Assembly: GCF_022788715.1 (NCBI RefSeq)
Contig: NZ_CP085167.1
Coordinates: forward strand, 989,001 to 1,053,000
Origin: Sulfitobacter sp. DSM 110093
GTDB lineage: Bacteria > Pseudomonadota > Alphaproteobacteria > Rhodobacterales > Rhodobacteraceae
Reading direction: 5' to 3'
DNA: 64,000 bases
Each line of letters opens with the position of its first letter. Within the stretch, counting starts at the first letter, position 1. Below the pieces are notes generated by a model. The model was not told the DNA's origin and did not search any database. It was given only the letters and a program-made list of their open reading frames with translations. Positions 1 through 64,000 of the stretch are shown piece after piece. The position numbers and the translations under genes are program-made.

Positions 1-1
1 G

Positions 2-181
2 GAGGCCTTTGGCGAACATCCCTTTGAGCGCGGCAACCTTGATGCAGGCCGTCTTTCGTGGCTCTTTGGCCGCGAGGTGCTGCCCGCGACCGACCCGTTT
101 GATCCTGCCGATTACGAAGCGCTGTTGGTCTTGGATGTGCCCGCCGCCCGCGCGGCCTTCCCCGAAGCATTCGAGGGTTGA
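2..181 (+). CDS. C-terminal end of an unidentified protein (partial)
   Basis: The window opens inside this frame. Reading from base 2 gives 59 residues and a TGA stop, and no start codon lies within the window. The tail begins EAFGEHPFERGNLDAG and ends AFPEAFEG, with the GC-rich third positions seen in the real genes around it. I do not recognise a family. It has the same orientation as pccA downstream, so it may belong to the propionyl-CoA carboxylase locus, but pccB itself is not visible here. Confidence 0.5.
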   Translation, partial: EAFGEHPFERGNLDAGRLSWLFGREVLPATDPFDPADYEALLVLDVPAARAAFPEAFEG

Positions 182-503
182 TAGGCATGTTGTCGCCGCG
201 CCTCTTTGCAAATCAGCATAGGCTTGCCGAAGTCTTGCCGCCGCGCATGCCCCGCTTGGCGCGGGTGCGGCCTTGGGGCAGATATAAGTCTGTTGGCGGG
301 GCAGTAATTGTCCAAAGCTCCGCTAAGCATGAAGACCATACCCCTTCCCCTGTCGGGCAGCGGACCAGACCTCTGGCGTCGCTGTCCGACTTTTTACTAA
401 TGTGGTCTTTTTGGCGCAGGGCATCAAACAGAAGAACCGGCTGGGAACCCTATGCCAATCAGGGCGTTGGTCGGTTAGTTAACAGCAGTGAAGGAACAGG
501 CTC
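182..503. other. Non-coding stretch before the small lipoprotein gene
   Basis: About 320 bases without a convincing gene. A perfect 8-bp palindrome TTTGCAAA sits at 205-212. It matches the half-site known for the short-chain acyl-CoA regulator PccR in Rhodobacter, but I see no second copy at the expected spacing. A possible ribosome-binding AGGA lies about 10 bases before the ATG at 504. I see no clear terminator or -35/-10 pair. Confidence 0.4.
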
Positions 504-707
504 ATGTCCATCCGTAATATCATTCTCGCGCTTGGCGCGGCAGCCGGGCTTGCCGCCTGTGGCGACAACATCGGCGAACAAGGTCTGGGCGGCGCAGCCG
601 TTGGCGCAGGCGCAGCCGCAATCACCGGCGGATCTCTGGCGCAGGGTGCTGCGATCGGTGCGGCAGGCAACGTCGCCTATTGCCAGCTTAACCCCGGCAA
701 ATGTTAA
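504..707 (+). CDS. Small glycine-zipper lipoprotein
   Basis: Encodes 67 residues. The N-terminus is a short hydrophobic signal ending in the lipobox L-A-A-C with Cys19, so the product is probably a lipoprotein. The mature part is rich in Gly and Ala (GGAAVGAGAAAITGG, GAAIGAAG), like glycine-zipper envelope proteins of the YMGG/OsmB kind, and ends in a Cys-containing tail (YCQLNPGKC). It stands alone between the partial gene and pccA, 137 bp before the latter. A specific role cannot be read from the sequence. Small glycine-zipper lipoproteins at this place are probably envelope structural or stress proteins; that is inference. Confidence 0.75.
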   Translation: MSIRNIILALGAAAGLAACGDNIGEQGLGGAAVGAGAAAITGGSLAQGAAIGAAGNVAYCQLNPGKC

Positions 708-844
708 TCTAAGCCCTCGGACCGCTCTGTCCACCATCGGCGTGGGCAGAGCTTCGGACCCTTCTAACACTACATTCACAGGCACCGCGCAGCCCCGGCT
801 GACGCGGCTTTTTGCGTTGCCTGTCACCGTCAAAGGAACTGCTG

Positions 845-2890
845 ATGTTTGACAAGATCCTCATTGCCAACCGGGGCGAAATCGCCTGCCGCGTCATTAA
901 AACCGCCAAAAAGATGGGGCTGAGCACCGTCGCGATCTATTCAGACGCGGACGCCAATGCGTTGCATGTCGAAATGGCGGATGAGGCCATTCACATCGGC
1001 CCACCCCCTGCCAACCAATCCTATATCGTCATCGACAAGGTGATGGAGGCGGTCAAGAAATCCGGCGCGCAGGCGGTGCATCCGGGCTATGGGTTCCTCA
1101 GCGAAAACAGCAAGTTTGCCGAGGCTCTTGATGAGATCAGCGTGGCCTTTGTCGGCCCGCCCGTTGGTGCTATCGAGAAGATGGGCGACAAGATTACTTC
1201 TAAAAAGATCGCGCAGGAGGCGGGCGTCTCGACCGTGCCGGGCTATATGGGGCTGATCGAAGACGCCGATGAGGCCGTGAAAATCTCCAATGAGATCGGC
1301 TATCCGGTGATGCTCAAAGCCTCGGCTGGTGGCGGCGGCAAGGGCATGCGGATCGCTTGGAACGACGAAGAGGCCCGCGAGGGTTTCCAGTCGTCCAAGA
1401 ACGAGGCGGCCAATAGCTTTGGTGATGACCGTATCTTTATCGAGAAATTCGTCACCCAGCCGCGCCACATCGAAATTCAGGTGCTCTGCGACGCGCATGG
1501 CAATGGTATCTATCTGGGCGAGCGAGAATGTTCGATCCAGCGCCGCAACCAGAAGGTTGTCGAAGAAGCACCAAGCCCTTTCCTTGACGAAGCCACCCGC
1601 AAAGCCATGGGCGAACAGGCCGTCGCTTTGGCGCAGGCCGTGGGCTATACCAGCGCAGGCACGGTGGAGTTCATCGTCGATGGGGACAAGAACTTCTACT
1701 TCCTTGAAATGAATACCCGCCTTCAGGTGGAACACCCGGTCACCGAACTGATCACCGGCGTCGATCTTGTCGAGCAGATGATCCGCGTCGCCAATGGCGA
1801 GAAATTGTCGATCACCCAAGACGATGTGACCCTGACCGGTTGGGCCATCGAAAACCGGCTCTACGCCGAAGACCCTTACCGTGGTTTCCTGCCGTCCATT
1901 GGCCGTCTGACCCGCTACCGCCCGCCGCAGGAAGTAGCCGCAGGGCCGCTGCTGGAGCAAGGCACATGGCAGGGCGATGCACCCAGCGGCGAGATGGCCG
2001 TACGCAACGATACCGGCGTCTTTGAGGGCGGCGAAATCTCGATGTATTACGACCCGATGATCGCTAAGCTTTGCACATGGGCACCGACCCGCGCCGAAGC
2101 GATCGAGAAGATGCGCGTGGCGCTGGATAGCTTCGAAGTTGAAGGGATCGGGCATAACTTGCCGTTTCTCTCTGCCGTGATGGATCACCCGAAATTCGTC
2201 TCGGGCGAAATGACCACCGCCTTCATCGCCGAGGAATATCCCGAAGGTTTCGAGGGCGTGACCCTGCCCGAAGGGGAGTTGCGCCGCATCGCCGCCGCCT
2301 GTGCCGCCATGCACCGCGTAGGCGAAATCCGCCGCGCGCGTGTCTCGGGCCGGATGGACAACCACGAGCGAAAAGTCGGCAGCGATTGGAACGTAAAGCT
2401 GCAGGGCGAGAGCTTTGACGTGGTCACCAAGGCCGATCCCGAAGGGGCGACGGTGGCCTTTGGCGATGGCGGCGAAATGCGCGTCAGCGGCGATTGGACG
2501 CCGGGTGACCAATTGGCAGAAATGACCGTTGATGGCACGCCGTTGGTGTTGAAGGTCGGCAAGATCTCTGGGGGCTTCCGTATCCGGACACGCGGCGCAG
2601 ACCTGAAGGTCCATGTCCGCACGCCGCGTCAGGCCGAGTTGGCCGCGCTGATGCCCGAGAAACTGCCGCCCGACACTTCCAAAATGCTGCTCTGCCCGAT
2701 GCCGGGTCTGGTGGTGAAGCTCGACGTCGAAGTGGGTGATGAGGTCCAAGAGGGCCAAGCGCTCTGCACCATCGAGGCGATGAAGATGGAAAACATCCTG
2801 CGCGCCGAGAAGAAGGGCGTGGTGAGCAAGGTCAACGCTGGCGCGGGCGACAGCCTTGCGGTGGACGATGTGATCATGGAGTTCGAATAG
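845..2890 (+). CDS. pccA: Propionyl-CoA carboxylase alpha subunit (biotin carboxylase + biotin carrier)
   Basis: Encodes 681 residues, normal length for PccA. It carboxylates biotin with ATP and bicarbonate and hands CO2 to PccB, making methylmalonyl-CoA from propionyl-CoA in the cytoplasm. Visible parts: the N-terminal biotin carboxylase domain starting FDKILIANRGEIACRVI, the glycine-rich ATP-grasp loop KASAGGGGKGMR near residues 158-169, the catalytic EMNTRLQVEHPVTE near 288-301, and a C-terminal biotinyl domain with EAMKM and biotin-attachment Lys647. The start at 845 is chosen over an in-frame ATG at 812 because family members begin with the FDKILIANRGE segment and a GGAAC-type RBS lies just before it. 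The product of the mutase gene downstream acts on the epimer of this enzyme's product. PccB must be encoded outside the window. Confidence 0.97.
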   Translation: MFDKILIANRGEIACRVIKTAKKMGLSTVAIYSDADANALHVEMADEAIHIGPPPANQSYIVIDKVMEAVKKSGAQAVHPGYGFLSENSKFAEALDEISVAFVGPPVGAIEKMGDKITSKKIAQEAGVSTVPGYMGLIEDADEAVKISNEIGYPVMLKASAGGGGKGMRIAWNDEEAREGFQSSKNEAANSFGDDRIFIEKFVTQPRHIEIQVLCDAHGNGIYLGERECSIQRRNQKVVEEAPSPFLDEATRKAMGEQAVALAQAVGYTSAGTVEFIVDGDKNFYFLEMNTRLQVEHPVTELITGVDLVEQMIRVANGEKLSITQDDVTLTGWAIENRLYAEDPYRGFLPSIGRLTRYRPPQEVAAGPLLEQGTWQGDAPSGEMAVRNDTGVFEGGEISMYYDPMIAKLCTWAPTRAEAIEKMRVALDSFEVEGIGHNLPFLSAVMDHPKFVSGEMTTAFIAEEYPEGFEGVTLPEGELRRIAAACAAMHRVGEIRRARVSGRMDNHERKVGSDWNVKLQGESFDVVTKADPEGATVAFGDGGEMRVSGDWTPGDQLAEMTVDGTPLVLKVGKISGGFRIRTRGADLKVHVRTPRQAELAALMPEKLPPDTSKMLLCPMPGLVVKLDVEVGDEVQEGQALCTIEAMKMENILRAEKKGVVSKVNAGAGDSLAVDDVIMEFE

Positions 2891-2932
2891 GGTGCGATGC
2901 GCTGGCGATCAGGGCGGGCAGGGCGCGGGGCA

Positions 2933-3388
2933 TCATCGGATGACGTCGCGCTCCTTCGCCTCTCTGATTTCACGCTGGCGCAGCGGCATCTTGTCGATGC
3001 TCCGAGTGATCTCGCGCACGTCCCACGGAAAGGGTTTGCGCAACTCGATCTGGCCTTCCTTGTCGACCAACACCAGCATGAAGCCACGCGGGCGCATCCG
3101 CAGCCTGAGCGGGCTGCGTGCAGCGGGGTCGGTATCGGTCAGAACGATGACATCACGCAGGCGCAACTCCTCCTCGCGGTCGCGTAGATACTCCATCTGG
3201 GCGACGAAGGCGGGATCGTTCTCGGAATTGGCAAAGACCAGCACGGGCCGCTTGGTCCATTGGAAAGTACTGAGATCGGCCATATCGGCAGGCAGGAACA
3301 ACGGATCCTCCGCCGGGGCGTCCGCCCCTTGGGCCATGGCCGCAGTGGTCATCAATCCTGCAAAAACTAGTGAGATCAAACGTTTCAT
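2933..3388 (-). CDS. Secreted DUF4174 protein between pccA and the mutase
   Basis: Encodes 151 residues. The first about 20 ([20 protein letters not shown]) are a Sec signal peptide, so the protein is probably periplasmic. The remainder ([44 protein letters not shown]) has the alternating strand-helix pattern of DUF4174, a thioredoxin-like-fold family, without a CxxC. The start at 3388 follows an AGGAG five bases upstream; an earlier in-frame start at 3442 would spoil the signal peptide. It lies antisense between pccA and the mutase, convergent with pccA and divergent from the mutase. The family is recurrent at this position in related bacteria as I recall, but its function is unknown. Confidence 0.85.
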
Positions 3389-3553
3389 CAAGGCTCCTGT
3401 CCCTTCAGATATAGGGGGCTTGGGCCATTTTGCGAAGGGCAAAGCGCCGCAGGGGGCATTTATCCCCGTGAGCGCGCGCCCCGTGACAATTCAGCCGCCA
3501 GTGATGCGCAGGCCCATGCCTGCCGCCCGGCGCTAAGGGAGAAGGACAAGCAT

Positions 3554-5695
3554 ATGACATCCGACCAAAAGGACGCAAAGACACGTTGGCAGGAACTGGC
3601 GACGGGCGAATTGCGCGGGCGCAGCCTTGATGATCTGACGTGGAAGACGCTGGAGGGGATCGACGTTCAGCCGCTCTATACGGCGGAGGATGTCGATGGG
3701 CTGGATCATTTGGGCGGCATCCCCGGCGAAGCGCCGTTTACGCGCGGTGTGAAAGCGACCATGTACGCGGGCCGCCCTTGGACGATCCGGCAATATGCGG
3801 GCTTCTCGACGGCTGAGGAATCCAACGCCTTTTACCGCCGCGCGCTGGCCGCCGGGCAGCAGGGTGTTTCGGTCGCCTTTGATCTTGCGACGCACCGGGG
3901 CTATGACAGCGACCACCCGCGTGTCGAGGGTGATGTCGGCAAGGCCGGTGTGGCCATCGATTCGGTTGAGGATATGAAAATCCTCTTCGACGGTATCCCG
4001 CTGGATCAGGTCTCGGTCTCCATGACGATGAACGGCGCGGTGATCCCGATCCTCGCGAGTTTCATTGTCGCGGGCGAAGAGCAGGGCCATGACCGGGCCA
4101 AGCTCTCGGGGACGATCCAGAACGACATTCTCAAGGAATTCATGGTGCGCAACACCTATGTCTATCCGCCGGAGCCGTCGATGCGGATCATCGGGGACAT
4201 TATCGAATATACCTCGGACCATATGCCGAAGTTCAACTCGATCTCGATCTCCGGCTACCACATGCAAGAGGCGGGCGCGAACCTCGTGCAGGAGCTGGCG
4301 TTCACCATCGCGGACGGGCGCGAATATGTGCGCACGGCGATTGCGGCGGGCATGGATGTGGACCGTTTTGCTCCGCGCCTGAGCTTCTTCTTCGCCATCG
4401 GCATGAACTTCTTCATGGAAGCCGCCAAACTACGCGCCGCGCGTCTGCTTTGGTCACGGGTGATGGAGGAATTCGAGCCGAAGAACCCCAAATCTTCGAT
4501 GCTGCGGACCCATTGCCAGACCTCCGGCGTTAGCCTTGCCGAGCAGGACCCCTACAACAACGTCGTGCGCACGGCTTACGAGGCGCTCTCGGCGGTGCTG
4601 GGCGGCACGCAGTCGCTGCACACCAACTCACTGGACGAGGCCATCGGTCTGCCCACGGAACACTCCGCGCGCATCGCTCGGAACACCCAGCTGATCTTGC
4701 AGGAAGAGACCGGCATCACCAATGTCGTCGACCCGCTTGCGGGCAGCTACTACGTCGAGAAGCTGACCTCCGATCTGGCCGAGGCCGCGTGGAAGTTGAT
4801 CGAAGAAGTTGAAGAGATGGGTGGCATGACCAAGGCCGTGGCCTCCGGCATGCCGAAGCTCAGGATCGAGGAAGCCGCGGCCCAGCGTCAGGCGGGCATC
4901 GACCGGGGCACCGAGGTGATCGTGGGCGTGAACAAATACCGCCGCGACAAGGAAGAGCCGATCGACATTCTCGACGTCGACAACGTCAAGGTCCGCGCCG
5001 GTCAGGTGGCGCGGCTGGAGCGCATCCGCGCCGAGCGGGACGACGCAGCTTGCGAAGCCGCCTTGGCGGAACTGACACGGCGATCCGCCGAGGGCGGCAA
5101 CCTGCTCGACGCGGCGGTGGAAGCCGCCCGCGCGCGCGCCACAGTGGGAGAGATCAGCATGGCGATGGAGAAAGAATTCGGACGGCACAGGGCCGAGGTC
5201 AAAACCCTCTCGGGCGTCTATGGCGCGGCTTATGAGGGCGACGCGGGCTTTGCCGATATCCAGAAATCAGTCGATGAATTCGCTGAGGCCGAAGGCCGCC
5301 GCCCGCGTATGTTGGTGGTTAAAATGGGCCAAGACGGGCACGACCGGGGCGCCAAGGTGATCGCCACGGCTTTCGCTGATATCGGCTTTGACGTGGACGT
5401 GGGACCGCTGTTCCAAACACCCGCCGAGGCCGCGCAGGATGCGGTGGACAATGACGTCCATGTGATCGGCATCTCTAGCCAAGCGGCGGGGCATAAGACA
5501 TTGGCACCGCAGCTTATCCAGGCGCTCAAGGATGCAGGGGCCGAGGATATCCTTGTGATCTGCGGCGGGGTGATCCCGCAGCAGGATTACAAGTTCTTGG
5601 AGGACGCGGGCGTGAAGGCGATCTTTGGCCCGGGGACGAATATCCCGACGGCTGCGCAGGATATCCTCAAGCTGATCCGCGAGACCCGGAAGTGA
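3554..5695 (+). CDS. scpA: Methylmalonyl-CoA mutase, single-chain
   Basis: Encodes 713 residues. It converts (R)-methylmalonyl-CoA to succinyl-CoA with adenosylcobalamin, the last step of propionate assimilation and also part of the ethylmalonyl-CoA route. The N-terminal two thirds are the substrate-binding barrel ([36 protein letters not shown]). The C-terminal cobalamin domain carries DGHDRG with axial-ligand His596 and the later [10 protein letters not shown] and GGVIPQQD segments. A GGAGAAGGA purine stretch precedes the ATG. The intergenic region upstream, shared with the divergent DUF4174 gene, holds TTTGCGAAGGGCAAAG at 3429-3444, a poor relative of the PccR site. Its stop overlaps the start of the following GNAT gene, so the two are probably co-transcribed. 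Confidence 0.97.
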
Positions 5696-6216
5696 TGCAG
5701 GCTGAAACGGGCGCGGTCCAATCGGGCCGCGCGATCCGCCCGGCAGAGCGGCGCGATGCCGCTGCCGTGGCGGGCCTATGGAACGGCATGATCCGCGACA
5801 GCCTGTCGACCTTTACCACCGACGAAAAAACGCCTGAGGAGATCACCGCGCTCATCGCCACCCGCGCCGACGCTTTTTGGGTGGCCGAAGACGCAGGGCA
5901 AGTCATGGGCTTTGTCACCTACGGCAGCTTTCGCGGCGGTCCGGGCTACGGCGCGACGGTCGAACATAGCATCGTGCTGGCGGACGCCGCACAGGGGCAG
6001 GGGCTGGGCCGCGGCCTGATGACGCGGGCGGAGGAGGCGGCTGCGGCGCAGGGCCATCACGTCATGGTTGCCGCGATCAGCAGCGCCAATCCGGGTGCTG
6101 TGACTTTCCATGAAAAACTGGGCTTTGCGCAGGTGGGCCGGATGCCCGAGGTCGGGCGCAAGCACGGCCAATGGCTTGATCTGATCTTGATGCAAAAAAC
6201 CCTGTCAGCATCCTGA
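5695..6216 (+). CDS. GNAT N-acetyltransferase, phosphinothricin-acetyltransferase-like
   Basis: Encodes 173 residues of the GNAT fold. The acetyl-CoA pyrophosphate loop is visible as AQGQGLGRGLMTRAEE (Q-x-x-G-x-G pattern), followed by the motif B region GAVTFHEKLGFAQVGRMPEVG typical of the YncA/Pat branch (methionine sulfoximine or phosphinothricin acetylation). The ATG overlaps the mutase stop codon by one base (TGATG), which indicates translational coupling; a GTG one codon earlier is a possible alternative start. The true substrate is unknown. Linkage to the mutase looks like operon carriage rather than a shared pathway. Confidence 0.88.
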   Translation: MQAETGAVQSGRAIRPAERRDAAAVAGLWNGMIRDSLSTFTTDEKTPEEITALIATRADAFWVAEDAGQVMGFVTYGSFRGGPGYGATVEHSIVLADAAQGQGLGRGLMTRAEEAAAAQGHHVMVAAISSANPGAVTFHEKLGFAQVGRMPEVGRKHGQWLDLILMQKTLSAS

Positions 6217-6268
6217 CTTCCCCGGTGCCAGCGGTTAAGCTGGGGGCCGAATACCAAAGGGTCAGCCC

Positions 6269-6949
6269 ATGTCGATCTGGACGCGCATTTCCGAAGCTTT
6301 GTCAGCCCTCACCGCGGGCGAAGGGCTTTCGGCTGTCTTTGACCGTCTGCGCAGCCCGCCCGAACGCTCGGTCGCCTTTACCATCGCAGTCATCGCCTTG
6401 GGCGCAAAGATGGCCAAGGCTGACGGATTGGTGACCCGCGATGAGGTGACTGCCTTTCGCGAGGTCTTCCAGATTGCCGAAGGGGATCAGGACGGCGCTG
6501 CGCGGGTCTTTAACCTTGCGCGGCAGGATGTCACCGGGTTTGAGGAATACGCCAAACGCATCGCCAACATGTTCAACGACCAGCCCGAGATGCTGCATGA
6601 TCTGATGGAGGGGCTGTTTCACATTGCCATGGCCGATGGCGTCTATCACCCGAACGAAAACGCCTTTCTCGAAGATGTGGCCGCGATCTTTGGCATGGGA
6701 GAGGAGGCTTTTGCCTCGCTGAAAGCGCGGTTCGTGCCCGACAGCTCGCCCTTGCCGCGCACGGTTCTGGGCATCGGCCCCCATGCCACGCTCGAAGAAG
6801 CCCGCAAAGCGTGGCGGCGGCTGGTGCGCGAAAACCATCCCGATGCGTTGGTGGCGCGTGGCTTGCCGCAAGAGGCCATCAAAATGGCCGAGAAACGCAT
6901 GATCGACATCAACCGCGCGTGGGAAACGATCTCGGGCAAACACGCTTGA
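6269..6949 (+). CDS. TerB-like domain plus C-terminal J domain (DjlA-like) protein
   Basis: Encodes 226 residues. Residues about 40-140 form a TerB-like acidic helical domain with repeated metal-binding-like acidic segments (AKADGLVTRDE, AMADGVYHPNE). Residues about 160-226 are a J domain with His-Pro-Asp at 190-192, the motif that stimulates DnaK ATPase. E. coli DjlA has the same two domains but also an N-terminal membrane anchor, which is missing here, so this form is probably cytosolic. Its stop overlaps the start of the next gene. Two further TerB genes lie near 61 kb. Confidence 0.88.
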   Translation: MSIWTRISEALSALTAGEGLSAVFDRLRSPPERSVAFTIAVIALGAKMAKADGLVTRDEVTAFREVFQIAEGDQDGAARVFNLARQDVTGFEEYAKRIANMFNDQPEMLHDLMEGLFHIAMADGVYHPNENAFLEDVAAIFGMGEEAFASLKARFVPDSSPLPRTVLGIGPHATLEEARKAWRRLVRENHPDALVARGLPQEAIKMAEKRMIDINRAWETISGKHA

Positions 6950-7950
6950 TGCGCATCGCGACCTACAATGTTGAGTGGTTCGCGAGCCTTTTTGACGATG
7001 ACAATCAGCTCTACGACGACGATGAATGGTCTTCGCGCTATCAGGTGACCCGTGCGCAGCAGACGGCGGCTTTGGGGCTGGTGTTCGCTTCGCTAGATGC
7101 CGATGCGGTGATGGTGATTGAGGCACCCAACCACGGGCGGCGGCAGTCCACCGTGGCAGCGTTAAAGCATTTCGCCGCGCGGTTTTCCCTGCGCGCGCGG
7201 GAGGCCGTCATGGGGTTTTCCAACGATACAGAGCAAGAGATTGCACTGCTCTATGACCCCGACAAGCTCACCGCCCGCCACGCGCCGCAGTCGGCTGCTG
7301 ATGCCCCGCGCTTTGACCAGACGTTGCGGATTGATCTTGACGTAGACGCGACGGAGGATGCCGTGGTCTTCTCCAAACCGCCGCTTGAGTTGGAGGTGAC
7401 CACGGAGACCGGGTTTGCCTTTCAGATGATCGGCGCGCATCTCAAATCCAAAGCGCCCCATGGGGCCAAGTCCGAGGCCGATGTGCTGCGCATCGCCATC
7501 GCCAATCGGCGTAAGCAATTGGCGCAGGCGATTTGGCTCAGGCGACGGATCGACATGCATCTGGCGGCAGATCGGCCCGTGATGGTGATGGGCGATTTGA
7601 ACGACGGGCCGGGGCTGGATGAATTCGAAAGCCTGTTCGGGCGGTCGTCGGTCGAGATTGTGCTGGGGGAGGGGGCGCCGGCGCTCTTTGACCCGCATGC
7701 CAAACAAGCGCTTAGCCGACGGTTGGGGGCCGCGCCTACCAGCGCGCGGTTTTGGATCGCACCAGAGGAGCGTTATCTTCAGGCGCTGTTAGATTACATC
7801 ATGGTCAGCCCGCAAATCTTTGCCTGCGATGCGCGCTGGCGGATCTGGCATCCGATGGATGACCCCGCCTGCTGGCAAAATGTGGCCCTGCGCGATGCGC
7901 TTCTTGCGGCGTCGGATCATTTCCCGGTCACGCTGGATGTCTACCTCTAG
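6949..7950 (+). CDS. Endonuclease/exonuclease/phosphatase (EEP) family hydrolase
   Basis: Encodes 333 residues beginning MRIATYNVEWF. The EEP fold is recognised by the N-terminal TYNVEWF, the metal-ligand Glu in VMVIEAPN, the MGDLNDGPG segment with catalytic Asp and Asn, and the terminal SDHFPVTLD. There is no signal peptide. The substrate could be DNA, a phospholipid or an inositol phosphate; the sequence does not say. The ATG shares its A with the preceding TGA stop, so it is coupled to the J-domain gene. A longer in-frame start further upstream lies inside that gene and is rejected. Confidence 0.9.
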   Translation: MRIATYNVEWFASLFDDDNQLYDDDEWSSRYQVTRAQQTAALGLVFASLDADAVMVIEAPNHGRRQSTVAALKHFAARFSLRAREAVMGFSNDTEQEIALLYDPDKLTARHAPQSAADAPRFDQTLRIDLDVDATEDAVVFSKPPLELEVTTETGFAFQMIGAHLKSKAPHGAKSEADVLRIAIANRRKQLAQAIWLRRRIDMHLAADRPVMVMGDLNDGPGLDEFESLFGRSSVEIVLGEGAPALFDPHAKQALSRRLGAAPTSARFWIAPEERYLQALLDYIMVSPQIFACDARWRIWHPMDDPACWQNVALRDALLAASDHFPVTLDVYL

Positions 7951-8015
7951 GCGTGCTTGTGCCCGTGCATCGGCAGAAGACTGGAAATCCCGAACGCGCC
8001 GCCTACATCAATTGC

Positions 8016-8393
8016 ATGACACGTTTTATGCCCCTTATCGCCCTTTGCACGATGCTGCCGCTTGCGGCCCACGCGCAAGAGGGCACCGAAGAACGCGGCC
8101 TCGGCTTGATGGAGCGCGGCGCGCAGATGTTCATGGACGGGATCATGGATGAGATGGGCCCGGTTATGGAAGGCTTCGAAGGCTTTACCGAAGCCATGCG
8201 CCCCGCCCTGCGCGATTTCGCGCGCGAGATGGGGCCGAAGCTGACGGAACTGCTGGATGAGGTCGAAGACTGGAGCGCATACCAAGCGCCCGAGATGCAG
8301 CCCAACGGGGATATCATCATTCGCCGCAAGCCGGACCATCCAATGGTGCCGCCAGAGACGCCGACAGAGCCTGCCCCCCAGATCGACCTGTAA
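8016..8393 (+). CDS. Small secreted acidic protein, unknown function
   Basis: Encodes 125 residues. The first about 21 (MTRFMPLIALCTMLPLAAHAQ) look like a Sec signal peptide with an A-H-A cleavage site. The mature part is acidic and amphipathic with many Met and Glu (MERGAQMFMDGIMDEMGPVM), followed by a proline-rich end (PMVPPETPTEPAPQ). No catalytic motif is visible. Homologues in roseobacters are often labelled AAA+ family ATPase in databases, but nothing here resembles a P-loop. The start at 8016 is preferred over an upstream in-frame start because it places the signal peptide at the N-terminus. It is convergent with ppx. Confidence 0.75.
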   Translation: MTRFMPLIALCTMLPLAAHAQEGTEERGLGLMERGAQMFMDGIMDEMGPVMEGFEGFTEAMRPALRDFAREMGPKLTELLDEVEDWSAYQAPEMQPNGDIIIRRKPDHPMVPPETPTEPAPQIDL

Positions 8394-8399
8394 TCCGGC

Positions 8400-9983
8400 C
8401 TATTTCGGAGGCCGCTTGCCGGTGCGCACATGGACTTCGGCGTCAAGGGATTTGGCGAGCGAGTTAAGTCGCGCCTCTGCGACCTCACCGAAAAGCGGCA
8501 CCATGTCGGGGGTGAGCCACAGCTCCAACTGCTTTTTCTTGGGGAACCAGCGTAATTCGCCGCGTTGCTCGTCTTTATCCATCCACAGCATGGCGCCAAA
8601 GCGCATGGCCTTGCCAAGAATCTCCGCCTCTAACCGCATCTGTTCGTCGACCATTTCATAGAGGTCTTCAAACCGCGTATTTTCGCGCTTGTTGGAGTAC
8701 CGGTGGAGCAGCGCCAGCCCTAGATAGATGCGTTCCAAATGCTTGAGCCCGCCGAGGTTGGCGCGGGTGGCGTTGTCAAAACAGGTCTCTGCCCGGTAAT
8801 CGGGATGCGCGCGCCAGCTGACGTCATGCAAAAGGCAGGCTGCTTTGACCAGCCGTTTGCGGGCATGGGGGGCAGAACGGTAGAGCGGTAGGATGAAGTT
8901 ATAAAGCACCTTACCAAAGCCGGGCATCCGCGCGTCTTTGGCTTCGGCGAAATAGCAGGCCTCAATCAGCGGATCACGGTCGCGTAGGCGTTGCGGCATC
9001 TGCTCATACAGCATGCCTTCGCGGATGCCGTAGCTGGAGATGGCAATGTCTTTGGGGCGGAAGGTTTTGACCAGACGGCTAAGCACCTCGGCGGCGTAGG
9101 GCACCAGCGACATCCGGCTCGACGACACGCCGCAGGCGCTGCGCAGCTCTTCCAAATCAGAGGCTTGGATGAACTTCACCGTCTCCCGGACCGAGGTCAC
9201 GGTCATGCGGTATTCATGCAGAACATGCAGCGGATAGCCCCGGCGGTACATGTCGATCCGCGCAATGGCACGCCATGAGCCGCCCACAAGGAACAGCCGG
9301 TCGCGCTGGTTGCCCATCTTTTCCTGAAGGCCGGTGATGACCTCTTTGATATGGGCATGCCGCCCCTTGGCACCGCCCTTGAGATCGCGCAATTTCAGCG
9401 GCCCGAGTTGCGAGGTCACCCGCCGCCCGACGCGCCCACCAGAGATTTCCGCAAGTTCCATCGAAGAGCCGCCGATGTCGCAGACAAGGCCGTAAGCGCC
9501 GGGCCAGCCCAGCAGCACGCCTTGGGCCGAAAGACGGGCCTCTTCCTCGCCGTCGATCACCCAGATACGCAGGCCGGTCTCGCGCAGCACATCGGCGCAA
9601 AACTCGCGCCCATCGCTGGCATCGCGCACCGCTGCGGTTGCGACGACGGTGAGTTCAGACAGCCCCATGCCATCGGCCAGCTTGCTGAAACGGCGCAGCG
9701 CCGATAGAGCACGGGCGCGGCCTTCGGGCGAGAGGTGCCCGGTTTCGGACATGCCAGCGCCCAAGGCGCACATGATCTTTTCGTTATAGAAATAGGCCGG
9801 AGAGCGGGCCGCGCCGTCAAACACCACCAGACGGACTGAGTTCGAGCCCACATCCACCACGCCCACCCGTGCCAGCGCGCGCGCACCCGGATCCTGAAAC
9901 AACGGTTTCGCGAAAAGGCCCAGTTCCGCCACGCCCGTCTCAGGGACGGGGGCGGCTCGGGAAGGGTCGGTCTGGTCTGCCAT
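8400..9983 (-). CDS. ppx: Exopolyphosphatase / pppGpp phosphohydrolase (Ppx/GppA)
   Basis: Encodes 527 residues. It removes terminal phosphates from polyphosphate and possibly pppGpp. The actin-like ATPase fold shows in VGVVDVGSNSVRLVVFDG, in TAAVRDASDGREF and in the second phosphate loop CDIGGSSMELAEI. The C-terminal half carries an HD-like helical region (AACLLHDVSWRAHPDYR). The ATG at 9983 follows AGGAGC at good spacing. It is the last gene of a minus-strand run permease-hdaA-ppk1-ppx, so polyphosphate synthesis and breakdown are encoded together. Confidence 0.95.
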   Translation of the reverse strand: MADQTDPSRAAPVPETGVAELGLFAKPLFQDPGARALARVGVVDVGSNSVRLVVFDGAARSPAYFYNEKIMCALGAGMSETGHLSPEGRARALSALRRFSKLADGMGLSELTVVATAAVRDASDGREFCADVLRETGLRIWVIDGEEEARLSAQGVLLGWPGAYGLVCDIGGSSMELAEISGGRVGRRVTSQLGPLKLRDLKGGAKGRHAHIKEVITGLQEKMGNQRDRLFLVGGSWRAIARIDMYRRGYPLHVLHEYRMTVTSVRETVKFIQASDLEELRSACGVSSSRMSLVPYAAEVLSRLVKTFRPKDIAISSYGIREGMLYEQMPQRLRDRDPLIEACYFAEAKDARMPGFGKVLYNFILPLYRSAPHARKRLVKAACLLHDVSWRAHPDYRAETCFDNATRANLGGLKHLERIYLGLALLHRYSNKRENTRFEDLYEMVDEQMRLEAEILGKAMRFGAMLWMDKDEQRGELRWFPKKKQLELWLTPDMVPLFGEVAEARLNSLAKSLDAEVHVRTGKRPPK

Positions 9984-10067
9984 CAATGCTCCTGCGGGCC
10001 ATCCGTTTGATTGGATAATTGGCGCAGGGGGGCGGTAAGGTCAATTGCTAACGCAGCTATCCGCCGG

Positions 10068-12242
10068 TCAATCCTCGGTATGGGTCAGCTTGGGCACATC
10101 CGATGCTCCCGCGCTGCCCCGGCCCGAAAGCGACGGATTCTCCATGAAAAAGCGATGGCAGTTGAAGGCAAACGTGCCCTCGGGAATGGCGGGGCGGGTA
10201 AATTTGCCTTCCGGCCCCATGACCCAGCTTTGGGCTACATCGGCCAGATTGGCCGCCATAACCTGACTGGTGATCTGTGCTTTGACGGTGGGGTTTTCGA
10301 TCTCGACCAGTGTCTCGACCCGACGGTTCAGGTTGCGGCCCATCCAATCGGCCGAAGACATGAAAACCCGCGCCTTTTTATGGGGCAGACCGTGGCCATT
10401 GCCGAAACAAACAATGCGGCTGTGTTCCAAAAAACGCCCGATGATGGATTTGACGCGGATGTTGTCCGACAGCCCCTTCACGCCGGGGCGCAGCCCGCAG
10501 ATGCCGCGGATTACAAGGCTGATTTCGACCCCGGCTTGGCTTGCGTCATAAAGCGCGTCGATCACTTCGGCATCAATCAGCGCGTTCATCTTGGCCCAGA
10601 TCACTGCGGGCCGCCCGGCACGGGCATGCTCGGCCTCGGCCTTAATCATCTCAAGCAGGCGTGGCTTGAGCGTGGTGGGAGAGATGGCAAGGTTTTCCAG
10701 CTTTTCGGGTGGGGCGTAGCCCGAGAGAAAGTTGAACACTTTGGTGGCATCCCGCCCAAGGTTCTGATCGCAGGTAAAGAGCGACAGATCAGTATAGATG
10801 CGGGCCGTGATCGGGTGGTAATTACCCGTGCCATAGTGGGTGTAGGTCACCAGTTGGTCGCCCTCGCGCCGCACAACAGTCGAGATTTTGGCATGTGTTT
10901 TGAGGTCAAGGAACCCGTAAACAACATGTGCGCCAGCGCGTTCCAAGCGGCGCGATTGACGGATGTTGGCGGCCTCATCAAAACGGGCCTTAAGCTCGAC
11001 CAGCGCGGTGACGGATTTGCCATCTTCGGCGGCTTCACAAAGCGCCTCGACAATTGGACTGTCGCGCGAGGTGCGGTAAAGCGTCTGTTTGATCGCCACC
11101 ACATCCGGATCCCGCGCCGCTTGGGCAAGGAAGCGGACCACCATGTCGAACGTCTCATAAGGGTGGTGCAGCAGCATGTCTTTTTGCCGGATCGCCGCAA
11201 ACATATCGCCATCATGGTCGCTGACCCGCTCGGGCACACGGGGGGTGAACTGCGGCCACAGAAGGTCGGGCCGGGCGTCTGTCACCAGTTTTGACAGGTC
11301 GGCAATGCCCAGCATCCCTTCGATTTCGATCACGTCTTGAGGCCGCACGCAAAGCTCGCGCATGACGACCGATTTCAGCTTTTCGGGTGCGCCAGCGGAA
11401 TGGGTTAGACGCACGACCTCGCCCCGGCGGCGGCGCTTTAGCGCGACTTCGAATTCGCGCACGAGGTCTTCGGCCTCGTCCTCAACCTCTAGATCGCTAT
11501 CGCGCAGCACGCGAAATTCAAAATGCGCTTTGAGTTTGTAGCCCGGGAAGAGGTTGGGGATGTTGATGATCAGCAGGTCTTCGAGCGGCAGATAGCGCAG
11601 ACACCCGTTTGGCGCGGGCAGGGCGACGAACCGGTCAATCTGGCCGGGGATCGGCAGCAGCGCTTGTAGCGGGCGTTTGTCGCTGTTGCGCTCCAGTTGC
11701 AAGGCCAGCGCATAGCCCGTGTTGGGGATGAAAGGGAACGGATGCGCAGGGTCGATCGCCAGTGGCGACAGCACAGCGAAAACTTGGTTAAGAAAGACCC
11801 CTTCGAGATGCTTAAGATCGGCCTCGGTCAGATCGGCCGTGCGCTCTAGCATGATGTTCTGGGCGTCCATCTCGGCCATGAGATCGACCAGCACGCGCTG
11901 CTGGGACATCATCAGGTTGCGCGCATCTTCGTTGATCAGCACCAGTTGCTCACCGGGGCTCAGCCCGTCGGCGGCGGCGGTGGTATTGCCCGCTTGGGCC
12001 AGTTCGCGCAGGCCCGCGACGCGCACGGTGTAGAATTCATCCAAATTGGTGGCCGAGATCGACAGAAAGCGCAGCCGTTCCAGCAGCGGCACGCGCGGGT
12101 TCTCGGCCTCTTCCAGCACCCGCCAGTTGAAGTCGAGCCAGCTTAGCTCGCGGTTAAAGAAACGGCCCGGCCCGGCGGTATCAAGCTCGGGCAGATCGGT
12201 GGCGGGCGGAAAGGGCGCTTGCAGGAAATCAGCTTGGGTCAT
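10068..12242 (-). CDS. ppk1: Polyphosphate kinase 1
   Basis: Encodes 724 residues, full length for PPK1. It polymerises the gamma-phosphate of ATP into polyphosphate, reversibly. Visible landmarks: the N-terminal helical domain (RFFNRELSWLDFNWRVLEEA), LKTHAKISTVVRREG carrying the autophosphorylated His region, YTHYGTGNYHP, and the second active-site His in FGNGHGLPHKKARVF with SSADWMGRNLNRR following. It sits 84 bp upstream of ppx and 61 bp downstream of hdaA. The minus-strand leader contains inverted TTTGCGAA-like sequence at 12273-12286, of unknown meaning. Confidence 0.97.
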   Translation of the reverse strand: MTQADFLQAPFPPATDLPELDTAGPGRFFNRELSWLDFNWRVLEEAENPRVPLLERLRFLSISATNLDEFYTVRVAGLRELAQAGNTTAAADGLSPGEQLVLINEDARNLMMSQQRVLVDLMAEMDAQNIMLERTADLTEADLKHLEGVFLNQVFAVLSPLAIDPAHPFPFIPNTGYALALQLERNSDKRPLQALLPIPGQIDRFVALPAPNGCLRYLPLEDLLIINIPNLFPGYKLKAHFEFRVLRDSDLEVEDEAEDLVREFEVALKRRRRGEVVRLTHSAGAPEKLKSVVMRELCVRPQDVIEIEGMLGIADLSKLVTDARPDLLWPQFTPRVPERVSDHDGDMFAAIRQKDMLLHHPYETFDMVVRFLAQAARDPDVVAIKQTLYRTSRDSPIVEALCEAAEDGKSVTALVELKARFDEAANIRQSRRLERAGAHVVYGFLDLKTHAKISTVVRREGDQLVTYTHYGTGNYHPITARIYTDLSLFTCDQNLGRDATKVFNFLSGYAPPEKLENLAISPTTLKPRLLEMIKAEAEHARAGRPAVIWAKMNALIDAEVIDALYDASQAGVEISLVIRGICGLRPGVKGLSDNIRVKSIIGRFLEHSRIVCFGNGHGLPHKKARVFMSSADWMGRNLNRRVETLVEIENPTVKAQITSQVMAANLADVAQSWVMGPEGKFTRPAIPEGTFAFNCHRFFMENPSLSGRGSAGASDVPKLTHTED

Positions 12243-12303
12243 GCGGGCCTCATGACATTGGAATGTAACGGGTTTGCGAATGCGAACGTTAATTATTCCA
12301 GTA

Positions 12304-12984
12304 TCACGCGCGGGGCGGGGCGATGTCCAGCACCTGCGCGGCCAGTGCGCGGGTCAAGGGGCGCTTCTGCGCAAGGCTGGCGGCATCCAGCCGGTCGACT
12401 AGCGCGATGGCGGCGGCAAAGGAACGATCCATCCGGGTCATCAGGTAGTTGATCAGCTCCGGTTTGGGCGTCAACTGCCGGTCGGCCAGAAGCTTGACCA
12501 GCAGGGCAGAGAGCAGCGCGTCATCGGGTGCTTCCATTTCGACCATCGTGGCGCCGCGCATCCGACTGACCAGATCGGGCAGCGTCAGCCCCCAATGGGC
12601 CACCGGCCCGGTGCCGGTGAGCAAGAGCGCCTGACCCTCGGCCAACACGAGGTTGTGCAGGTGAAAGAGCGCCGTTTGCGCCGCCGCGTCTCCGGCAATC
12701 AGATGCACATCCTCGACGGCGAGGGGGCCGCGGGCGAGGTTGGGAATGTCGGCCTCCATCAGATCGGCGGCGCTGATGATCCGCGCGCCCGACAGGTCCG
12801 CCCAAACATGCGTTAGATGCGTCTTGCCCGACCCTTGCGGCCCGGTCAGCGCGAGTTTGCCGCCTGCCCATTCGCGCCAGCCGTCGATCATCGCCATCGC
12901 CATCGCGTTGGAGGGGGCGACAAAAAAAGCGTCGCGGCCCAGAGCCGTCCGGCTGGGCAGGTTCAACCCGAGTTGGTGGGCCAT
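12304..12984 (-). CDS. hdaA: DnaA-like ATPase, regulatory inactivator HdaA
   Basis: Encodes 226 residues. It resembles the AAA+ domain of DnaA without the C-terminal DNA-binding domain, which is the signature of Hda. Hda stimulates DnaA-ATP hydrolysis together with the beta clamp and limits replication initiation. The P-loop is GPQGSGKTHL; the Walker B region is LAVEDVHLI. The N-terminus MAHQLGLNLPSRTALGR contains the expected clamp-binding-like start (QLGLNLP). The ATG at 12984 lies one base after the permease stop, so the two are coupled. The gene order permease-hda-ppk is common in alphaproteobacteria, as I recall. Confidence 0.92.
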   Translation of the reverse strand: MAHQLGLNLPSRTALGRDAFFVAPSNAMAMAMIDGWREWAGGKLALTGPQGSGKTHLTHVWADLSGARIISAADLMEADIPNLARGPLAVEDVHLIAGDAAAQTALFHLHNLVLAEGQALLLTGTGPVAHWGLTLPDLVSRMRGATMVEMEAPDDALLSALLVKLLADRQLTPKPELINYLMTRMDRSFAAAIALVDRLDAASLAQKRPLTRALAAQVLDIAPPRA

Positions 12985-12985
12985 G

Positions 12986-14068
12986 TTAGCGGATGTCCTC
13001 GTCGACGGTCGTTTCAGGTTCCCGGCCTTTGTAGAGTACACTTTCGCGGTAACTTGCCGTGGCAAAACGCGCGATCACGCCAATTGCGGCGGCGACAGGC
13101 ACGGCGACCAACAGACCAACAAAGCCAAAGAGCGTGCCAAAGACTGACAGCGCCAGCAGCAGCCAGACCGGGTGTAGCCCGACCGAATTGCCGACCAGCT
13201 TCGGGGTCAGCAGGTTTCCTTCGACAATCTGGCCCAGCACAAAGATACCTGCGACCAGCCCGATCGAGAGCCAGTCCCCCCAGAACTGAAACAGCGCCAA
13301 CCCGATGGCCAGCGCCCCGCCAATCAGCGCCCCAAGGTAGGGGATGAAGGTTACCAGCCCTGCGACAAACCCCACGACAAGGCCAAATTGCAGCCCCACC
13401 AGCATCAGCGCCACGGCGTAATAGGTGCCAAGGATCAGACAGACCGTGCCCATGCCGCGCACAAATGATGCAAGCGTTGCGTCGATCTCGCGCGCGAGCT
13501 GGCGAATCGTGGGGGCGTGGTCGCGCGGCAAAAGACGGTCGATGCCGGCGACCATGCGGTCCCAGTCAAGCAGGAGGTAGACGGCGACAACAGGCACAAT
13601 GACAAAGAGCAACAGAATGTTGATCAGCGAGGCGAAGGAGGCCAGCGCGGTTTGAAAGAGTTCGCCACCGCGTTCTTGGATCGTGGTGCCCAGCGTGGTC
13701 AACGATGTACGCAGCGTCGAATCGTCATCCAAAAGCGACGGGAAGCGGTCAGTGATAAAGTCGGTGAAGTTGCGGGTTACCTTGGGCGCGGTCTCGATCA
13801 GGTTAACGGTTTGATTGACCAGCGTTGGCACGACCAACAGCGCCATGAGCACAAAGATCAACAGCGCCGCCACGGTGATCAACGCGGTAGCCATGACACG
13901 GCTTAGCCCTAAACGCTCCAGCCGGTCGGCCACCGGGTCTAGGAAATATGCAATTGCCCCGCCCAACAGGAAAGGCAGCAGCACGTCGCCCATGAACCAT
14001 AGCGCCACCATGAACACCGCCGCGGCGATGCCCCAGTATTTCAATTGATCTCGGATTGGCAGGGCCAT
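12986..14068 (-). CDS. AI-2E family (PerM-like) membrane permease
   Basis: Encodes 360 residues with about eight hydrophobic segments arranged as in the AI-2E exporter/PerM family: an N-terminal pair (YWGIAAAVFMVALWFMGDVL), a long soluble linker near residues 80-150 (PKVTRNFTDFITDRFPSLL), then a C-terminal membrane block with LVTFIPYLGALIGG and VEGNLLTPKLVGNSVGLHP, the family hallmark. Substrates are mostly unproved; some members export AI-2 or act as Na+/H+ antiporters. It is the first gene of the permease-hdaA-ppk1-ppx run and divergent from pepT. Confidence 0.92.
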   Translation of the reverse strand: MALPIRDQLKYWGIAAAVFMVALWFMGDVLLPFLLGGAIAYFLDPVADRLERLGLSRVMATALITVAALLIFVLMALLVVPTLVNQTVNLIETAPKVTRNFTDFITDRFPSLLDDDSTLRTSLTTLGTTIQERGGELFQTALASFASLINILLLFVIVPVVAVYLLLDWDRMVAGIDRLLPRDHAPTIRQLAREIDATLASFVRGMGTVCLILGTYYAVALMLVGLQFGLVVGFVAGLVTFIPYLGALIGGALAIGLALFQFWGDWLSIGLVAGIFVLGQIVEGNLLTPKLVGNSVGLHPVWLLLALSVFGTLFGFVGLLVAVPVAAAIGVIARFATASYRESVLYKGREPETTVDEDIR

Positions 14069-14154
14069 GATGCTCTCCGGCTGGGAATATCATCACATCG
14101 CCCATGTGGCGCGTCGTTTCAAGTCTCGGCTGCGGTTGGGGTCGCTTGACAGTG

Positions 14155-14166
14155 CTGCAAATGCAG
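14155..14166. promoter_or_regulatory. PhaR-like box upstream of pepT
   Basis: CTGCAAATGCAG, a perfect palindrome, 31 bases before the pepT ATG. The same 12-mer occurs at 49606-49617 before phaP, where PhaR regulation is expected. Binding here is inferred from identity only. Confidence 0.4.
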
Positions 14167-14197
14167 GGACGATGGCCCAAAATTGAAGGAGCAGACG

Positions 14198-15439
14198 ATG
14201 CGCAGTGAATTTGATTGCGAATTGGAAGAGCGGCTGGTCCGCTATGCGAAGATCGACAGCCAGAGCGACGCGGGAAGCCCGACATCGCCCAGCACGGAAG
14301 TCCAGCTTGATATGTCGCGGTTGCTGGTGACGGAACTGCGCGAGATGGGGGCGGCAGATGTGACGCTCACCGATTACGGCGTGGTGCTGGCGACGGTGCC
14401 TGCCACGGTTGAGGGTGGCCCCGTGATGGGCTGGGTCGCGCATGTGGATACGGCGCCGCAGTACGACGCGAGCGGCGTGAAGCCGGTGGTGCATCGCGGG
14501 TATAACGGTGGGGACATTACCTTTGCCGATGCGCCTGAGTTGCGGCTGTCGCCCGAGAGTTCGCCCTATTTGGCTGAAAAACATGGGGAGGACATCATCA
14601 CCGCCAGCGGGCTGACACTGCTGGGCGGGGACGACAAGGCCGGTGTGGCGATTGCCATGACGGCGGCGCGGCATTTGATTGAGAATCCGAATATCCCGCA
14701 TGGCAAGATCCGCCTCGCCTTTACCCCCGACGAAGAGATCGGGCGCGGTGTGGATGCGCGGCTGCCCAACGAACTTGGTTGTGATTTTGCCTATACGTTC
14801 GATGGCGGCAAAGTGGGGGAGATTGAGTATGAGACCTTCAGTGCCGATGGCGCTGTGGTGAAGATCACGGGCGTTTCGGCGCATCCTGGTTTTGCCAAAG
14901 ACAAGATGGTCAACGCCCTACACATGGCCGCGAAGATTGTGATGACCCTGCCGCAAGCCACGATGACGCCCGAGACGACCGAAGGGGTCGAAGGGTTCAT
15001 CCATGTCTCTGAAATTAACGGCGGCTCCTCCGAGGCCGAGATCAAACTGATCCTGCGCGATTTTGAGCGTGAGGGGCTGGCAGCGAAAGGCGATCTTCTG
15101 CGACAGGTCTGCGCTGCCGTTGCCGCCGGTGGGCCGCGCGCCAAGATCGAGGTCGATATCCAGCCGCAGTACCGCAACATGCGCTATTGGTTGGAAGAGG
15201 ATATGACTCCGGTTGATCTGGCGCGCGGCGCGATCGAAGCGGTGGGGCTTGAGCCGCGCTCGGTTCCTATTCGTGGCGGCACCGATGGCTCGCGCCTGAC
15301 AGAGATGGGCGTGCCGTGCCCCAATGTCTTTACAGGTATGCAAGAAATTCACGGGCCGCTGGAGTGGATATCAGTGCAGGACATGGCGCTGGCCACCAAG
15401 GTGGCGGTGGAGCTGGCGCAACGGGCAGCCAAGGCATAG
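14198..15439 (+). CDS. pepT: Peptidase T (tripeptide aminopeptidase)
   Basis: Encodes 413 residues of the M20B zinc peptidase family, which removes N-terminal residues from tripeptides in the cytoplasm. Zinc-site segments are visible: AHVDTAP with His82 and Asp84, GGDDKAG near 143-149, and PDEEIGRG with the catalytic Glu pair near 178-180. RIRGGTDGSRL-like sequence (IRGGTDGSRLTEMG) appears near the C-terminus. The ATG at 14198 is preferred to one at 14183 because AAGGAG lies at good spacing before it. Its promoter region is shared with the divergent permease and holds a PhaR-like box. Confidence 0.95.
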   Translation: MRSEFDCELEERLVRYAKIDSQSDAGSPTSPSTEVQLDMSRLLVTELREMGAADVTLTDYGVVLATVPATVEGGPVMGWVAHVDTAPQYDASGVKPVVHRGYNGGDITFADAPELRLSPESSPYLAEKHGEDIITASGLTLLGGDDKAGVAIAMTAARHLIENPNIPHGKIRLAFTPDEEIGRGVDARLPNELGCDFAYTFDGGKVGEIEYETFSADGAVVKITGVSAHPGFAKDKMVNALHMAAKIVMTLPQATMTPETTEGVEGFIHVSEINGGSSEAEIKLILRDFEREGLAAKGDLLRQVCAAVAAGGPRAKIEVDIQPQYRNMRYWLEEDMTPVDLARGAIEAVGLEPRSVPIRGGTDGSRLTEMGVPCPNVFTGMQEIHGPLEWISVQDMALATKVAVELAQRAAKA

Positions 15440-15546
15440 TGCGCGGGCCTAAGTGCCCGTGAACCCAAGTACCCGCGAACCTGAATGATTGTCTCGCCCT
15501 CTGACATGCACTAGTCAGGGGGCAATTCGCTCAATGAGGAAACACC

Positions 15547-16887
15547 ATGCGTCTGTCCCGATATTTTCTGCCCGTGCTGAAGGAAAACCCTGCCGAGGCG
15601 CAGATCGTCAGCCATCGTTTGATGCTGCGGGCGGGGATGATCAAGCAATCCAGCGCGGGGATCTATTCTTGGCTGCCGCTCGGCTACAAAGTGCTCCGCA
15701 AGGTCGAAGAGATCGTGCACCAAGAGCAAGAGCGGGTTGGCCATATCCCAATGCTGATGCCCACGTTGCAATCGGCAGACCTGTGGAAGGAATCGGGCCG
15801 CTATGACGCTTACGGCCCCGAGATGCTGCGCATCCGCGACCGTCAGGATCGTGACATGTTGTTCGGTCCCACCAACGAAGAGATGATCACCGACATCTTC
15901 CGCAGCCATGTCGGGTCTTACAAAGACCTGCCGCTGACGCTGTACCATATCCAATGGAAATTCCGCGACGAGATCCGCCCGCGTTTCGGCGTGATGCGGG
16001 GCCGCGAATTCTTGATGAAGGACGGCTATAACTTCGACCTCACGAAAGAGGACGCGCTGCATGCCTACAACCGCCATCTGGTCAGCTATCTGCGCACCTA
16101 TGAGCGTATGGGCCTGCAGGCGATCCCGATGCGCGCGGATTCCGGCCCCATCGGCGGCGATGACACGCATGAGTTCCTCGTGCTGGCCGAGACGGGCGAA
16201 TCGGAAGTCTTCTATGACAGCGAGATCACCGATCTGACCTTCGGCGACCGCGAGATTGACCCCAGCGATCATGATGCCTGCCGTGCTGTGCTGGATGAAT
16301 TCACCTCGCGCTACGCCCGCACCGATGAAACCCACGACCCCGAGCTTTTCGCCAAAGTGCCCGAAGAGCGCCAGCGCACCGCGCGCGGCATCGAAGTGGG
16401 GCAGATTTTCTACTTCGGCACGAAATATTCCGACGCGATGAATGCCAAAGTGCAAGGCCCCGACGGCAAACAGGTGCCGGTCCATATGGGCAGCCACGGC
16501 ATCGGCGTCAGCCGCCTGCTAGGCGCGATCATCGAAGCAAGCCATGACGACAAAGGTATCATCTGGCCCGAAGGGGTCACCCCGTTCCACGCGGGTATCG
16601 TCAACCTCAAGCAAGGCGACGACGAAGCCGATGCAGCCTGCGAGGCGCTGTATAGCAGCCTCAAGGCGCTGGGTCTTGATCCGCTTTATGACGACCGCAA
16701 AGGCGGCGCTGGTATGAAGTTTGCGACGATGGACCTGATTGGCCTGCCATGGCGCATCACCGTTGGGCCGCGCGGGCTGAAAAACGGTGTGGTTGAGCTG
16801 ACCAGCCGCCGCACCGGGGAAAGCGAAGAGCTGCCGCCCGAACAGGCGGTCGAAAAGCTGGCGAGAATCTACGCCGGTATCGTCTGA
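15547..16887 (+). CDS. proS: Prolyl-tRNA synthetase, short form without editing insertion
   Basis: Encodes 446 residues. It charges tRNA-Pro with proline. The class II motifs are present: motif 1 around [20 protein letters not shown], motif 2 as [21 protein letters not shown], and motif 3 as [17 protein letters not shown], followed by the anticodon-binding domain. E. coli ProRS is about 570 residues because it has an editing domain between motifs 2 and 3. That domain is essentially absent here, as is normal for alphaproteobacteria, so mischarged Ala must be cleared by a free-standing editing protein. A TGAGGA RBS precedes the ATG. Confidence 0.97.
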
Positions 16888-16895
16888 GCGCTGCG

Positions 16896-17402
16896 ATGAT
16901 CCTGCGGGTGCTGACACTGGCAGGAGGGATCATAGGAGCAGGTGTTGCGGCGCAAGGCCCGGGGTTTTCCCGGGCCTATGTGTTTGAGCTAGAGGCCGCA
17001 GAACGAACGCTCTCTGGTGTTATAGCGCATTTTGATGCTGCCGCCCGCGCCGCCGGGATTGACCGAGAGACCGCGCTGGCGCGGCTGCGTGGGTCGGCCT
17101 TGTTGGAACGCCGTCGTATCGATCTGACCCGCAACGTCGAAAGGCACATGGCGCTTGAGGTGCAAGTGCTGCGATTGCAAGCTGCGGGTCCGTTCCTGCG
17201 CAGTTATTACCTGTTACGCGCACCTGACGCAGAAGCGTTGCGCGCCACCGTGCAAAAGTTTTTGCCCACCGCACCGCGCAGCCGTGCCGAATTGATCTTC
17301 GCCGCCATAGGCTTCATCGCCGGAACAGCCTTCGCGCGGCTGCTCCTCTGGCTGCCCACATGGCCCGCGCGCTTCCGCCGTCGCCGGGCATTGCGTTCTT
17401 GA
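16896..17402 (+). CDS. DUF2937 membrane protein
   Basis: Encodes 168 residues, eight bases after proS. It has an N-terminal hydrophobic segment (LTLAGGIIGAGVAAQGPGF), a helical charged middle with an AxxxGIDRETALARLRGS stretch, and a C-terminal membrane segment (LIFAAIGFIAGTAFARLLLWL) followed by Arg-rich residues. This topology with the PGFSRAYVFELEAAERTL start fits the DUF2937 family, which is of unknown function. It is probably co-transcribed with proS. Nothing points to a role in translation. Confidence 0.8.
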   Translation: MILRVLTLAGGIIGAGVAAQGPGFSRAYVFELEAAERTLSGVIAHFDAAARAAGIDRETALARLRGSALLERRRIDLTRNVERHMALEVQVLRLQAAGPFLRSYYLLRAPDAEALRATVQKFLPTAPRSRAELIFAAIGFIAGTAFARLLLWLPTWPARFRRRRALRS

Positions 17403-17456
17403 CCCTTCTGGGGCAAAGCCTCAGGTTGCGCGCACCTCAGACCGGAGCCCTCCCGC

Positions 17457-18752
17457 ATGGCCAGCAAACCCACACGCACCGCCCCATTCGCGGCCTTTGA
17501 ATGGATGATCGCTTGGCGCTACCTACGCGCCCGCCGCGCCGAGGGCGGGGTGAGTGTGATGACGTGGATCAGCCTCATCGGCATTACGCTGGCCGTTTTC
17601 GCGCTGATCGCCACCCTTTCGGTGCGGTCAGGCTTTCGCGCGGAGTTCGTGGATACGATCCTTGGCGCCAATGCGCATGTCACCGTCTACACGATGGGCG
17701 AGGTGCAGGAAAACGGCCAGATCGACCGCACCATCGCCAACTATACCGAGATGGCCGCCGAGGTCGCAAAAGTGCCCGGCGTGACCCGCGTGGCCCCCTT
17801 GGTGCGTCAGCAGGTCATGGCCAATCGGCGGCAGTCCAACGCGGGCGTCGAGGTCTTTGGCATTGCATCGGATGATCTGATGACCATCCCCGGCATCCAG
17901 CCTTCAGAGCGTTCCTTCGGCGATATTGGCCGGTTCGAGGAAGGCATCGCCATCGGCAGCGGTGTGGCGCAAAGCTTGGGCGTGGATGTCGGCGACACGA
18001 TCAAGCTGATCTCTCCCAATGGGGTGAAGACGGCCTTTGGCACCAGCCCGCGTGTGAACGGCTATGAGGTGGTCTATGTCTTTTCCGCTGGGCGGTATGA
18101 CATCGACAAGACAAGGGTCTATCTGCCGATTGCCGAGGCGCAGAGCTTTTTCAACCGCGAGGGCGTGGCGGATGAGTTGGAGGTCATGGTCGAAGACCCC
18201 GAGAGTGTTGACGCCATGGCGCGCGCGTTGATGCAAGCGGCGGGGGATAATGCGCAGGTCTGGACATGGCGCGATGCCTCGGGCTCGTTCCTTAGCGCAC
18301 TGGATATCGAGGACAGGGTGATGTTCGTGATCCTTTCGGTGCTGGTGTTGATCGCCGCGATGAACATCGTCTCGGGGCTGATCATGCTGGTCAAGAACAA
18401 GGGCCGCGACATCGGCATTCTGCGCACCATGGGGCTGTCTGAAGGATCGGTGCTGCGGGTCTTTTTCATCTGCGGGGCCTTCACGGGAATCATAGGCACG
18501 GTGGCGGGTGTGGTGCTTGGCTGTCTCTTTGCGGTCTACGTCGATCAGATTTTCGCCTTTGTGAATTACCTCAGCGGCGGCAACGCTTGGGATGCGTCGA
18601 TCCGCGGTATTTATTTCTTGCCTGCAAAGCTGCAATTGGGCGATGTGCTCTCTGCCGTGGGGCTGTCGTTGGGGCTATCTTTTGTTGTTACGATCTTTCC
18701 TGCCCGCCGTGCGGCGCGGATGAACCCTGTAGAGGCTTTGCGCTATGAATGA
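17457..18752 (+). CDS. lolC: Lipoprotein-releasing ABC transporter permease (LolC/LolE type)
   Basis: Encodes 431 residues. Together with LolD it extracts outer-membrane lipoproteins from the inner membrane and passes them to LolA. The N-terminus [18 protein letters not shown] is the family start; one transmembrane segment follows ([19 protein letters not shown]), then a large periplasmic domain to about residue 280, and three C-terminal membrane segments ending in the FtsX-like [18 protein letters not shown]. Many alphaproteobacteria have a single LolC/E gene working as a homodimer (sometimes called LolF). The end overlaps lolD by eight bases. Confidence 0.95.
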
Positions 18753-19428
18753 CCCGATCCTGCGCCTGAGCGGCATTTCCAAAGCCTATAATCCCGGCGC
18801 CCCGAATGAGGTTCACGTCCTGCGTGCCATTGACCTAGAGGTCGCGGCTGGTGAAGTCGTGGCGCTGGTCGCCCCTTCTGGAGCGGGCAAATCGACGCTG
18901 CTGCACATCGCGGGGCTGCTGGACACGGCAGACAGCGGCACGGTTGAGATCGCGGGTGATGATCTGACCGGCCAGAGCGATCGCAAGCGTACCGGCGTGC
19001 GGCGTGCGGATGTGGGATTTATCTATCAGTTCCACCATCTGCTGCCTGAGTTCACAGCGCTTGAAAACATCGTCTTGCCCCAGCTTGCCAACGGTGTGGC
19101 ACGCTCTGCTGCCGAGGCGCGGGGGCACGAGTTGTTGGCCGAGGTGGGCATCTCTGACCGCGCCGATCACCGGCCTGCGGCGATGTCTGGCGGAGAGCAA
19201 CAGCGGGTGGCTTTCTGTCGCGCGCTGGCCAATGAGCCGCGTCTGTTACTGGCGGATGAGCCAACGGGCAACCTTGATCCGACGACCTCGGACCAAGTTT
19301 TTGGCGCGCTGATGACGCTGGTGCGCAGCACCGGGTTGGCCGCCGTGATTGCCACGCATAACTTGGAGCTGGCCGCGCGGATGGACCGTCAAATCAGGCT
19401 GGAGGCGGGGCAGTTGGTGCCCGTTTGA
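18745..19428 (+). CDS. lolD: Lipoprotein-releasing ABC transporter ATPase LolD
   Basis: Encodes 227 residues. It is the ATPase of the Lol export complex. Walker A reads APSGAGKST, with Ala in place of the usual first Gly; this is tolerated in the family. The Q loop ([15 protein letters not shown]), signature [15 protein letters not shown], Walker [13 protein letters not shown] and switch His in ATHNLEL are all present. Its ATG lies inside the end of lolC, so translation is coupled. It ends two bases before the stop of the convergent zincin-like lipoprotein gene. Confidence 0.96.
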
Positions 19429-19429
19429 T

Positions 19430-20107
19430 TTAACCGCAGATATTTTTCAGTTCGACCCCGTCCCACGGCAGGCCCACGTCAGACACGCGGCTTTGGGGCA
19501 GGGGAGCGACGGGCATGACCTCTGACAGCATGTCGTGCAACCGCTTGGTGCGTGGCGCTTGCGGGTCAAGCGCGCGACAGCAGACAAATTCCTCAACGAT
19601 TGAGCCCTGCTGTTCATAGCCGAAATCGAGGAACCGCGGCTGGGTTTCGACCTCGAAGAGGTAGGGGTCTGCGCTGGTGAACTGCTCGGAGGCCGCGCGC
19701 AGCGGCGAATAGCCAGTGAGCTTGCGGTTCTGCCATTGCCAGACATGGGTGACCTCATGCGCCAGCAGCATCGCGGCGATCAGCCCGATGCGGTCAGGGT
19801 GATCGGGGAGGTAGTCTTCGAGGTACCAGTCCTTGTCGAAAAGCACGTTATTGAACAGCGCCACGGCGGCGGGTTTGGAGGTGACGGTGTCACCTTCCTG
19901 CGGCGGCAGGATGCGCTCGCGGCAGGTGGTGCGCGGGCGCGGCTTGCGGGTGAAGGTAACGGCGCGGGTCGGGGCACCGTCGTGCAAGCGCACGCGGTCG
20001 TAGTCGACGGAACTGCCGTGGATGGTGGAGAGATAGGCACGCTCGTTCTCCGTCAGCGGACGACCGCAGGCGGTGAGGAGGAGGAGAAGGAGGAGGGCGC
20101 GGATCAT
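19430..20107 (-). CDS. Zincin-like putative lipoprotein (HEVTH), IS630 inserted at its start
   Basis: Encodes 225 residues. The N-terminus MIRALLLLLLLTACG gives a lipoprotein signal with Cys14. The mature protein contains AHEVTHVWQW, a match to the HExxH zinc-peptidase motif, with Glu-rich sequence downstream (YEQQGSIVEEFVCCRALD) that could supply a third ligand. A family name is not recognised; related roseobacter proteins are labelled hypothetical. The left end of an IS630 element lies 12 bases before the ATG, and the bases between (a run of C on the coding strand) contain no ribosome-binding site. Expression is therefore doubtful, although the frame is intact. Confidence 0.7.
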   Translation of the reverse strand: MIRALLLLLLLTACGRPLTENERAYLSTIHGSSVDYDRVRLHDGAPTRAVTFTRKPRPRTTCRERILPPQEGDTVTSKPAAVALFNNVLFDKDWYLEDYLPDHPDRIGLIAAMLLAHEVTHVWQWQNRKLTGYSPLRAASEQFTSADPYLFEVETQPRFLDFGYEQQGSIVEEFVCCRALDPQAPRTKRLHDMLSEVMPVAPLPQSRVSDVGLPWDGVELKNICG

Positions 20108-20119
20108 GGGGGGGAGTTA

Positions 20120-21172
20120 AAGCGTTTCTAACAAAACCTGAATCGCCGGGGATTCCCAAACTGGTCTGATTGTGATTCATCCTGTTTGGGAGGATGAACT
20201 ATGTCAGCACCTTTGCCATCAGCGCTTCGGGCGCGGTTTCAGAGATTTATTGAGGAAGGGTTAAGCGGGCGAGCGGCGGCAGCGCGCTTGAAGCTGTCGC
20301 CAGCAACGGGCGCACGATGGCGGCATCAGATCCAAACGACGGGCCGGGCTGATCCGGGCGTGCAGGGGCGTCCAAAAGGGTCAGGGAAATTGGCACCCCA
20401 TGTTGGTTTTTTCGAAGAGTTGATTGCTCAAGATCCTGATATCACATTGTTTGAGCTGCGTGATGCGCTTGCTGATGCAACCGGACTGCAGGTCCAGCAC
20501 TCTGCTATCGGGCATCTGCTAAAGCGCCTCGGGTTCACGCACAAAAAAAGTCACTGGTCGCTACCGAACGTTACCGTGCCAAAGTGAGGCGACGACGTGA
20601 GGACTGGTTCACACACCGTTTGCCAGCCATTGCGCGGATGCCGGAACGCGTTGTCTTTATTGATGAAACAGCGGTCAAAACGAATCTCACCCGGCTGCGC
20701 GGTTGGGCTCCGCGTGGCGAACGCCTGACGATGGATGCGCCCTTCGGCAGTTGGGGAACCCAAACCCTGATTGCGGGGCTGACACATGAGGCTCTGATCG
20801 CACCTTGGGTAATCAAAGGCGCGATGGATGGCCCTGCTTTCGCGGCCTATGTGCAAAAGGTCCTGATCCCCGAGATCGCGCCAGGCACGGCAGTCGTTCT
20901 CGACAACCTCGCGACCCATCGCAACAAAGAAGCCGCTGCGGCGCTCAAGGCTCATGGGTGCTGGTTCCTCTATCTGCCGCCATATTCACCAGATCTGAAC
21001 CCGATTGAGTTGGCTTTCTCCAAATTGAAGTCTCACCTCAGACGCATCAGTGCGCGATCATTCACCTCGGTGTTCGAAGCCCTTGGCGATATCTGCGCAA
21101 TGTACTCCCCGCAGGAGTGTTCAAACTACTTTCAGGCTGCCGGATATGCCTCAGGTTAAATTAGAAATGCTT
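20120..21172 (+). mobile_element. IS630-family insertion sequence, complete
   Basis: The element spans 1053 bp. Terminal inverted repeats are AAGCGTTTCTAACAAAACC at the left and, read inward from the right, AAGCATTTCTAATTTAACC; both continue with TGA, and they match at 18 of 22 positions. TA dinucleotides flank it at 20118-20119 and 21173-21174, the target duplication expected for IS630/Tc1-type elements. It holds one transposase gene in two overlapping frames. The copy looks intact and recent. It landed 12 bp upstream of the zincin-like lipoprotein ATG. Confidence 0.92.
20201..21159 (+). CDS. IS630 transposase, joined by -1 frameshift at an A7 run
   Basis: Two frames together encode one transposase. 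Frame A (20201-20587) holds the helix-turn-helix part (GLSGRAAAARLKLSPATGAR). Frame B (open through 21159) holds the DDE catalytic part: FIDETAVKTN, VLDNLATHRNKE and SPDLNPIELAFSKLK. At 20543-20549 a run of seven A lets the ribosome slip back one base. Reading then changes from HKKSHWS to HKKKSLVATERYRAKVRRRR, the continuous sequence usual for this family. GGAGG precedes the ATG. Programmed frameshifting of this type is known in IS630 elements; here it is inferred from sequence. Confidence 0.9.
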
Positions 21173-21271
21173 TAGGACTGGTGTGAGCGGCGGATCAAGG
21201 GGGAAGTTGGGGGTGCAAAGGCGAACGGTGCAGGTAACTGCTGTCGCGGTCCCGACCTATCGTTGCGTGGA

Positions 21272-21321
21272 AGCCCCTTCCCCATGGGGGGAAGGGAAGG
21301 GGCTATGCGCCAAAGGCGCAT
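21272..21321. repeat. Two adjacent perfect hairpins between the two IS elements
   Basis: Stem 1 is AGCCCCTTCCC (21272-21282) with its exact complement at 21294-21304, an 11-bp stem and 11-base loop. Stem 2 follows at once: ATGCGCC-AAA-GGCGCAT at 21305-21321. Neither is followed by a T run, so they are not typical terminators. They lie in the 190 bp between the IS630 right end and the stop of the split Abi-like gene, where no other feature is seen. Confidence 0.6.
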
Positions 21322-21551
21322 GGGATAGGGAACAGATGCGGCATGATACCGGCGGAATGGCGAACTATTGCCTTTCTCTTTCGGTCTGGCCCAAAAATAC
21401 GATGCACGAAGCAGTCATATTAATTAGGTATTGCACCACTGGGTCGCTGACAGTTGTTGGTATAGAACCTTGACCGTGCCCACTGAGATTATTCCTTCCA
21501 GTCGGAACGCTAGACTCGAGTAGGGAACGCAATGAGTTCATCTGAGCCTGC

Positions 21552-21559
21552 CAAAATGA
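21552..21559. repeat. Target-site duplication of IS256, left copy
   Basis: CAAAATGA immediately left of the IS256 end; identical to 22893-22900. Eight bases is the usual duplication length for this family. Confidence 0.9.
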
Positions 21560-22892
21560 GGGAGTGTCATGAACTTTGTGTATTTGGTCTGGCCCATGCG
21601 GGTTTTAGATACAGTCACGCATTGAAGCGATCCTCGAACATTATGGCGAAATGATTGCGGGCCGCAAACCATTCTCGAACATTCCGGCCGCCTTTCTCAA
21701 AGTTGCGGATCGCCAAGTAGATCAGTTTCGTGGCTGCGTCTTCGGTCGGGAACGATCCTCGCGTCTTGACCGATTTTCGGATTACCCGATTCAAGCTTTC
21801 AATTGCGTTGGTGGTGTAGATGATTTTCCGGATGGCGGGATCAAAGGCAAAGAACGGTATTACCTCTTGCCAAGCCCTGCGCCAGGCGGGGGCGATAGAG
21901 GCATATTTCCCGGCCCATTTTTCTTCAAAGGCATCCAGCTCCGCAGCGGCTTGCTCGGCTGTAGGGGCACTGTAAATCCGCCGCAGATCAGCGGCCACCT
22001 CCTTGCGATCTTTCCAGGCACAGAAATTCAACGAGTGGCGCACGAGATGGACAATGCACGTTTGCACGACCGTATCCGGAAAGGCTGCGGTAATGGCATC
22101 AGGGAAGCCCTTGAGGCCGTCCACGACCGCAATCAGGATGTCTTGAAGCCCACGGTTCTTCAGCTCTGTCATCACCGAGAGCCAGAATTTGGCGCCCTCG
22201 TTGTCAGCGATCCAAAGACCAAGAACCTCGCGCACGCCATCCCTGCTGACACCAAGGGCCACGTAGACGGCTTTGTTCTTGACCATGCGGCTATCGGCGT
22301 CGCGGATCTTGACCCGTAGAGCGTCAAAAATGACGATGGGATACATCCGGTCCAGCGCCCGGGATTGCCACTCTCGAACCTCATCCAACACCGCGTCGGT
22401 CACGCGGCTGATCAAGTCTGGCGAGACTTGCAGGCCATAGACGTCCTCAAGATGAGCACGGATGTCGCGGACCGTCAGACCAGCGGCGTAAAGCCCGATA
22501 ATCTTGTCATCCATCCCATCAATGCGGGTCTGTCCCTTCTTCACCAGTTCAGGCTCGAAGCTGCCGTCCCGGTCCCGCGGCACAGCGATAGGCAGTTCGC
22601 CGTCTTGCCCCTTCAATTTCTTAGCAGATGAGCCGTTGCGACGGTTGGCCTGATCAGGCGGGGCATCTTTTCCGTCTTCATAGCCCAGATGTGCAGTCAG
22701 CTCAGCCCCGAGCATCCGTTCCATCAGCTTGATCTTGAGCTCTTTCATTAGCCCGGCATCGCCAAGCAGATCTTCAGGCCGCTCGCAGCCCTTCAGCAGC
22801 TCGTCCAACAGTTCCTTGGAAATAGTCATAGTCCTTGCTCCTCTCAGGAAGCATGGACCAGATCGCAGTTACACAGAAGACCGGACACTCTC
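21560..22892 (-). mobile_element. IS256-family insertion sequence, complete
   Basis: The element spans 1333 bp, bounded by imperfect inverted repeats. The left end reads GGGAGTGTCATGAACTTTGT and the right end, read inward, GAGAGTGTCCGGTCTTCTGT; both continue GTA, with about 16 of 23 positions matching. Perfect 8-bp direct repeats CAAAATGA flank it. It carries one full-length transposase on the minus strand. The exact duplication and intact gene indicate a recent insertion, into the Abi-like gene. Confidence 0.93.
21615..22829 (-). CDS. IS256-family (mutator-type) transposase
   Basis: Encodes 404 residues, full length. The catalytic acidic residues are visible as Asp169 in VIFDALRVKIRD, Asp237 in AVVDGLKGFPDA and Glu344 in YTTNAIESLNRVIRKS. 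The C-x2-H segment TCIVHLVRHSLNF typical of mutator-type transposases lies between the second Asp and the Glu. The N-terminal region has the family's RNGSSAKKLKGQDGELPI pattern. No frameshift or stop is seen, so it is probably active. Confidence 0.96.
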   Translation of the reverse strand: MTISKELLDELLKGCERPEDLLGDAGLMKELKIKLMERMLGAELTAHLGYEDGKDAPPDQANRRNGSSAKKLKGQDGELPIAVPRDRDGSFEPELVKKGQTRIDGMDDKIIGLYAAGLTVRDIRAHLEDVYGLQVSPDLISRVTDAVLDEVREWQSRALDRMYPIVIFDALRVKIRDADSRMVKNKAVYVALGVSRDGVREVLGLWIADNEGAKFWLSVMTELKNRGLQDILIAVVDGLKGFPDAITAAFPDTVVQTCIVHLVRHSLNFCAWKDRKEVAADLRRIYSAPTAEQAAAELDAFEEKWAGKYASIAPAWRRAWQEVIPFFAFDPAIRKIIYTTNAIESLNRVIRKSVKTRGSFPTEDAATKLIYLAIRNFEKGGRNVREWFAARNHFAIMFEDRFNA

Positions 22893-22900
22893 CAAAATGA
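22893..22900. repeat. Target-site duplication of IS256, right copy
   Basis: CAAAATGA immediately right of the IS256 end; pairs with the copy at 21552-21559. Confidence 0.9.
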
Positions 22901-23646
22901 CGGTAAAATTTCGTTTTCAATTAAGCAAGATATCAGAGTTTTGGCGGTCGCGTTCTTCGGGTAGGCCCACCCGCGTTTATCGCAGATAGCTTTCATGGTG
23001 CTTTCGAACGACTTAAGGCAGTCATTAAGAGCTTCCTTATTCTTGCCTACTCGTAAATTTTCGAAGGCACCAAAAAACTCCTGTCGTGCTCCTGCGTATA
23101 TTTGTCCGCTTAGAACGGTCAAAGCTGGCTTGACGATTTCCTGGTGAGTAAATTCAGAATCTTTCCTTAGGATACGCCCATCTACATAGGAGTATCCTAG
23201 CCCGTGTTCTGCAAGCCTCTCGTTTGCTTCAGCAATCGTTTCATCGGCAATCTCGCCATGTTTAATTGACCAATCTCTGCAAACTACATCAATGCATTTC
23301 AGCGTGAGTTCGATTACATCAATCGCTTTTACCGTTTCTTCTGTAGACAGGAAGAAGCTTGCAAGCTCAGTCCGAAAGTTATCTTTTTGATATGTAGGGG
23401 ATAGATGAAAGACACCATATTCCTTTCGAAGGGTCATCACAATTAGCTTAAAAGCCTCGGCTGTTTGCCCTGGTCCAAAGCTATTGCGGTAGTCGTCCTC
23501 GTTTCCAATAGCCTCATCCCAGATGTGAACCATTTGTACTCGGAAGGCTTCTGGAACTTCATTGTAAATATAGACTTCAAGAATATCTCCTTCAATTTTC
23601 TTAAGTCGTTTCGAATACAAATCAAAGATAGGCAAGCTCTACCCCT

Positions 23647-25602
23647 TCAAACATCCAACTCCTCCACAAACTGCGCATTCTGCTGAATATAAGCAAACCG
23701 CATCTCCGGCTTCTTCCCCATCAAGCGCTCCACCAGATCCCCGGTCTCACCCGGCACGTCCTCGTCCACAGTCACGCGGATCAGCTTGCGGGTCTCGGGG
23801 TCCATCGTGGTCTCTTTCAGGTCCTTCGCGTCCATCTCGCCCAGACCCTTGAAGCGGCTCACGTCGATCTTGCCTTTGCCGCCGAGACCCTTCTCCAACC
23901 ACATGTTTTTCTCTGCCTCATCAAGGCAATAGACCCGTTTCGCCCCCTGCGTCAGGCGGAACAGCGGCGGGCAGGCGAGGTACAGATGCCCCGCGTCGAT
24001 CAGCGGGCGCATTTGGGTGAAGAAAAACGTCATCAACAGCGACGCGATATGCGCGCCGTCGACGTCGGCGTCGGTCATGATAATGATCTTGTCATAGCGC
24101 AGATCGTCGAGGTTGAATTTCGTGCCCATGCCGACGCCAAGCGCTTCGCAGAGGTCGTTGATCTCGGCGTTGGTGGTGATCTTGCTTGAGGCTGCCCCGA
24201 GCACGTTCAGGATTTTACCCTTTAGCGGCAGCAGCGCCTGCGTATTACGGTTGCGCGCGCCCTTGCCAGAGCCACCCGCCGAGTCGCCCTCGACGATGAA
24301 CAACTCCGTGCCTTCGCGGGTCTTGCTGGTGCAGTCGGTCAGCTTGCCGGGCAGACGCAACTTCTTGGTGGCGGATTTACGGGCGGTTTCCTTTTCCTGA
24401 CGGCGGCGCATCCGCTCTTCGGCGCGCAGGACAAGGAAATCGAGGATCGCACCGGCGGATTTCGTGTCCGCTGCCAGCCAGTTGTCAAAGTGGTCGCGCA
24501 CGGCGTTCTCAACCAGACGCGCGGCCTCGGTCGTGGCGAGGCGGTCTTTGGTCTGGCCCACGAATTCCGGCTCGCGGATGAAGCAAGACACCAGCGCGCA
24601 GCCGCCCGTAATCAGGTCTTCGCGGGTGATGTCCTTGGCTTTGCGGTTGTTCGCCAACTCGCCATAGGCCCGGATGCCCTTGAGGATCGCGGCCCAAAAG
24701 CCGCCCTCATGTGTGCCGCCCTCGGGCGTGGGGACGGTGTTACAGTAGGACTGGATGAAGCCATCGCGGGCAGGGGTCCAGTTGATCGCCCATTCGACCT
24801 TACCGGGCACACCAAAGCGTTCTTGGAACTCGACGGTGCCCGCGAAGGGGTTTTCGGCATAGGTTGTTGATTTACCCAAGGTTTCGCGCAGGTAATCAGC
24901 CAGACCGCCGGGGAAGTGGAACGTCGCCTCCATCGGCGTGTCGCCGTCTTCGATCTCGGACTTCCAGCGGATTTCGACGCCGGAGAAGAGATAGGCCTTA
25001 GAGCGCACCATCTTGAGCAGACGTGCGGGTTTGAAGCGGTGTGCGCCAAAGATTTGCTCGTCAGCGTGGAAGGTGACGGTGGTGCCGCGCCGATTGGGGG
25101 CTGCGCCGATTTTCTCGACCGGGCCTTGCGGGATTCCGCGTGAAAACCGCTGCTCGAACAACTCGCGGTTCCGCGCGACCTGCACCACCATCGAATCCGA
25201 CAGCGCGTTAACCACGGATGCACCAACCCCGTGCAGACCGCCCGAGGTCTGATAGGCCTTGCCCGAGAACTTGCCGCCCGCGTGCAGCGTGCAGAGGATC
25301 ACTTCGAGCGCGGATTTTTCAGGGAATTTCGGGTGCGGGTCGATCGGGATGCCGCGGCCGTTGTCGCGAATGGTGACCGAATAATCGGCGTTCAACTCCA
25401 CCTCGATCCGGTTGGCATGGCCCGCCACGGCTTCGTCCATCGAGTTGTCGAGCACTTCGGCCACAAGGTGGTGCAGCGCACGCTCATCGGTGCCGCCGAT
25501 ATACATGCCGGGGCGCTTGCGGACGGGCTCCAGCCCCTCCAGCACTTCGATGGAGGAGGCATCGTATTCGGTGGGTTCCTGGCCGGAAAGAAGATCGGTC
25601 AT
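23647..25602 (-). CDS. parE: DNA topoisomerase IV subunit B
   Basis: Encodes 651 residues. It is the ATPase subunit of topoisomerase IV, which decatenates daughter chromosomes. The GHKL ATPase region shows EVLDNSMDEAVAGHA, DNGRGIPIDPHPKFP and TSGGLHGVGASVVNALS. The TOPRIM region shows EGDSAGGSGKGARNRNTQA and TDADVDGAHI. The length (shorter than GyrB) and the PIDPHPKFPEKSALEVIL form favour ParE over GyrB. The stop codon region doubles as the ribosome-binding site of the Abi-like gene 11 bases downstream, so that foreign gene sits exactly at the 3' end of parE. Confidence 0.95.
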   Translation of the reverse strand: MTDLLSGQEPTEYDASSIEVLEGLEPVRKRPGMYIGGTDERALHHLVAEVLDNSMDEAVAGHANRIEVELNADYSVTIRDNGRGIPIDPHPKFPEKSALEVILCTLHAGGKFSGKAYQTSGGLHGVGASVVNALSDSMVVQVARNRELFEQRFSRGIPQGPVEKIGAAPNRRGTTVTFHADEQIFGAHRFKPARLLKMVRSKAYLFSGVEIRWKSEIEDGDTPMEATFHFPGGLADYLRETLGKSTTYAENPFAGTVEFQERFGVPGKVEWAINWTPARDGFIQSYCNTVPTPEGGTHEGGFWAAILKGIRAYGELANNRKAKDITREDLITGGCALVSCFIREPEFVGQTKDRLATTEAARLVENAVRDHFDNWLAADTKSAGAILDFLVLRAEERMRRRQEKETARKSATKKLRLPGKLTDCTSKTREGTELFIVEGDSAGGSGKGARNRNTQALLPLKGKILNVLGAASSKITTNAEINDLCEALGVGMGTKFNLDDLRYDKIIIMTDADVDGAHIASLLMTFFFTQMRPLIDAGHLYLACPPLFRLTQGAKRVYCLDEAEKNMWLEKGLGGKGKIDVSRFKGLGEMDAKDLKETTMDPETRKLIRVTVDEDVPGETGDLVERLMGKKPEMRFAYIQQNAQFVEELDV

Positions 25603-25698
25603 GCGGGCCTGCTCTTTGTTTGTGGGTGGGGGCCATTTTGACAGCCCCGCGCGCCGGGGGCAATCGCGGGTTTGTCTTGTCGGGAGGATTTAACCCGG

Positions 25699-26076
25699 TC
25701 AGCTGGCTCTGGCACGCAGCCAATCGGCAAGGGTCTCTTCGTCGATGCGGCCTTGGGCCACTTCGCGGATCAGGTCGCCCGCCTCGACGGTGTCGTGGTC
25801 AAGTTTTACCCCATTGAGATCAAGACAGATATCGAGAACGAGATGCGCGGTTCGCTTATTCGCGTCGTTAAAGACATGCCCAGTGGCAACCGCTACGCAA
25901 TAAGCCGCAGCGAGGTCAAAGACATCTTCGATCATGCCGTAGACCAGTCGGTTGTCGACCCGTGCCAGCGCTCCTTCGAGTGATTTGTCCAAGGCCATGC
26001 CGGCTAGCTCGCCGGGGTTTAACGCGGAATCGTGGATCCTGACGACGAGGTCAGGTGAAAGCAGCACATAGGTCAT
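25699..26076 (-). CDS. doc: Doc-like Fic-family toxin (death on curing)
   Basis: Encodes 125 residues. The Fic motif HVFNDANKRTAH lies at residues 67-78, in the form seen in phage P1 Doc, which phosphorylates and inactivates EF-Tu rather than AMPylating. The start MTYVLLSPDLVVRIHDSAL is also Doc-like. Its ATG overlaps the antitoxin stop by four bases (ATGA), a typical toxin-antitoxin arrangement. It lies 96 bp upstream of the parE start on the same strand, so parE could receive read-through. Confidence 0.9.
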   Translation of the reverse strand: MTYVLLSPDLVVRIHDSALNPGELAGMALDKSLEGALARVDNRLVYGMIEDVFDLAAAYCVAVATGHVFNDANKRTAHLVLDICLDLNGVKLDHDTVEAGDLIREVAQGRIDEETLADWLRARAS

Positions 26077-26321
26077 TTATCTTTAAGATAGTCCAGAACC
26101 GGCTGGTTGATATGCTTGCGCCGCGCAATACTCTCCATCACCTCATCCAGTGTCGCCACGCGCGGCTCCTCCTGCAAAGTCGCCGCTGCCGGTACGAAAT
26201 ACCCCACGCAGCGCGAGTTCTTCATCACCGCGACGGGCTTGCCGCCAGAGCGTTCCAACACTTTATGCGGTTCGCGCATTTCAGTCATGGTGGCGATGTG
26301 ATTGGTATGGATACGGGTCAT
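26073..26321 (-). CDS. phd: Phd/YefM-like antitoxin
   Basis: Encodes 82 residues, in antitoxin position directly before doc. The N-terminal half (REPHKVLERSGGKPVAVMKNSRCVGYFVPA) fits the Phd/YefM DNA-binding fold, where a strand-rich segment around KPVAVMKN is conserved. The C-terminal half (DEVMESIARRKHINQPVLDYL) would wrap the toxin. An 18-bp perfect palindrome lies 15 bp upstream of the ATG and is the likely operator for autoregulation. Similarity is weaker than for doc, but order, overlap and size support the call. Confidence 0.82.
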   Translation of the reverse strand: MTRIHTNHIATMTEMREPHKVLERSGGKPVAVMKNSRCVGYFVPAAATLQEEPRVATLDEVMESIARRKHINQPVLDYLKDK

Positions 26322-26335
26322 GATCGGCTCCTGAA

Positions 26336-26353
26336 TGTATATTTAAATATACA
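26336..26353. promoter_or_regulatory. Palindromic operator of the phd-doc pair
   Basis: TGTATATTTAAATATACA is a perfect 18-bp palindrome, AT-rich, 15 bp before the antitoxin ATG and close to the stop of the upstream hydrolase gene. Phd-type antitoxins bind palindromes overlapping their own promoter; the site could include the -10 region. Confidence 0.75.
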
Positions 26354-26362
26354 CTGAGTTGC

Positions 26363-27256
26363 TCATTTTGCAAGGGGCCGCTGTGCGCACCAGTTTAACA
26401 CGGCGTCGGCAACCGCTTGTGGTTTCTGGTGGTGCAGCCAATGGTCAGCGTCCGCAATCTCAACGCGGGTCAGGTCTTGGGCGAAAATCTCTAACCCTTC
26501 GGTTGCTTCGGGCAGTAATGCGGTATCCCCACGGCCCCAAACCAACAAATGCGGGCATTTCACGCGCAGGCGCTCTACCGGAAAATCAGGTAGATCACGG
26601 ATCGGTTTGCCCGGCGCTGCGACTTGCAGAGGTGAGGCGCGATACCAGTTAATCATTGCCCTCAGCCGCCCCGGCCTCCCCCATTCCGCGCGGTAATCCT
26701 CAAGCCGCTCTGCCGTCAGCCAGCTGAGATCCATATGCGCCGAAAACAGCTTGAGCAGTCCTGCGAAATTGTCTTTGCCCAAGCTGACCGCGCTACCTTC
26801 GCTGCGCAATGTATTGATATATTGCGAGGCTCTGGACTGCGCGCCACCTGCCGCCATGGCCCGCTGAAAGGGCACGGGATGCACACCGTTGAGGATGATC
26901 AGCCGCGCCACCAGCTCGGGCCGGAACATCGCCAACGCATAGCCGACAGAGGCACCCCAATCATGGGCTACAACGGTCACAGGCTTGTCTCCGATCAAGG
27001 CAGCAATATCAGCCATCAGGTGCGCCATGGCATAGGGCTCGATCCCCTCGGGTGCGCTGCTTCGGCCATAGCCGCGCTGGTCAGGGGCGATACAATGAAA
27101 GTGTGGGGAAAGCAGCGCGGCCAAATCGGCCCATGCGCCGCCATATTCGGGAAAACCATGCAGCATCACCAGCGGCGGCAGGCTTTCATCACCCCAATGA
27201 CGGATGAAAATCTCTTGGCCGTTCAATTGGCGGGTTTCGGTCCGTGTAGGTTCCAT
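26363..27256 (-). CDS. Alpha/beta hydrolase, epoxide-hydrolase-like
   Basis: Encodes 297 residues. The oxyanion motif HGFP is at 33-36. The nucleophile elbow reads VVAHDWGASVGYAL with Asp99 in place of Ser, as in epoxide hydrolases and haloalkane dehalogenases. A catalytic His is likely in ADADHWLHHQKP near the end. The start at 27256 is preferred over in-frame starts up to 27430 because AGGAGGG lies seven bases before it. Probable role: hydrolysis of an epoxide or haloalkane; the substrate is unknown. Divergent from the MATE gene. Confidence 0.88.
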   Translation of the reverse strand: MEPTRTETRQLNGQEIFIRHWGDESLPPLVMLHGFPEYGGAWADLAALLSPHFHCIAPDQRGYGRSSAPEGIEPYAMAHLMADIAALIGDKPVTVVAHDWGASVGYALAMFRPELVARLIILNGVHPVPFQRAMAAGGAQSRASQYINTLRSEGSAVSLGKDNFAGLLKLFSAHMDLSWLTAERLEDYRAEWGRPGRLRAMINWYRASPLQVAAPGKPIRDLPDFPVERLRVKCPHLLVWGRGDTALLPEATEGLEIFAQDLTRVEIADADHWLHHQKPQAVADAVLNWCAQRPLAK

Positions 27257-27404
27257 CGCGATCCCTCCTGCACCCAGCTTTGCCATTAAGCGCCGCAAAC
27301 GCAAGGAATTCATGACCAAAACGAGGCAACAAAGCCCCGCAACCCTATGACAGAGCGCAAAAACCGGACTTTCCCTTTGCAGCGGCCCGGCGTAAGGCTT
27401 GCCC

Positions 27405-28760
27405 ATGACCAAAGTAATGACCAACCGCAATCACGTCCGGGCGATCCTGACGCTTGGCCTGCCGCTGATCGGCGGACATCTGGCACAGATGGCCATCGGG
27501 GTGACCGATACGGTCATGCTGGGCTGGTATTCGGTCGAGGCGCTGGCGGCGGTGGTGCTGGGCAGTACCTATTTCTTTGTGCTTTTCATTTTCGGTTCGG
27601 GCTTTGCCATGGCGGTGATGCCGCTGGTGGCCGCCTATGACGCCGAGGATGATGAGATTGGCCTGCGCCGCGCCACGCGCATGGGGCTGTGGCTGTCGGT
27701 GGGTTTTGCGATGATCGCGCTGCCCGCGATGATCTGGTCACCTGCGGTGCTGGACCTACTGGGGCAGGGGCCCAACCTTGCCGACACGGCGGGTGATTAC
27801 CTCAAAGTCGCGGGCTGGGGGATTGTGCCCGCGCTGCTGGTGATGGTGCTGAAATCCTACCTTGCTGCCTTAGAGCGGACGCAGGTCGTGCTGTGGATCA
27901 CCCTGCTGGCTGCCGTGATCAATGCGATGGCGAACTACGCGCTGATCTTTGGCAATTGGGGCGCGCCGGAGCTTGGCGTGATGGGCGCGGCGGTGGCCTC
28001 GGTCACGACGCAATGCGTCTCGCTTATCGGAGTGGTGATCTATGTGCTGATCGCCCTGCCGCAGCACAGTCTGTTCGTGCGGCTGTGGCGGGTCGATACC
28101 CAGATGCTGGTGCGGGTCTTTACGCTGGGGTTGCCGATTGGTCTGACGACGCTGAGCGAAGTCGGCCTGTTTGCGGCCTCTTCGTTAATGATGGGCTGGC
28201 TGGGGACCATCCCGCTGGCGGCGCATGGGATTGCGATCCAGCTCGCCTCTCTGACCTTCATGGTGCATCTGGGGCTGAGCAATGTCGCTACGATCCGTGC
28301 GGGCAATGCCTATGGCCGCCGCGACGTGCCGCATATGAAGCGCGGCGCGGTGATTGTCACGGTCCTGTCGCTGGTCTTTGCCCTGATCACCATGGTCGGT
28401 TTCGTGGGCTGGCCCGAGCCGCTGATCTCGGTTTTCATGCAGGAGGATGAGCCTGCGCGGGTCGAAATCCTTGCCATTGGCACCGGCCTTCTGGTCATGG
28501 CCGCGCTGTTTCAACTGGTCGACGGGGCGCAGGTCGTGGCGCTTGGCCTGCTGCGCGGGGTGCAGGATACCAAGATACCGATGGTCATGGCCGCGATCAG
28601 CTATTGGGTGGTCGGGATGCCCTGCTCCTATTTCCTTGGCTTCACGCTGGGGTTCGGAGCGATGGGCATTTGGGCCGGTCTGGTGGCGGGGCTGGGCGTC
28701 GCGGGGCTGCTGCTCAACGCGCGGTTCTGGGGCGTCACGGTCAAGTCACTGGCCGCGTAA
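27405..28760 (+). CDS. MATE-family multidrug efflux transporter (NorM-like)
   Basis: Encodes 451 residues with about twelve membrane segments in two pseudo-repeats. The first begins LTLGLPLIGGHLAQMAIGVTDT, the second FTLGLPIGLTTLSEVGLF, and each carries the MATE pattern with GxxD and a polar first helix. Such pumps expel drugs or metabolites in exchange for Na+ or H+ across the inner membrane. The ATG at 27405 is preferred; a TTG lies two codons earlier. It is convergent with the next gene, with only three bases between the two stops. Confidence 0.94.
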   Translation: MTKVMTNRNHVRAILTLGLPLIGGHLAQMAIGVTDTVMLGWYSVEALAAVVLGSTYFFVLFIFGSGFAMAVMPLVAAYDAEDDEIGLRRATRMGLWLSVGFAMIALPAMIWSPAVLDLLGQGPNLADTAGDYLKVAGWGIVPALLVMVLKSYLAALERTQVVLWITLLAAVINAMANYALIFGNWGAPELGVMGAAVASVTTQCVSLIGVVIYVLIALPQHSLFVRLWRVDTQMLVRVFTLGLPIGLTTLSEVGLFAASSLMMGWLGTIPLAAHGIAIQLASLTFMVHLGLSNVATIRAGNAYGRRDVPHMKRGAVIVTVLSLVFALITMVGFVGWPEPLISVFMQEDEPARVEILAIGTGLLVMAALFQLVDGAQVVALGLLRGVQDTKIPMVMAAISYWVVGMPCSYFLGFTLGFGAMGIWAGLVAGLGVAGLLLNARFWGVTVKSLAA

Positions 28761-28763
28761 CCC

Positions 28764-29165
28764 TCAGCCCCGGTCCATCCGATCCGCTTTTTTGCGCACT
28801 AAGGTGCTGCGCAGATCATGCATTGCCAACAACAAGTCATCCGTCACCGCATCCAACTCGGCATCCGTGGCGCGCGATTGTGCCCATTGGGTGGTGAGGT
28901 TCAGATGATCCACCGCGCGGCGGATGTCGTCAATCTCCCGCGCGGCAAGGGTTTCGCGGCGCGCCTTTGTCCAGCGGGCGATCTCGGACTTATCGGCATC
29001 GGTTAGACGGTGCTGCCCGTGAGGCTTTACCTCACCGTTGCGGATGTTGACGACGGCGATCTGCTCCATCTCGATCCGGCGCTGGCGGTTTGCGGCATCC
29101 AGCCGAAACACCGCCGCGCCATTCTCGCGGATCCTGAAATAATAGTCGGGAAGATCGCCTGCCAT
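28764..29165 (-). CDS. Conserved hypothetical protein behind the aminotransferase
   Basis: Encodes 133 mostly hydrophilic residues, no signal peptide. The first half is strand-like (DYYFRIRENGAAVFRLDA, EMEQIAVVNIRNGEVKPHG), and the second half is helical and charged (DKSEIARWTKARRETLAAREIDDIRRAVDHLN). I do not recognise a family. It starts nine bases after the aspartate aminotransferase stop and is probably in the same operon. Confidence 0.75.
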   Translation of the reverse strand: MAGDLPDYYFRIRENGAAVFRLDAANRQRRIEMEQIAVVNIRNGEVKPHGQHRLTDADKSEIARWTKARRETLAAREIDDIRRAVDHLNLTTQWAQSRATDAELDAVTDDLLLAMHDLRSTLVRKKADRMDRG

Positions 29166-29174
29166 GGTTCGCCT

Positions 29175-30856
<1,682 letters not shown>

Positions 30857-30864
<8 letters not shown>

Positions 30865-31123
30865 AGTCCATGAACACCGGTTAAAACGCCTGCAAATGCG
30901 CTCTATGCGCCGAGGCATCAAAGAGATGGACCTGATCCTATCGGCCTATGCTGAGGCGCGGTTGCCGCAGATGGATGATGCGGGGCTCACGCTGTATGAT
31001 CAGATGCTCAATGAGAACGACCACGACCTCTATCTTTGGGTCAGCGGGCAGGACGAAGCGCCCGCCGAATACACGGCACTGGTCACGGATATTCGCGGAC
31101 AATTGGCGGATGCGCGCGGTTAA
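30857..31123 (+). CDS. sdhE: FAD assembly factor SdhE
   Basis: Encodes 88 residues of the SdhE/YgfY (Sdh5) family, which promotes covalent FAD attachment to succinate dehydrogenase. The diagnostic RGxxE motif is Arg19-Gly20-Ile-Lys-Glu23 within RSMRRGIKEMDLILSAY, and the C-terminal part (LNENDHDLYLWVSGQ) also matches. Its ATG lies inside the end of the XRE gene. No sdh genes are in this window. Confidence 0.94.
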
Positions 31124-31207
31124 TCGCGGAAATTCTTACGGGTTTAACGAATTATTCTGATTTTTTAGCGAGTTTCCAATTCAAACAAATTGAACCGGAG
31201 ATTTCGC

Positions 31208-31708
31208 ATGAGCATTCACGATCCCGCAACACAGCCTTTGGCTGTGAAAGGTTTCATGGTCGGCTACCTTGAGTCCCTGTCTTTGGTTGAGCGGCTGCAT
31301 CGCTTGCTGTTGGACGTCATCAAGGATGAGTTTGAGCGCGTTGGCGTGTTGGAAATCAACGCGGTTCAGGCGCTGCTGCTGTTCAACATCGGTGATAATG
31401 AGGTCACGGCGGGCGAGTTAAAAAGCCGTGGATATTACCAAGGCAGCAACGTTAGCTATAACCTCAAGAAACTGGTCGAGATGGGCTATATGCACCATCA
31501 GCGTTGTGAGATTGACCGCCGTTCGGTCCGTGTACGGCTGACAGAGAAGGGACGCTATATCCGCGATGTTGTTGCCGATCTCTTCTCACGTCATGCCGAC
31601 GGGATGGAGAACAAAGGTGTACTCGGTGATGCCGGGATTGAGGATATCACCCGATCTTTGAAACGGATGGAGCGGTATTGGACAGACCAAATCCGCTATA
31701 TTTACTGA
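31208..31708 (+). CDS. ldtR: MarR-family regulator, LdtR-like
   Basis: Encodes 166 residues with a winged-helix MarR fold: helix-turn-helix around ELKSRGYYQGSNVSYNLKKL and wing around HHQRCEIDRRSVRVRLTEKG. The long N-terminal helix with YLESLSLVERLHRLLLDVIK and the GYYQGSNVSYNLKKL segment resemble LdtR of Rhizobiales, a regulator of L,D-transpeptidase genes and cell-wall stress. The ATG at 31208 follows GGAGA; an in-frame start at 31190 is less likely. Its 3' end overlaps the convergent DUF1194 gene by seven bases. Confidence 0.85.
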   Translation: MSIHDPATQPLAVKGFMVGYLESLSLVERLHRLLLDVIKDEFERVGVLEINAVQALLLFNIGDNEVTAGELKSRGYYQGSNVSYNLKKLVEMGYMHHQRCEIDRRSVRVRLTEKGRYIRDVVADLFSRHADGMENKGVLGDAGIEDITRSLKRMERYWTDQIRYIY

Positions 31709-32442
31709 TCCGTGCGGGTAGGGTGGGCAAGTTGCGATAGAACGGTCCCGTCCAATTCACGCAGCAGTTTTTCGGCCATGGCGCGACCGTAGTCTTCAAA
31801 CCCAAGTGCGGTTTGGACAAAGGCATTGGGGCCGAGCATCACCTCGGCCCGGTAGTAGGACGCCAGCGTGCCAATCGCGGCCTGTTGGCTGTCGTCAGCG
31901 GCCGGGTCATCAACGCCGATTACCAACCCGTTGATGGTCAACCCGGGAGGGTCCGCTGCCAAACCGACGCGCAGGTCGCGGGGGCGGGGGCCGAAGTTCG
32001 AGATCCCATCACCAGAAATGTCGAGCGTGTGTTTTTGGCAGTCAGGCCGCTCTGCCAGATACTGTGCACCAAGTTGCATGGCCGCGCCGAGGGCGGTACC
32101 GGGAGATGTCTGTCGCCGCTGGGTGCTGCGCAAGCGGGCGATGGTATCATCCAGCACATCGGCATCGCTCAGCGTTGTCCACGGCAGGATCACCGCCTGA
32201 TCCTCTAGGCCGCTCCATTCGTAAACCAGTAGATCAATGGTATGCCCTGGCAGCGTTAGCAGCGCCTGCCGCACGCGGGGATCATTAAGCGCATTGGCTA
32301 AACCACCCAGTTGCAGCCGATACTCGCGCGCATCAACCGAGCCGGAGACATCCAGCCCCAGGGCAAGCGCCTGCCGACAGGCGGCATCCGCCCATTGTGG
32401 GGGGCAAAGAGTAAGACAGAAAGCAAAGGCGGCGCGGATCAT
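31702..32442 (-). CDS. Secreted DUF1194 (von Willebrand A-like) protein, copy 2
   Basis: Encodes 246 residues: a signal peptide (MIRAAFAFCLTLCPPQWADA), then a vWA-like domain beginning LALGLDVSGSVDAREYRLQL, where D-x-S-x-S gives a MIDAS-type metal site. TSPGTALGAAMQLG and LDISGDGISNFGPRP supply the other MIDAS loops. It is a paralogue of the gene just upstream, and its start overlaps that stop by four bases. The family is common in Rhodobacterales; function is unknown. Confidence 0.88.
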   Translation of the reverse strand: MIRAAFAFCLTLCPPQWADAACRQALALGLDVSGSVDAREYRLQLGGLANALNDPRVRQALLTLPGHTIDLLVYEWSGLEDQAVILPWTTLSDADVLDDTIARLRSTQRRQTSPGTALGAAMQLGAQYLAERPDCQKHTLDISGDGISNFGPRPRDLRVGLAADPPGLTINGLVIGVDDPAADDSQQAAIGTLASYYRAEVMLGPNAFVQTALGFEDYGRAMAEKLLRELDGTVLSQLAHPTRTDQ

Positions 32443-33185
32443 CCTCGCGAGCCTTGCGTAGATGGCAGCCCACCCAAAGCAGGAGGTGATACCTCTCGGA
32501 TCAGTTTGACCCGCATGGCCCGCTCGAAATCTGCAAATCCTGAAGCGATGACCATGAACGCTCCCGGCCCATGTAGCACTTGAGATTGGTAGAAGGCGAT
32601 CAGACCTAACTCGCCTTCGAAATCAGCGGCGTTCACGACCAGCCCATTCACGGTGATCCCTGCAAAGGGCGCAGCGCGATAGGCGGTTTGGGGGTCAAAC
32701 CCTTCGTTGTTTTGCCCATCGCCTGCTAGGTCGATCACGTGGGCATCGCAGAAAGGCGCGGCGTCAAACAGCGTCGCCCCAAACCGCAGGGCATGGCCCA
32801 TCGCGGTGGGCTGCCCGCTTTCGCTGCGTTGACTCGTCTCAATGATATCTGCCGCAGCCATCAGCGCGGCGGGGCGGTCAATCAACGTCCAATCTAGCAC
32901 GATTGTCTGATGCGCCTCGCCTGACCATTCATAGGCTGCCAGCGCCACGGGCACATCACCGGCGAAAAAGGCCCGCGCGACCAAGGGTGCACGCAGCGCA
33001 GCGGCAAGCCCGCCGCGCTGCAAACGGTCCTCTTCTGGATCAACAGAAGAGGACACATCCAGTGCCAAAGCCAACGCAAGGCGGCAGGGCGCCGCCTGTG
33101 CGTCGGCCATTGGCGCAAGCATCAGCGCCAGCGCGGCACTGATGCAAAACCTTACCAATGGCCGATGTTTTCCATGCTGGCCCAA
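32439..33185 (-). CDS. Secreted DUF1194 (von Willebrand A-like) protein, copy 1
   Basis: Encodes up to 248 residues. After a signal peptide (FCISAALALMLAPMADAQA) comes a vWA-like domain with LALALDVSSSVDPEEDRLQR, QPTAMGHALRFG and IDLAGDGQNNEGFDP as MIDAS loops. It shares motif order and length with the following gene, so the two arose by tandem duplication. The start is uncertain: ATG 33185 lies 34 bases inside gloA, and TTG 33158 overlaps the gloA stop and gives a tighter signal peptide. Function unknown. Confidence 0.86.
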   Translation of the reverse strand: MGQHGKHRPLVRFCISAALALMLAPMADAQAAPCRLALALALDVSSSVDPEEDRLQRGGLAAALRAPLVARAFFAGDVPVALAAYEWSGEAHQTIVLDWTLIDRPAALMAAADIIETSQRSESGQPTAMGHALRFGATLFDAAPFCDAHVIDLAGDGQNNEGFDPQTAYRAAPFAGITVNGLVVNAADFEGELGLIAFYQSQVLHGPGAFMVIASGFADFERAMRVKLIREVSPPALGGLPSTQGSRG

Positions 33186-33586
33186 GGTTCCTGCACAGGT
33201 AGAGAATCGCCTTCTTGCAGCAGCTCAACCGAGATGTTGTCAGGTGAGCGAACAAAGGCCATTCGCCCTTCACGCGGGGGGCGGTTAATGGTCACGCCGT
33301 TGTCTTGCAGCATTTGGCAGGTTTCGTAGATATTCTCGACCGTATAGGCGAGGTGGCCGAAATGGCGGCTGTCGCTGGGCAATTCATCATCGCCGTCCCA
33401 GTTGTAGGTCAGTTCCACATCCGCATGACCATCGGCCTGATCCGGCGGGCAGAGGAAGACCAACGTGAAACGGCCACCCTCGTTGTCGATGCGGCGCCGC
33501 TCAACAAGGCCCAGAAGTTTGTAAAATGCGATGGAGGCGTCGAGATCCTTTACGCGCACCATAGTGTGCAGATATTTAATGGGCAT
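33152..33586 (-). CDS. gloA: Lactoylglutathione lyase (glyoxalase I)
   Basis: Encodes 144 residues. It isomerises the hemithioacetal of methylglyoxal and glutathione to S-lactoylglutathione. The two vicinal-oxygen-chelate halves each give a His/Glu metal pair: YLHTMVRVKDLDASIAFY and DVELTYNWD in the first, FGHLAYTVENIYETC and ISVELLQEGD in the second. The C-terminal tail QEPWASMENIGHW is common in alphaproteobacterial forms. It overlaps the start of the downstream DUF1194 gene. Confidence 0.95.
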   Translation of the reverse strand: MPIKYLHTMVRVKDLDASIAFYKLLGLVERRRIDNEGGRFTLVFLCPPDQADGHADVELTYNWDGDDELPSDSRHFGHLAYTVENIYETCQMLQDNGVTINRPPREGRMAFVRSPDNISVELLQEGDSLPVQEPWASMENIGHW

Positions 33587-33613
33587 CGGTGTTCCTTTGG
33601 TCTGTTGGGACGG

Positions 33614-34957
33614 TCAGAATAGGGATTGAAACCCCATATTCAGACCGAAATTCTCTGTCTCAAAGCGGGTGACATTGGAATTTGTCTTCCGCGCTTCAAG
33701 GGTAAGTTTAGGAGCAAAACCGTAGGTGTCAAAGTCGGTGAACACCAAGGAGGTCGAAACCACCGCGCCCAGATCGGCGCGCGGGTCGGGGCCATAAAGC
33801 GGATCGTCATATTGTTTGGCTTGCGTGCTTAAAGCGATCTGCGCGGTGGCCCCCAGTACGGGTTTGGAAAATGTATACTGCACGCCCAGTGACAGGGCGG
33901 TGTGTGTCAGCGCTGCGCTGTCGGTGTCAGTGCGCCCAATTTGGGCATTCCACGACAGCCGTCCGCCACTTTTGGTCGGGCGGGCCCAATAGCTGCCCAG
34001 CGTCGCCGTCACGCCCGAACGTAGATCACTATCTTTGCGGTGCGAATAACCAAGTTCCGCGTTCCACGAAAAAAGGCGTTGCTGGGGCCGGAGATAGGTT
34101 TGCCGCCAGTCGAGTTTGACCTCATCGGCCAGCGGGTCATTGGCTGACCACAGCCTGCCGAAGCTCAGAGACAGGGTCTGGCGCGGTGCCTCTGGACCGG
34201 TGGTGAAATCGCGCCCGATCTGTGCCTGCACCCGGCGAAAGGCGAAATCAGAGGCGCTGACCCCGGTGGGCACATCGTCATCGGTAAAGACGGTGTGGCT
34301 CTCGGTCCAATTCAGGGCAACGAAATTCCGCTCAGTCTGCGTGGTGCCAAAGTTATAGCGCAGCGCCGTGTCTTGGCGCAGTACGAAGCCCGAGATTGGC
34401 ACGGCGGCGGGGTTGGTAAAAATCAGCCCGCCCAACACAAACGTATTATCGCTGGGGGCACCATTGACGTTGTCGCTGGGGTCAATGCTGAAGGACAGGT
34501 TCACCGACCATGGGTTCGTCGTGCTGACATAGCGGTAATCGCGAATGGCGCGGGCGCGGGTGCGGGCATCGAGGGCCACATGCGCCGCCCGGCGTAGCCA
34601 GAATTGGGCCCGTGTTTTGGCCCCGTCTGATGATAACGCCTGCGCCATGGCCATCGCAGCGCCATATCGCTCAACCGGTCGGTCGGCCGCCTGCCAGCCT
34701 TGCCGCGCGGCCTGTCGGGCGCGGGTGTTGTCGCCCAATCTACGCCGGGCATGCGCGTTAAGAATTAGGCTGGTGCTGTCTTTGGGGTCGCGGAGCACCA
34801 GCACATCGGTGATCTGGGCTGCGGCCTGTGCATGGCCGCGCGACAGCAATTGCGCGGCGGTCAGCCGCGCTGCTTCAGGCTCTAGCGTGGATTGCGCTGC
34901 GCCATTGCCCCCGACGGTCAGGCTCATCGCAGCGGCGAGGGCCAGCTTTCGCATCAT
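33614..34957 (-). CDS. Slam-like outer-membrane protein (surface lipoprotein assembly modifier)
   Basis: Encodes 447 residues. A signal peptide (MRKLALAAAMSLTVGGNGAA) precedes an N-terminal helical part with TPR-like repeats (AAQLLSRGHAQAAAQITDVL, DSTSLILNAHARRRLGDNTR) to about residue 135. A strand-rich C-terminal barrel follows, ending in Phe (NFGLNMGFQSLF), as outer-membrane barrels do. This architecture matches Slam proteins, which deliver lipoproteins to the cell surface. The ATG overlaps the stop of the lipoprotein gene directly upstream, its likely client. The C-terminal FAPKLTLEARKTNSNV segment is Slam-like. Confidence 0.8.
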   Translation of the reverse strand: MMRKLALAAAMSLTVGGNGAAQSTLEPEAARLTAAQLLSRGHAQAAAQITDVLVLRDPKDSTSLILNAHARRRLGDNTRARQAARQGWQAADRPVERYGAAMAMAQALSSDGAKTRAQFWLRRAAHVALDARTRARAIRDYRYVSTTNPWSVNLSFSIDPSDNVNGAPSDNTFVLGGLIFTNPAAVPISGFVLRQDTALRYNFGTTQTERNFVALNWTESHTVFTDDDVPTGVSASDFAFRRVQAQIGRDFTTGPEAPRQTLSLSFGRLWSANDPLADEVKLDWRQTYLRPQQRLFSWNAELGYSHRKDSDLRSGVTATLGSYWARPTKSGGRLSWNAQIGRTDTDSAALTHTALSLGVQYTFSKPVLGATAQIALSTQAKQYDDPLYGPDPRADLGAVVSTSLVFTDFDTYGFAPKLTLEARKTNSNVTRFETENFGLNMGFQSLF

Positions 34958-35808
34958 TGTGTGGCGATGAAACCGCCGACTTCACGCACTTCGGAGCCTT
35001 CGACAAAGACGATGCCCGCGATCTCGCTTCCGCCCGGTCCAGCAAAGACACCCTGCCAATTGCCGCCAGCGCCTGTCGCTTCGCCAGTGCCATCGAATTC
35101 GGTAGCGGTGGAGGTGGCGATGCTGCTGTTCTCAAAATCGATTGTCGTATCGGTAAGAGAGATATACCCGTCCAATGCGCCGACCGACTGACCATTGGTA
35201 TTATAGACTTGGCGGTTAGAGATCGACCCGCCCGCTGCGCCACCTACATCAAAGTCGTCGAAATCGACGCGCAAATTGGCGTCTCCGGTTACAAAGGTCA
35301 CACCATTGTTAACGCCATCTCGCGTCGTGCGCACGGCTGCATATTCGCCATTGTAGGAGTAGATGCCGGACGAAGGAAGGTTTGGCTGATTGCCAAGCCG
35401 CTGGGCACCAGCACCGCCGTAGCCGAAATTCACATAGCTGTTGGTCCCGGCCGCGGCGACTTGTGATTGACCCGAATCCGAACGACGGAAGACCGCGAAA
35501 TACTCAACCTCATTTGTGCCGGATGTTGGTACGCTTTCATAAGCGTCGAAAGAGTTGGAAAACTTTTCGGACTGGATACGCTCGTAAACGTTGTCAGGAT
35601 CATCAAACGGGATGTTGTTGAGCGTCAGCGTGTCACTGTCAGGGTCGTAGGTGATGTTGTTCAGAGTCATCAGCTCGTTCTGATCCGTGAAATAGACGCT
35701 GTCGCTGCCTGTGCTCGTATCATCGTCGTCGTCGTCGCCGAAAGGTGCTGTGCCACCGCAGGCCGAAACCCCCAAGCCGAGCGCAAGGCCCATCCAAATC
35801 CGTGTCAT
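34954..35808 (-). CDS. TbpB-like surface lipoprotein, likely Slam client
   Basis: Encodes 284 residues. A lipobox V-S-A-C places the lipid at Cys17; a linker with six consecutive Asp follows. The C-terminal third is rich in Gly and short strands and ends GGNWQGVFAGPGGSEIAGIV then FVEGSEVREVGGFIATQ, the pattern of the eight-stranded barrel of transferrin-binding-protein-B-like and factor-H-binding-like lipoproteins. Its stop overlaps the start of the Slam-like gene, so both are made together. The ligand is unknown. The start at 35808 is chosen because it gives a proper lipoprotein signal; the frame stays open further upstream. Confidence 0.8.
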   Translation of the reverse strand: MTRIWMGLALGLGVSACGGTAPFGDDDDDDTSTGSDSVYFTDQNELMTLNNITYDPDSDTLTLNNIPFDDPDNVYERIQSEKFSNSFDAYESVPTSGTNEVEYFAVFRRSDSGQSQVAAAGTNSYVNFGYGGAGAQRLGNQPNLPSSGIYSYNGEYAAVRTTRDGVNNGVTFVTGDANLRVDFDDFDVGGAAGGSISNRQVYNTNGQSVGALDGYISLTDTTIDFENSSIATSTATEFDGTGEATGAGGNWQGVFAGPGGSEIAGIVFVEGSEVREVGGFIATQ

Positions 35809-36004
35809 ACTGCTCTGCCTCGATATTTTTATGTCTGCTAGTTTTGGCGGACTGTCCCAAAGCGGCGCCCGTTCTGTCGATGTGCTTGGGCCCTGCGGGG
35901 AAACTCGGTGCGGAAGTGCAGCCCAAAAGCAATACCACGCTGCTTGAGGATAGGCACGCGGGAGGCTATGCAGAAGCAAATGCCACGATGACGAGGGTTG
36001 CCGC

Positions 36005-36838
36005 GTGAAACAGTACCATGATGCGCTGCGCGAAGTGCTGGAACAGGGGGTGACCTCGACCGACCGAACCGGAACGGGGACGATCTCTCATTTCGGGATG
36101 CAGCAACGTTATCGGATGGCTGATGGTTTTCCGCTGGTCACAACCAAGAAACTGCATCTTAAATCCATCGTGCATGAGCTTTTGTGGTTCCTCGCAGGGG
36201 ATACCAATATCGCCTACCTCAAGGAAAACGGTGTCTCCATTTGGAACGAATGGGCGAATGAAGACGGTGACCTCGGCCCGGTCTATGGCCATCAATGGCG
36301 CCGCTTTCCGACGGTGGGGGACGCGATACCGCAACCCGACGGTACGGTGCTGCACCGCGCGGGCCAAGTTGATCAGATCGCAAAGTTGGTAGAGGCGATC
36401 CGCGCCACCCCCGACAGCCGCCGCCTCATTGTTTCAGCGTGGAACCCCGGTGAGGTTGACCAGATGGCGCTGCCGCCTTGCCATACGCTGTGGCAAGTGC
36501 GCATTGCGGGCGGCAAGCTGCATCTTCAACTCTATCAACGCTCGGCAGATATGTTTCTGGGGGTGCCATTTAACATCGCCTCTTACGCGCTGCTTTTGGA
36601 AATGTTGGCCCATGTCACTGGTTACGAACCCGGCGATTTCGTGCATTCCATGGGCGACGCGCATATCTATTCCAACCATGTAGAACAGGTGCAGACCCAG
36701 CTTGCGCGGGCTCCAAAACCGCTGCCAAAACTGCGGATTGGCCGCAAGGTTAGTTCGATCTTTGATTTCCGCTATGAGGATTTCACCTTCGAGGGCTATG
36801 ACCCCGATCCAGCGATCAAAGCACCGGTGGCCGTCTGA
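36005..36838 (+). CDS. thyA: Thymidylate synthase
   Basis: Encodes 277 residues. It methylates dUMP to dTMP with methylene-tetrahydrofolate. The nucleophile is Cys159 in [39 protein letters not shown] and the dUMP-binding [11 protein letters not shown] are also present. It begins with GTG, with GAGGG about ten bases upstream. Its stop shares a base with the folA start, so dTMP synthesis and regeneration of tetrahydrofolate are coupled. Upstream, 196 bp separate it from the divergent lipoprotein gene. Confidence 0.97.
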
Positions 36839-37317
36839 TGCTAAGTCTGATCGTCGCACGCGCCCGCAACGGAGCCATTGGCAAAGATGGAGATATCCCG
36901 TGGTCTCTGCCCGAAGATCTGAAGTTTTTCCAACGTGAGACCACGGGCGGCGCGATCATTATGGGGCGCCGTACATGGGAAAGCCTGCCATTTAAACCAC
37001 TGAAGAACCGCCTGAACTGCGTGGTTTCAAGCGCCGATATCGAAGGGGTGCATGTGGCGCGTGACCCGCATTCGGCCTTGGGCTACTGCGCGGCCGAGGG
37101 CTATCGCCGTGTTTATGGCATTGGCGGTGAGGGGATCTACCGCGCACTTCTGCCCTTGGCGGATCGGCTTTTGGTCACCGAACTGGATGTTGAAATTGAC
37201 AATGCAGATGCCTTCTTCCCCGATTTTGATCCAGAGGAATGGGTTGAACTTGGGAACCTGTGTTTGCGTGCCGATGGCCCGCGGGCCGTCGCACGGGAGT
37301 GGCTGCGCCGCTGCTGA
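36838..37317 (+). CDS. folA: Dihydrofolate reductase
   Basis: Encodes 159 residues. It reduces dihydrofolate with NADPH. The start LSLIVARARNGAIGKDGDIPWSLPEDL contains the Met20-loop equivalent and catalytic acid region; IIMGRRTWESLP is the NADPH-binding segment, and YGIGGEGIYRALLPLADRLL follows. The ATG overlaps the thyA stop (TGATG). Confidence 0.96.
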   Translation: MLSLIVARARNGAIGKDGDIPWSLPEDLKFFQRETTGGAIIMGRRTWESLPFKPLKNRLNCVVSSADIEGVHVARDPHSALGYCAAEGYRRVYGIGGEGIYRALLPLADRLLVTELDVEIDNADAFFPDFDPEEWVELGNLCLRADGPRAVAREWLRRC

Positions 37318-37484
37318 GAGTGGTATGAGCTTCGCGCCGGGTCGAGGCGGCGGGCGCATAGGTTAATGCCCACAATGCGCCTCCGGGCCAACCGATGTGC
37401 TTTGACAAAACACTGGACTTGATGAATCCGTCCCGGCAAGCTTTGCTATATTGAATTTAGGTAAAGCGAATTGCGAGGATTATC

Positions 37485-37778
37485 ATGCGTCTAACCCCAG
37501 CTATTGCAGCCGCAGTCGGGCTGTTTTTAACCGCTATGGTCGGTCAGGCTGCTGCCGAGCCTAAGATCTATGCCTATCCAAGCAGCGCTAATTACTGTCC
37601 GACTGGCTTGCAGCCCATCACCATTTCGGGTGTCATCTGCTGCGGTACCCCGAACCAACCCATGACATATGCCGAGGTCAAATCCCATCCTGTGGTTCGC
37701 CGCCACCGTGTGGCGACACCGCGCCGCTCGGCCCGCGTGCCTTGCCCAGAGGGGACAAAGGGCTGTTCGTATAATTGA
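37485..37778 (+). CDS. Small cysteine-containing secreted protein
   Basis: Encodes 97 residues. A signal peptide ends near A-A-A-E at residue 25. The mature part has five cysteines in the pattern C-x14-CC then C-x6-C (NYCPTGLQPI, GVICCGTPNQP, VPCPEGTKGCSYN) and a basic stretch between (VVRRHRVATPRRSARV). Disulfides in the periplasm are likely. No family recognised. It is monocistronic, followed closely by a terminator. A 167-bp gap separates it from folA. Confidence 0.75.
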   Translation: MRLTPAIAAAVGLFLTAMVGQAAAEPKIYAYPSSANYCPTGLQPITISGVICCGTPNQPMTYAEVKSHPVVRRHRVATPRRSARVPCPEGTKGCSYN

Positions 37779-37792
37779 CAGACTATGCAACA

Positions 37793-37820
37793 CCCGGCGC
37801 GAAACGCCGGGGGTTCTTTT
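37793..37820 (+). terminator. Rho-independent terminator
   Basis: CCCGGCG-CGAAA-CGCCGGG stem (37793-37811) followed by GGTTCTTTT. It serves the small secreted protein gene and lies 12 bases from the stop of the convergent cspA gene. Confidence 0.85.
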
Positions 37821-37832
37821 GCAATATCTTGG

Positions 37833-38039
37833 CTAGAGCAGGGCGAGATCGGTCGCCATTTGCCGGCCGTCGCGCCCTTCTGTCAGTTCAAAACTGACCT
37901 TCTGGTCGTCCGCCAGTCCGGTCAAGCCGGAGCGTTCAACCGCTGAGATGTGAACGAATACATCGTTACCGCCGCTCTCCGGGGCGATGAACCCGTAGCC
38001 TTTGGTGGTGTTAAACCATTTCACGGTGCCAGTTGGCAT
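37833..38039 (-). CDS. cspA: Cold-shock domain protein
   Basis: Encodes 68 residues, a single cold-shock domain that binds single-stranded RNA and DNA. RNP1 is KGYGFIAP and RNP2 is DVFVHISAV; the start MPTGTVKWFNTTKG is typical. The ATG at 38039 follows AGGAGG at good spacing; an extended in-frame start at 38150 is ignored. The roughly 165 bp shared with the divergent ArsC-like gene could hold a long, structured 5' leader as in other csp genes, but I cannot show one. Confidence 0.95.
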   Translation of the reverse strand: MPTGTVKWFNTTKGYGFIAPESGGNDVFVHISAVERSGLTGLADDQKVSFELTEGRDGRQMATDLALL

Positions 38040-38207
38040 AATTTCCGCGCCTCCTTTGTCTTTGACGTATCTGCCCAAAGCAGAATGGCGAAAGCGATTG
38101 AATTGTGATCCGCCATAATAGAAAGATCGCGCGGACTTGGAAAAAATCAAGCGATCATGGGCGAAACCCGCAAAAGGGCGCAGGATTGCGGTGCTAAGGA
38201 GATGGAT

Positions 38208-38528
38208 GTGTTAATTTATGGGCTGAAAAACTGCGACACCTGCCGCAAGGCTCGAAAAGCGCTGCCAGAAGCGAAGTTGGTCGATGTCCGAGAAGAAGGC
38301 GTGCCAGATGCAGTCTTGGCGCAGGCTCATGAGAAGTTTGGTGCTGCGCTGCTTAATACCCGCTCAACGACTTGGCGGGGTTTGGATGAGGATGCTCGCG
38401 CGCAAGACCCGCTTGCGCTGCTCAAGGCGTATCCAGCCCTAATGAAGCGCCCTCTGATTGCTGTAGACGATGCGCTTTTTATAGGTTGGAACAAAGAGGT
38501 GGAGGCCGAAGTTAAAGCGATGCTTTAA
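38208..38528 (+). CDS. ArsC/Spx-family thioredoxin-fold protein
   Basis: Encodes about 106 residues. It has the thioredoxin-like fold of arsenate reductase/Spx with YGLKNCDTCRKARKAL (Cys-x-x-Cys) at the N-terminus and KRPLIAVDDALFIGWN in the C-terminal half. The YfgD/ArsC-like branch is often annotated arsenate reductase without proof. Start: AAGGAG (38196-38201) touches an ATG at 38202, which is too close, whereas the in-frame GTG at 38208 is spaced six bases and is preferred. It is convergent with the bufferin operon, whose last stop overlaps its own by four bases. Confidence 0.85.
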   Translation: MLIYGLKNCDTCRKARKALPEAKLVDVREEGVPDAVLAQAHEKFGAALLNTRSTTWRGLDEDARAQDPLALLKAYPALMKRPLIAVDDALFIGWNKEVEAEVKAML

Positions 38529-39064
38529 GTTTTAGGCGCAAGCAGTCGATCCAGCGACAGCGGGCCGGCACCTTTCAGAATGAGGACCGAAAGTAAGAAA
38601 ACCCAAAGCGCGCGTTGGTCCAGAATGTGGGCGTCTGGAAACCTGTCAAACCAGCTGCCAAGCGCGCTCCACTGGCCATGCCCGAAAAGATCGGTCAGCG
38701 ATTGAACCGTAACAAAGCCAATCATGGCCAAAGCCGACAGCCGAGTGAGTAGACCCAGCACGAGCAGAACGGGCAGGATAAACTCTGCCAACGTTCCGGC
38801 CACGACAACAAGCCAATGAAACAGCCCAAGCGCGCTACTGTCATAGCCTACAGCCTCAAACGCGCGGGGAAAGATTTGTGCATAGGCACCGGTGGAGGGG
38901 CTGAGGATGCCCAAGGGGCCATCGCCAAGTTTGGTAAGACCAGCATTCACGAAGTAGACCAGCAGCACCGCTGCAAAGAGGAAACGGGCAAGGGTGGAAA
39001 GCAACCAATCGGCCGATTCAAGGCGGTCGGTGGCGTTGCGATAGCGGCCAAGAAGTTGGCTCAT
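38525..39064 (-). CDS. bufD: DoxX-family membrane protein of the bufferin operon (BufD)
   Basis: Encodes 179 residues with four membrane segments ([79 protein letters not shown]), typical of DoxX. It is the last gene of the bufA-bufB-bufC-doxX operon; its ATG overlaps the bufC stop by four bases. DoxX genes often accompany DUF692/DUF2063 pairs. A link to quinone chemistry or copper handling is inferred, not shown. Confidence 0.88.
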
Positions 39065-39819
39065 TGGGTGTCCTCCGTAGAGATCGCACTGAAAATGCCG
39101 TGGCTTAGTGCAAGGGTCAGTGTGGCGGCCAAATCAAACTCAGGTTGAGTGTCGACAGTGGAAGCATGAGCCTCACCGAAAGTCGTTCCCTCGGCGAGGT
39201 GAGACAGCCATGTGGCGCCGCCGGGTGGAAGCAGATGGGGCGCGGGGTCATAGGCGGGCCGGGCAATAACCACGTCTTGAGGGAGGTTGCGTGGCTTCGG
39301 CGCAGCCTCCGTAAAGTTGTAGCGCCAGATGTCGAAGAGCGGCCAGCGTGAGCGCAGAATGCGCGTCGCAGGCGCCATGGTGAATCTGGCAGCCATCAAG
39401 GTGTTGGATGCAAGCGTCTGGAGCACCAGCGGATCAAGTGCGGGAGCATCGGCCGCGTGGTAGGATGACCGCAGGGCAAGATCGAGCCGGGCGGCATCGG
39501 CGAGGTATTCGACCTTGGCCAAAGGGGCGAAGCCGGCGATGAATGTGGGGAATTCGGCACCGTAATGCATCATAAGCGGCGATGTCGGTGGATACGCCCG
39601 CACATAAAGCGGGGCCAATTCGGCGAAATTGCGGGCACCGATCAGCTTGCGAACCAGCGGAAACGCTACTTCGAGCGCGGCGATCAGGGAATGAGTGACG
39701 TTGTTGCGATAGACACCATAACGCGCCCCTGCGGGTTGCCCGTTGCCGTCACGTAGGCCCGCAGGCTCGGGGCGAGAGGGGTCAAGCAGTGCAGCGCGGA
39801 AATCGCGTTGATCAGTCAC
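39061..39819 (-). CDS. bufC: BufC-type DUF2063 protein, partner of the MNIO enzyme
   Basis: Encodes 252 residues. The N-terminal DUF2063 domain shows [20 protein letters not shown] and [20 protein letters not shown], a helical DNA-binding-like fold that in bufferin systems acts as the RiPP recognition partner for the DUF692 enzyme. Residues about 150-252 form a second domain ([30 protein letters not shown]) usual in HvfC/BufC proteins. The start overlaps the bufB stop by four bases, so the stoichiometry of the two is probably fixed. Confidence 0.9.
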
Positions 39820-40661
39820 ACCAGCACCTGCGCGGCGCGCTCTGCCTCGGCCCGTAGTACGGACCAGTCGGGCACGTCATTGTCCCACTCTACCAAAACA
39901 GGCTTTGGCCCAGTTTGCGCCAGCGTGTAGGACAGCAATTCCCAAACCGGGTCGCCGACCGCTTTGCCGTGACTGTCAATCAGCAAAGGCGCGCCGTGGT
40001 CATCGGTGTCGTCGTCATGCCCGCCGACATGAATTTCACCGACATGCTCAGTCGGAAAGGCATCAATGTAGTCTTGAGGGGAAAGCCCGAGGTTCGTCGC
40101 GGAAATGAAGACATTGTTGACATCCAGCAAGAGGCCACAGCCAGCTTGCAGGGTAAGCTCGGTCATAAAGTCGGTTTCCGACAAGTCTGATTCCGCGAAG
40201 GCAAGGTAGCTGGAAGGGTTTTCGAGCAACATTTGTCGCCCCAACACGTCCTGCACCTGATTGATATGTGCCGCGACGCGGGCAAGCGTTGCCTCGGTAT
40301 AAGGCAGTGGCAGGAGATCGTTAAGATACTCCATCCCATGCGTCGACCATGCCAAATGTTCTGAAAAAGAGGCGGGCTGTGTTCGGTCACAAAGAGTTTT
40401 GAGCCGGGCAAGGTGATCTGTATCCAGTGGTCCTTCGCCGCCGATCGACAGCCCTACGCCATGCACTGACAACGCGAAATTCTCTTGTAGCGCGCGCAGT
40501 TGCGCATGAGGGCGGCCCCCATCACCCATGTAGTTCTCTGCATGGATTTCGATCCAGCGCACCGGGCCGGGGTCAGCCATCAAGGCATCGAAATGCCGGG
40601 CTTTATATCCGACGCCAGGAGCATTCGGCAGTGTGGTAAGGGGGAGGGTATCGTCGCGCAT
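39816..40661 (-). CDS. bufB: MNIO-family (DUF692) peptide-modifying enzyme BufB
   Basis: Encodes 281 residues of the multinuclear non-haem iron oxidative enzyme family. TIM-barrel metal-ligand segments are visible: [60 protein letters not shown] and [10 protein letters not shown]. These enzymes convert Cys residues of a precursor peptide into heterocycles; with a BufA-type precursor the product is a copper-binding bufferin with thiooxazole rings. The precursor gene is directly upstream and the partner BufC overlaps it downstream, so the assignment is strong from context and motifs. Confidence 0.92.
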
Positions 40662-40689
40662 ATCGGCCTCCGGCGTGTTGCGGGGCGGG

Positions 40690-40716
40690 GTTCCGGGCGG
40701 GGGTGCCGCCCGGAAC
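40690..40716 (-). promoter_or_regulatory. Stable hairpin between bufA and bufB
   Basis: GTTCCGGGCGG and its exact complement CCGCCCGGAAC form an 11-bp stem with a five-base loop, nine bases after the bufA stop. No T run follows on the coding strand, so it is probably an RNA-stability or attenuation element rather than a full terminator. Confidence 0.65.
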
Positions 40717-40724
40717 GCTATAGA

Positions 40725-41027
40725 TTAAGCGGGCAGGTCGCGGTCGAGCGCTTCCAACGCGCCGGTCCGCTCGGTGCCGTCTGCCATGGCAGGCAGTTCG
40801 ATGTCGGCACAGGTGCCTTCGTCAACGAGGGTCCATGCGTTGCCTTGGTAATCGGTCACAGAGGTGCCTGCGCAGGTGGTGCCGGGGCCCGCTGCGCAGT
40901 CGTTCTCACCGGCCAGCGAAACGCCAAAGCATTTCTCTTGCGAAGCGGCGGTGGCGGTCGTGGCGTGGCTGCTCAGCGCGGCGGCGACGGCCCCTGCGAT
41001 GGCGGCGGTTTTGAGTGTGGTGGACAT
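40725..41027 (-). CDS. bufA: Bufferin precursor peptide BufA (DUF2282)
   Basis: Encodes 100 residues. A long Sec-type signal (about residues 1-28, ending [10 protein letters not shown]) is followed by a core with four cysteines, Cys33, Cys44, Cys52 and Cys73, in the DUF2282 pattern [20 protein letters not shown] then TCAG and [13 protein letters not shown]. In characterised bufferins two of four Cys become thiooxazoles and the rest form a disulfide, and the mature peptide binds copper in the periplasm. The acidic tail (DRDLPA end) is not conserved. GGAAGGAAA precedes the ATG. Confidence 0.93.
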
Positions 41028-41183
41028 TGTCGTTTCCTTCCTGATGGTTTGAACAGGTTTACTAGAGCAGCCTGCTTCCTCACAAGCCAGTCACGAGGGA
41101 GTGTGTCACGGTCCCGTCAGAAATCACGCGGAAAATTAGCGAAAATTGTAACCTTCCCGCGCAGGAAGGGAATGATTGTTACA

Positions 41184-41232
41184 AAAACGCTCCGGCGGGC
41201 AGGGGGCAAGCTGCCCGCAAGACCGCCGGAGC
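41184..41232 (-). terminator. Rho-independent terminator of thrS
   Basis: On the minus strand GCTCCGGCGG pairs exactly with CCGCCGGAGC (41189-41198 with 41223-41232), with an inner GGGCAG/CTGCCC stem, and is followed by TTTTTG. It separates thrS from bufA. Copies of TTGTTACAA flank it on both sides. Confidence 0.85.
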
Positions 41233-41251
41233 GCAGATTTGTTACAAGCCG

Positions 41252-43198
41252 TTAGCGCAGGTCAGGTGGAGTCGCATCCTGCGCCAGTTCGGCGGTGAGT
41301 GCATCCAGCGGCTGCACCGAAGTCTGCTTTTGCCCCAGACGGCGCACGGAAACGGTACGCTCCTCTACTTCGCGCGCCCCGACGGCAAGGATCACCGGCA
41401 CTTTGCCGACCGAATGCTCGCGGACTTTGTAGTTGATCTTCTCATTGCGCATGTCGGCTTCCGCACGCACACCAGCGGCTTTCAGGGTCTCGACGACCTC
41501 GGCCACATAGTCATCCGCTTCAGACGTGATGGAGGCCACGACCACCTGACGCGGGGCCAGCCAGAAGGGCAGCTTGCCAGCGTGTTCTTCGATCAGGATG
41601 CCGATGAAGCGCTCGAACGAGCCAAGGGTCGCGCGGTGCAGCATAACCGGGCGGTGCTTGTTGCCGTCTTGCCCGATGAAGCTTGCCTCCAGACGCTCGG
41701 GCAGGTTGGCATCTACCTGTAGGGTGCCGCATTGCCAGTTGCGCCCGATGGCATCGGTCAGGGTGAATTCGAGCTTCGGCCCGTAGAAGGCGCCTTCGCC
41801 CTCCAGCACTTCAAAGTCATAGCCCGCGGCCTTGCAAGCATCGCCAAGCGCCTGCTCCATGTTGTCCCATGTCTCATCGGAACCAATCCGCTTTTCGGGG
41901 CGGGTGGAGAGCTTGATGGTCCAGTTCTCAAACCCGAGGTCGGCATAGACCTTCGACAGAAAGGCGATGAACTTGGCGGTTTCCGAGGTGATCTGATCCT
42001 CGGCGCAGAAGATATGCCCATCGTCTTGGGTAAAGCCACGCACCCGCATGATGCCGTGCAATGCGCCCGAAGGCTCATAGCGCGCGCAGGATCCGAACTC
42101 GGCCATGCGCAGCGGCAGGTCGCGGTAGGATTTCAGGCCTTGGTTGAAGACCTGCACGTGGCAGGGGCAGTTCATCGGCTTGAGCGCGTTCACCGCCTTT
42201 TCGCGGGCATGTTCCTCGTCGACCTCAACGATGAACATGTTCTCTTGGTATTTGTCCCAGTGGCCGGATTTCTCCCACAGTTTGCGGTCGACGACCTGCG
42301 GGGTGTTCACCTCGACATAGCCGTCGCGGTCCTGCATGCGGCGCATGTAGTCCTGCAAGGTGGTGTAGATGCGCCAGCCATTAGGGTGCCAGAAGACTTG
42401 GCCCGGTGCCTCTTCCTGCATGTGGAACAGGCCCATCTCTTTACCCAGCTTGCGGTGGTCACGCTTGGCGGCTTCTTCGAGCATGTTGAGATGGGTGCGC
42501 AGCTTTTCCTTGCCGGTGAAAGCCACGCCGTAGATGCGTTGCAGCATGGCGCGGCTGCTGTCGCCGCGCCAATAGGCGCCAGCGATGGACATCAGCTTGA
42601 ACGCATCGCCCGGCACTTGGCCGGTGTGTTGCAGGTGCGGGCCACGGCAGAGGTCCTGCCAATCGCCGTGCCAATACATCCGCAGCGGCTCATCGCCGGG
42701 GATCGCCTCGATCAGCTCGACTTTATAAGGCTCGTTCAGGTCTTCGTAATGTTTGATCGCGCGGGCGCGGTCCCAAACCTCGGTCCGGACGGGATCGCGT
42801 TTATTGATGATCTCTTTCATCTTCTTTTCGATCGCGCCGAGGTCTTCTGGGGTAAAGGGTTCTTTGCGGTCAAAGTCGTAGTACCAGCCGTCTTTGATCA
42901 CCGGGCCGATGGTTACTTTGGTGTCGGGCCAGATTTCCTGCACGGCGCGGGCCATGATATGCGCAAGGTCGTGGCGCACCAGCTCGTTGGCCTGCTCTTC
43001 GTCGGCCATGGTGTGGATCGCAATGTCGGCGTCCGCTTTGATCGGCCAGGCCAGATCGAAATGCGCACCGTTGACAGTGGCGCTGATGGCCTTTTTGCCC
43101 AAGGATTTTGAGATGTCGGCAGCCACTTCACCAGCGGTGATGCCGGCGTCATATTGGCGGCTATTGCCATCGGGAAGGGTGAGGGAGATTTGGGCCAT
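41252..43198 (-). CDS. thrS: Threonyl-tRNA synthetase
   Basis: Encodes 648 residues, full length. The N-terminal TGS domain ([20 protein letters not shown]) is followed by the editing domain with [19 protein letters not shown], the class II catalytic core with zinc-binding [40 protein letters not shown], and the C-terminal anticodon-binding domain. GAGGAGC lies before the ATG. It is followed by a clear terminator, so bufA is transcribed from its own promoter. Confidence 0.98.
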
Positions 43199-43370
43199 CT
43201 TGGGCGCTCCTCGTCGGTTTGGCGCCTACGAGACGCCCGGTTGCGGGTTATGTGTTTCGCCTATGTGGCGGGGCGGGGGCAGCTTGTCAATGCTGGCAGG
43301 GCGCGCGCTGAAAAGTTGCGCGATGCGGGCGGCGCGCTATGTCAGGCGGGCAACAACGAGGACGGGTCAG

Positions 43371-44657
43371 ATGCAAGACGACACGGCGCAGCGCGCTTTT
43401 GAGACGATTTCGGGCGCGGATGACCCAGCTGAAGGCTTGGGGGACAAGGCCCAGCAAGCCGAGGCCCGTAATGGGCTGCGCCATATCGTGTCGCTATCGA
43501 TGACCAAGGTCGCAGACGGGTTGATTGACCCTAAGCTGGTGTTGGCATGGCTGTTAAGCGCCCTTGGCGCGCCTGCGGTTTTCGCGGGTGCCTTAGTGCC
43601 GATCCGCGAGGCCGGGTCACTGTTGCCGCAGATCGCGCTGGCTGGAATGGTCGAACGGATGGCGCGGCGCAAATGGGCATGGGTGGTGGGCTCGGTCGGG
43701 CAGGGGGTGGCGGCGGCGTTGATCGCGCTTGCAGCTCTCAGTCTTGAGGGGGCCGCAGCGGGCTATGCGGTGTGCGCGGCCTTGGCGCTGCTGGCTGTGT
43801 GCCGGGCTGCCTGTTCGGTGTCGTTTAAGGATATCCTTGGCAAGACCGTGGGAAAGACGCGGCGCGGATCGGTGACGGGGCTGGCTGGGTCGGTGTCATC
43901 GGTGGGTGTGGTGATCTTTGCGGGGCTGCTGATGTCTGGCCTGTTTCAGAGCCGGGGCGTCGTCGTCACGGCAATCGCGCTGGCGGCGGCTCTGTGGATC
44001 GGCGCTGCGGTGTTGTTTTCAACGATCAAAGAGACACCAAGCGAGCCTGACAAAAGCGCCGGCGTCGATTTCAATCTATTGCGCGGCAATTGCGACCTGT
44101 GGCTTTTCATTCTGGTGCGCGGCCTATTGGTATCGACCGCCCTTGCGCCGCCCTATCTGGTGGTGCTGGCCGGACCGTCCGAGACCGGGCAGTTGGGCCA
44201 ACTGGGTGCGCTGGTGATGGCCTCTGCACTGGCGTCTTTGGTCAGTTCTTATGTCTGGGGGCGGCTGTCGGATATGTCGAGCCGCCGGGTGCTGATGCTG
44301 ACAGGAATCGTGGGCGCGGTGGCGATGGCGCTGGCGGTGCTGCTGTGGTTCCTTGGCATGGCGCAGGCGGTCTGGGCAATGCCCGGCGTGCTGTTCATCT
44401 TGATGATCGCCTATCACGGCGTGCGGCAGGGGCGGTCGACCTATCTGGTTGATATGGCACCCAAAGACAGCCGCGCGGCCTATGCTGCCGTTAGTAATAC
44501 GGTGATTGGGGTTCTGTTGCTGCTGGCCGGGGTGCTGGGCGGAGGGGCCGCGTTGATCGGGCCGCAGGCGACGCTGATGCTATTTGCCTTGATGGCAGTT
44601 GCCGCCGCCGTTCTGGCTCATTGGCTGCCCGAGGTGGAACATCCGGATGACGGGTGA
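43371..44657 (+). CDS. MFS transporter
   Basis: Encodes 428 residues with about eleven to twelve membrane segments. The long hydrophilic N-terminus (MQDDTAQRAFETISGADDPA) is followed by KVADGLIDPKLVLAWLLSAL. The inter-repeat motif GRLSDMSSRRVLMLTG in the second half and the matching MVERMARRKWAWVVGS in the first are the MFS cytoplasmic loop signatures. The DGL-DPK-V start suggests a small branch often annotated as permease of unknown substrate. A frame extending upstream into thrS antisense is ignored; GAGGACGGG precedes the ATG. Confidence 0.9.
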   Translation: MQDDTAQRAFETISGADDPAEGLGDKAQQAEARNGLRHIVSLSMTKVADGLIDPKLVLAWLLSALGAPAVFAGALVPIREAGSLLPQIALAGMVERMARRKWAWVVGSVGQGVAAALIALAALSLEGAAAGYAVCAALALLAVCRAACSVSFKDILGKTVGKTRRGSVTGLAGSVSSVGVVIFAGLLMSGLFQSRGVVVTAIALAAALWIGAAVLFSTIKETPSEPDKSAGVDFNLLRGNCDLWLFILVRGLLVSTALAPPYLVVLAGPSETGQLGQLGALVMASALASLVSSYVWGRLSDMSSRRVLMLTGIVGAVAMALAVLLWFLGMAQAVWAMPGVLFILMIAYHGVRQGRSTYLVDMAPKDSRAAYAAVSNTVIGVLLLLAGVLGGGAALIGPQATLMLFALMAVAAAVLAHWLPEVEHPDDG

Positions 44658-44708
44658 CTTGCCCTTGCCGCCTCCGCCGCGCATGATTGGCTAAAACACG
44701 GAGGCAGC

Positions 44709-45455
44709 ATGGCAGACAGCACATTCATCGACACCCCAGAAGGGCGGCGCATCGCCTATCACTACACAGCGGGCGCAGGGCCCTGCGTTGTATTCCTCGG
44801 CGGGCTGAAGTCTGACATGATGGGAACCAAGGCGGTCTTTCTTGAAGACTGGGCACGGGCCGAGGGACGGGCGTTTCTCCGGTTCGACTATTCGGGTCAC
44901 GGCGAATCCTCGGGCAGCTTTGCCGAAGGCTGTATCGGCGACTGGCACGAAGACACATTGGCAGCGGTCGAAGCACTGACCGAAGGGCCGCTGATCGTCG
45001 TGGGGTCGTCTATGGGCGGCTGGCAGGCGCTGCTGTTGGCGCGGCAGCGGCCTGAGCGTATTGCCGGGTTGATCGGCATCGCCGCCGCACCTGATTTTAC
45101 CGAAGATGGCTATTGGGCGAATTTTACCGATGCGCAGAAACAGGCGTTGGAAGAGGTCGGACAGGTCGAACTGCCGTCGGACTATATGGAGCCCTACGTC
45201 ATCACCCGCCGCATGATTGAAGATGGGCGCAAGCGGCTGGTACTGCGCGACCCTCTCACGCTGCCGTTTCCCGTGCGGCTGCTGCAAGGCACCGCAGATA
45301 CCGCCGTTAGCACGGAGACGGCTGTTCGGCTGTTAGAGCACGCCCAAAGCCCCGATATGCGCCTGACACTGGTCAAAGACGCCGACCACCGCTTTTCCGA
45401 TGAGCATTGTTTGGCGTTGATCGTGCAGGCGATCGAAGAGGTGTCGGCCCAATAA
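44709..45455 (+). CDS. Alpha/beta hydrolase (ABHD10/palmitoyl-thioesterase-like)
   Basis: Encodes 248 residues. The nucleophile is Ser101 in VVGSSMGGWQALLLARQ. The acid is probably the Asp in LQGTADTAVSTE and the base the His in KDADHRFSDEH. The start VVFLGGLKSDMMGTKAVFLE with the YSGHGESSG segment is characteristic of the ABHD10-like serine hydrolases, which act on acyl-thioesters or acyl-glucuronides. It lies 51 bp after the MFS gene and may be co-transcribed with it. Confidence 0.88.
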   Translation: MADSTFIDTPEGRRIAYHYTAGAGPCVVFLGGLKSDMMGTKAVFLEDWARAEGRAFLRFDYSGHGESSGSFAEGCIGDWHEDTLAAVEALTEGPLIVVGSSMGGWQALLLARQRPERIAGLIGIAAAPDFTEDGYWANFTDAQKQALEEVGQVELPSDYMEPYVITRRMIEDGRKRLVLRDPLTLPFPVRLLQGTADTAVSTETAVRLLEHAQSPDMRLTLVKDADHRFSDEHCLALIVQAIEEVSAQ

Positions 45456-45564
45456 GGTCGAACGCGGTGCGCGTTGGCGGGCATGGAACCGCCGATGCAC
45501 CCTGCGCCCCGATGCCAGCCCAAAATACCCATGCTATGAGGCAGCCAAACCCAAGGGGGACGGC

Positions 45565-45618
45565 ATGAAACCACGTCATTTCAACTGCATAACTGACCGG
45601 AAAGTCGCGCATGGCTGA
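45565..45618 (+). CDS. Possible 17-residue leader peptide before the second hydrolase
   Basis: AAGGGGGA precedes an ATG opening a 17-codon frame (MKPRHFNCITDRKVAHG) whose stop overlaps the ATG of the next gene by eight bases. It could couple translation. There is no composition or homology evidence, so it may be chance. Confidence 0.25.
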   Translation: MKPRHFNCITDRKVAHG

Positions 45619-46318
45619 GCCGCTCGTTCTATTGCCCGGTATGATGTGTGACGCCCGTGCATTTGCCCCGCAGATTGAGGCGCTTTCGCCCCGGTCCACG
45701 GTTGTGCTGGCGCCGATCACCCAAGGGGAGCGCATAGAAGAGATCGCCTCAGGTCTTTTGGATCAACTGCCGCAGCGCTTCGCGCTGGTGGGGCAGGGGA
45801 TGGGCGGCGTTGTGGCGCTGGAACTGCTGCGCCGCGCCCCCGATCGCATCAGCCGCATCGCCTTGCTGGCCACCCATGTATTGGCCGAACTTCCGGCAAT
45901 TGCAGCCGACCGTGAGCCGCAGATCGTTATGGCACAGTCAGGCAAACTGCGAGAGGCGATGCAGTCGCGTATGGCGTCGGGCTTTCTTGCGCCCGGCGTT
46001 GGGCGTGGCGAAGTGCTGACACGTGCGATGGAAATGGCCGAGACGCTGGGCGGCGATGTTTTTGTGCGCCAATCCCGTGCGCTACAACGCCGCCGAGACC
46101 AACAAGCAGTGCTGCGCAAATGCAAAGTGCCAGCGCTGGTGCTTTGCGGCGAACATGACGCGCTTTGCCCGGTTAAGCGTCATGCTTTCATGGCCGAAAT
46201 GATCCCTTATGCCAAGCTAACAGTGCTGGAGGATGCAGGCCATATGCCCAGTCTTGAGCAACCAGAGGCCACAACCGCCGCGCTGCGCGACTGGATGCTT
46301 CAACCTCTGGCGCTGTAA
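45611..46318 (+). CDS. Alpha/beta hydrolase-fold protein lacking its nucleophile
   Basis: Encodes 235 residues with the alpha/beta hydrolase fold: oxyanion region LVLLPGMMCDARAF, then LVGQGMGGVVALELLRRAPD at the nucleophile elbow, where Gly63 stands at the place of the catalytic Ser (G-x-S-x-G becomes G-Q-G-M-G). The acid (VLCGEHDALCPVKRH) and base (EDAGHMPSLEQPEA) positions are kept. It is therefore either a pseudo-hydrolase or uses another chemistry. The ATG has GGAAAG six bases upstream and overlaps a possible leader frame. It is convergent with phaZ. Confidence 0.85.
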   Translation: MAEPLVLLPGMMCDARAFAPQIEALSPRSTVVLAPITQGERIEEIASGLLDQLPQRFALVGQGMGGVVALELLRRAPDRISRIALLATHVLAELPAIAADREPQIVMAQSGKLREAMQSRMASGFLAPGVGRGEVLTRAMEMAETLGGDVFVRQSRALQRRRDQQAVLRKCKVPALVLCGEHDALCPVKRHAFMAEMIPYAKLTVLEDAGHMPSLEQPEATTAALRDWMLQPLAL

Positions 46319-46322
46319 TGGG

Positions 46323-46349
46323 GCAGCGGATTAGGCCGCTGCTGGTTTT
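46323..46349 (+). terminator. Possible terminator overlapping the phaZ 3' end
   Basis: GCAGCGG-ATTAGG-CCGCTGC followed by TGGTTTT, just after the hydrolase stop. It is built from the last phaZ codons on the other strand, so it may be incidental. Confidence 0.35.
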
Positions 46350-47626
46350 GCTGGCGCTTTTGCCTTGTTGGGCTCAGCCTTCATAGGCTCAGGCGTGCCG
46401 TTGTTGGCATCGATAAAGTCCAGCACCAAGGGCCGGATATTGTTGCGCCAGCTTTTGCCCGCGAAAATCCCGTAGTGGCCCGCGCCATCTTCGAGGTGGC
46501 TCGCCTTTTTGGAATCTGGCAGGCCGGTCAGCAGATCAAGGGCCGCGATACATTGACCAGGGGCTGAAATGTCATCCTTGCTCCCTTCGACCGTTTTGAC
46601 CGCGACAGTTGTGATCTTGCCGATATCGACCTGACGGCCTGCCACGGTAAAGACGTTGCGGGCGATCTCGCGTTCCTTGAACACGCGCTGCACGGTCGAG
46701 AGGTAGAACTCCGCCGGCATGTCCATCACGGCGAGGTATTCGTCGTAGAACTTGTTGTGTTTGTCATGCTCATGCGCCGCTTTTTGCGCCACGCGGGTGA
46801 TCTGGTTTGTGAAAGCATCGCGGTGGGTGTCATTGTTCATCGAGATGAAAGACGCCAGTTGCAACAGCCCCGGATATACCTTTCGGCCCACGCCCGCATA
46901 TTTGAACCCAACCTGCTGGATCATCATCTGCTCAAGCTGGCCCATGGTCACGCTGTGGCCAAAGTCGGTCACATCGGTGGGTTTGGCATCGGGGTCAATC
47001 GGACCGCCGATCAGTGTCAGCGTGCGCGGCTGCGCTTCGGGCGCTTCCTCGGCCAGATAGGCGGTGGCGGCGAGGGTCAAAGGCGCGGGCTGGCAAACCG
47101 CGATCACATGGGTGTCGGGGCCAAGGTGATGCATGAAATCAACGAGGTAGAGCGTATAATCCTCGATGTCGAACTTGCCCGCACTAACTGGAATATCACG
47201 CGCGTTATGCCAGTCTGTCACATAGACGTCGCAATCAGGCAGCAAGGAGATCACGGTGGACCGAAGGAGCGTGGCATAATGACCGGACATTGGCGCGACC
47301 AGCAAAACCTTGCGCCCCGTCTCTTCGCGGCCCTGCACGGTGAACTTCAGCAGATCGCCAAAGGCGCGCTCCATCACGGGCTCGATGCTGACCAGACAGT
47401 CTTGGCCCTTGGAACCGACCACCGGGGGGATGTCCCAATCGGGCTTTACCACCATGCGGGCAAAGCTCCTTTCCGTCACCTCGCCCCATGCCGCCAACCA
47501 TTCCATCGCAGGGTTTGGAAACAGAGAGAAAGCCGGGTAGGATGCCATGGCGAGGGCAGAAGCGCCGAGCCATTGATTGGTGTTCCGGATGGACTCCATC
47601 ATGTCGTAGGTGGCCATGTAGCGCAT
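46331..47626 (-). CDS. phaZ: Intracellular polyhydroxyalkanoate depolymerase
   Basis: Encodes 431 residues. It hydrolyses stored PHB granules. The nucleophile Cys178 lies in HVIAVCQPAPLTLAATAY, as in the Cys-type intracellular PhaZ of alphaproteobacteria; further landmarks are MSGHYATLLRSTVISLL, VYVTDWHNARDIPV and DGAGHYGIFAGKSWRN with the catalytic His. The C-terminal 20 residues are Ala/Lys/Pro-rich. It is divergent from phaC over 50 bp, which contain CTGCACCTGCG, a degenerate PhaR-like sequence. Confidence 0.95.
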   Translation of the reverse strand: MRYMATYDMMESIRNTNQWLGASALAMASYPAFSLFPNPAMEWLAAWGEVTERSFARMVVKPDWDIPPVVGSKGQDCLVSIEPVMERAFGDLLKFTVQGREETGRKVLLVAPMSGHYATLLRSTVISLLPDCDVYVTDWHNARDIPVSAGKFDIEDYTLYLVDFMHHLGPDTHVIAVCQPAPLTLAATAYLAEEAPEAQPRTLTLIGGPIDPDAKPTDVTDFGHSVTMGQLEQMMIQQVGFKYAGVGRKVYPGLLQLASFISMNNDTHRDAFTNQITRVAQKAAHEHDKHNKFYDEYLAVMDMPAEFYLSTVQRVFKEREIARNVFTVAGRQVDIGKITTVAVKTVEGSKDDISAPGQCIAALDLLTGLPDSKKASHLEDGAGHYGIFAGKSWRNNIRPLVLDFIDANNGTPEPMKAEPNKAKAPAKPAAA

Positions 47627-47676
47627 GTGGGGGCTCCTTTATGCTGCACCTGCGAAGATAGGAGGTAAGGGTTAAG

Positions 47677-49482
47677 ATGACAACAGAATCCGAAAATTCA
47701 GACCCAACGGTACCGGCAGCACTGTCGCGGATGGCCCAAAACCTTAAGAAAGTTGAGGCGTTAACCGAACGTCTGACCCGCGTGATGGCCTCTCGCGAGG
47801 GGCACCAGCCCGCACTGGATGCGCCCAATCAACAGCTTTTTGCGAAGGCCGCGCAGTCCTATTGGGCCGAAGCGATGACCAATCCGGCACGTTTGATGGA
47901 GCATCAAATGGGCTATTGGACCAAATCGGTCACCCATTTCGTCGAGGCGCAGCAGGCGCTCGCCAGCGGTGCGGTGGCCCCGGTGGCGGATGACAGCGTG
48001 CCCGACAAACGCTTTGCCAATCCGCTGTGGCAGACCCATCCCTATTTTAACTTCATGAAACAGCAGTATCTGATCAACGCCGAGGCTCTGCGCCAAGCCG
48101 TCGAAGACGCCCAAGACATGGACCCTGCGGAAAAGAAGCGGCTGGTCTATTTCAGCCAGCAGATCATCGCGATGATGTCGCCGACCAATTTCCTTGCCAC
48201 CAACCCTGACGTGTTGGAGCGCGCGGTTGAGACCGAGGGCGAAAGCCTTGTGAAGGGGCTTGAGAACTTGATCGCTGATCTAGAGGCGAACAACGGCGAG
48301 TTGGTCGTGAAGCTGGCCGATGACAGCGCGTTTGAACTGGGCCGTAACATCGCAACCACGCCGGGCAAGGTAGTGTTTCGCAACCGCATGTTCGAGTTGA
48401 TCCAATACACCCCCAGCACCGAAGAGGTGCACAAAACCCCGCTACTGATCTTTCCGCCTTGGATCAACAAATTCTACATCCTCGACCTCAAGGCCCAGAA
48501 CAGCCTTGTGAAATGGCTGGTCGATCAGGGCTATACGCTTTTTGTGGTGTCATGGGTCAACCCCGATGCCAGCTATGCGCAGATCGGGATGGAAGATTAC
48601 GTCGAAGAGGGCTACCTTACTGCCATCGAAGAGGTGAAGGCGATCACCGACGAAAAGCGCGTGAATGTCGTAGGCTATTGTATTGCCGGGACCACATTGG
48701 CGCTGACACTGTCGCTGCTGAAAAAGCGCGGCGACCCGTCGATCAAATCGGCGACTTTCTTCACCGCGCTTACTGATTTTTCGGATCAGGGCGAATTCCA
48801 GCCCTTCCTTACCAATGACTTCATCGACGGGATCGAAGCCGAGACGGCGGACAAGGGCATTCTTCCGTCGGTGGTCATGGCGCGCACCTTTTCCTTCTTA
48901 CGCTCGAATGATCTGGTCTACGGCCCTGCCGTGCGCAGCTATATGATGGGAGAGACGCCTCCGGCCTTTGATCTGCTTTACTGGAACGGGGACGGGGCCA
49001 ACCTGCCGGGGCAGATGGCGATGCAATATCTGCGCGGGTTGTGTCAGCGCAATGAATTGGCCGAGGGTGGTTTTAAACTGTTGGGAGAGCGGCTCACGCT
49101 GGATGATATCGACGTACCGCTTTGCGCGATCGCCTGTGAAACCGACCATATCGCGCCGTGGAAAGATTGCTATCGCGGCGTGCAGCGGATGGGGTCCGAG
49201 GACAAAACCTTTATCATGGCGCAGTCCGGCCATATCGCGGGGATCGTGAACCCACCCAGCCGCAACAAATACGGCCACTATGTTAACGGCGATCTGGGGC
49301 AAGACTTCGCGGCATGGCGCGAGGCGGCAAAGTTCCACGAGGGCTCTTGGTGGCCACGTTGGGGCAAGTGGCTGGCCAAACGCGCAGGCAAGATGATTCC
49401 CGCGCGTTTCCCCGGGGACGGCGGGCGTGAAACCCTTGCCGATGCGCCGGGTGATTATGTGGCCCGCAAGGCAAGCGATTGA
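47677..49482 (+). CDS. phaC: Class I polyhydroxyalkanoate synthase
   Basis: Encodes 601 residues. It polymerises (R)-3-hydroxyacyl-CoA into PHA. The lipase-like box VVGYCIAGTTLALTL carries the nucleophile Cys335; the Asp and His are expected in CETDHIAPWKD and AQSGHIAGIVNPPSRNKYGH. The N-terminal region HPYFNFMKQQYLINAEAL and PPWINKFYILDLKAQNSLVK are class I landmarks. AGGAGG lies about eleven bases before the ATG. It is followed by phaP after 152 bp containing two PhaR boxes. Confidence 0.97.
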   Translation: MTTESENSDPTVPAALSRMAQNLKKVEALTERLTRVMASREGHQPALDAPNQQLFAKAAQSYWAEAMTNPARLMEHQMGYWTKSVTHFVEAQQALASGAVAPVADDSVPDKRFANPLWQTHPYFNFMKQQYLINAEALRQAVEDAQDMDPAEKKRLVYFSQQIIAMMSPTNFLATNPDVLERAVETEGESLVKGLENLIADLEANNGELVVKLADDSAFELGRNIATTPGKVVFRNRMFELIQYTPSTEEVHKTPLLIFPPWINKFYILDLKAQNSLVKWLVDQGYTLFVVSWVNPDASYAQIGMEDYVEEGYLTAIEEVKAITDEKRVNVVGYCIAGTTLALTLSLLKKRGDPSIKSATFFTALTDFSDQGEFQPFLTNDFIDGIEAETADKGILPSVVMARTFSFLRSNDLVYGPAVRSYMMGETPPAFDLLYWNGDGANLPGQMAMQYLRGLCQRNELAEGGFKLLGERLTLDDIDVPLCAIACETDHIAPWKDCYRGVQRMGSEDKTFIMAQSGHIAGIVNPPSRNKYGHYVNGDLGQDFAAWREAAKFHEGSWWPRWGKWLAKRAGKMIPARFPGDGGRETLADAPGDYVARKASD

Positions 49483-49519
49483 TTACGTAACGTAATCCGG
49501 CAGCGCTTGATCGGTAATG

Positions 49520-49530
49520 CTGCAATGCAG
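49520..49530. promoter_or_regulatory. PhaR box 1 upstream of phaP
   Basis: CTGCAATGCAG, a palindrome with a three-base spacer, about 105 bp before the phaP ATG. The same sequence recurs before phaR. Matches the CTGC-N3-GCAG type of site bound by PhaR in Rhodobacter and Paracoccus relatives. Confidence 0.7.
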
Positions 49531-49605
49531 AAAAAACTTGAAATGCTGCGCTGCGGCATCTATGTAGGGGTCAGACGCGAATTGAGTGGGTCTTCTCCCG
49601 CTCCC

Positions 49606-49617
49606 CTGCAAATGCAG
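49606..49617. promoter_or_regulatory. PhaR box 2 upstream of phaP
   Basis: CTGCAAATGCAG (four-base spacer) ends 17 bp before the phaP ATG, where a bound repressor would block transcription. Identical to the box before pepT. Confidence 0.65.
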
Positions 49618-49634
49618 CTTAAAAGGATAGAGCA

Positions 49635-50078
49635 ATGACCAATACACCTGATATGACCGCGATGTTCAAAGACGTTCTGGGCGCTTTCCCTATGGATAAC
49701 TCCGCCATGAAAGACGCGTTCAAGAACACAGCAACTCTTAACGAGAAACTGTCCGGCGTTGCGTTTGACGCGGCCGATAAATCCGCTGACATCTCCTCCG
49801 CTTGGACCAAAGACACGCTGACCCGCCTGACCGCGATGACCACAGCGAAGACCGAGCCGACAGACTACGCCAAAGCGATGACCGAATTTGCATCCGCTTC
49901 CGCCGAAGCCGCAGCCGAGCATATGGCCGCCTTTGCCGAAGTTGCGAAGAAAGTTCAGATGGAAACTGTTGAGTTGATGATGTCGGCTGGCAAAGACCTG
50001 CAGAACGAAGCGACTGCAACAGCGACTAAGACAGCTGAAAAAGTTCAGACCGCAGCGCATAAGCCTGCCACGAAGTAA
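49635..50078 (+). CDS. phaP: Phasin
   Basis: Encodes 147 residues, entirely helical and Ala-rich, of the phasin type that coats PHA granules. Segments such as FKDVLGAFPMDNSAMKDAFK and KAMTEFASASAEAAAEHMAA give the amphipathic pattern. AAAAGGA precedes the ATG. The two PhaR boxes upstream and the terminator downstream make it a single-gene unit, expected to be strongly expressed during PHA accumulation. Confidence 0.92.
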   Translation: MTNTPDMTAMFKDVLGAFPMDNSAMKDAFKNTATLNEKLSGVAFDAADKSADISSAWTKDTLTRLTAMTTAKTEPTDYAKAMTEFASASAEAAAEHMAAFAEVAKKVQMETVELMMSAGKDLQNEATATATKTAEKVQTAAHKPATK

Positions 50079-50114
50079 GCCGTTTGGCGGTCCTGCGGCG
50101 ACGCATAGAGATAG

Positions 50115-50148
50115 AAAAGGGGCGGGCCTTGTTGGGTCTGCCCCTTTT
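50115..50148 (+). terminator. Rho-independent terminator of phaP
   Basis: AAAAGGGGC and GCCCCTTTT form a nine-base-pair stem across a 16-base loop, ending in a T run, 37 bases after the phaP stop. Confidence 0.85.
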
Positions 50149-50186
50149 GTTATGCGCCCTTTCTATTTGCCGATCCCTGTCCTAAG

Positions 50187-50197
50187 CTGCAATGCAG
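50187..50197. promoter_or_regulatory. PhaR box upstream of phaR
   Basis: CTGCAATGCAG, identical to box 1 of phaP, ends 23 bp before the phaR ATG. It fits autorepression by PhaR. Confidence 0.7.
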
Positions 50198-50220
50198 CAC
50201 CACTGGCCGGGAGGAATATC

Positions 50221-50769
50221 ATGGCGGAGAAACCAAAGCCCTTGCTGATAAAGCGCTATGCCAGCCGCAGGCTCTACAACACCGAGACCAGCGATTACGT
50301 CACATTAGAAGACATCGCCGGTTTCATCCGTGATGGCCGGGAAGTTCAGATTGTTGATCTGAAGTCGGGTGATGATCTGACCCGGCAGTATCTTCTGCAA
50401 ATCATAGCTGAACACGAAAGCCGCGGCGAAGCCGTCTTGCCTGTCGATGTGCTCACCGATTTGGTGCGCAGTTATATGTCGGGCAATGTTTCGGTTGTGC
50501 CGCAGTTCTTGCAAACATCCTTCGACATGCTGCGCGATGGGCAAAGCAAGGTGGTCGAAAATATGAGTGCGATGAACCCAATGGCCAAGATGCCCGGCAT
50601 GGAAGCGATGCAGGCGCAGCAAGAAGCCTTTATGAAAGCAATGACCGGCGGCTGGGCCAAATCCACCGCGCCAGAGCCGCCGAACCAGCAGTCGGAACAG
50701 GGCGATGATCTGGAAGCGATCAAAAAGCAGTTGGCAGAGTTGCAGGATAAATTGTCAAAGATGAACTGA
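50221..50769 (+). CDS. phaR: PHA synthesis repressor PhaR
   Basis: Encodes 182 residues. The N-terminal PHB/PHA-accumulation regulator DNA-binding domain begins KPLLIKRYASRRLYNTETSD and YVTLEDIAGFIRDG, followed by the PHB-associated domain (LLQIIAEHESRGEAVLPVDV). PhaR binds both DNA and nascent PHA, so phaP is derepressed when polymer forms. The ATG at 50221 follows GGGAGGA; an in-frame ATG at 50152 overlaps the promoter and is rejected. The C-terminal coiled coil ends in KKQLAELQDKLSKMN. Confidence 0.96.
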   Translation: MAEKPKPLLIKRYASRRLYNTETSDYVTLEDIAGFIRDGREVQIVDLKSGDDLTRQYLLQIIAEHESRGEAVLPVDVLTDLVRSYMSGNVSVVPQFLQTSFDMLRDGQSKVVENMSAMNPMAKMPGMEAMQAQQEAFMKAMTGGWAKSTAPEPPNQQSEQGDDLEAIKKQLAELQDKLSKMN

Positions 50770-50791
50770 ATTTGCCATCAGTGAGATTGAT

Positions 50792-50820
50792 ATGAGGGAG
50801 CCCATGTGCTCCCTCATTTT
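50792..50820. terminator. Terminator between phaR and the DegT gene
   Basis: ATGAGGGAGC-CCATGT-GCTCCCTCAT followed by TTT: ten-base-pair perfect stem. The convergent DegT gene ends 11 bases further, so the structure may serve both strands. Confidence 0.88.
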
Positions 50821-50830
50821 CGTTTAGGGC

Positions 50831-52009
50831 TTACGCCGCCCGCGCGTCGGCAACATCAGCCAATGCCCTAAGGATCACATCCGCCACCGCGTCGATCTCG
50901 GCCAGGGTTAATTGCACCGGCAGGCGCACATCACATGCACGCATCAGCATGGCACGTGTGCGGGGCAGGTCGGGTAGGTCTTCGATGAATTGCCAGTTCC
51001 AAAAGGCGCGGGCGTTGTCGGTGCTTTGGCCAAAGACCTGTACTTTGACGCCTGCCGTCTCTGCCGTTTCAGCAAAGGCACGGACCTTTGCGTCGGACAG
51101 GCCGACCAGATTGAATTGGATCGAATCCGGGGCGCGCGTCTCTCCGGGGAGGGGGCTGGGCACGTCGATCAGGGGCGAGGCCGCAAGCCGGGCGGCCATG
51201 TGATCGTGGTTGCGCAAACCGTCAGCCACGCGGCGCGGCAGATGCGGCAGCTGCGGGCGGATAATCGCAGCCGAAAGGTTCGACATGCGCAGATTATAGA
51301 GTGGCAGGCGGTTCTGCCACTTGGCAAAGCTGTCCTGTAGGGCGGCATGTTTCTTCCAGTTATGCTCATAAGCGCCCGACATGATGATCGCACGCGCCAC
51401 CAGATCGGAGTCGTCGGTGATCAGGATCCCGCCTTCGCCCGCATTGATCATCTTGTAGGACTGGAAAGAGAAACAGCCGACCTTGCCGATGGTCCCGATT
51501 TTCCGTCCCCGCCAGAGCGTGCCCAGCGAATGGGCGGCGTCTTCGATCACCGGCACGCCAGCGGCCTCGCAAAGCCCCATGATCGCATCCATATCCGACG
51601 TATGCCCCCGCATATGGCTGATGATCACGGCCTGAACGCTCGGCAGTTTGGCGGCGAAATCCTCCAAATCGACGCGGTAGTTTTCACCTACTTCGCACAG
51701 CACCGGCTTGCAGCCTGCGTGGATCACCGCTGATGGCACGGCGGCGAAGGTGAAACCGGGGATAAGTACTTCTGCGTTTTTGGGCAAATCCAGTGCCAGC
51801 AACGACAGGAATAGCGCGGCGGAGCAAGACGACACGGCCAGCGCATATTTGCTGCCCATCATATGTGCGAACTCGACCTCTAGAAGCGAGACAGGTGCGT
51901 CCTTGGCGGCGGTGTAGCGAAAAAGATCACCGTTTTGCAAAAGCTCTGCAATGGCGGCCTCGGCCTCGGCGGGGATTGGTTCAGCGCGGTGCATGTCGGG
52001 CAAAGCCAT
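50831..52009 (-). CDS. DegT/DnrJ/EryC1/StrS-family aminotransferase
   Basis: Encodes 392 residues of the PLP-dependent sugar aminotransferase family. The PLP Lys is Lys186 in FSFQSYKMINAGEGG; IEDAAHSLGTLWRG and IPGFTFAAVPSAVIHAGCKP are family landmarks. No nucleotide-sugar genes are nearby, so the substrate (a ketosugar or other carbonyl) is not evident. It stands alone on the minus strand, with a 213-bp region upstream. Confidence 0.92.
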   Translation of the reverse strand: MALPDMHRAEPIPAEAEAAIAELLQNGDLFRYTAAKDAPVSLLEVEFAHMMGSKYALAVSSCSAALFLSLLALDLPKNAEVLIPGFTFAAVPSAVIHAGCKPVLCEVGENYRVDLEDFAAKLPSVQAVIISHMRGHTSDMDAIMGLCEAAGVPVIEDAAHSLGTLWRGRKIGTIGKVGCFSFQSYKMINAGEGGILITDDSDLVARAIIMSGAYEHNWKKHAALQDSFAKWQNRLPLYNLRMSNLSAAIIRPQLPHLPRRVADGLRNHDHMAARLAASPLIDVPSPLPGETRAPDSIQFNLVGLSDAKVRAFAETAETAGVKVQVFGQSTDNARAFWNWQFIEDLPDLPRTRAMLMRACDVRLPVQLTLAEIDAVADVILRALADVADARAA

Positions 52010-52088
52010 ATTTCAAAATCCTGAATAATGATTTCCAGAATAGTAAAACAATCCGCCGCGCAAACCAAGGGGGATGCCCCACAACTGG

Positions 52089-52168
52089 TCACCTCCTCTT
52101 TCTCTTCATCCTTTCTCAAATACCCGCGGGGGAATCGCGCCCCCGGCGCGATGGGGGCAGGGCCCCCA
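52089..52168. repeat. Extragenic palindromic sequence, Rhodobacterales-like
   Basis: In the 213 bp between the DegT and PuuB genes. GCCCCC at 52139-52144 and again at 52162-52167 can each pair with GGGGGC at 52153-52158, giving mutually exclusive hairpins. The minus strand next reads CCCGCGGGTATTTGAGAAAG, resembling an intergenic repeat I recall from rhodobacterial genomes. A second copy cannot be verified inside this window. Confidence 0.4.
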
Positions 52169-52222
52169 CATCACCCCGGCCAGCCCCAAACCGCACCCGC
52201 CTGCGGTAGGCCTAAAGCTAAA

Positions 52223-53527
52223 TCAAATCCCGAGCCGATCCCGCGTCGCGTACCAAAGCATGGCTAGCACCAAAAGCGGGCTGCGCAGCGACGCGCCGCC
52301 GGGGAAAGCCTGCGTCGGGATCGCGGCCATCGTGTCGAACCCATCGGCATTGCCTTCGATCGCCTTGGCCATCAAATAGCCCGCGTGGGTCGCCGTACCG
52401 ACGCCGTGGCCAGAGTAGCCCGAGGCCGAGAGGATCTTGGGCGCAAGCCGCGCGACATAAGGCAGGCGTTTCATGGTAATGCCAAGGGTGCCGCCCCAAG
52501 CATAGTCGATCTTCACGTCCTTCAACTGCGGAAAGACCTGCGACATCGGTTTGCGCACCTTCGCGGCGATGTCTTGCGGAAAGCGGTAGCCATAGCTTTC
52601 GCCGCCACCAAAAAGCAGCCGACCGTCATTCGACAGGCGGAAGTAGTTCACGACAAATCGGCTGTCGGCCACGGCCACATCACGCGGCAGCACGTCTTTC
52701 ACCCGGTCTCCCAAGGGTTCTGTTGCGGCAATGAAGTTGTTGATCGGCATGACTCGCGCCGCCACTTCCCCATTCAAATTGCCCAGATAGCCATTGCAGG
52801 CCAGCACCACATGGTCGGCGGTGACGCTGCCGGTGGCAGTCTGCACAATGGCTTTGCTACCTTCGACGATATTCTCGGCGGGGCTTGTTTCATGGATACG
52901 CACGCCTGCGGCAGCGGCGGCTCGGGCAAGGCCAAGCGCATAGTTCAGCGGATGCAGATGCGCCGCCCCCATATCTAGCACACCGCCTTTGTAGTCGGGC
53001 GAGGGGCAGACGGATTGCAGCGCGGTGTGATCCAACACCTCAATCTCATCATAACCGTAGTGTTTTTGCAGATGTTCCGCATAGTCGTGCAGATGCCGCA
53101 CGTCAGAGGCGGTCGATCCGGTCCATGCCACGCCGGGTTTCAGGTGGCAGTCGATCTCATGCTTTGCGATCAGCGATTTGACCAGCGCCTTGGCCTCTTG
53201 CCCCATCTCCCACAGCTTGCTGGCATGCTCTTGCCCCAGCATCTTTTCCAGACCGTCCTGCTCAACCCGCTGGCCCGACCCCAACTGCCCGCCATTGCGG
53301 CCCGACGCACCGAACCCCACGCGCTGCGCGTCCAAAAGCACCACGTCATAGCCCGCCTCGGCCAGATGCAGCGCGGCCGAAAGGCCGGTATAGCCCCCGC
53401 CAACGACACAGACATCGGCTTTGGTATCCCCCTGAAGCGGCGGGTGGGCCCTGTGCTTTGTGGCGGTCGCGGCGTACCAGCTGGTGGGGTATTGGCCGGG
53501 CGTGTCGTTGGCGTAGAGCAGGTTCAT
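52223..53527 (-). CDS. puuB: FAD-dependent gamma-glutamylputrescine oxidase-like protein
   Basis: Encodes 434 residues of the DAO family of FAD oxidoreductases. The dinucleotide motif VCVVGGGYTGLSAALHLAEA lies near residues 39-58, with GFGASGRNGGQLGSGQR following. GYSGHGVGTATHAGYLMAKA near the end is the C-terminal flavin-binding segment typical of PuuB/OrdL. It would oxidise the glutamylated amine to an aldehyde, releasing ammonia and H2O2. It is the last gene of the amine operon, 14 bases after the glutamine-synthetase-like gene. Confidence 0.9.
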   Translation of the reverse strand: MNLLYANDTPGQYPTSWYAATATKHRAHPPLQGDTKADVCVVGGGYTGLSAALHLAEAGYDVVLLDAQRVGFGASGRNGGQLGSGQRVEQDGLEKMLGQEHASKLWEMGQEAKALVKSLIAKHEIDCHLKPGVAWTGSTASDVRHLHDYAEHLQKHYGYDEIEVLDHTALQSVCPSPDYKGGVLDMGAAHLHPLNYALGLARAAAAAGVRIHETSPAENIVEGSKAIVQTATGSVTADHVVLACNGYLGNLNGEVAARVMPINNFIAATEPLGDRVKDVLPRDVAVADSRFVVNYFRLSNDGRLLFGGGESYGYRFPQDIAAKVRKPMSQVFPQLKDVKIDYAWGGTLGITMKRLPYVARLAPKILSASGYSGHGVGTATHAGYLMAKAIEGNADGFDTMAAIPTQAFPGGASLRSPLLVLAMLWYATRDRLGI

Positions 53528-53541
53528 CGGGCCTCCGGGCG

Positions 53542-54903
53542 TTAGACGTTCATCAGCAGATGTTCACGTTCCCAAGGCGAGATTACCTGAAGGAACTCCT
53601 CATATTCCGCCCGTTTCACTATGGAATATACGCGGGCGAAATCGGGCCCCAAAGCCTCATGCAGCTCCGTGGCTTCTTCAAACAGATCAAGCGCTTGGCC
53701 CAGAACTTGGGGGATGTCCCCTTCGCCGACATAGGCGTCGCCCTTGAATTCGGGCAGCGGGTCTTTCTGCTGGGTCAGCCCCAGATAGCCGCAGGCGAGG
53801 CTGGCAGCGATGCCGAGGTAGGGGTTGCAATCCATCCCCGCAAGGCGGTTCTCAACCCGGCGCGATTTTGGCCCCGAGAGCGGCACGCGGATGCCGGTGG
53901 TCCGGTTGTCGCGGCCCCACTCAAGGTTGATCGGCGCGGCGTGATCCTTGACGTAGCGGCGGTAGGAGTTGACGTAGGGCGCGATCACGGCCAGCGCCGA
54001 GGGCATGTGGTTTTGCAGCCCGGCGATGAAGTGCTTGAAGGGCGCAGTCTCTTCCCCATCCGCATCGACAAAGATGTTTTCGCCGGTTTTTACGTCCAGC
54101 ACCGAATGGTGGATGTGCATCGCGCTGCCCGGCTCATCGGCAATGGGTTTGGCCATAAAGGTGGCATAGCACTCGTGCCGCATCGCCGCTTCGCGGATCA
54201 GGCGTTTGAAGTAGAAGACCTCATCGGCGAGCCGTACCGGATCGCCGTGTTGCAGATTGATCTCAAGCTGGCCAGCACCGCCTTCTTGGGTGATGCCGTC
54301 GATTTCAAACCCCTGCGCCTCGGCAAAGTCATAGATGTCGTCGATGACTGGGCCGAATTCATCCACGGCGGTCATCGAATAGGCCTGCCGCGCCGCTGCG
54401 GGGCGGCCCGAGCGGCCCATCATCGGCTGAATTTCCTTGGCCGGATCGATGTTGCGGGCCACAAGGAAGAATTCCATCTCAGGGGCCACCACAGGCTCCC
54501 ACCCCTTGTCGCGATAAAGCTGCACCACCCGCTTAAGCACATTGCGCGGCGAATAGGCCACCGGCTCATTGTTGCGGTCATAGGCGTCGTGGATGACCTG
54601 AAGCGTCCAGTCCCCGGTCCATGGGGCGGCGGTGGCCGTGTCCATGTCCGGGCGTAGGATCATGTCTTTTTCGATGAACCCATCGTCGCCCGCCGCTTCG
54701 CCCCATTCACCGGTGATGGTCTGGTAAAAGATGCTGTCGGGCAGGTGAAAGTAATCCTGCCGCGCGAATTTCGATGCCGGGACGGCCTTGCCGCGGGCGA
54801 TGCCGGGCAGGTCGGGGATGATACATTCCACTTCGTCCAGACGCCGGCCCTCAAGATAGGCGCGCGCCGCTTCGGGTAGTGCTTCTGTCCAATCCTCGGC
54901 CAT
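53542..54903 (-). CDS. puuA: Glutamine-synthetase-like gamma-glutamyl-amine ligase, copy 2
   Basis: Encodes 453 residues with the GS fold: NLEWGRDNRTTGIRVPLSG and RRVENRLAGMDCNPYLGIAA contain the ATP and metal loops, and QEGGAGQLEINLQHGD the metal Glu. It lacks the adenylylation region of true GlnA and resembles PuuA, which joins glutamate to putrescine. It shares one base with the GATase stop and is one of two such ligases in the operon; which amine each uses is not visible. Confidence 0.9.
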   Translation of the reverse strand: MAEDWTEALPEAARAYLEGRRLDEVECIIPDLPGIARGKAVPASKFARQDYFHLPDSIFYQTITGEWGEAAGDDGFIEKDMILRPDMDTATAAPWTGDWTLQVIHDAYDRNNEPVAYSPRNVLKRVVQLYRDKGWEPVVAPEMEFFLVARNIDPAKEIQPMMGRSGRPAAARQAYSMTAVDEFGPVIDDIYDFAEAQGFEIDGITQEGGAGQLEINLQHGDPVRLADEVFYFKRLIREAAMRHECYATFMAKPIADEPGSAMHIHHSVLDVKTGENIFVDADGEETAPFKHFIAGLQNHMPSALAVIAPYVNSYRRYVKDHAAPINLEWGRDNRTTGIRVPLSGPKSRRVENRLAGMDCNPYLGIAASLACGYLGLTQQKDPLPEFKGDAYVGEGDIPQVLGQALDLFEEATELHEALGPDFARVYSIVKRAEYEEFLQVISPWEREHLLMNV

Positions 54904-55592
54904 CAGGCCCTCTCTTTCCTGTTGTCTTTAAAGAATGCGGCCATTTGGTCCGCGATTTTTTGGTTATCAATGGGGCCACCAAGCGCGGCGGTGGCCTGTT
55001 CAAGCTGGTGGTCCGGCACCACGCCCTTGCCACGGGTTTTGATCAAGCCGTCGATGAAATCATGCCCGAACTCGGGGTGTGGCTGAACCGTCCAGATGCG
55101 GTTGTCATAGGCCAGCGCCGCATAGGGGCAGAAATCAGATGAGGCAACGACCTTGGCACCTTTGGGCAGTGCGACAACCTGATCTTGATGCCATGCGTTG
55201 AGCGCCAGCTTGTCTCCGTCCATGTCGTATTCCGTGCGGCCAATGGACCAGCCGCCGGTGAACTTTTCGACCTTGCCACCAAGCGCTTGGGCGATGACCT
55301 GATGGCCGAAACAGACGCCAATCATCGGGCTGCCATCAGCATAGGTCTCGCGGATGAAGTCTTCCAGCGGCGGGATCCAGTCGTGATCTTCGTAAGCGCC
55401 GTGTTTGGACCCGGTGATGAGCCAGCCATCGGCCTCATCCACCCCTTCGGGCAAGATCCCATCGACGACCGACCAAATTTGAAAGTCAAAGTCATGACCG
55501 TCCAGCAGCTTGGTGAACATCTCACCATAGTCGCCCAGCTGTTCGCGGAAGTCGTCAGGGGAGTGGCCGGTTTGCAGAATACCAATTTTCAT
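54903..55592 (-). CDS. Class I glutamine amidotransferase
   Basis: Encodes 229 residues. The GATase triad is visible: Cys94 in MIGVCFGHQVIAQALGG, His and Glu in VQPHPEFGHDFIDG. In this position it could hydrolyse the gamma-glutamyl bond of the oxidised product, as PuuD does, but PuuD belongs to another branch (peptidase C26), so the role is inferred from context. It lies between the two GS-like ligases. Confidence 0.88.
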   Translation of the reverse strand: MKIGILQTGHSPDDFREQLGDYGEMFTKLLDGHDFDFQIWSVVDGILPEGVDEADGWLITGSKHGAYEDHDWIPPLEDFIRETYADGSPMIGVCFGHQVIAQALGGKVEKFTGGWSIGRTEYDMDGDKLALNAWHQDQVVALPKGAKVVASSDFCPYAALAYDNRIWTVQPHPEFGHDFIDGLIKTRGKGVVPDHQLEQATAALGGPIDNQKIADQMAAFFKDNRKERA

Positions 55593-55603
55593 AAGGTCAC
55601 CTG

Positions 55604-56938
55604 TTACACAGTGTCGAGATAGATCTCGACCTGTTCCTCTGGGGTCAATTCCTGCATGTAATGCAATTCTTGGCGTTTCGTCAGCACGAAGTTGCGGACC
55701 ATCTCGGGGGCGAAGATCCGTGCGACATGGGGGCAGCTTTCAAACAGGTCGATGGCGGTTTTCCAATCGCTGGGCATGCGCGGCAGATCGGCGGCATAGG
55801 CGTTGCCGGTGATCGGAGCGGGCGGCTCTGCCCCGTCTTCGATTCCGTTAAGCGCGGCCCCCAAAACGGCGGCCAGCATCAGATAGGGGTTCACGTCTCC
55901 GCCAGAGACCCGATGTTCGATCCGCCGCGCCTTGTGGCTGCCTGAGGGGATGCGGATCGCGGCGGTGCGGTTCTCATAGGCCCAGCATACCCCGGTGGGC
56001 GCGTGGGATTCCGGCACCATCCGGTCAAAGCTGTTGGCGTGGGGGCAGAACACCAGCGCCGAGCCTCGCATCGCATTCATGCAGCCCGCAACGGCGTGGC
56101 GCAGCGTGTCGGTCCCCCTGGGCCCGTCATCGTCAAAGATGTTGTCGCCATTTTCATCCAGCACCGAGAAATGCGTGTGCAGGCCAGAGCCGGAGTAATC
56201 CTCGTACGGCTTCGCCATAAAGCTTGCGGCAAAGCCGTGCCGCCGCGCCAGTCCTTTGACCAGCATCTTGAACAGCCATGCGTCGTCGGCGGCGCGCAGG
56301 GCATCGTCGCAATGCATCAGGTTGATTTCGAACTGGCCCAGACCTGCCTCGGAAATGGCGGTGTCGGCGGGAATGTCCATCTCTTCGCAGGCATCATAGA
56401 GATCGGTGAAGAACAGATCGAACTGGTCGAGTGCGCGGATCGACATGGTTTCAGCCGCCTTGCGCCGCTTGCCGGAACGGGGGGAGACAGGTACCTGCAA
56501 ATTACGCCCAGAATCGTCGATCAGGAAGAATTCCAGTTCCACGGCGCAGACGGGTGTCAGCCCGCGCGCCTTGTAGCGGTCAAGCACGGCGCGCAACGCA
56601 TGGCGCGGATCGCCGGGGTAGGGGCGGCCATCTTCGCGGAACATCCAAATCGGCAGCAGGGCCGAAGGCGCGTCGAGCCACGGCATCGGCATAAAGCCCC
56701 GCTCGGTCGGTTTCAGCACGCCATCCGCATCGCCGGTCTCGAACACCAGTGGGCTGTCGTCGATGTCTTCGCCCCAGATGTCGAGGTTCAGCACAGAAAC
56801 AGGAAAGCGCGTGCCTTCGGTGGTTACCTTATCGGCAAAACGGACGGGAATGCGTTTGCCTCGCGCCTGACCGTTCAAATCAGCAGCGGCCACACGAATC
56901 GTGCGGACTTGGGGATGTTTGCGAAGCCAGTTGTTCAT
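55604..56938 (-). CDS. Glutamine-synthetase-like gamma-glutamyl-amine ligase, copy 1
   Basis: Encodes 444 residues of the GS fold, with AISEAGLGQFEINLMHCDDA, SGLHTHFSVLDENGDNIFDD and CWAYENRTAAIRIPSGSHKA as metal and nucleotide loops. It is clearly diverged from copy 2, so it may handle another amine, or the two may form a hetero-oligomer. It starts 100 bp after the permease stop and is transcribed with the ABC importer genes. Confidence 0.9.
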   Translation of the reverse strand: MNNWLRKHPQVRTIRVAAADLNGQARGKRIPVRFADKVTTEGTRFPVSVLNLDIWGEDIDDSPLVFETGDADGVLKPTERGFMPMPWLDAPSALLPIWMFREDGRPYPGDPRHALRAVLDRYKARGLTPVCAVELEFFLIDDSGRNLQVPVSPRSGKRRKAAETMSIRALDQFDLFFTDLYDACEEMDIPADTAISEAGLGQFEINLMHCDDALRAADDAWLFKMLVKGLARRHGFAASFMAKPYEDYSGSGLHTHFSVLDENGDNIFDDDGPRGTDTLRHAVAGCMNAMRGSALVFCPHANSFDRMVPESHAPTGVCWAYENRTAAIRIPSGSHKARRIEHRVSGGDVNPYLMLAAVLGAALNGIEDGAEPPAPITGNAYAADLPRMPSDWKTAIDLFESCPHVARIFAPEMVRNFVLTKRQELHYMQELTPEEQVEIYLDTV

Positions 56939-57038
56939 ACGTCACCTGCAAAGGCGGTGGGCATGTCACAGAGCGGTTCGCCCGAGGGCAAAAGCGGTCG
57001 GCGCCCACGCGCCGCGTAATTTGATCAAATAATGGATA

Positions 57039-57845
57039 CTACCGGATCAAATTAGGACGCAAGCGAATTTTACGGCGTTGGGCCTGTGGAAGGTGCCGGT
57101 TGAGGCGGGAATTGATCAAACCGAAGACGCCAATGATGCAGAGCGTCAAAAGGATGAAATAACCGGCAAGAATGGGATAGGGCACGAAGGGGTTGAAGGT
57201 TTTGTCGGCAAAATAGCTGGCGTAATAGAGCGCATCACCGCGCTGTTGCCATGCCGGGAAACCGCTGAAAAACACCAGTGTCGTGGCATGAAACAGGAAA
57301 ATCGCCTCGTTCGTATAGGCGGGCCAAGCAAGACGCAGCGAGGTGGGCCAGATCACCCGGCGAAAGCGCGACCAACCCGACAGACCATAGGCATCTGCAG
57401 CCTCCACATCGCCCTTGGGGATGGATTGCAGCGCACCGTAAAAAATTTCGCCCGAATATGCGGCAGTGTTGAGAAAGAGCACGATCAGCGCCCCTAGCCA
57501 TGCCGCGGTGAAGGGGGCGAAAAAGGCGTATTCGGACTTCAGCGACAGAAACAGGAAGTAACCAAAGAAGAATTGGATAAAGAGTGGTGAGCCACGGAAG
57601 ATGAAGATGAACCATTCCGCGGGTTTGCGGAACCAAGGGTTCGGACTGGCCTTCCCGGCGCCAAGCGCGGTGGCAAAGAAGAACCCAGTCAGCAGGGCGA
57701 TGACGCCGAAATAGATGTTCCACAGCATCCCTGAGCCGATCAGCGTGAACTGTTCGCAGAGCGTGAAACCCTCGCGCGGCAGCAGCCGTTCGCCATAGCC
57801 AAGAGAGCGCAGACCGTAGTCCTGAATCGTTTGCAGACAGCTCAT
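57039..57845 (-). CDS. ABC transporter permease, HisM/ArtM type (second)
   Basis: Encodes 268 residues with about five membrane segments. The EAA loop DVEAADAYGLSGWSRFRRVI, which contacts the ATPase, is near residue 168. It carries the polar amino acid family feature FRGSPLFIQFFFGYFLFL. Its ATG overlaps the stop of the other permease by four bases. With the three genes upstream it forms one importer for a polar or basic amino acid or an amine. Confidence 0.92.
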   Translation of the reverse strand: MSCLQTIQDYGLRSLGYGERLLPREGFTLCEQFTLIGSGMLWNIYFGVIALLTGFFFATALGAGKASPNPWFRKPAEWFIFIFRGSPLFIQFFFGYFLFLSLKSEYAFFAPFTAAWLGALIVLFLNTAAYSGEIFYGALQSIPKGDVEAADAYGLSGWSRFRRVIWPTSLRLAWPAYTNEAIFLFHATTLVFFSGFPAWQQRGDALYYASYFADKTFNPFVPYPILAGYFILLTLCIIGVFGLINSRLNRHLPQAQRRKIRLRPNLIR

Positions 57846-58726
57846 GCGCCGGCCCTCCGCTGTGCTTCGCCGCCTGTGGTGGCTTGGCCGCGCGTCAGTC
57901 GTTTCATTAGCCGGTCCAGCGCGATTTCAGAGATGCGGGTAAAGAGAAGGTAAAACACCAGTAACGCGAGGAAATACCACATGCGCCAGTCGGGGTGCGG
58001 ATAGTCGGTAAAGCGCGGCGTCTTGGTGCCGCCCAGTTCGCGCGCCCAATAGACGATATCCTCAACGCCCAAGAGAAACAGCAGCGGCGTGGCTTTGATC
58101 AGCACCATCCACAGGTTGCTGAGGCCGGGCAGGGCATAGACCCACATCTGCGGCACCAACACGCGCCAAAAGGTCTGGCGATGCGTCATGCCATAGGCCT
58201 CGGCCGTCTCGATTTGCGGGCGCGGTACGGCGCGCATGGCACCAAACATCACATTGGCCGCAAAAGCCCCGAACACGATAGCAAAGGTGAATACCGCAAG
58301 TCCAAAGCCATAAGTCTCATGCACCCATTGCGCGGCGTTGCCCAAAGGCATTTTGGCGGCCTGACAGACCACGAAATCACTGCCCTGACGGATCGGCATG
58401 TCCCAATCGGAACAGAGCGCCTTGTGACGCAGGTATTCGATGCCCTGATCCAGCGCGATGACGAAGAATAGAAAGAATGCAATATCCGGCACACCGCGCA
58501 CCAGCGCGATATAGCCCTTGCCGACCCAACTGAGCGGCGCAAACCGCGCGCGCGCCATCATGGCCCCACCAAAGCCAAAAGCCAGCGCCACGGGCGCGGT
58601 CACGGCAAGCAGCAACAAGACCTTGAGAAAGGACATGTAGAACGACATATGAACGCCGGTTGTCAGGTAACAGGCGAACCAGAACCAGTCGTCCAAGATC
58701 GATGGGTCAGTGCAAAAAGAGAACAT
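57842..58726 (-). CDS. ABC transporter permease, HisQ/ArtQ type (first)
   Basis: Encodes 294 residues with membrane segments including VLLLLAVTAPVALAFGFGGA and FWRVLVPQMWVYALPGLSNL. The EAA loop is ETAEAYGMTHRQTFWRVLVP, and RGVPDIAFFLFFVIALDQGI is the family's conserved segment. The long N-terminus (CTDPSILDDWFWFACYLTTG) is unusual for this family. It follows the binding-protein gene after 91 bp. Confidence 0.9.
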   Translation of the reverse strand: MFSFCTDPSILDDWFWFACYLTTGVHMSFYMSFLKVLLLLAVTAPVALAFGFGGAMMARARFAPLSWVGKGYIALVRGVPDIAFFLFFVIALDQGIEYLRHKALCSDWDMPIRQGSDFVVCQAAKMPLGNAAQWVHETYGFGLAVFTFAIVFGAFAANVMFGAMRAVPRPQIETAEAYGMTHRQTFWRVLVPQMWVYALPGLSNLWMVLIKATPLLFLLGVEDIVYWARELGGTKTPRFTDYPHPDWRMWYFLALLVFYLLFTRISEIALDRLMKRLTRGQATTGGEAQRRAGA

Positions 58727-58817
58727 GGGCCCCCATGGGCTGATCCGCGCGGAACTGCCGCGCAGGGAAGGTCAGGCGCACCGCAAGGGGCGCGCCTGAG
58801 TTAGATGATGCGTCAGA

Positions 58818-59555
58818 TCACTCGTAGGTGGTGGTATCGTCGCCGAACCACTTTTTAAGCATCTCGTTCAGCGAACCGTCTTCTTTCATCTCGGTGATGA
58901 CGGCGTCGAATGTCTCAAGTAGTTCGGTGTCGGACTGGCGCAGGGCCATGCCGATACCATCGCCGAGCGGCACATCGTCACCCACGAACATCAGCTCACC
59001 GCCGGATTCCTCGACGATTGGCACAAGGTAATCCTTGTCCGCAAAGACTGCGTCCGCTTCGCCGTTGCGCACGGCGGCAACGGTTTCTTCGGGGGTTGCG
59101 AATTCGATCAGTGTCGCACCGCTTTCGGCGACATGGCCGGCTTGAATGGTCGCGGTCTGGCCGGAAACGACGCCGCCTTCAATGTCAGCATCTTCGGACG
59201 CCGCAACATATGCCGACGCGGTGGGCGGATAGTAGTTCTGTGTGAAGGCAACGACTTCTTTACGCTCGTCGGTGATGCTCATACCGGCCATGATGTTATC
59301 ATAGTTGCCCGAGACGAGGTTGGGGATGATGCTGTCCCAGTCGTTTTTGACCCATTCGCAGGTCAACTCGGCGCGTTTGCACAGCTCGTCGCCCAGTTCA
59401 CGCTCGAACCCATCAACTTCGCCAGCGTCGTTGATGAAGTTGTAGGGGGGGTAGGCGCCCTCGGTGCCCATGCGGATGGTTTTGCCGTGGCCATCGGCCA
59501 TCGCGAAGCCAGCAGCCATGCTAAGCGCGACGCTTGCCAGTAGGATCTTTTTCAT
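58818..59555 (-). CDS. Periplasmic polar amino acid/amine-binding protein
   Basis: Encodes 245 residues of the SBP family 3. A signal peptide (MKKILLASVALSMAAGFAMA) precedes the mature start. GTEGAYPPYNFINDAGEVDG, VAFTQNYYPPTASAYVA and GDGIGMALRQSDTELLETFD are the family landmarks. Acidic residues around the site (DGFERELGDELCKRAEL) agree with a basic ligand such as arginine, ornithine or putrescine, but this is inference. It lies 24 bases after the ATPase stop. Confidence 0.93.
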   Translation of the reverse strand: MKKILLASVALSMAAGFAMADGHGKTIRMGTEGAYPPYNFINDAGEVDGFERELGDELCKRAELTCEWVKNDWDSIIPNLVSGNYDNIMAGMSITDERKEVVAFTQNYYPPTASAYVAASEDADIEGGVVSGQTATIQAGHVAESGATLIEFATPEETVAAVRNGEADAVFADKDYLVPIVEESGGELMFVGDDVPLGDGIGMALRQSDTELLETFDAVITEMKEDGSLNEMLKKWFGDDTTTYE

Positions 59556-59579
59556 TTGGTAACTCCCTTTGGTTTTTGT

Positions 59580-60371
59580 TTACGCAGGCTGGGTTGCCGA
59601 AAGGAACCCACGCAGACGTTCCGATTTGGGCGCGCCGAAGACTTCTTCGGGCGTCCCTTGTTCTTCGATCAGACCTTGGTGCAGGAACACGACATGGTCG
59701 CTGACGTCAGCGGCCAGTTTCATGTCATGGGTCACGATTACCATCGTGCGCCCCTCTGCGGCGAGGTCTTTGATAACTTTAACAACTTCCTGCTCAAGCT
59801 CGGGGTCGAGCGCGCTGGTCGGCTCATCAAACAGCAGCGCCTCGGGCTCCATGCAGAGTGCACGGGCGATGGCGGCACGCTGTTGCTGGCCGCCAGAAAG
59901 CTGGGCAGGGTAGGCGTCACATTTGTCGCCGATGCCGACTTTTTCAAGGTAGCCGCGCGCGGAGCGCTCGACCTCGGCGCGGTCGCGGCCCAGCACGGTC
60001 AGCGGCGCTTCCATGACGTTTTGCAGGATCGACATATGCGCCCAGAGGTTGAACTGTTGGAACACCATAGACAGGTTGGTGCGGATGCGCAGGACCTGTT
60101 TGGCGTCGGCAGGGCAACGGTGGTGGCCATCGCCTTTCCAGCGGACCGGCTCGCCCTTAAAAATCACTTCGCCCTGCTGGCTGTCTTCCAGCAGGTTACA
60201 GCAGCGCAGCAAGGTCGATTTGCCAGAGCCCGAAGAGCCAATCAAAGAGATCACATGGCCACGGGGGGCGGCCAGGTCGACTCCTTTGAGAACCTCCAGT
60301 GCGCCATAGGCTTTGTGAAGGTTTTTGATCTGGATAACCGGGGTATCTGTCGTCACGGAAGCTGTCGCCAA
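59580..60371 (-). CDS. ABC transporter ATPase, polar amino acid type
   Basis: Encodes up to 263 residues. Walker A GSSGSGKSTLLRCCNLLED, Q loop VFQQFNLWAHMSILQN, signature LSGGQQQRAAIARAL, Walker B EALLFDEPTSALDPE and the H loop VTHDMKLA are all intact; this is the HisP/ArtP type. No ATG is available at the N-terminus; TTG 60371 or GTG 60356 are the candidate starts, neither with a strong RBS. It is the first gene of the operon running to puuB. Confidence 0.93.
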   Translation of the reverse strand: MATASVTTDTPVIQIKNLHKAYGALEVLKGVDLAAPRGHVISLIGSSGSGKSTLLRCCNLLEDSQQGEVIFKGEPVRWKGDGHHRCPADAKQVLRIRTNLSMVFQQFNLWAHMSILQNVMEAPLTVLGRDRAEVERSARGYLEKVGIGDKCDAYPAQLSGGQQQRAAIARALCMEPEALLFDEPTSALDPELEQEVVKVIKDLAAEGRTMVIVTHDMKLAADVSDHVVFLHQGLIEEQGTPEEVFGAPKSERLRGFLSATQPA

Positions 60372-60467
60372 TCTGTCATTTCAGTGCGCTATAAAGCGAC
60401 GAATCGACACAGATTGCAACGCAGAGTTTGCCCCGCGTTGCACCGCAGCATCGTAATTAACGCTAGG

Positions 60468-60908
60468 TCAGCTTTCCTTGGCAACGCGTTGGCGGGCCAT
60501 GGCGCTGTCGGTGTCGGTTACACCCAGCAAGTTCGACACCAACCGAAGCAGCGCGTCTTCTTCGTCAGAGCGACTGCCATCGGCCAGTACAACCTGCCAA
60601 AGCGCTTCGATCACCTCTAGGCGATGCTCATAGGGAACTGCGTCTTTGATGGCACGGGTGAAACGTACGGTGTCAGGGGCTTGAGTCTCAAGCTCTTCTG
60701 CCTCTTTGCGCAGGGCTGTGGCGTCAGCGTCAGCAAGCCCATAGCGTTCTGCCGCGATACGGTCGATCAGACGCCGTTCGCTCATCGCATAGTCATTATC
60801 AGACCGGGCGATGCGCACCAAAAGCGCGGTCAGCGCGAGGCGGGCATCGTTGTCGGCCAATGGATCGGGCTCGGGCTGGGTTAGCCGCTTGAGAAAATCA
60901 CCAAACAT
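60468..60908 (-). CDS. TerB-like protein, copy 2 of the pair
   Basis: Encodes 146 residues. It has the TerB-like helical fold with acidic turns IARSDNDYAMSERRLID and VLADGSRSDEEDALLR, the places where TerB proteins bind metal. No J domain is present. It is a paralogue of the next gene upstream (same spacing of both acidic motifs), so the pair is a tandem duplication. Role unknown; tellurite resistance is not implied. Confidence 0.86.
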   Translation of the reverse strand: MFGDFLKRLTQPEPDPLADNDARLALTALLVRIARSDNDYAMSERRLIDRIAAERYGLADADATALRKEAEELETQAPDTVRFTRAIKDAVPYEHRLEVIEALWQVVLADGSRSDEEDALLRLVSNLLGVTDTDSAMARQRVAKES

Positions 60909-60974
60909 GTTTTGCGATATAGTCCTGCTGCGGGCAAAGGCCAACCGGCCTCAGCGCGGGGTGAGAAGGGGGGA

Positions 60975-61412
60975 TCAGAGCGCATTCAGCGCATTGGCAC
61001 GGGCGGCGGCCATGTCATCGTCCGAAAGGCCAAGCGCGGTTTCGATGGCGACAAGTTGGATTTCCTCATCATCATTGCGCGCGCCATCCGACAGGGCCAC
61101 CTGCCACATCGCCTCACCCAATGCTTTGCGGTCGGCATAGTCGACCTCTTCGCGGAGGATGCGAGTGAACTCAGGCGTGCCGGGGGCGTCGCGCTCCAGT
61201 GCTTCGCAGGTGGCACGCAGCTTTGCGGCCTCAATCGGTTTCAATCCAAATGTCTGCGCCAGAATGCGGTCGATCTGGCCGATCTCAGAGGCGCGGTAGT
61301 TGCGATCCGCAAAGGCCACACGCACCAAAAGCGCGCCCAGTGCCAGTTGGGCATTGGGCTGCGGTAAAGGTTTCGGCTGTGCCTTGCGGCGGGGGAACAG
61401 TCGGTTCAGCAT
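60975..61412 (-). CDS. TerB-like protein, copy 1 of the pair
   Basis: Encodes 145 residues with the same layout as the gene 66 bp downstream: VAFADRNYRASEIGQIDRIL and VALSDGARNDDEEIQLVAIE are the two acidic turns. The N-terminus MLNRLFPRRKAQPKPLPQP is basic and proline-rich. A GTG at 61421 is an alternative start. Function unknown. Confidence 0.86.
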   Translation of the reverse strand: MLNRLFPRRKAQPKPLPQPNAQLALGALLVRVAFADRNYRASEIGQIDRILAQTFGLKPIEAAKLRATCEALERDAPGTPEFTRILREEVDYADRKALGEAMWQVALSDGARNDDEEIQLVAIETALGLSDDDMAAARANALNAL

Positions 61413-61497
61413 GGGGCTCACTTATCGCAGGAAACAGGATTGCCAAAGGGGAAACTGCGCGTGAGGCGCGCTGGTTCCTGCAATGGTCCGCATGGAT

Positions 61498-61791
61498 CTA
61501 GCTGTCATAGCCTTCGACGATCACCAAAGACCCATCAGCCACGTTCAGGCGGATGTCTTTCGCGCGCTGGTAGCCGGGGCTTTCGTAGCAAGCGACCGCG
61601 TCGGCATAGCTGTCGAATTCCAAGACAACAGTGCGGGCGCGCATCTGGCCTTCGCGGACCTGCTGGGTGCCGCCCCGCACGAGGAAACGCGCGCCATAAT
61701 CCGCAAAAGGTTTGGCATTGGCGGCGCGGTATTTATCATAAATCGCGGTGTCGTGGATATCCATGGTGGCGATCCAATAGCCCTTTGGCAT
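61498..61791 (-). CDS. DUF1330 protein (dimeric alpha-beta barrel)
   Basis: Encodes 97 residues: GYWIATMDIHDTAIYDKYRA, ARFLVRGGTQQVREGQMRAR and VVLEFDSYADAVACYESPGY match DUF1330, a ferredoxin-like dimeric fold without a known reaction. It lies three bases after the rlmJ stop and is probably co-transcribed with it. Confidence 0.93.
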   Translation of the reverse strand: MPKGYWIATMDIHDTAIYDKYRAANAKPFADYGARFLVRGGTQQVREGQMRARTVVLEFDSYADAVACYESPGYQRAKDIRLNVADGSLVIVEGYDS

Positions 61792-61794
61792 CTG

Positions 61795-62586
61795 TTATCT
61801 CTCCTGTTGGGTCAAAGTGGCGAAACGGGTGGTGAGGTTCTGCGCCTCAGTTTCCAGTCCGTAGGGGGGATTGATCACGAACATGCCCGAGCCGACCATG
61901 CCATGACCGGGGCGCGATGGCGGGAAGCGCACTTCGTGGCGCAGCGCATCGGGGTGGTTGGCGGTGAGCGTGTCGAGCATGGGTACATGTGCGCGGTTGG
62001 TCAGGATAGGATACCACAGGGCGATGATCCCCACGTTCCACGCGCGGCTAAGCTTCGCGATCTGGCGCGGGATGGTCTCGTAATCGGTCTTGATCTCATA
62101 GGAGGGATCAATCAGCAGCATCCCCCGGCGCGGTGTCGGCGGGGTAAGGGTAAAGGCCATCTCGAACCCGTCGCTGAGGTGACATTTCACCGGGTAGGGC
62201 GACATCGCCAGATCAAGGGCGCTGTGTTCCTGCGGGTGCAACTCGGCCAGATGGATGCGGTCATCGGGGCGCAGCAGTTTTGCGGCCAGCAGCGGAGAGC
62301 CGGGATAGGCGCGGGGGCCGTGGGTCTCGCGCAGGTCTTGCAGCACTTGGGAATAGGGGTGATCGGGGGCGAACCAATCGGCCACCTTGTCGATGCCCTG
62401 CCGCGCTTCGCCGGTCTTTTTCGCCGCCGCGTCCGACAGGTCATAGAGCGCCCTGCCTGCGTGGGTTTCCAGATAGGTAAGCGGTTTGTCCTTGCGGGTG
62501 AGGTACGACAGCATCCTTGCCAGCAGCGCGTGTTTCTGTACGTCTGCAAGGTTCCCGGCGTGGTAGATGTGTTGATAGCTGAGCAT
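61795..62586 (-). CDS. rlmJ: 23S rRNA (adenine2030-N6)-methyltransferase
   Basis: Encodes 263 residues. It methylates A2030 of 23S rRNA with S-adenosylmethionine. The start MLSYQHIYHAGNLADVQKHA is diagnostic for the family; YLETHAGRALYDL follows, and MLLIDPSYEIKTDYETI is the DPxY catalytic motif (DPSY here, DPPY in E. coli). FVINPPYGLE is a second NPPY-like segment near the end. Confidence 0.93.
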   Translation of the reverse strand: MLSYQHIYHAGNLADVQKHALLARMLSYLTRKDKPLTYLETHAGRALYDLSDAAAKKTGEARQGIDKVADWFAPDHPYSQVLQDLRETHGPRAYPGSPLLAAKLLRPDDRIHLAELHPQEHSALDLAMSPYPVKCHLSDGFEMAFTLTPPTPRRGMLLIDPSYEIKTDYETIPRQIAKLSRAWNVGIIALWYPILTNRAHVPMLDTLTANHPDALRHEVRFPPSRPGHGMVGSGMFVINPPYGLETEAQNLTTRFATLTQQER

Positions 62587-62764
62587 GGTCTAGCTGTAGC
62601 GGAGTGGTTGGCGGGTGCAACGCGAAAGAGTGGAGAGGGCCATCGCCTACCCGTCGCACCATAGCTGCGCCGAATGAATGAAGGCACGCCTACGGCGCGG
62701 CGGGCGGGCAGGCTATGGCCCGGCGCCTGCGGTTTGATTTCGGGCCTTTTAGTGGCTGCCGGGC

Positions 62765-62798
62765 AAAAAAAAAAGTCCCGGCGCATAACGCTCGGGCC
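62765..62798 (-). terminator. Rho-independent terminator of the CTP synthase gene
   Basis: On the minus strand GCCCGAGCGTTATGCGCCGGG forms a stem, followed by AC and ten T. It lies 24 bases after the CTP synthase stop. The rest of the 62587-62821 gap shows no gene. Confidence 0.85.
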
Positions 62799-62821
62799 TT
62801 TCAAATTAAAATGGGAAGGGT

Positions 62822-64000
62822 TCAAACCAACCGCGACACATCCTTCGCCGCCCGCACAAAATCTTTGAACAAGGGGTGCGGATCGAAGGGCTTGGACTTC
62901 AGCTCAGGGTGGAACTGGACGCCAATGAACCACGGGTGATCCGTCCATTCAACGATCTCTGGCAGCTTGCCATCCGGTGACATGCCTGAGAATTTCAGCC
63001 CAGCTTTCTCCAGCTGGTCTTTGTACGCGATATCAACCTCATAGCGGTGGCGGTGACGCTCATCAATCGTGGTGGTGCCATAGGCTTCGGCCACGCGCGA
63101 CCCTTCGACCAGCGTCGCGTCATAGGCACCCAGACGCATGGTGCCGCCCTTATCGTCGTCCACTTTGCGCGCGACTTTGTGGTTGCCTTGCACCCATTCT
63201 TTCAGGTGATAAACCACTGGCTCGAACCGCTTTTTCCCGGCTTCATGGTCAAATTCTTCGGAGCCTGCGGTTTTCAGGCCCGCGACATTCCGCGCGGCTT
63301 CGATCACCGCCATCTGCATACCAAGGCAGATACCCAGATAGGGCACTTTGTGTTCACGCGCATATTTCGCCGCTTTGATTTTGCCTTCGGTGCCGCGTTC
63401 GCCAAAGCCGCCGGGGACAAGGATCGCGTGGAAACCTTCGAGATAGGGACCGGCGTCTTCGCTGTCGAAAATCTCGGCGTCGACCCATTCGACCTTTACC
63501 TTGACCCGGTTCGCCATGCCGCCGTGTGTCAGCGCCTCGGCGATGGATTTATAGGCGTCTTCAAGTTGGGTGTATTTGCCAACGATCGCCACCTTCACTT
63601 CGCCTTCAGGGTTGTAGATGCGGTCGGCCACATCTTCCCAACGTGACAGGTTTGGCTTGGGGGCCGGGGTGATCTGGAAGGCATCCAGCACCGCTTGATC
63701 CAATCCCTCGCGGTGATAGGCAAGCGGCGCTTCGTAGATTGATTTCAGGTCCTGCGCAGCAATCACGCTATCGGGGCGTACATTGCAGAACAGCGCCAGC
63801 TTCTCGCGCTCTTTCGCGGGGATCGGCCCTTCGGAACGGCAGACCAGAATGTCGGGCGCGATACCGATAGAGCGCAGTTCCTTGACCGAGTGTTGTGTCG
63901 GCTTGGTCTTCAACTCGCCGCTGGCCTTAACGAAGGGCAGCAACGTGAGGTGCATAAAGATACATTGACCACGTGGCTTGTCTTGGCTGAACTGACGGAT
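62822..64000 (-). CDS. pyrG: CTP synthase, C-terminal part (cut by window end)
   Basis: The frame is open to the window edge and encodes the last 392 residues; the N-terminus lies beyond 64000. It aminates UTP to CTP using glutamine. Visible here: the end of the synthase domain ([35 protein letters not shown]) and the GATase domain with nucleophile Cys in [32 protein letters not shown], and the terminal [20 protein letters not shown] with His and Glu. An ATG at 63955 is internal, not the start, as the preceding codons ([15 protein letters not shown]) match the family. Confidence 0.96.

Follow-up and report, generated by a model that had tools for sequence, protein, structure and literature searches.

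The position directly behind parE, the gene for topoisomerase IV subunit B, is very probably a recurrent slot, and on our reading it recurs across the family, mostly holding one gene at a time and often one with a defence-like product. In the window—the whole 64,000-nucleotide stretch that was analysed—the slot holds a gene that is almost certainly of the AbiJ-HEPN type and that is broken by an insertion sequence (IS). The interruption of a gene by an IS, taken by itself, is ordinary; the recurrence of the slot goes beyond what a first-pass annotation of this DNA could see. The features are as follows:

23647..25602, minus strand: parE, topoisomerase IV subunit B, left wall of the slot (TIGR01055, 755.9 bits; cut-off 723.35)
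23647..23667, minus strand: last 21 nt of parE, GTGGAGGAGTTGGATGTTTGA, tentatively proposed as docking and translation-start sequence of the slot
22893..23635, minus strand: 5′ piece of the AbiJ_NTD4-HEPN gene, STM4504/CBY_0614 family, with a TTG start at 23635
22893..22900, no strand: right copy of the 8-bp target repeat, CAAAATGA, from comparison with genomic copies
21560..22892, minus strand: IS256-family element, 1333 bp, ends set against three other genomic copies
21615..22829, minus strand: IS256 transposase, 404 aa (405.9 bits; cut-off 150)
21552..21559, no strand: left copy of the 8-bp target repeat, CAAAATGA, from the same comparison
21365..21551, minus strand: 3′ piece of the gene, a 61-residue tail with RNNLSGHGQG and the stop codon (DUF7014, NF046078, alignment of 16 homologues)
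21226..21342, minus strand: structured hairpin module, right wall of the slot (one match in the genome)
20120..21171, plus strand: IS630-family element with ORFs 20201-20587 and 20584-21159 (NF033545, 130.4 bits on the second ORF; cut-off 100)
19430..20107, minus strand: conserved gene neighbouring the slot on its far side, 225 aa (no NCBIfam match)

The two pieces of the broken gene (743 + 187 = 930 nt) amount to 309 codons plus a stop codon, the length and the split codon being read from the separate pieces without a joined sequence. The codon split by IS256 is TGG (Trp248), and tryptophan stands at the equivalent place in an alignment of 16 homologues; coordinates and arithmetic agree with the earlier description of a clean split in a reconstructable 930-base frame of 309 codons with Trp248 at the junction. 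The TTG start, placed 11 bases behind parE by the first-pass annotation, does lie 11 nt beyond the stop codon of parE (23647-23649), and the 16 intact homologues start at the same residue or at most two residues away. The gene had also been called AT-richer than its neighbours, and the GC content is 0.43 in the 5′ piece and 0.47 in the tail region against 0.62 in parE and 0.60 in the window.

Both pieces belong to one family, as had been proposed. On the 5′ piece, Pfam AbiJ_NTD4 covers residues 5-171 (71 bits; cut-off 34), residues 179-245 match positions 8-74 of Pfam DUF7014, and NCBIfam NF046078 (STM4504/CBY_0614) matches over positions 1-225 with 242.5 bits (cut-off 150), which bears out the label of an Abi-type gene. 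The C-terminal DUF7014/Abi_C domain runs on over the tail, which matches DUF7014 at positions 78-134 of 137 (35.4 bits; cut-off 27) and NF046078 at positions 227-281 of 281 with 61.5 bits, below the whole-protein cut-off of 150 because the tail is too short. The Abi_C domain expected from the first reading is called DUF7014 by the local Pfam search, so that the name did not appear there, whereas homologues of an intact relative carry precomputed assignments to PF14355 (Abi_C) and PF18863 (AbiJ_NTD4), among the matches listed (120 of 3370). A passage of Anantharaman et al. 2013 (PMC3710099) gives CBY_0614 as the AbiJ-NTD4 exemplar. With PADLOC the 5′ piece has one weak match (PDC-S32, 3.8e-5) and the tail has none, and a PDB sequence search with the family profile returned a ribosomal protein as its sole match (E 0.54).

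The tail carries R-N-x3-G-H, a motif of the R-x4-6-H type of HEPN domains, and the same motif is present in 16/16 intact homologues in the alignment, none of which ends at residue 248. These homologues are about 303-323 residues long and share with the window's gene both domains and the R-x5-H motif; the window copy differs in being cut by IS256 and in sitting in the parE slot. A structure model of one homologue has a HEPN-like fold. The alignment thereby supports the view that the insertion takes away the C-terminal 61 residues, and with them the R-x5-H motif and the final helix, so that RNase activity was presumably lost; the anti-phage function and the RNase activity of the gene are themselves predicted from sequence.

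The element resembles other members of the IS256 family in its transposase, its inverted ends (GGGAGTGTC / GAGAGTGTC) and its 8-bp repeat. A target repeat of CCAAAATG at 21551-21558 is one base off and was ruled out by comparison with the genomic copies. The genome holds three other near-identical copies, two of them identical over 1332 nt and one 98.6% identical, each flanked by an 8-bp repeat of its own, and the element also matches plasmids of Pseudosulfitobacter and Sulfitobacter. Because such near-identical copies are present, the insertion is recent, in keeping with the suggestion that inactivation followed acquisition.

Recent acquisition, likewise suggested earlier, is supported by the absence of the gene from relatives: the STM4504/CBY_0614 family is found above cut-off in 1/62 genus genomes and in 1/394 family genomes, each time the window's own, with partial matches below cut-off in four further family genomes. 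Homologues are common elsewhere, with 336 plasmid records (all below 60% identity) and 4 records in the phage collection. The first-pass annotation had advised looking for strains with the uninterrupted gene at the parE 3′ end; none was found in any genome at one genome per species, congeners carrying other genes there, and the DNA fetched around the 16 intact homologues contains no parE.

The slot is most plainly seen in eight relatives whose ParE proteins are 98-99% identical and whose main flanking pieces are kept at 82.6-91.8% DNA identity. Between parE and the next gene there are seven kinds of content: a broken HEPN-like gene, an HNH-like gene (two genomes, Pfam below cut-off), an NYN gene, a small gene of the DUF6693 cluster, an opposite-strand BRCT gene, a two-gene set, and a gene that we read as protease-like, although it has no Pfam match. 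Different cargo thus lies between the same conserved walls, as in a hotspot. For larger samples a slot was called cargo-like if a 300-bp stretch below 0.48 GC lies within 900 bp of the parE stop; by this measure 47/57 genus genomes and 50/104 genomes from other genera (13/28 in a first family sample and 37/76 in a replicate of further genera) have low-GC DNA behind parE. The genus sample comprises 60 genomes less G053 (no parE match), G055 (parE cut by a contig end) and G049/L089 (contig end), the window included, with flanks of at least 441 nt accepted. The first family sample is 29 loci less L110 (contig end), and the replicate is 79 stretches less L176, L194 and L246, whose flanks fall short of the required 600 nt; ten family genomes were left out, eight without a complete parE end as well as G150 and G162.

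Pfam scanning of the cargo of 37 genus genomes gave matches above cut-off in 20, matches below cut-off only in 2, and none at E 0.01 in 15. AbiU2 and HEPN were each matched above cut-off three times, NYN and GIY-YIG twice, and Abi_alpha, Abi_C, Mrr, MrcB_N, HNH_2, RVT_1, DUF3800, DUF4238, DUF6693 and BRCT once. Cargo named Abi, HEPN or restriction above cut-off is present in 10/37 scanned genomes, as a raw count with no baseline set. The cargo ORFs of L057, L064, L068 and L085 are named only through clustering with a scanned mate, and L070, L073, L084, L088 and L097 were left out of the scan. PADLOC, applied to 38 cargo ORFs, gave matches to PDC-S47, PDC-S02 and a type IV restriction model, among others (among the matches listed, 25 of 35 families). 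In the other genera, 45 cargo ORFs gave AbiU2 and HEPN_RiboL-PSP (twice each), AbiTii, MrcB_N, DUF3800 and DUF4238 with Pfam, and AriA, PD-T7-4, TIR-TM, PDC-S31 and PDC-S48 with PADLOC. Matches that look like housekeeping genes, such as ABC_tran and HTH_25, also occur among these ORFs, so low GC is a proxy for cargo and not proof of it. Consistent with a proxy, 8/97 cargo-like slots have no ORF assigned; among the 89 assigned slots, 69 have cargo in the same strand direction as parE.

We consider it probable, as a whole, that an AbiJ_NTD4-HEPN gene was acquired into the parE slot and inactivated by IS256, the slot being one that is refilled. The protein would have joined an N-terminal sensor or regulatory domain to a C-terminal HEPN domain acting as a suicidal RNase. 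Its gene would have arrived by horizontal acquisition between parE and the hairpin module, and IS256 would then recently have inactivated it at the cost of the last 61 residues. The slot would usually hold one compact gene at a time, often defence-like and more often co-oriented with parE, and the end of parE may often supply both a Shine-Dalgarno sequence (GGAGGAG) and a start codon, either a TTG over the stop codon or the ATG in GATGTT. Refilling would involve homologous recombination, with exchange in parE on one side and in the downstream module on the other, for example after transfer by gene transfer agents or conjugation, which are common in this group. Of the routes considered we take homologous recombination to be the most likely main one, and put it forward with some hesitation.

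The main rival, which we favour less, is that the parE 3′ end, GAGGAGTTGGATGTTT, serves as the attachment site of a trans-acting recombination system, which would insert cassettes of one gene each in both orientations. This 18-nt sequence of last parE codons occurs exactly once in the genome; three other sites come close to it, one with a single mismatch and two with 2. In cargo-like slots parE ends in GTG GAG GAG TTG GAT GTT TGA with little synonymous change, although the share of these codons elsewhere in parE, in 23 cargo-like genus genomes, is 6% for GTT among Val codons, 35% for GAT among Asp codons and 13% for TTG among Leu codons. The GATGTTT core is present in 80/97 cargo-like slots against 11/64 others: 47/47 against 4/10 in the genus (p 5.8e-6), 13/13 against 3/15 in the first family sample (p 1.5e-5), and 20/37 against 4/39 in the replicate of 76 further genera (p 5.2e-5), these p-values being too strong because the genomes are related. 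Thresholds of 0.46, 0.48 and 0.50 GC were tried while allowing the site up to 2 mismatches, a looser measure, and gave p 0.004-0.007 in the genus and 7e-5 to 0.0013 in the family. The genus and first family sets then served to settle on the 0.48 threshold and the GATGTTT core, which were carried over unchanged to the replicate.

Translation could explain part of this conservation, since GGAGGAG at the parE end can serve as a ribosome-binding site for the cargo. Among 31 forward genus cargo ORFs the first start is at the TTG overlapping the parE stop in 19, in the frame of the ATG in GATGTT in 5 and later in 7, with starts assigned mechanically and a third per frame expected by chance; the broken gene in the window is of the later kind, with its own TTG 11 nt past the parE stop. 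Start signals are not the whole reason for the core, because it is kept next to reverse cargo (15/20, against 11/64 in the slots that are not cargo-like) as well as forward cargo (60/69), and the association with reverse cargo fits site-specific insertion. Against such insertion, 17/37 cargo-like slots of the replicate lack the exact core, and no recombinase family is matched among the 40 + 45 cargo ORFs scanned (other slot ORFs, among them an IS630-like pair in L044, lie outside the scan). The far end of the slot also has no near copy of the 18-nt parE site, the best of 58 slots having 5 mismatches, with a mild excess of sites at no more than 6 mismatches (35/58 slots against 70/174 mononucleotide shuffles), and a core of shorter length may yet be repeated there. 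The fuller proposal, that the last ~18-21 nt of parE in this family are a docking site for dispersed, recombinase-less single-gene defence cassettes, inserted in trans and in either orientation between parE and its hairpin module, and also give many forward cassettes a ribosome-binding site and start codon, we regard as rather unlikely.

The hairpin module at the far side is taken as a wall of the slot and not as a cassette end, because it is also present behind cargo-poor parE, as in L069, L072 and L074, where it lies within about 70 nt. In part of the genus it stands between the cargo and the next gene: 15/60 genomes have matches, one or two each and mostly behind parE, and an orthologous copy, from L061, a close relative, has a predicted fold 4.2 sd better than that of shuffled sequences. 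With that distribution, and with a single match in the window's genome, a dispersed repeat was rejected. In L061 the IS630-family element beyond the module is missing at this place, window position 20119 joining 21172. L069 (G024) has an altered parE end, GATGTGTGA, followed by two tandem hairpin modules and no low-GC cargo.

Homing would offer another way to fill the slot, with HNH or GIY-YIG cargo cutting cargo-free parE 3′ ends and being copied in by repair, and recombination later swapping the cargo. The short conserved site at the junction would suit it, as would GIY-YIG matches above cut-off in L051 and L077, HNH_2 in L092 and a weak HNH match in L062; most scanned cargo, set against these, lies outside the homing-endonuclease families, and we think this route improbable.

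We think it equally improbable that the position is merely a tolerant intergenic region, with the broken gene a chance passenger such as might lie behind many core genes. Gene content behind gyrB does vary as well, with 16 clusters in the same 20 genomes that give 14 behind parE, so diversity of gene content alone is nothing special to parE. Mean GC over the first 800 bp is nevertheless 0.46-0.48 behind parE and 0.53-0.58 behind gyrB. As the gyrB control was not clean, the 5′ side of parE was taken as a further one: the low-GC criterion is passed there in 0/30 genus genomes and 3/28 others, against 23/30 and 13/28 on the 3′ side in the same samples. Within the 64-kb window, 15/631 stretches of 900 bp hold a 300-bp stretch below 0.48 GC, all at 21001-24300. 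A search of 388 family genomes with three cargo proteins returned 21 matches, 14 of which fall behind parE (six genomes new to this study and eight from the earlier family sample): 8 of 10 for the HEPN protein of L071, 4 of 5 for AbiU2 of L060, and 2 of 6 for the protease-like protein of L067. Two matches are set back from the stop by about 0.67 and 1.2 kb, and several are weak (E down to 1e-4).

That the truncated product still functions, for example as a free regulatory domain, would fit the 5′ piece staying an open frame that reads about 15 residues into the IS (ORF 22844-23635, 263 aa), and is very improbable given the recent insertion (identical IS copies) and the presence of the removed motif in 16/16 homologues.

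Defence-island hotspots flanked by core genes are known from Enterobacterales and Pseudomonas, and the recurrent slot behind parE shares with them conserved walls, fast turnover and cargo of defence families; it differs in holding mostly one gene per genome, in scanned cargo free of recombinases, and in a conserved stretch of DNA at the end of parE, which may double as a source of translation start signals. Tn7-like elements attach downstream of the essential gene glmS, and the insertion here likewise directly follows an essential gene that stays intact and may have its coding end recognised, but no Tn7-like protein was seen among the scanned cargo ORFs. Integron gene cassettes similarly consist of single genes followed by a structured element; an integron-like reading was rejected, however, since the parE slot has no near copy of the parE site at its far end and its hairpin module is also present without low-GC cargo. 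No report of the parE slot was found by title or abstract start among the open-access papers listed, and where two passages of Benler et al. 2021 (PMC8649781) mention ParE, they mean the toxin so named and not the topoisomerase as a site. A slot with mostly one gene at a time next to conserved parE-terminal DNA is, in our view, a new form of defence hotspot. A fixed one-gene address across much of the family is a source of candidates for single-gene phage defence, many of them proteins of no named family, and provides a simple natural system in which genes can be watched as they are gained, swapped and broken. Synonymous codons of parE are tied to the adjoining cargo, and the refilling mechanism is therefore directly testable.

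Several other slot genes appear to be damaged or unusual. The HEPN-like cargo of L061 (4452-5305) is itself broken into two overlapping ORFs and represents a second decayed slot gene; in L256 and L264 a single in-frame stop (TAG and TGA) interrupts the cargo match behind parE, which is possibly decayed as well, and the fragmented or overlapping slot ORFs of L076 (1820-2618) and L092 (138-1063) are possibly decaying cargo. L046 (740-1420) has a reverse-transcriptase-like slot gene (RVT_1, 59.5 bits), and PADLOC matches of the RT class occur in the same cargo set. Outside the slot, a two-piece match and the annotation of an E. coli plasmid (NZ_CP134371.1, 15919-17448; match H24) suggest an STM4504/CBY_0614 gene interrupted by an IS1B-like element. 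Upstream of parE, at 25699-26321 of the window, is a Doc toxin gene (TIGR01550, 69.3 bits) together with a small partner that overlaps it, and this region aligns in all eight closest relatives.
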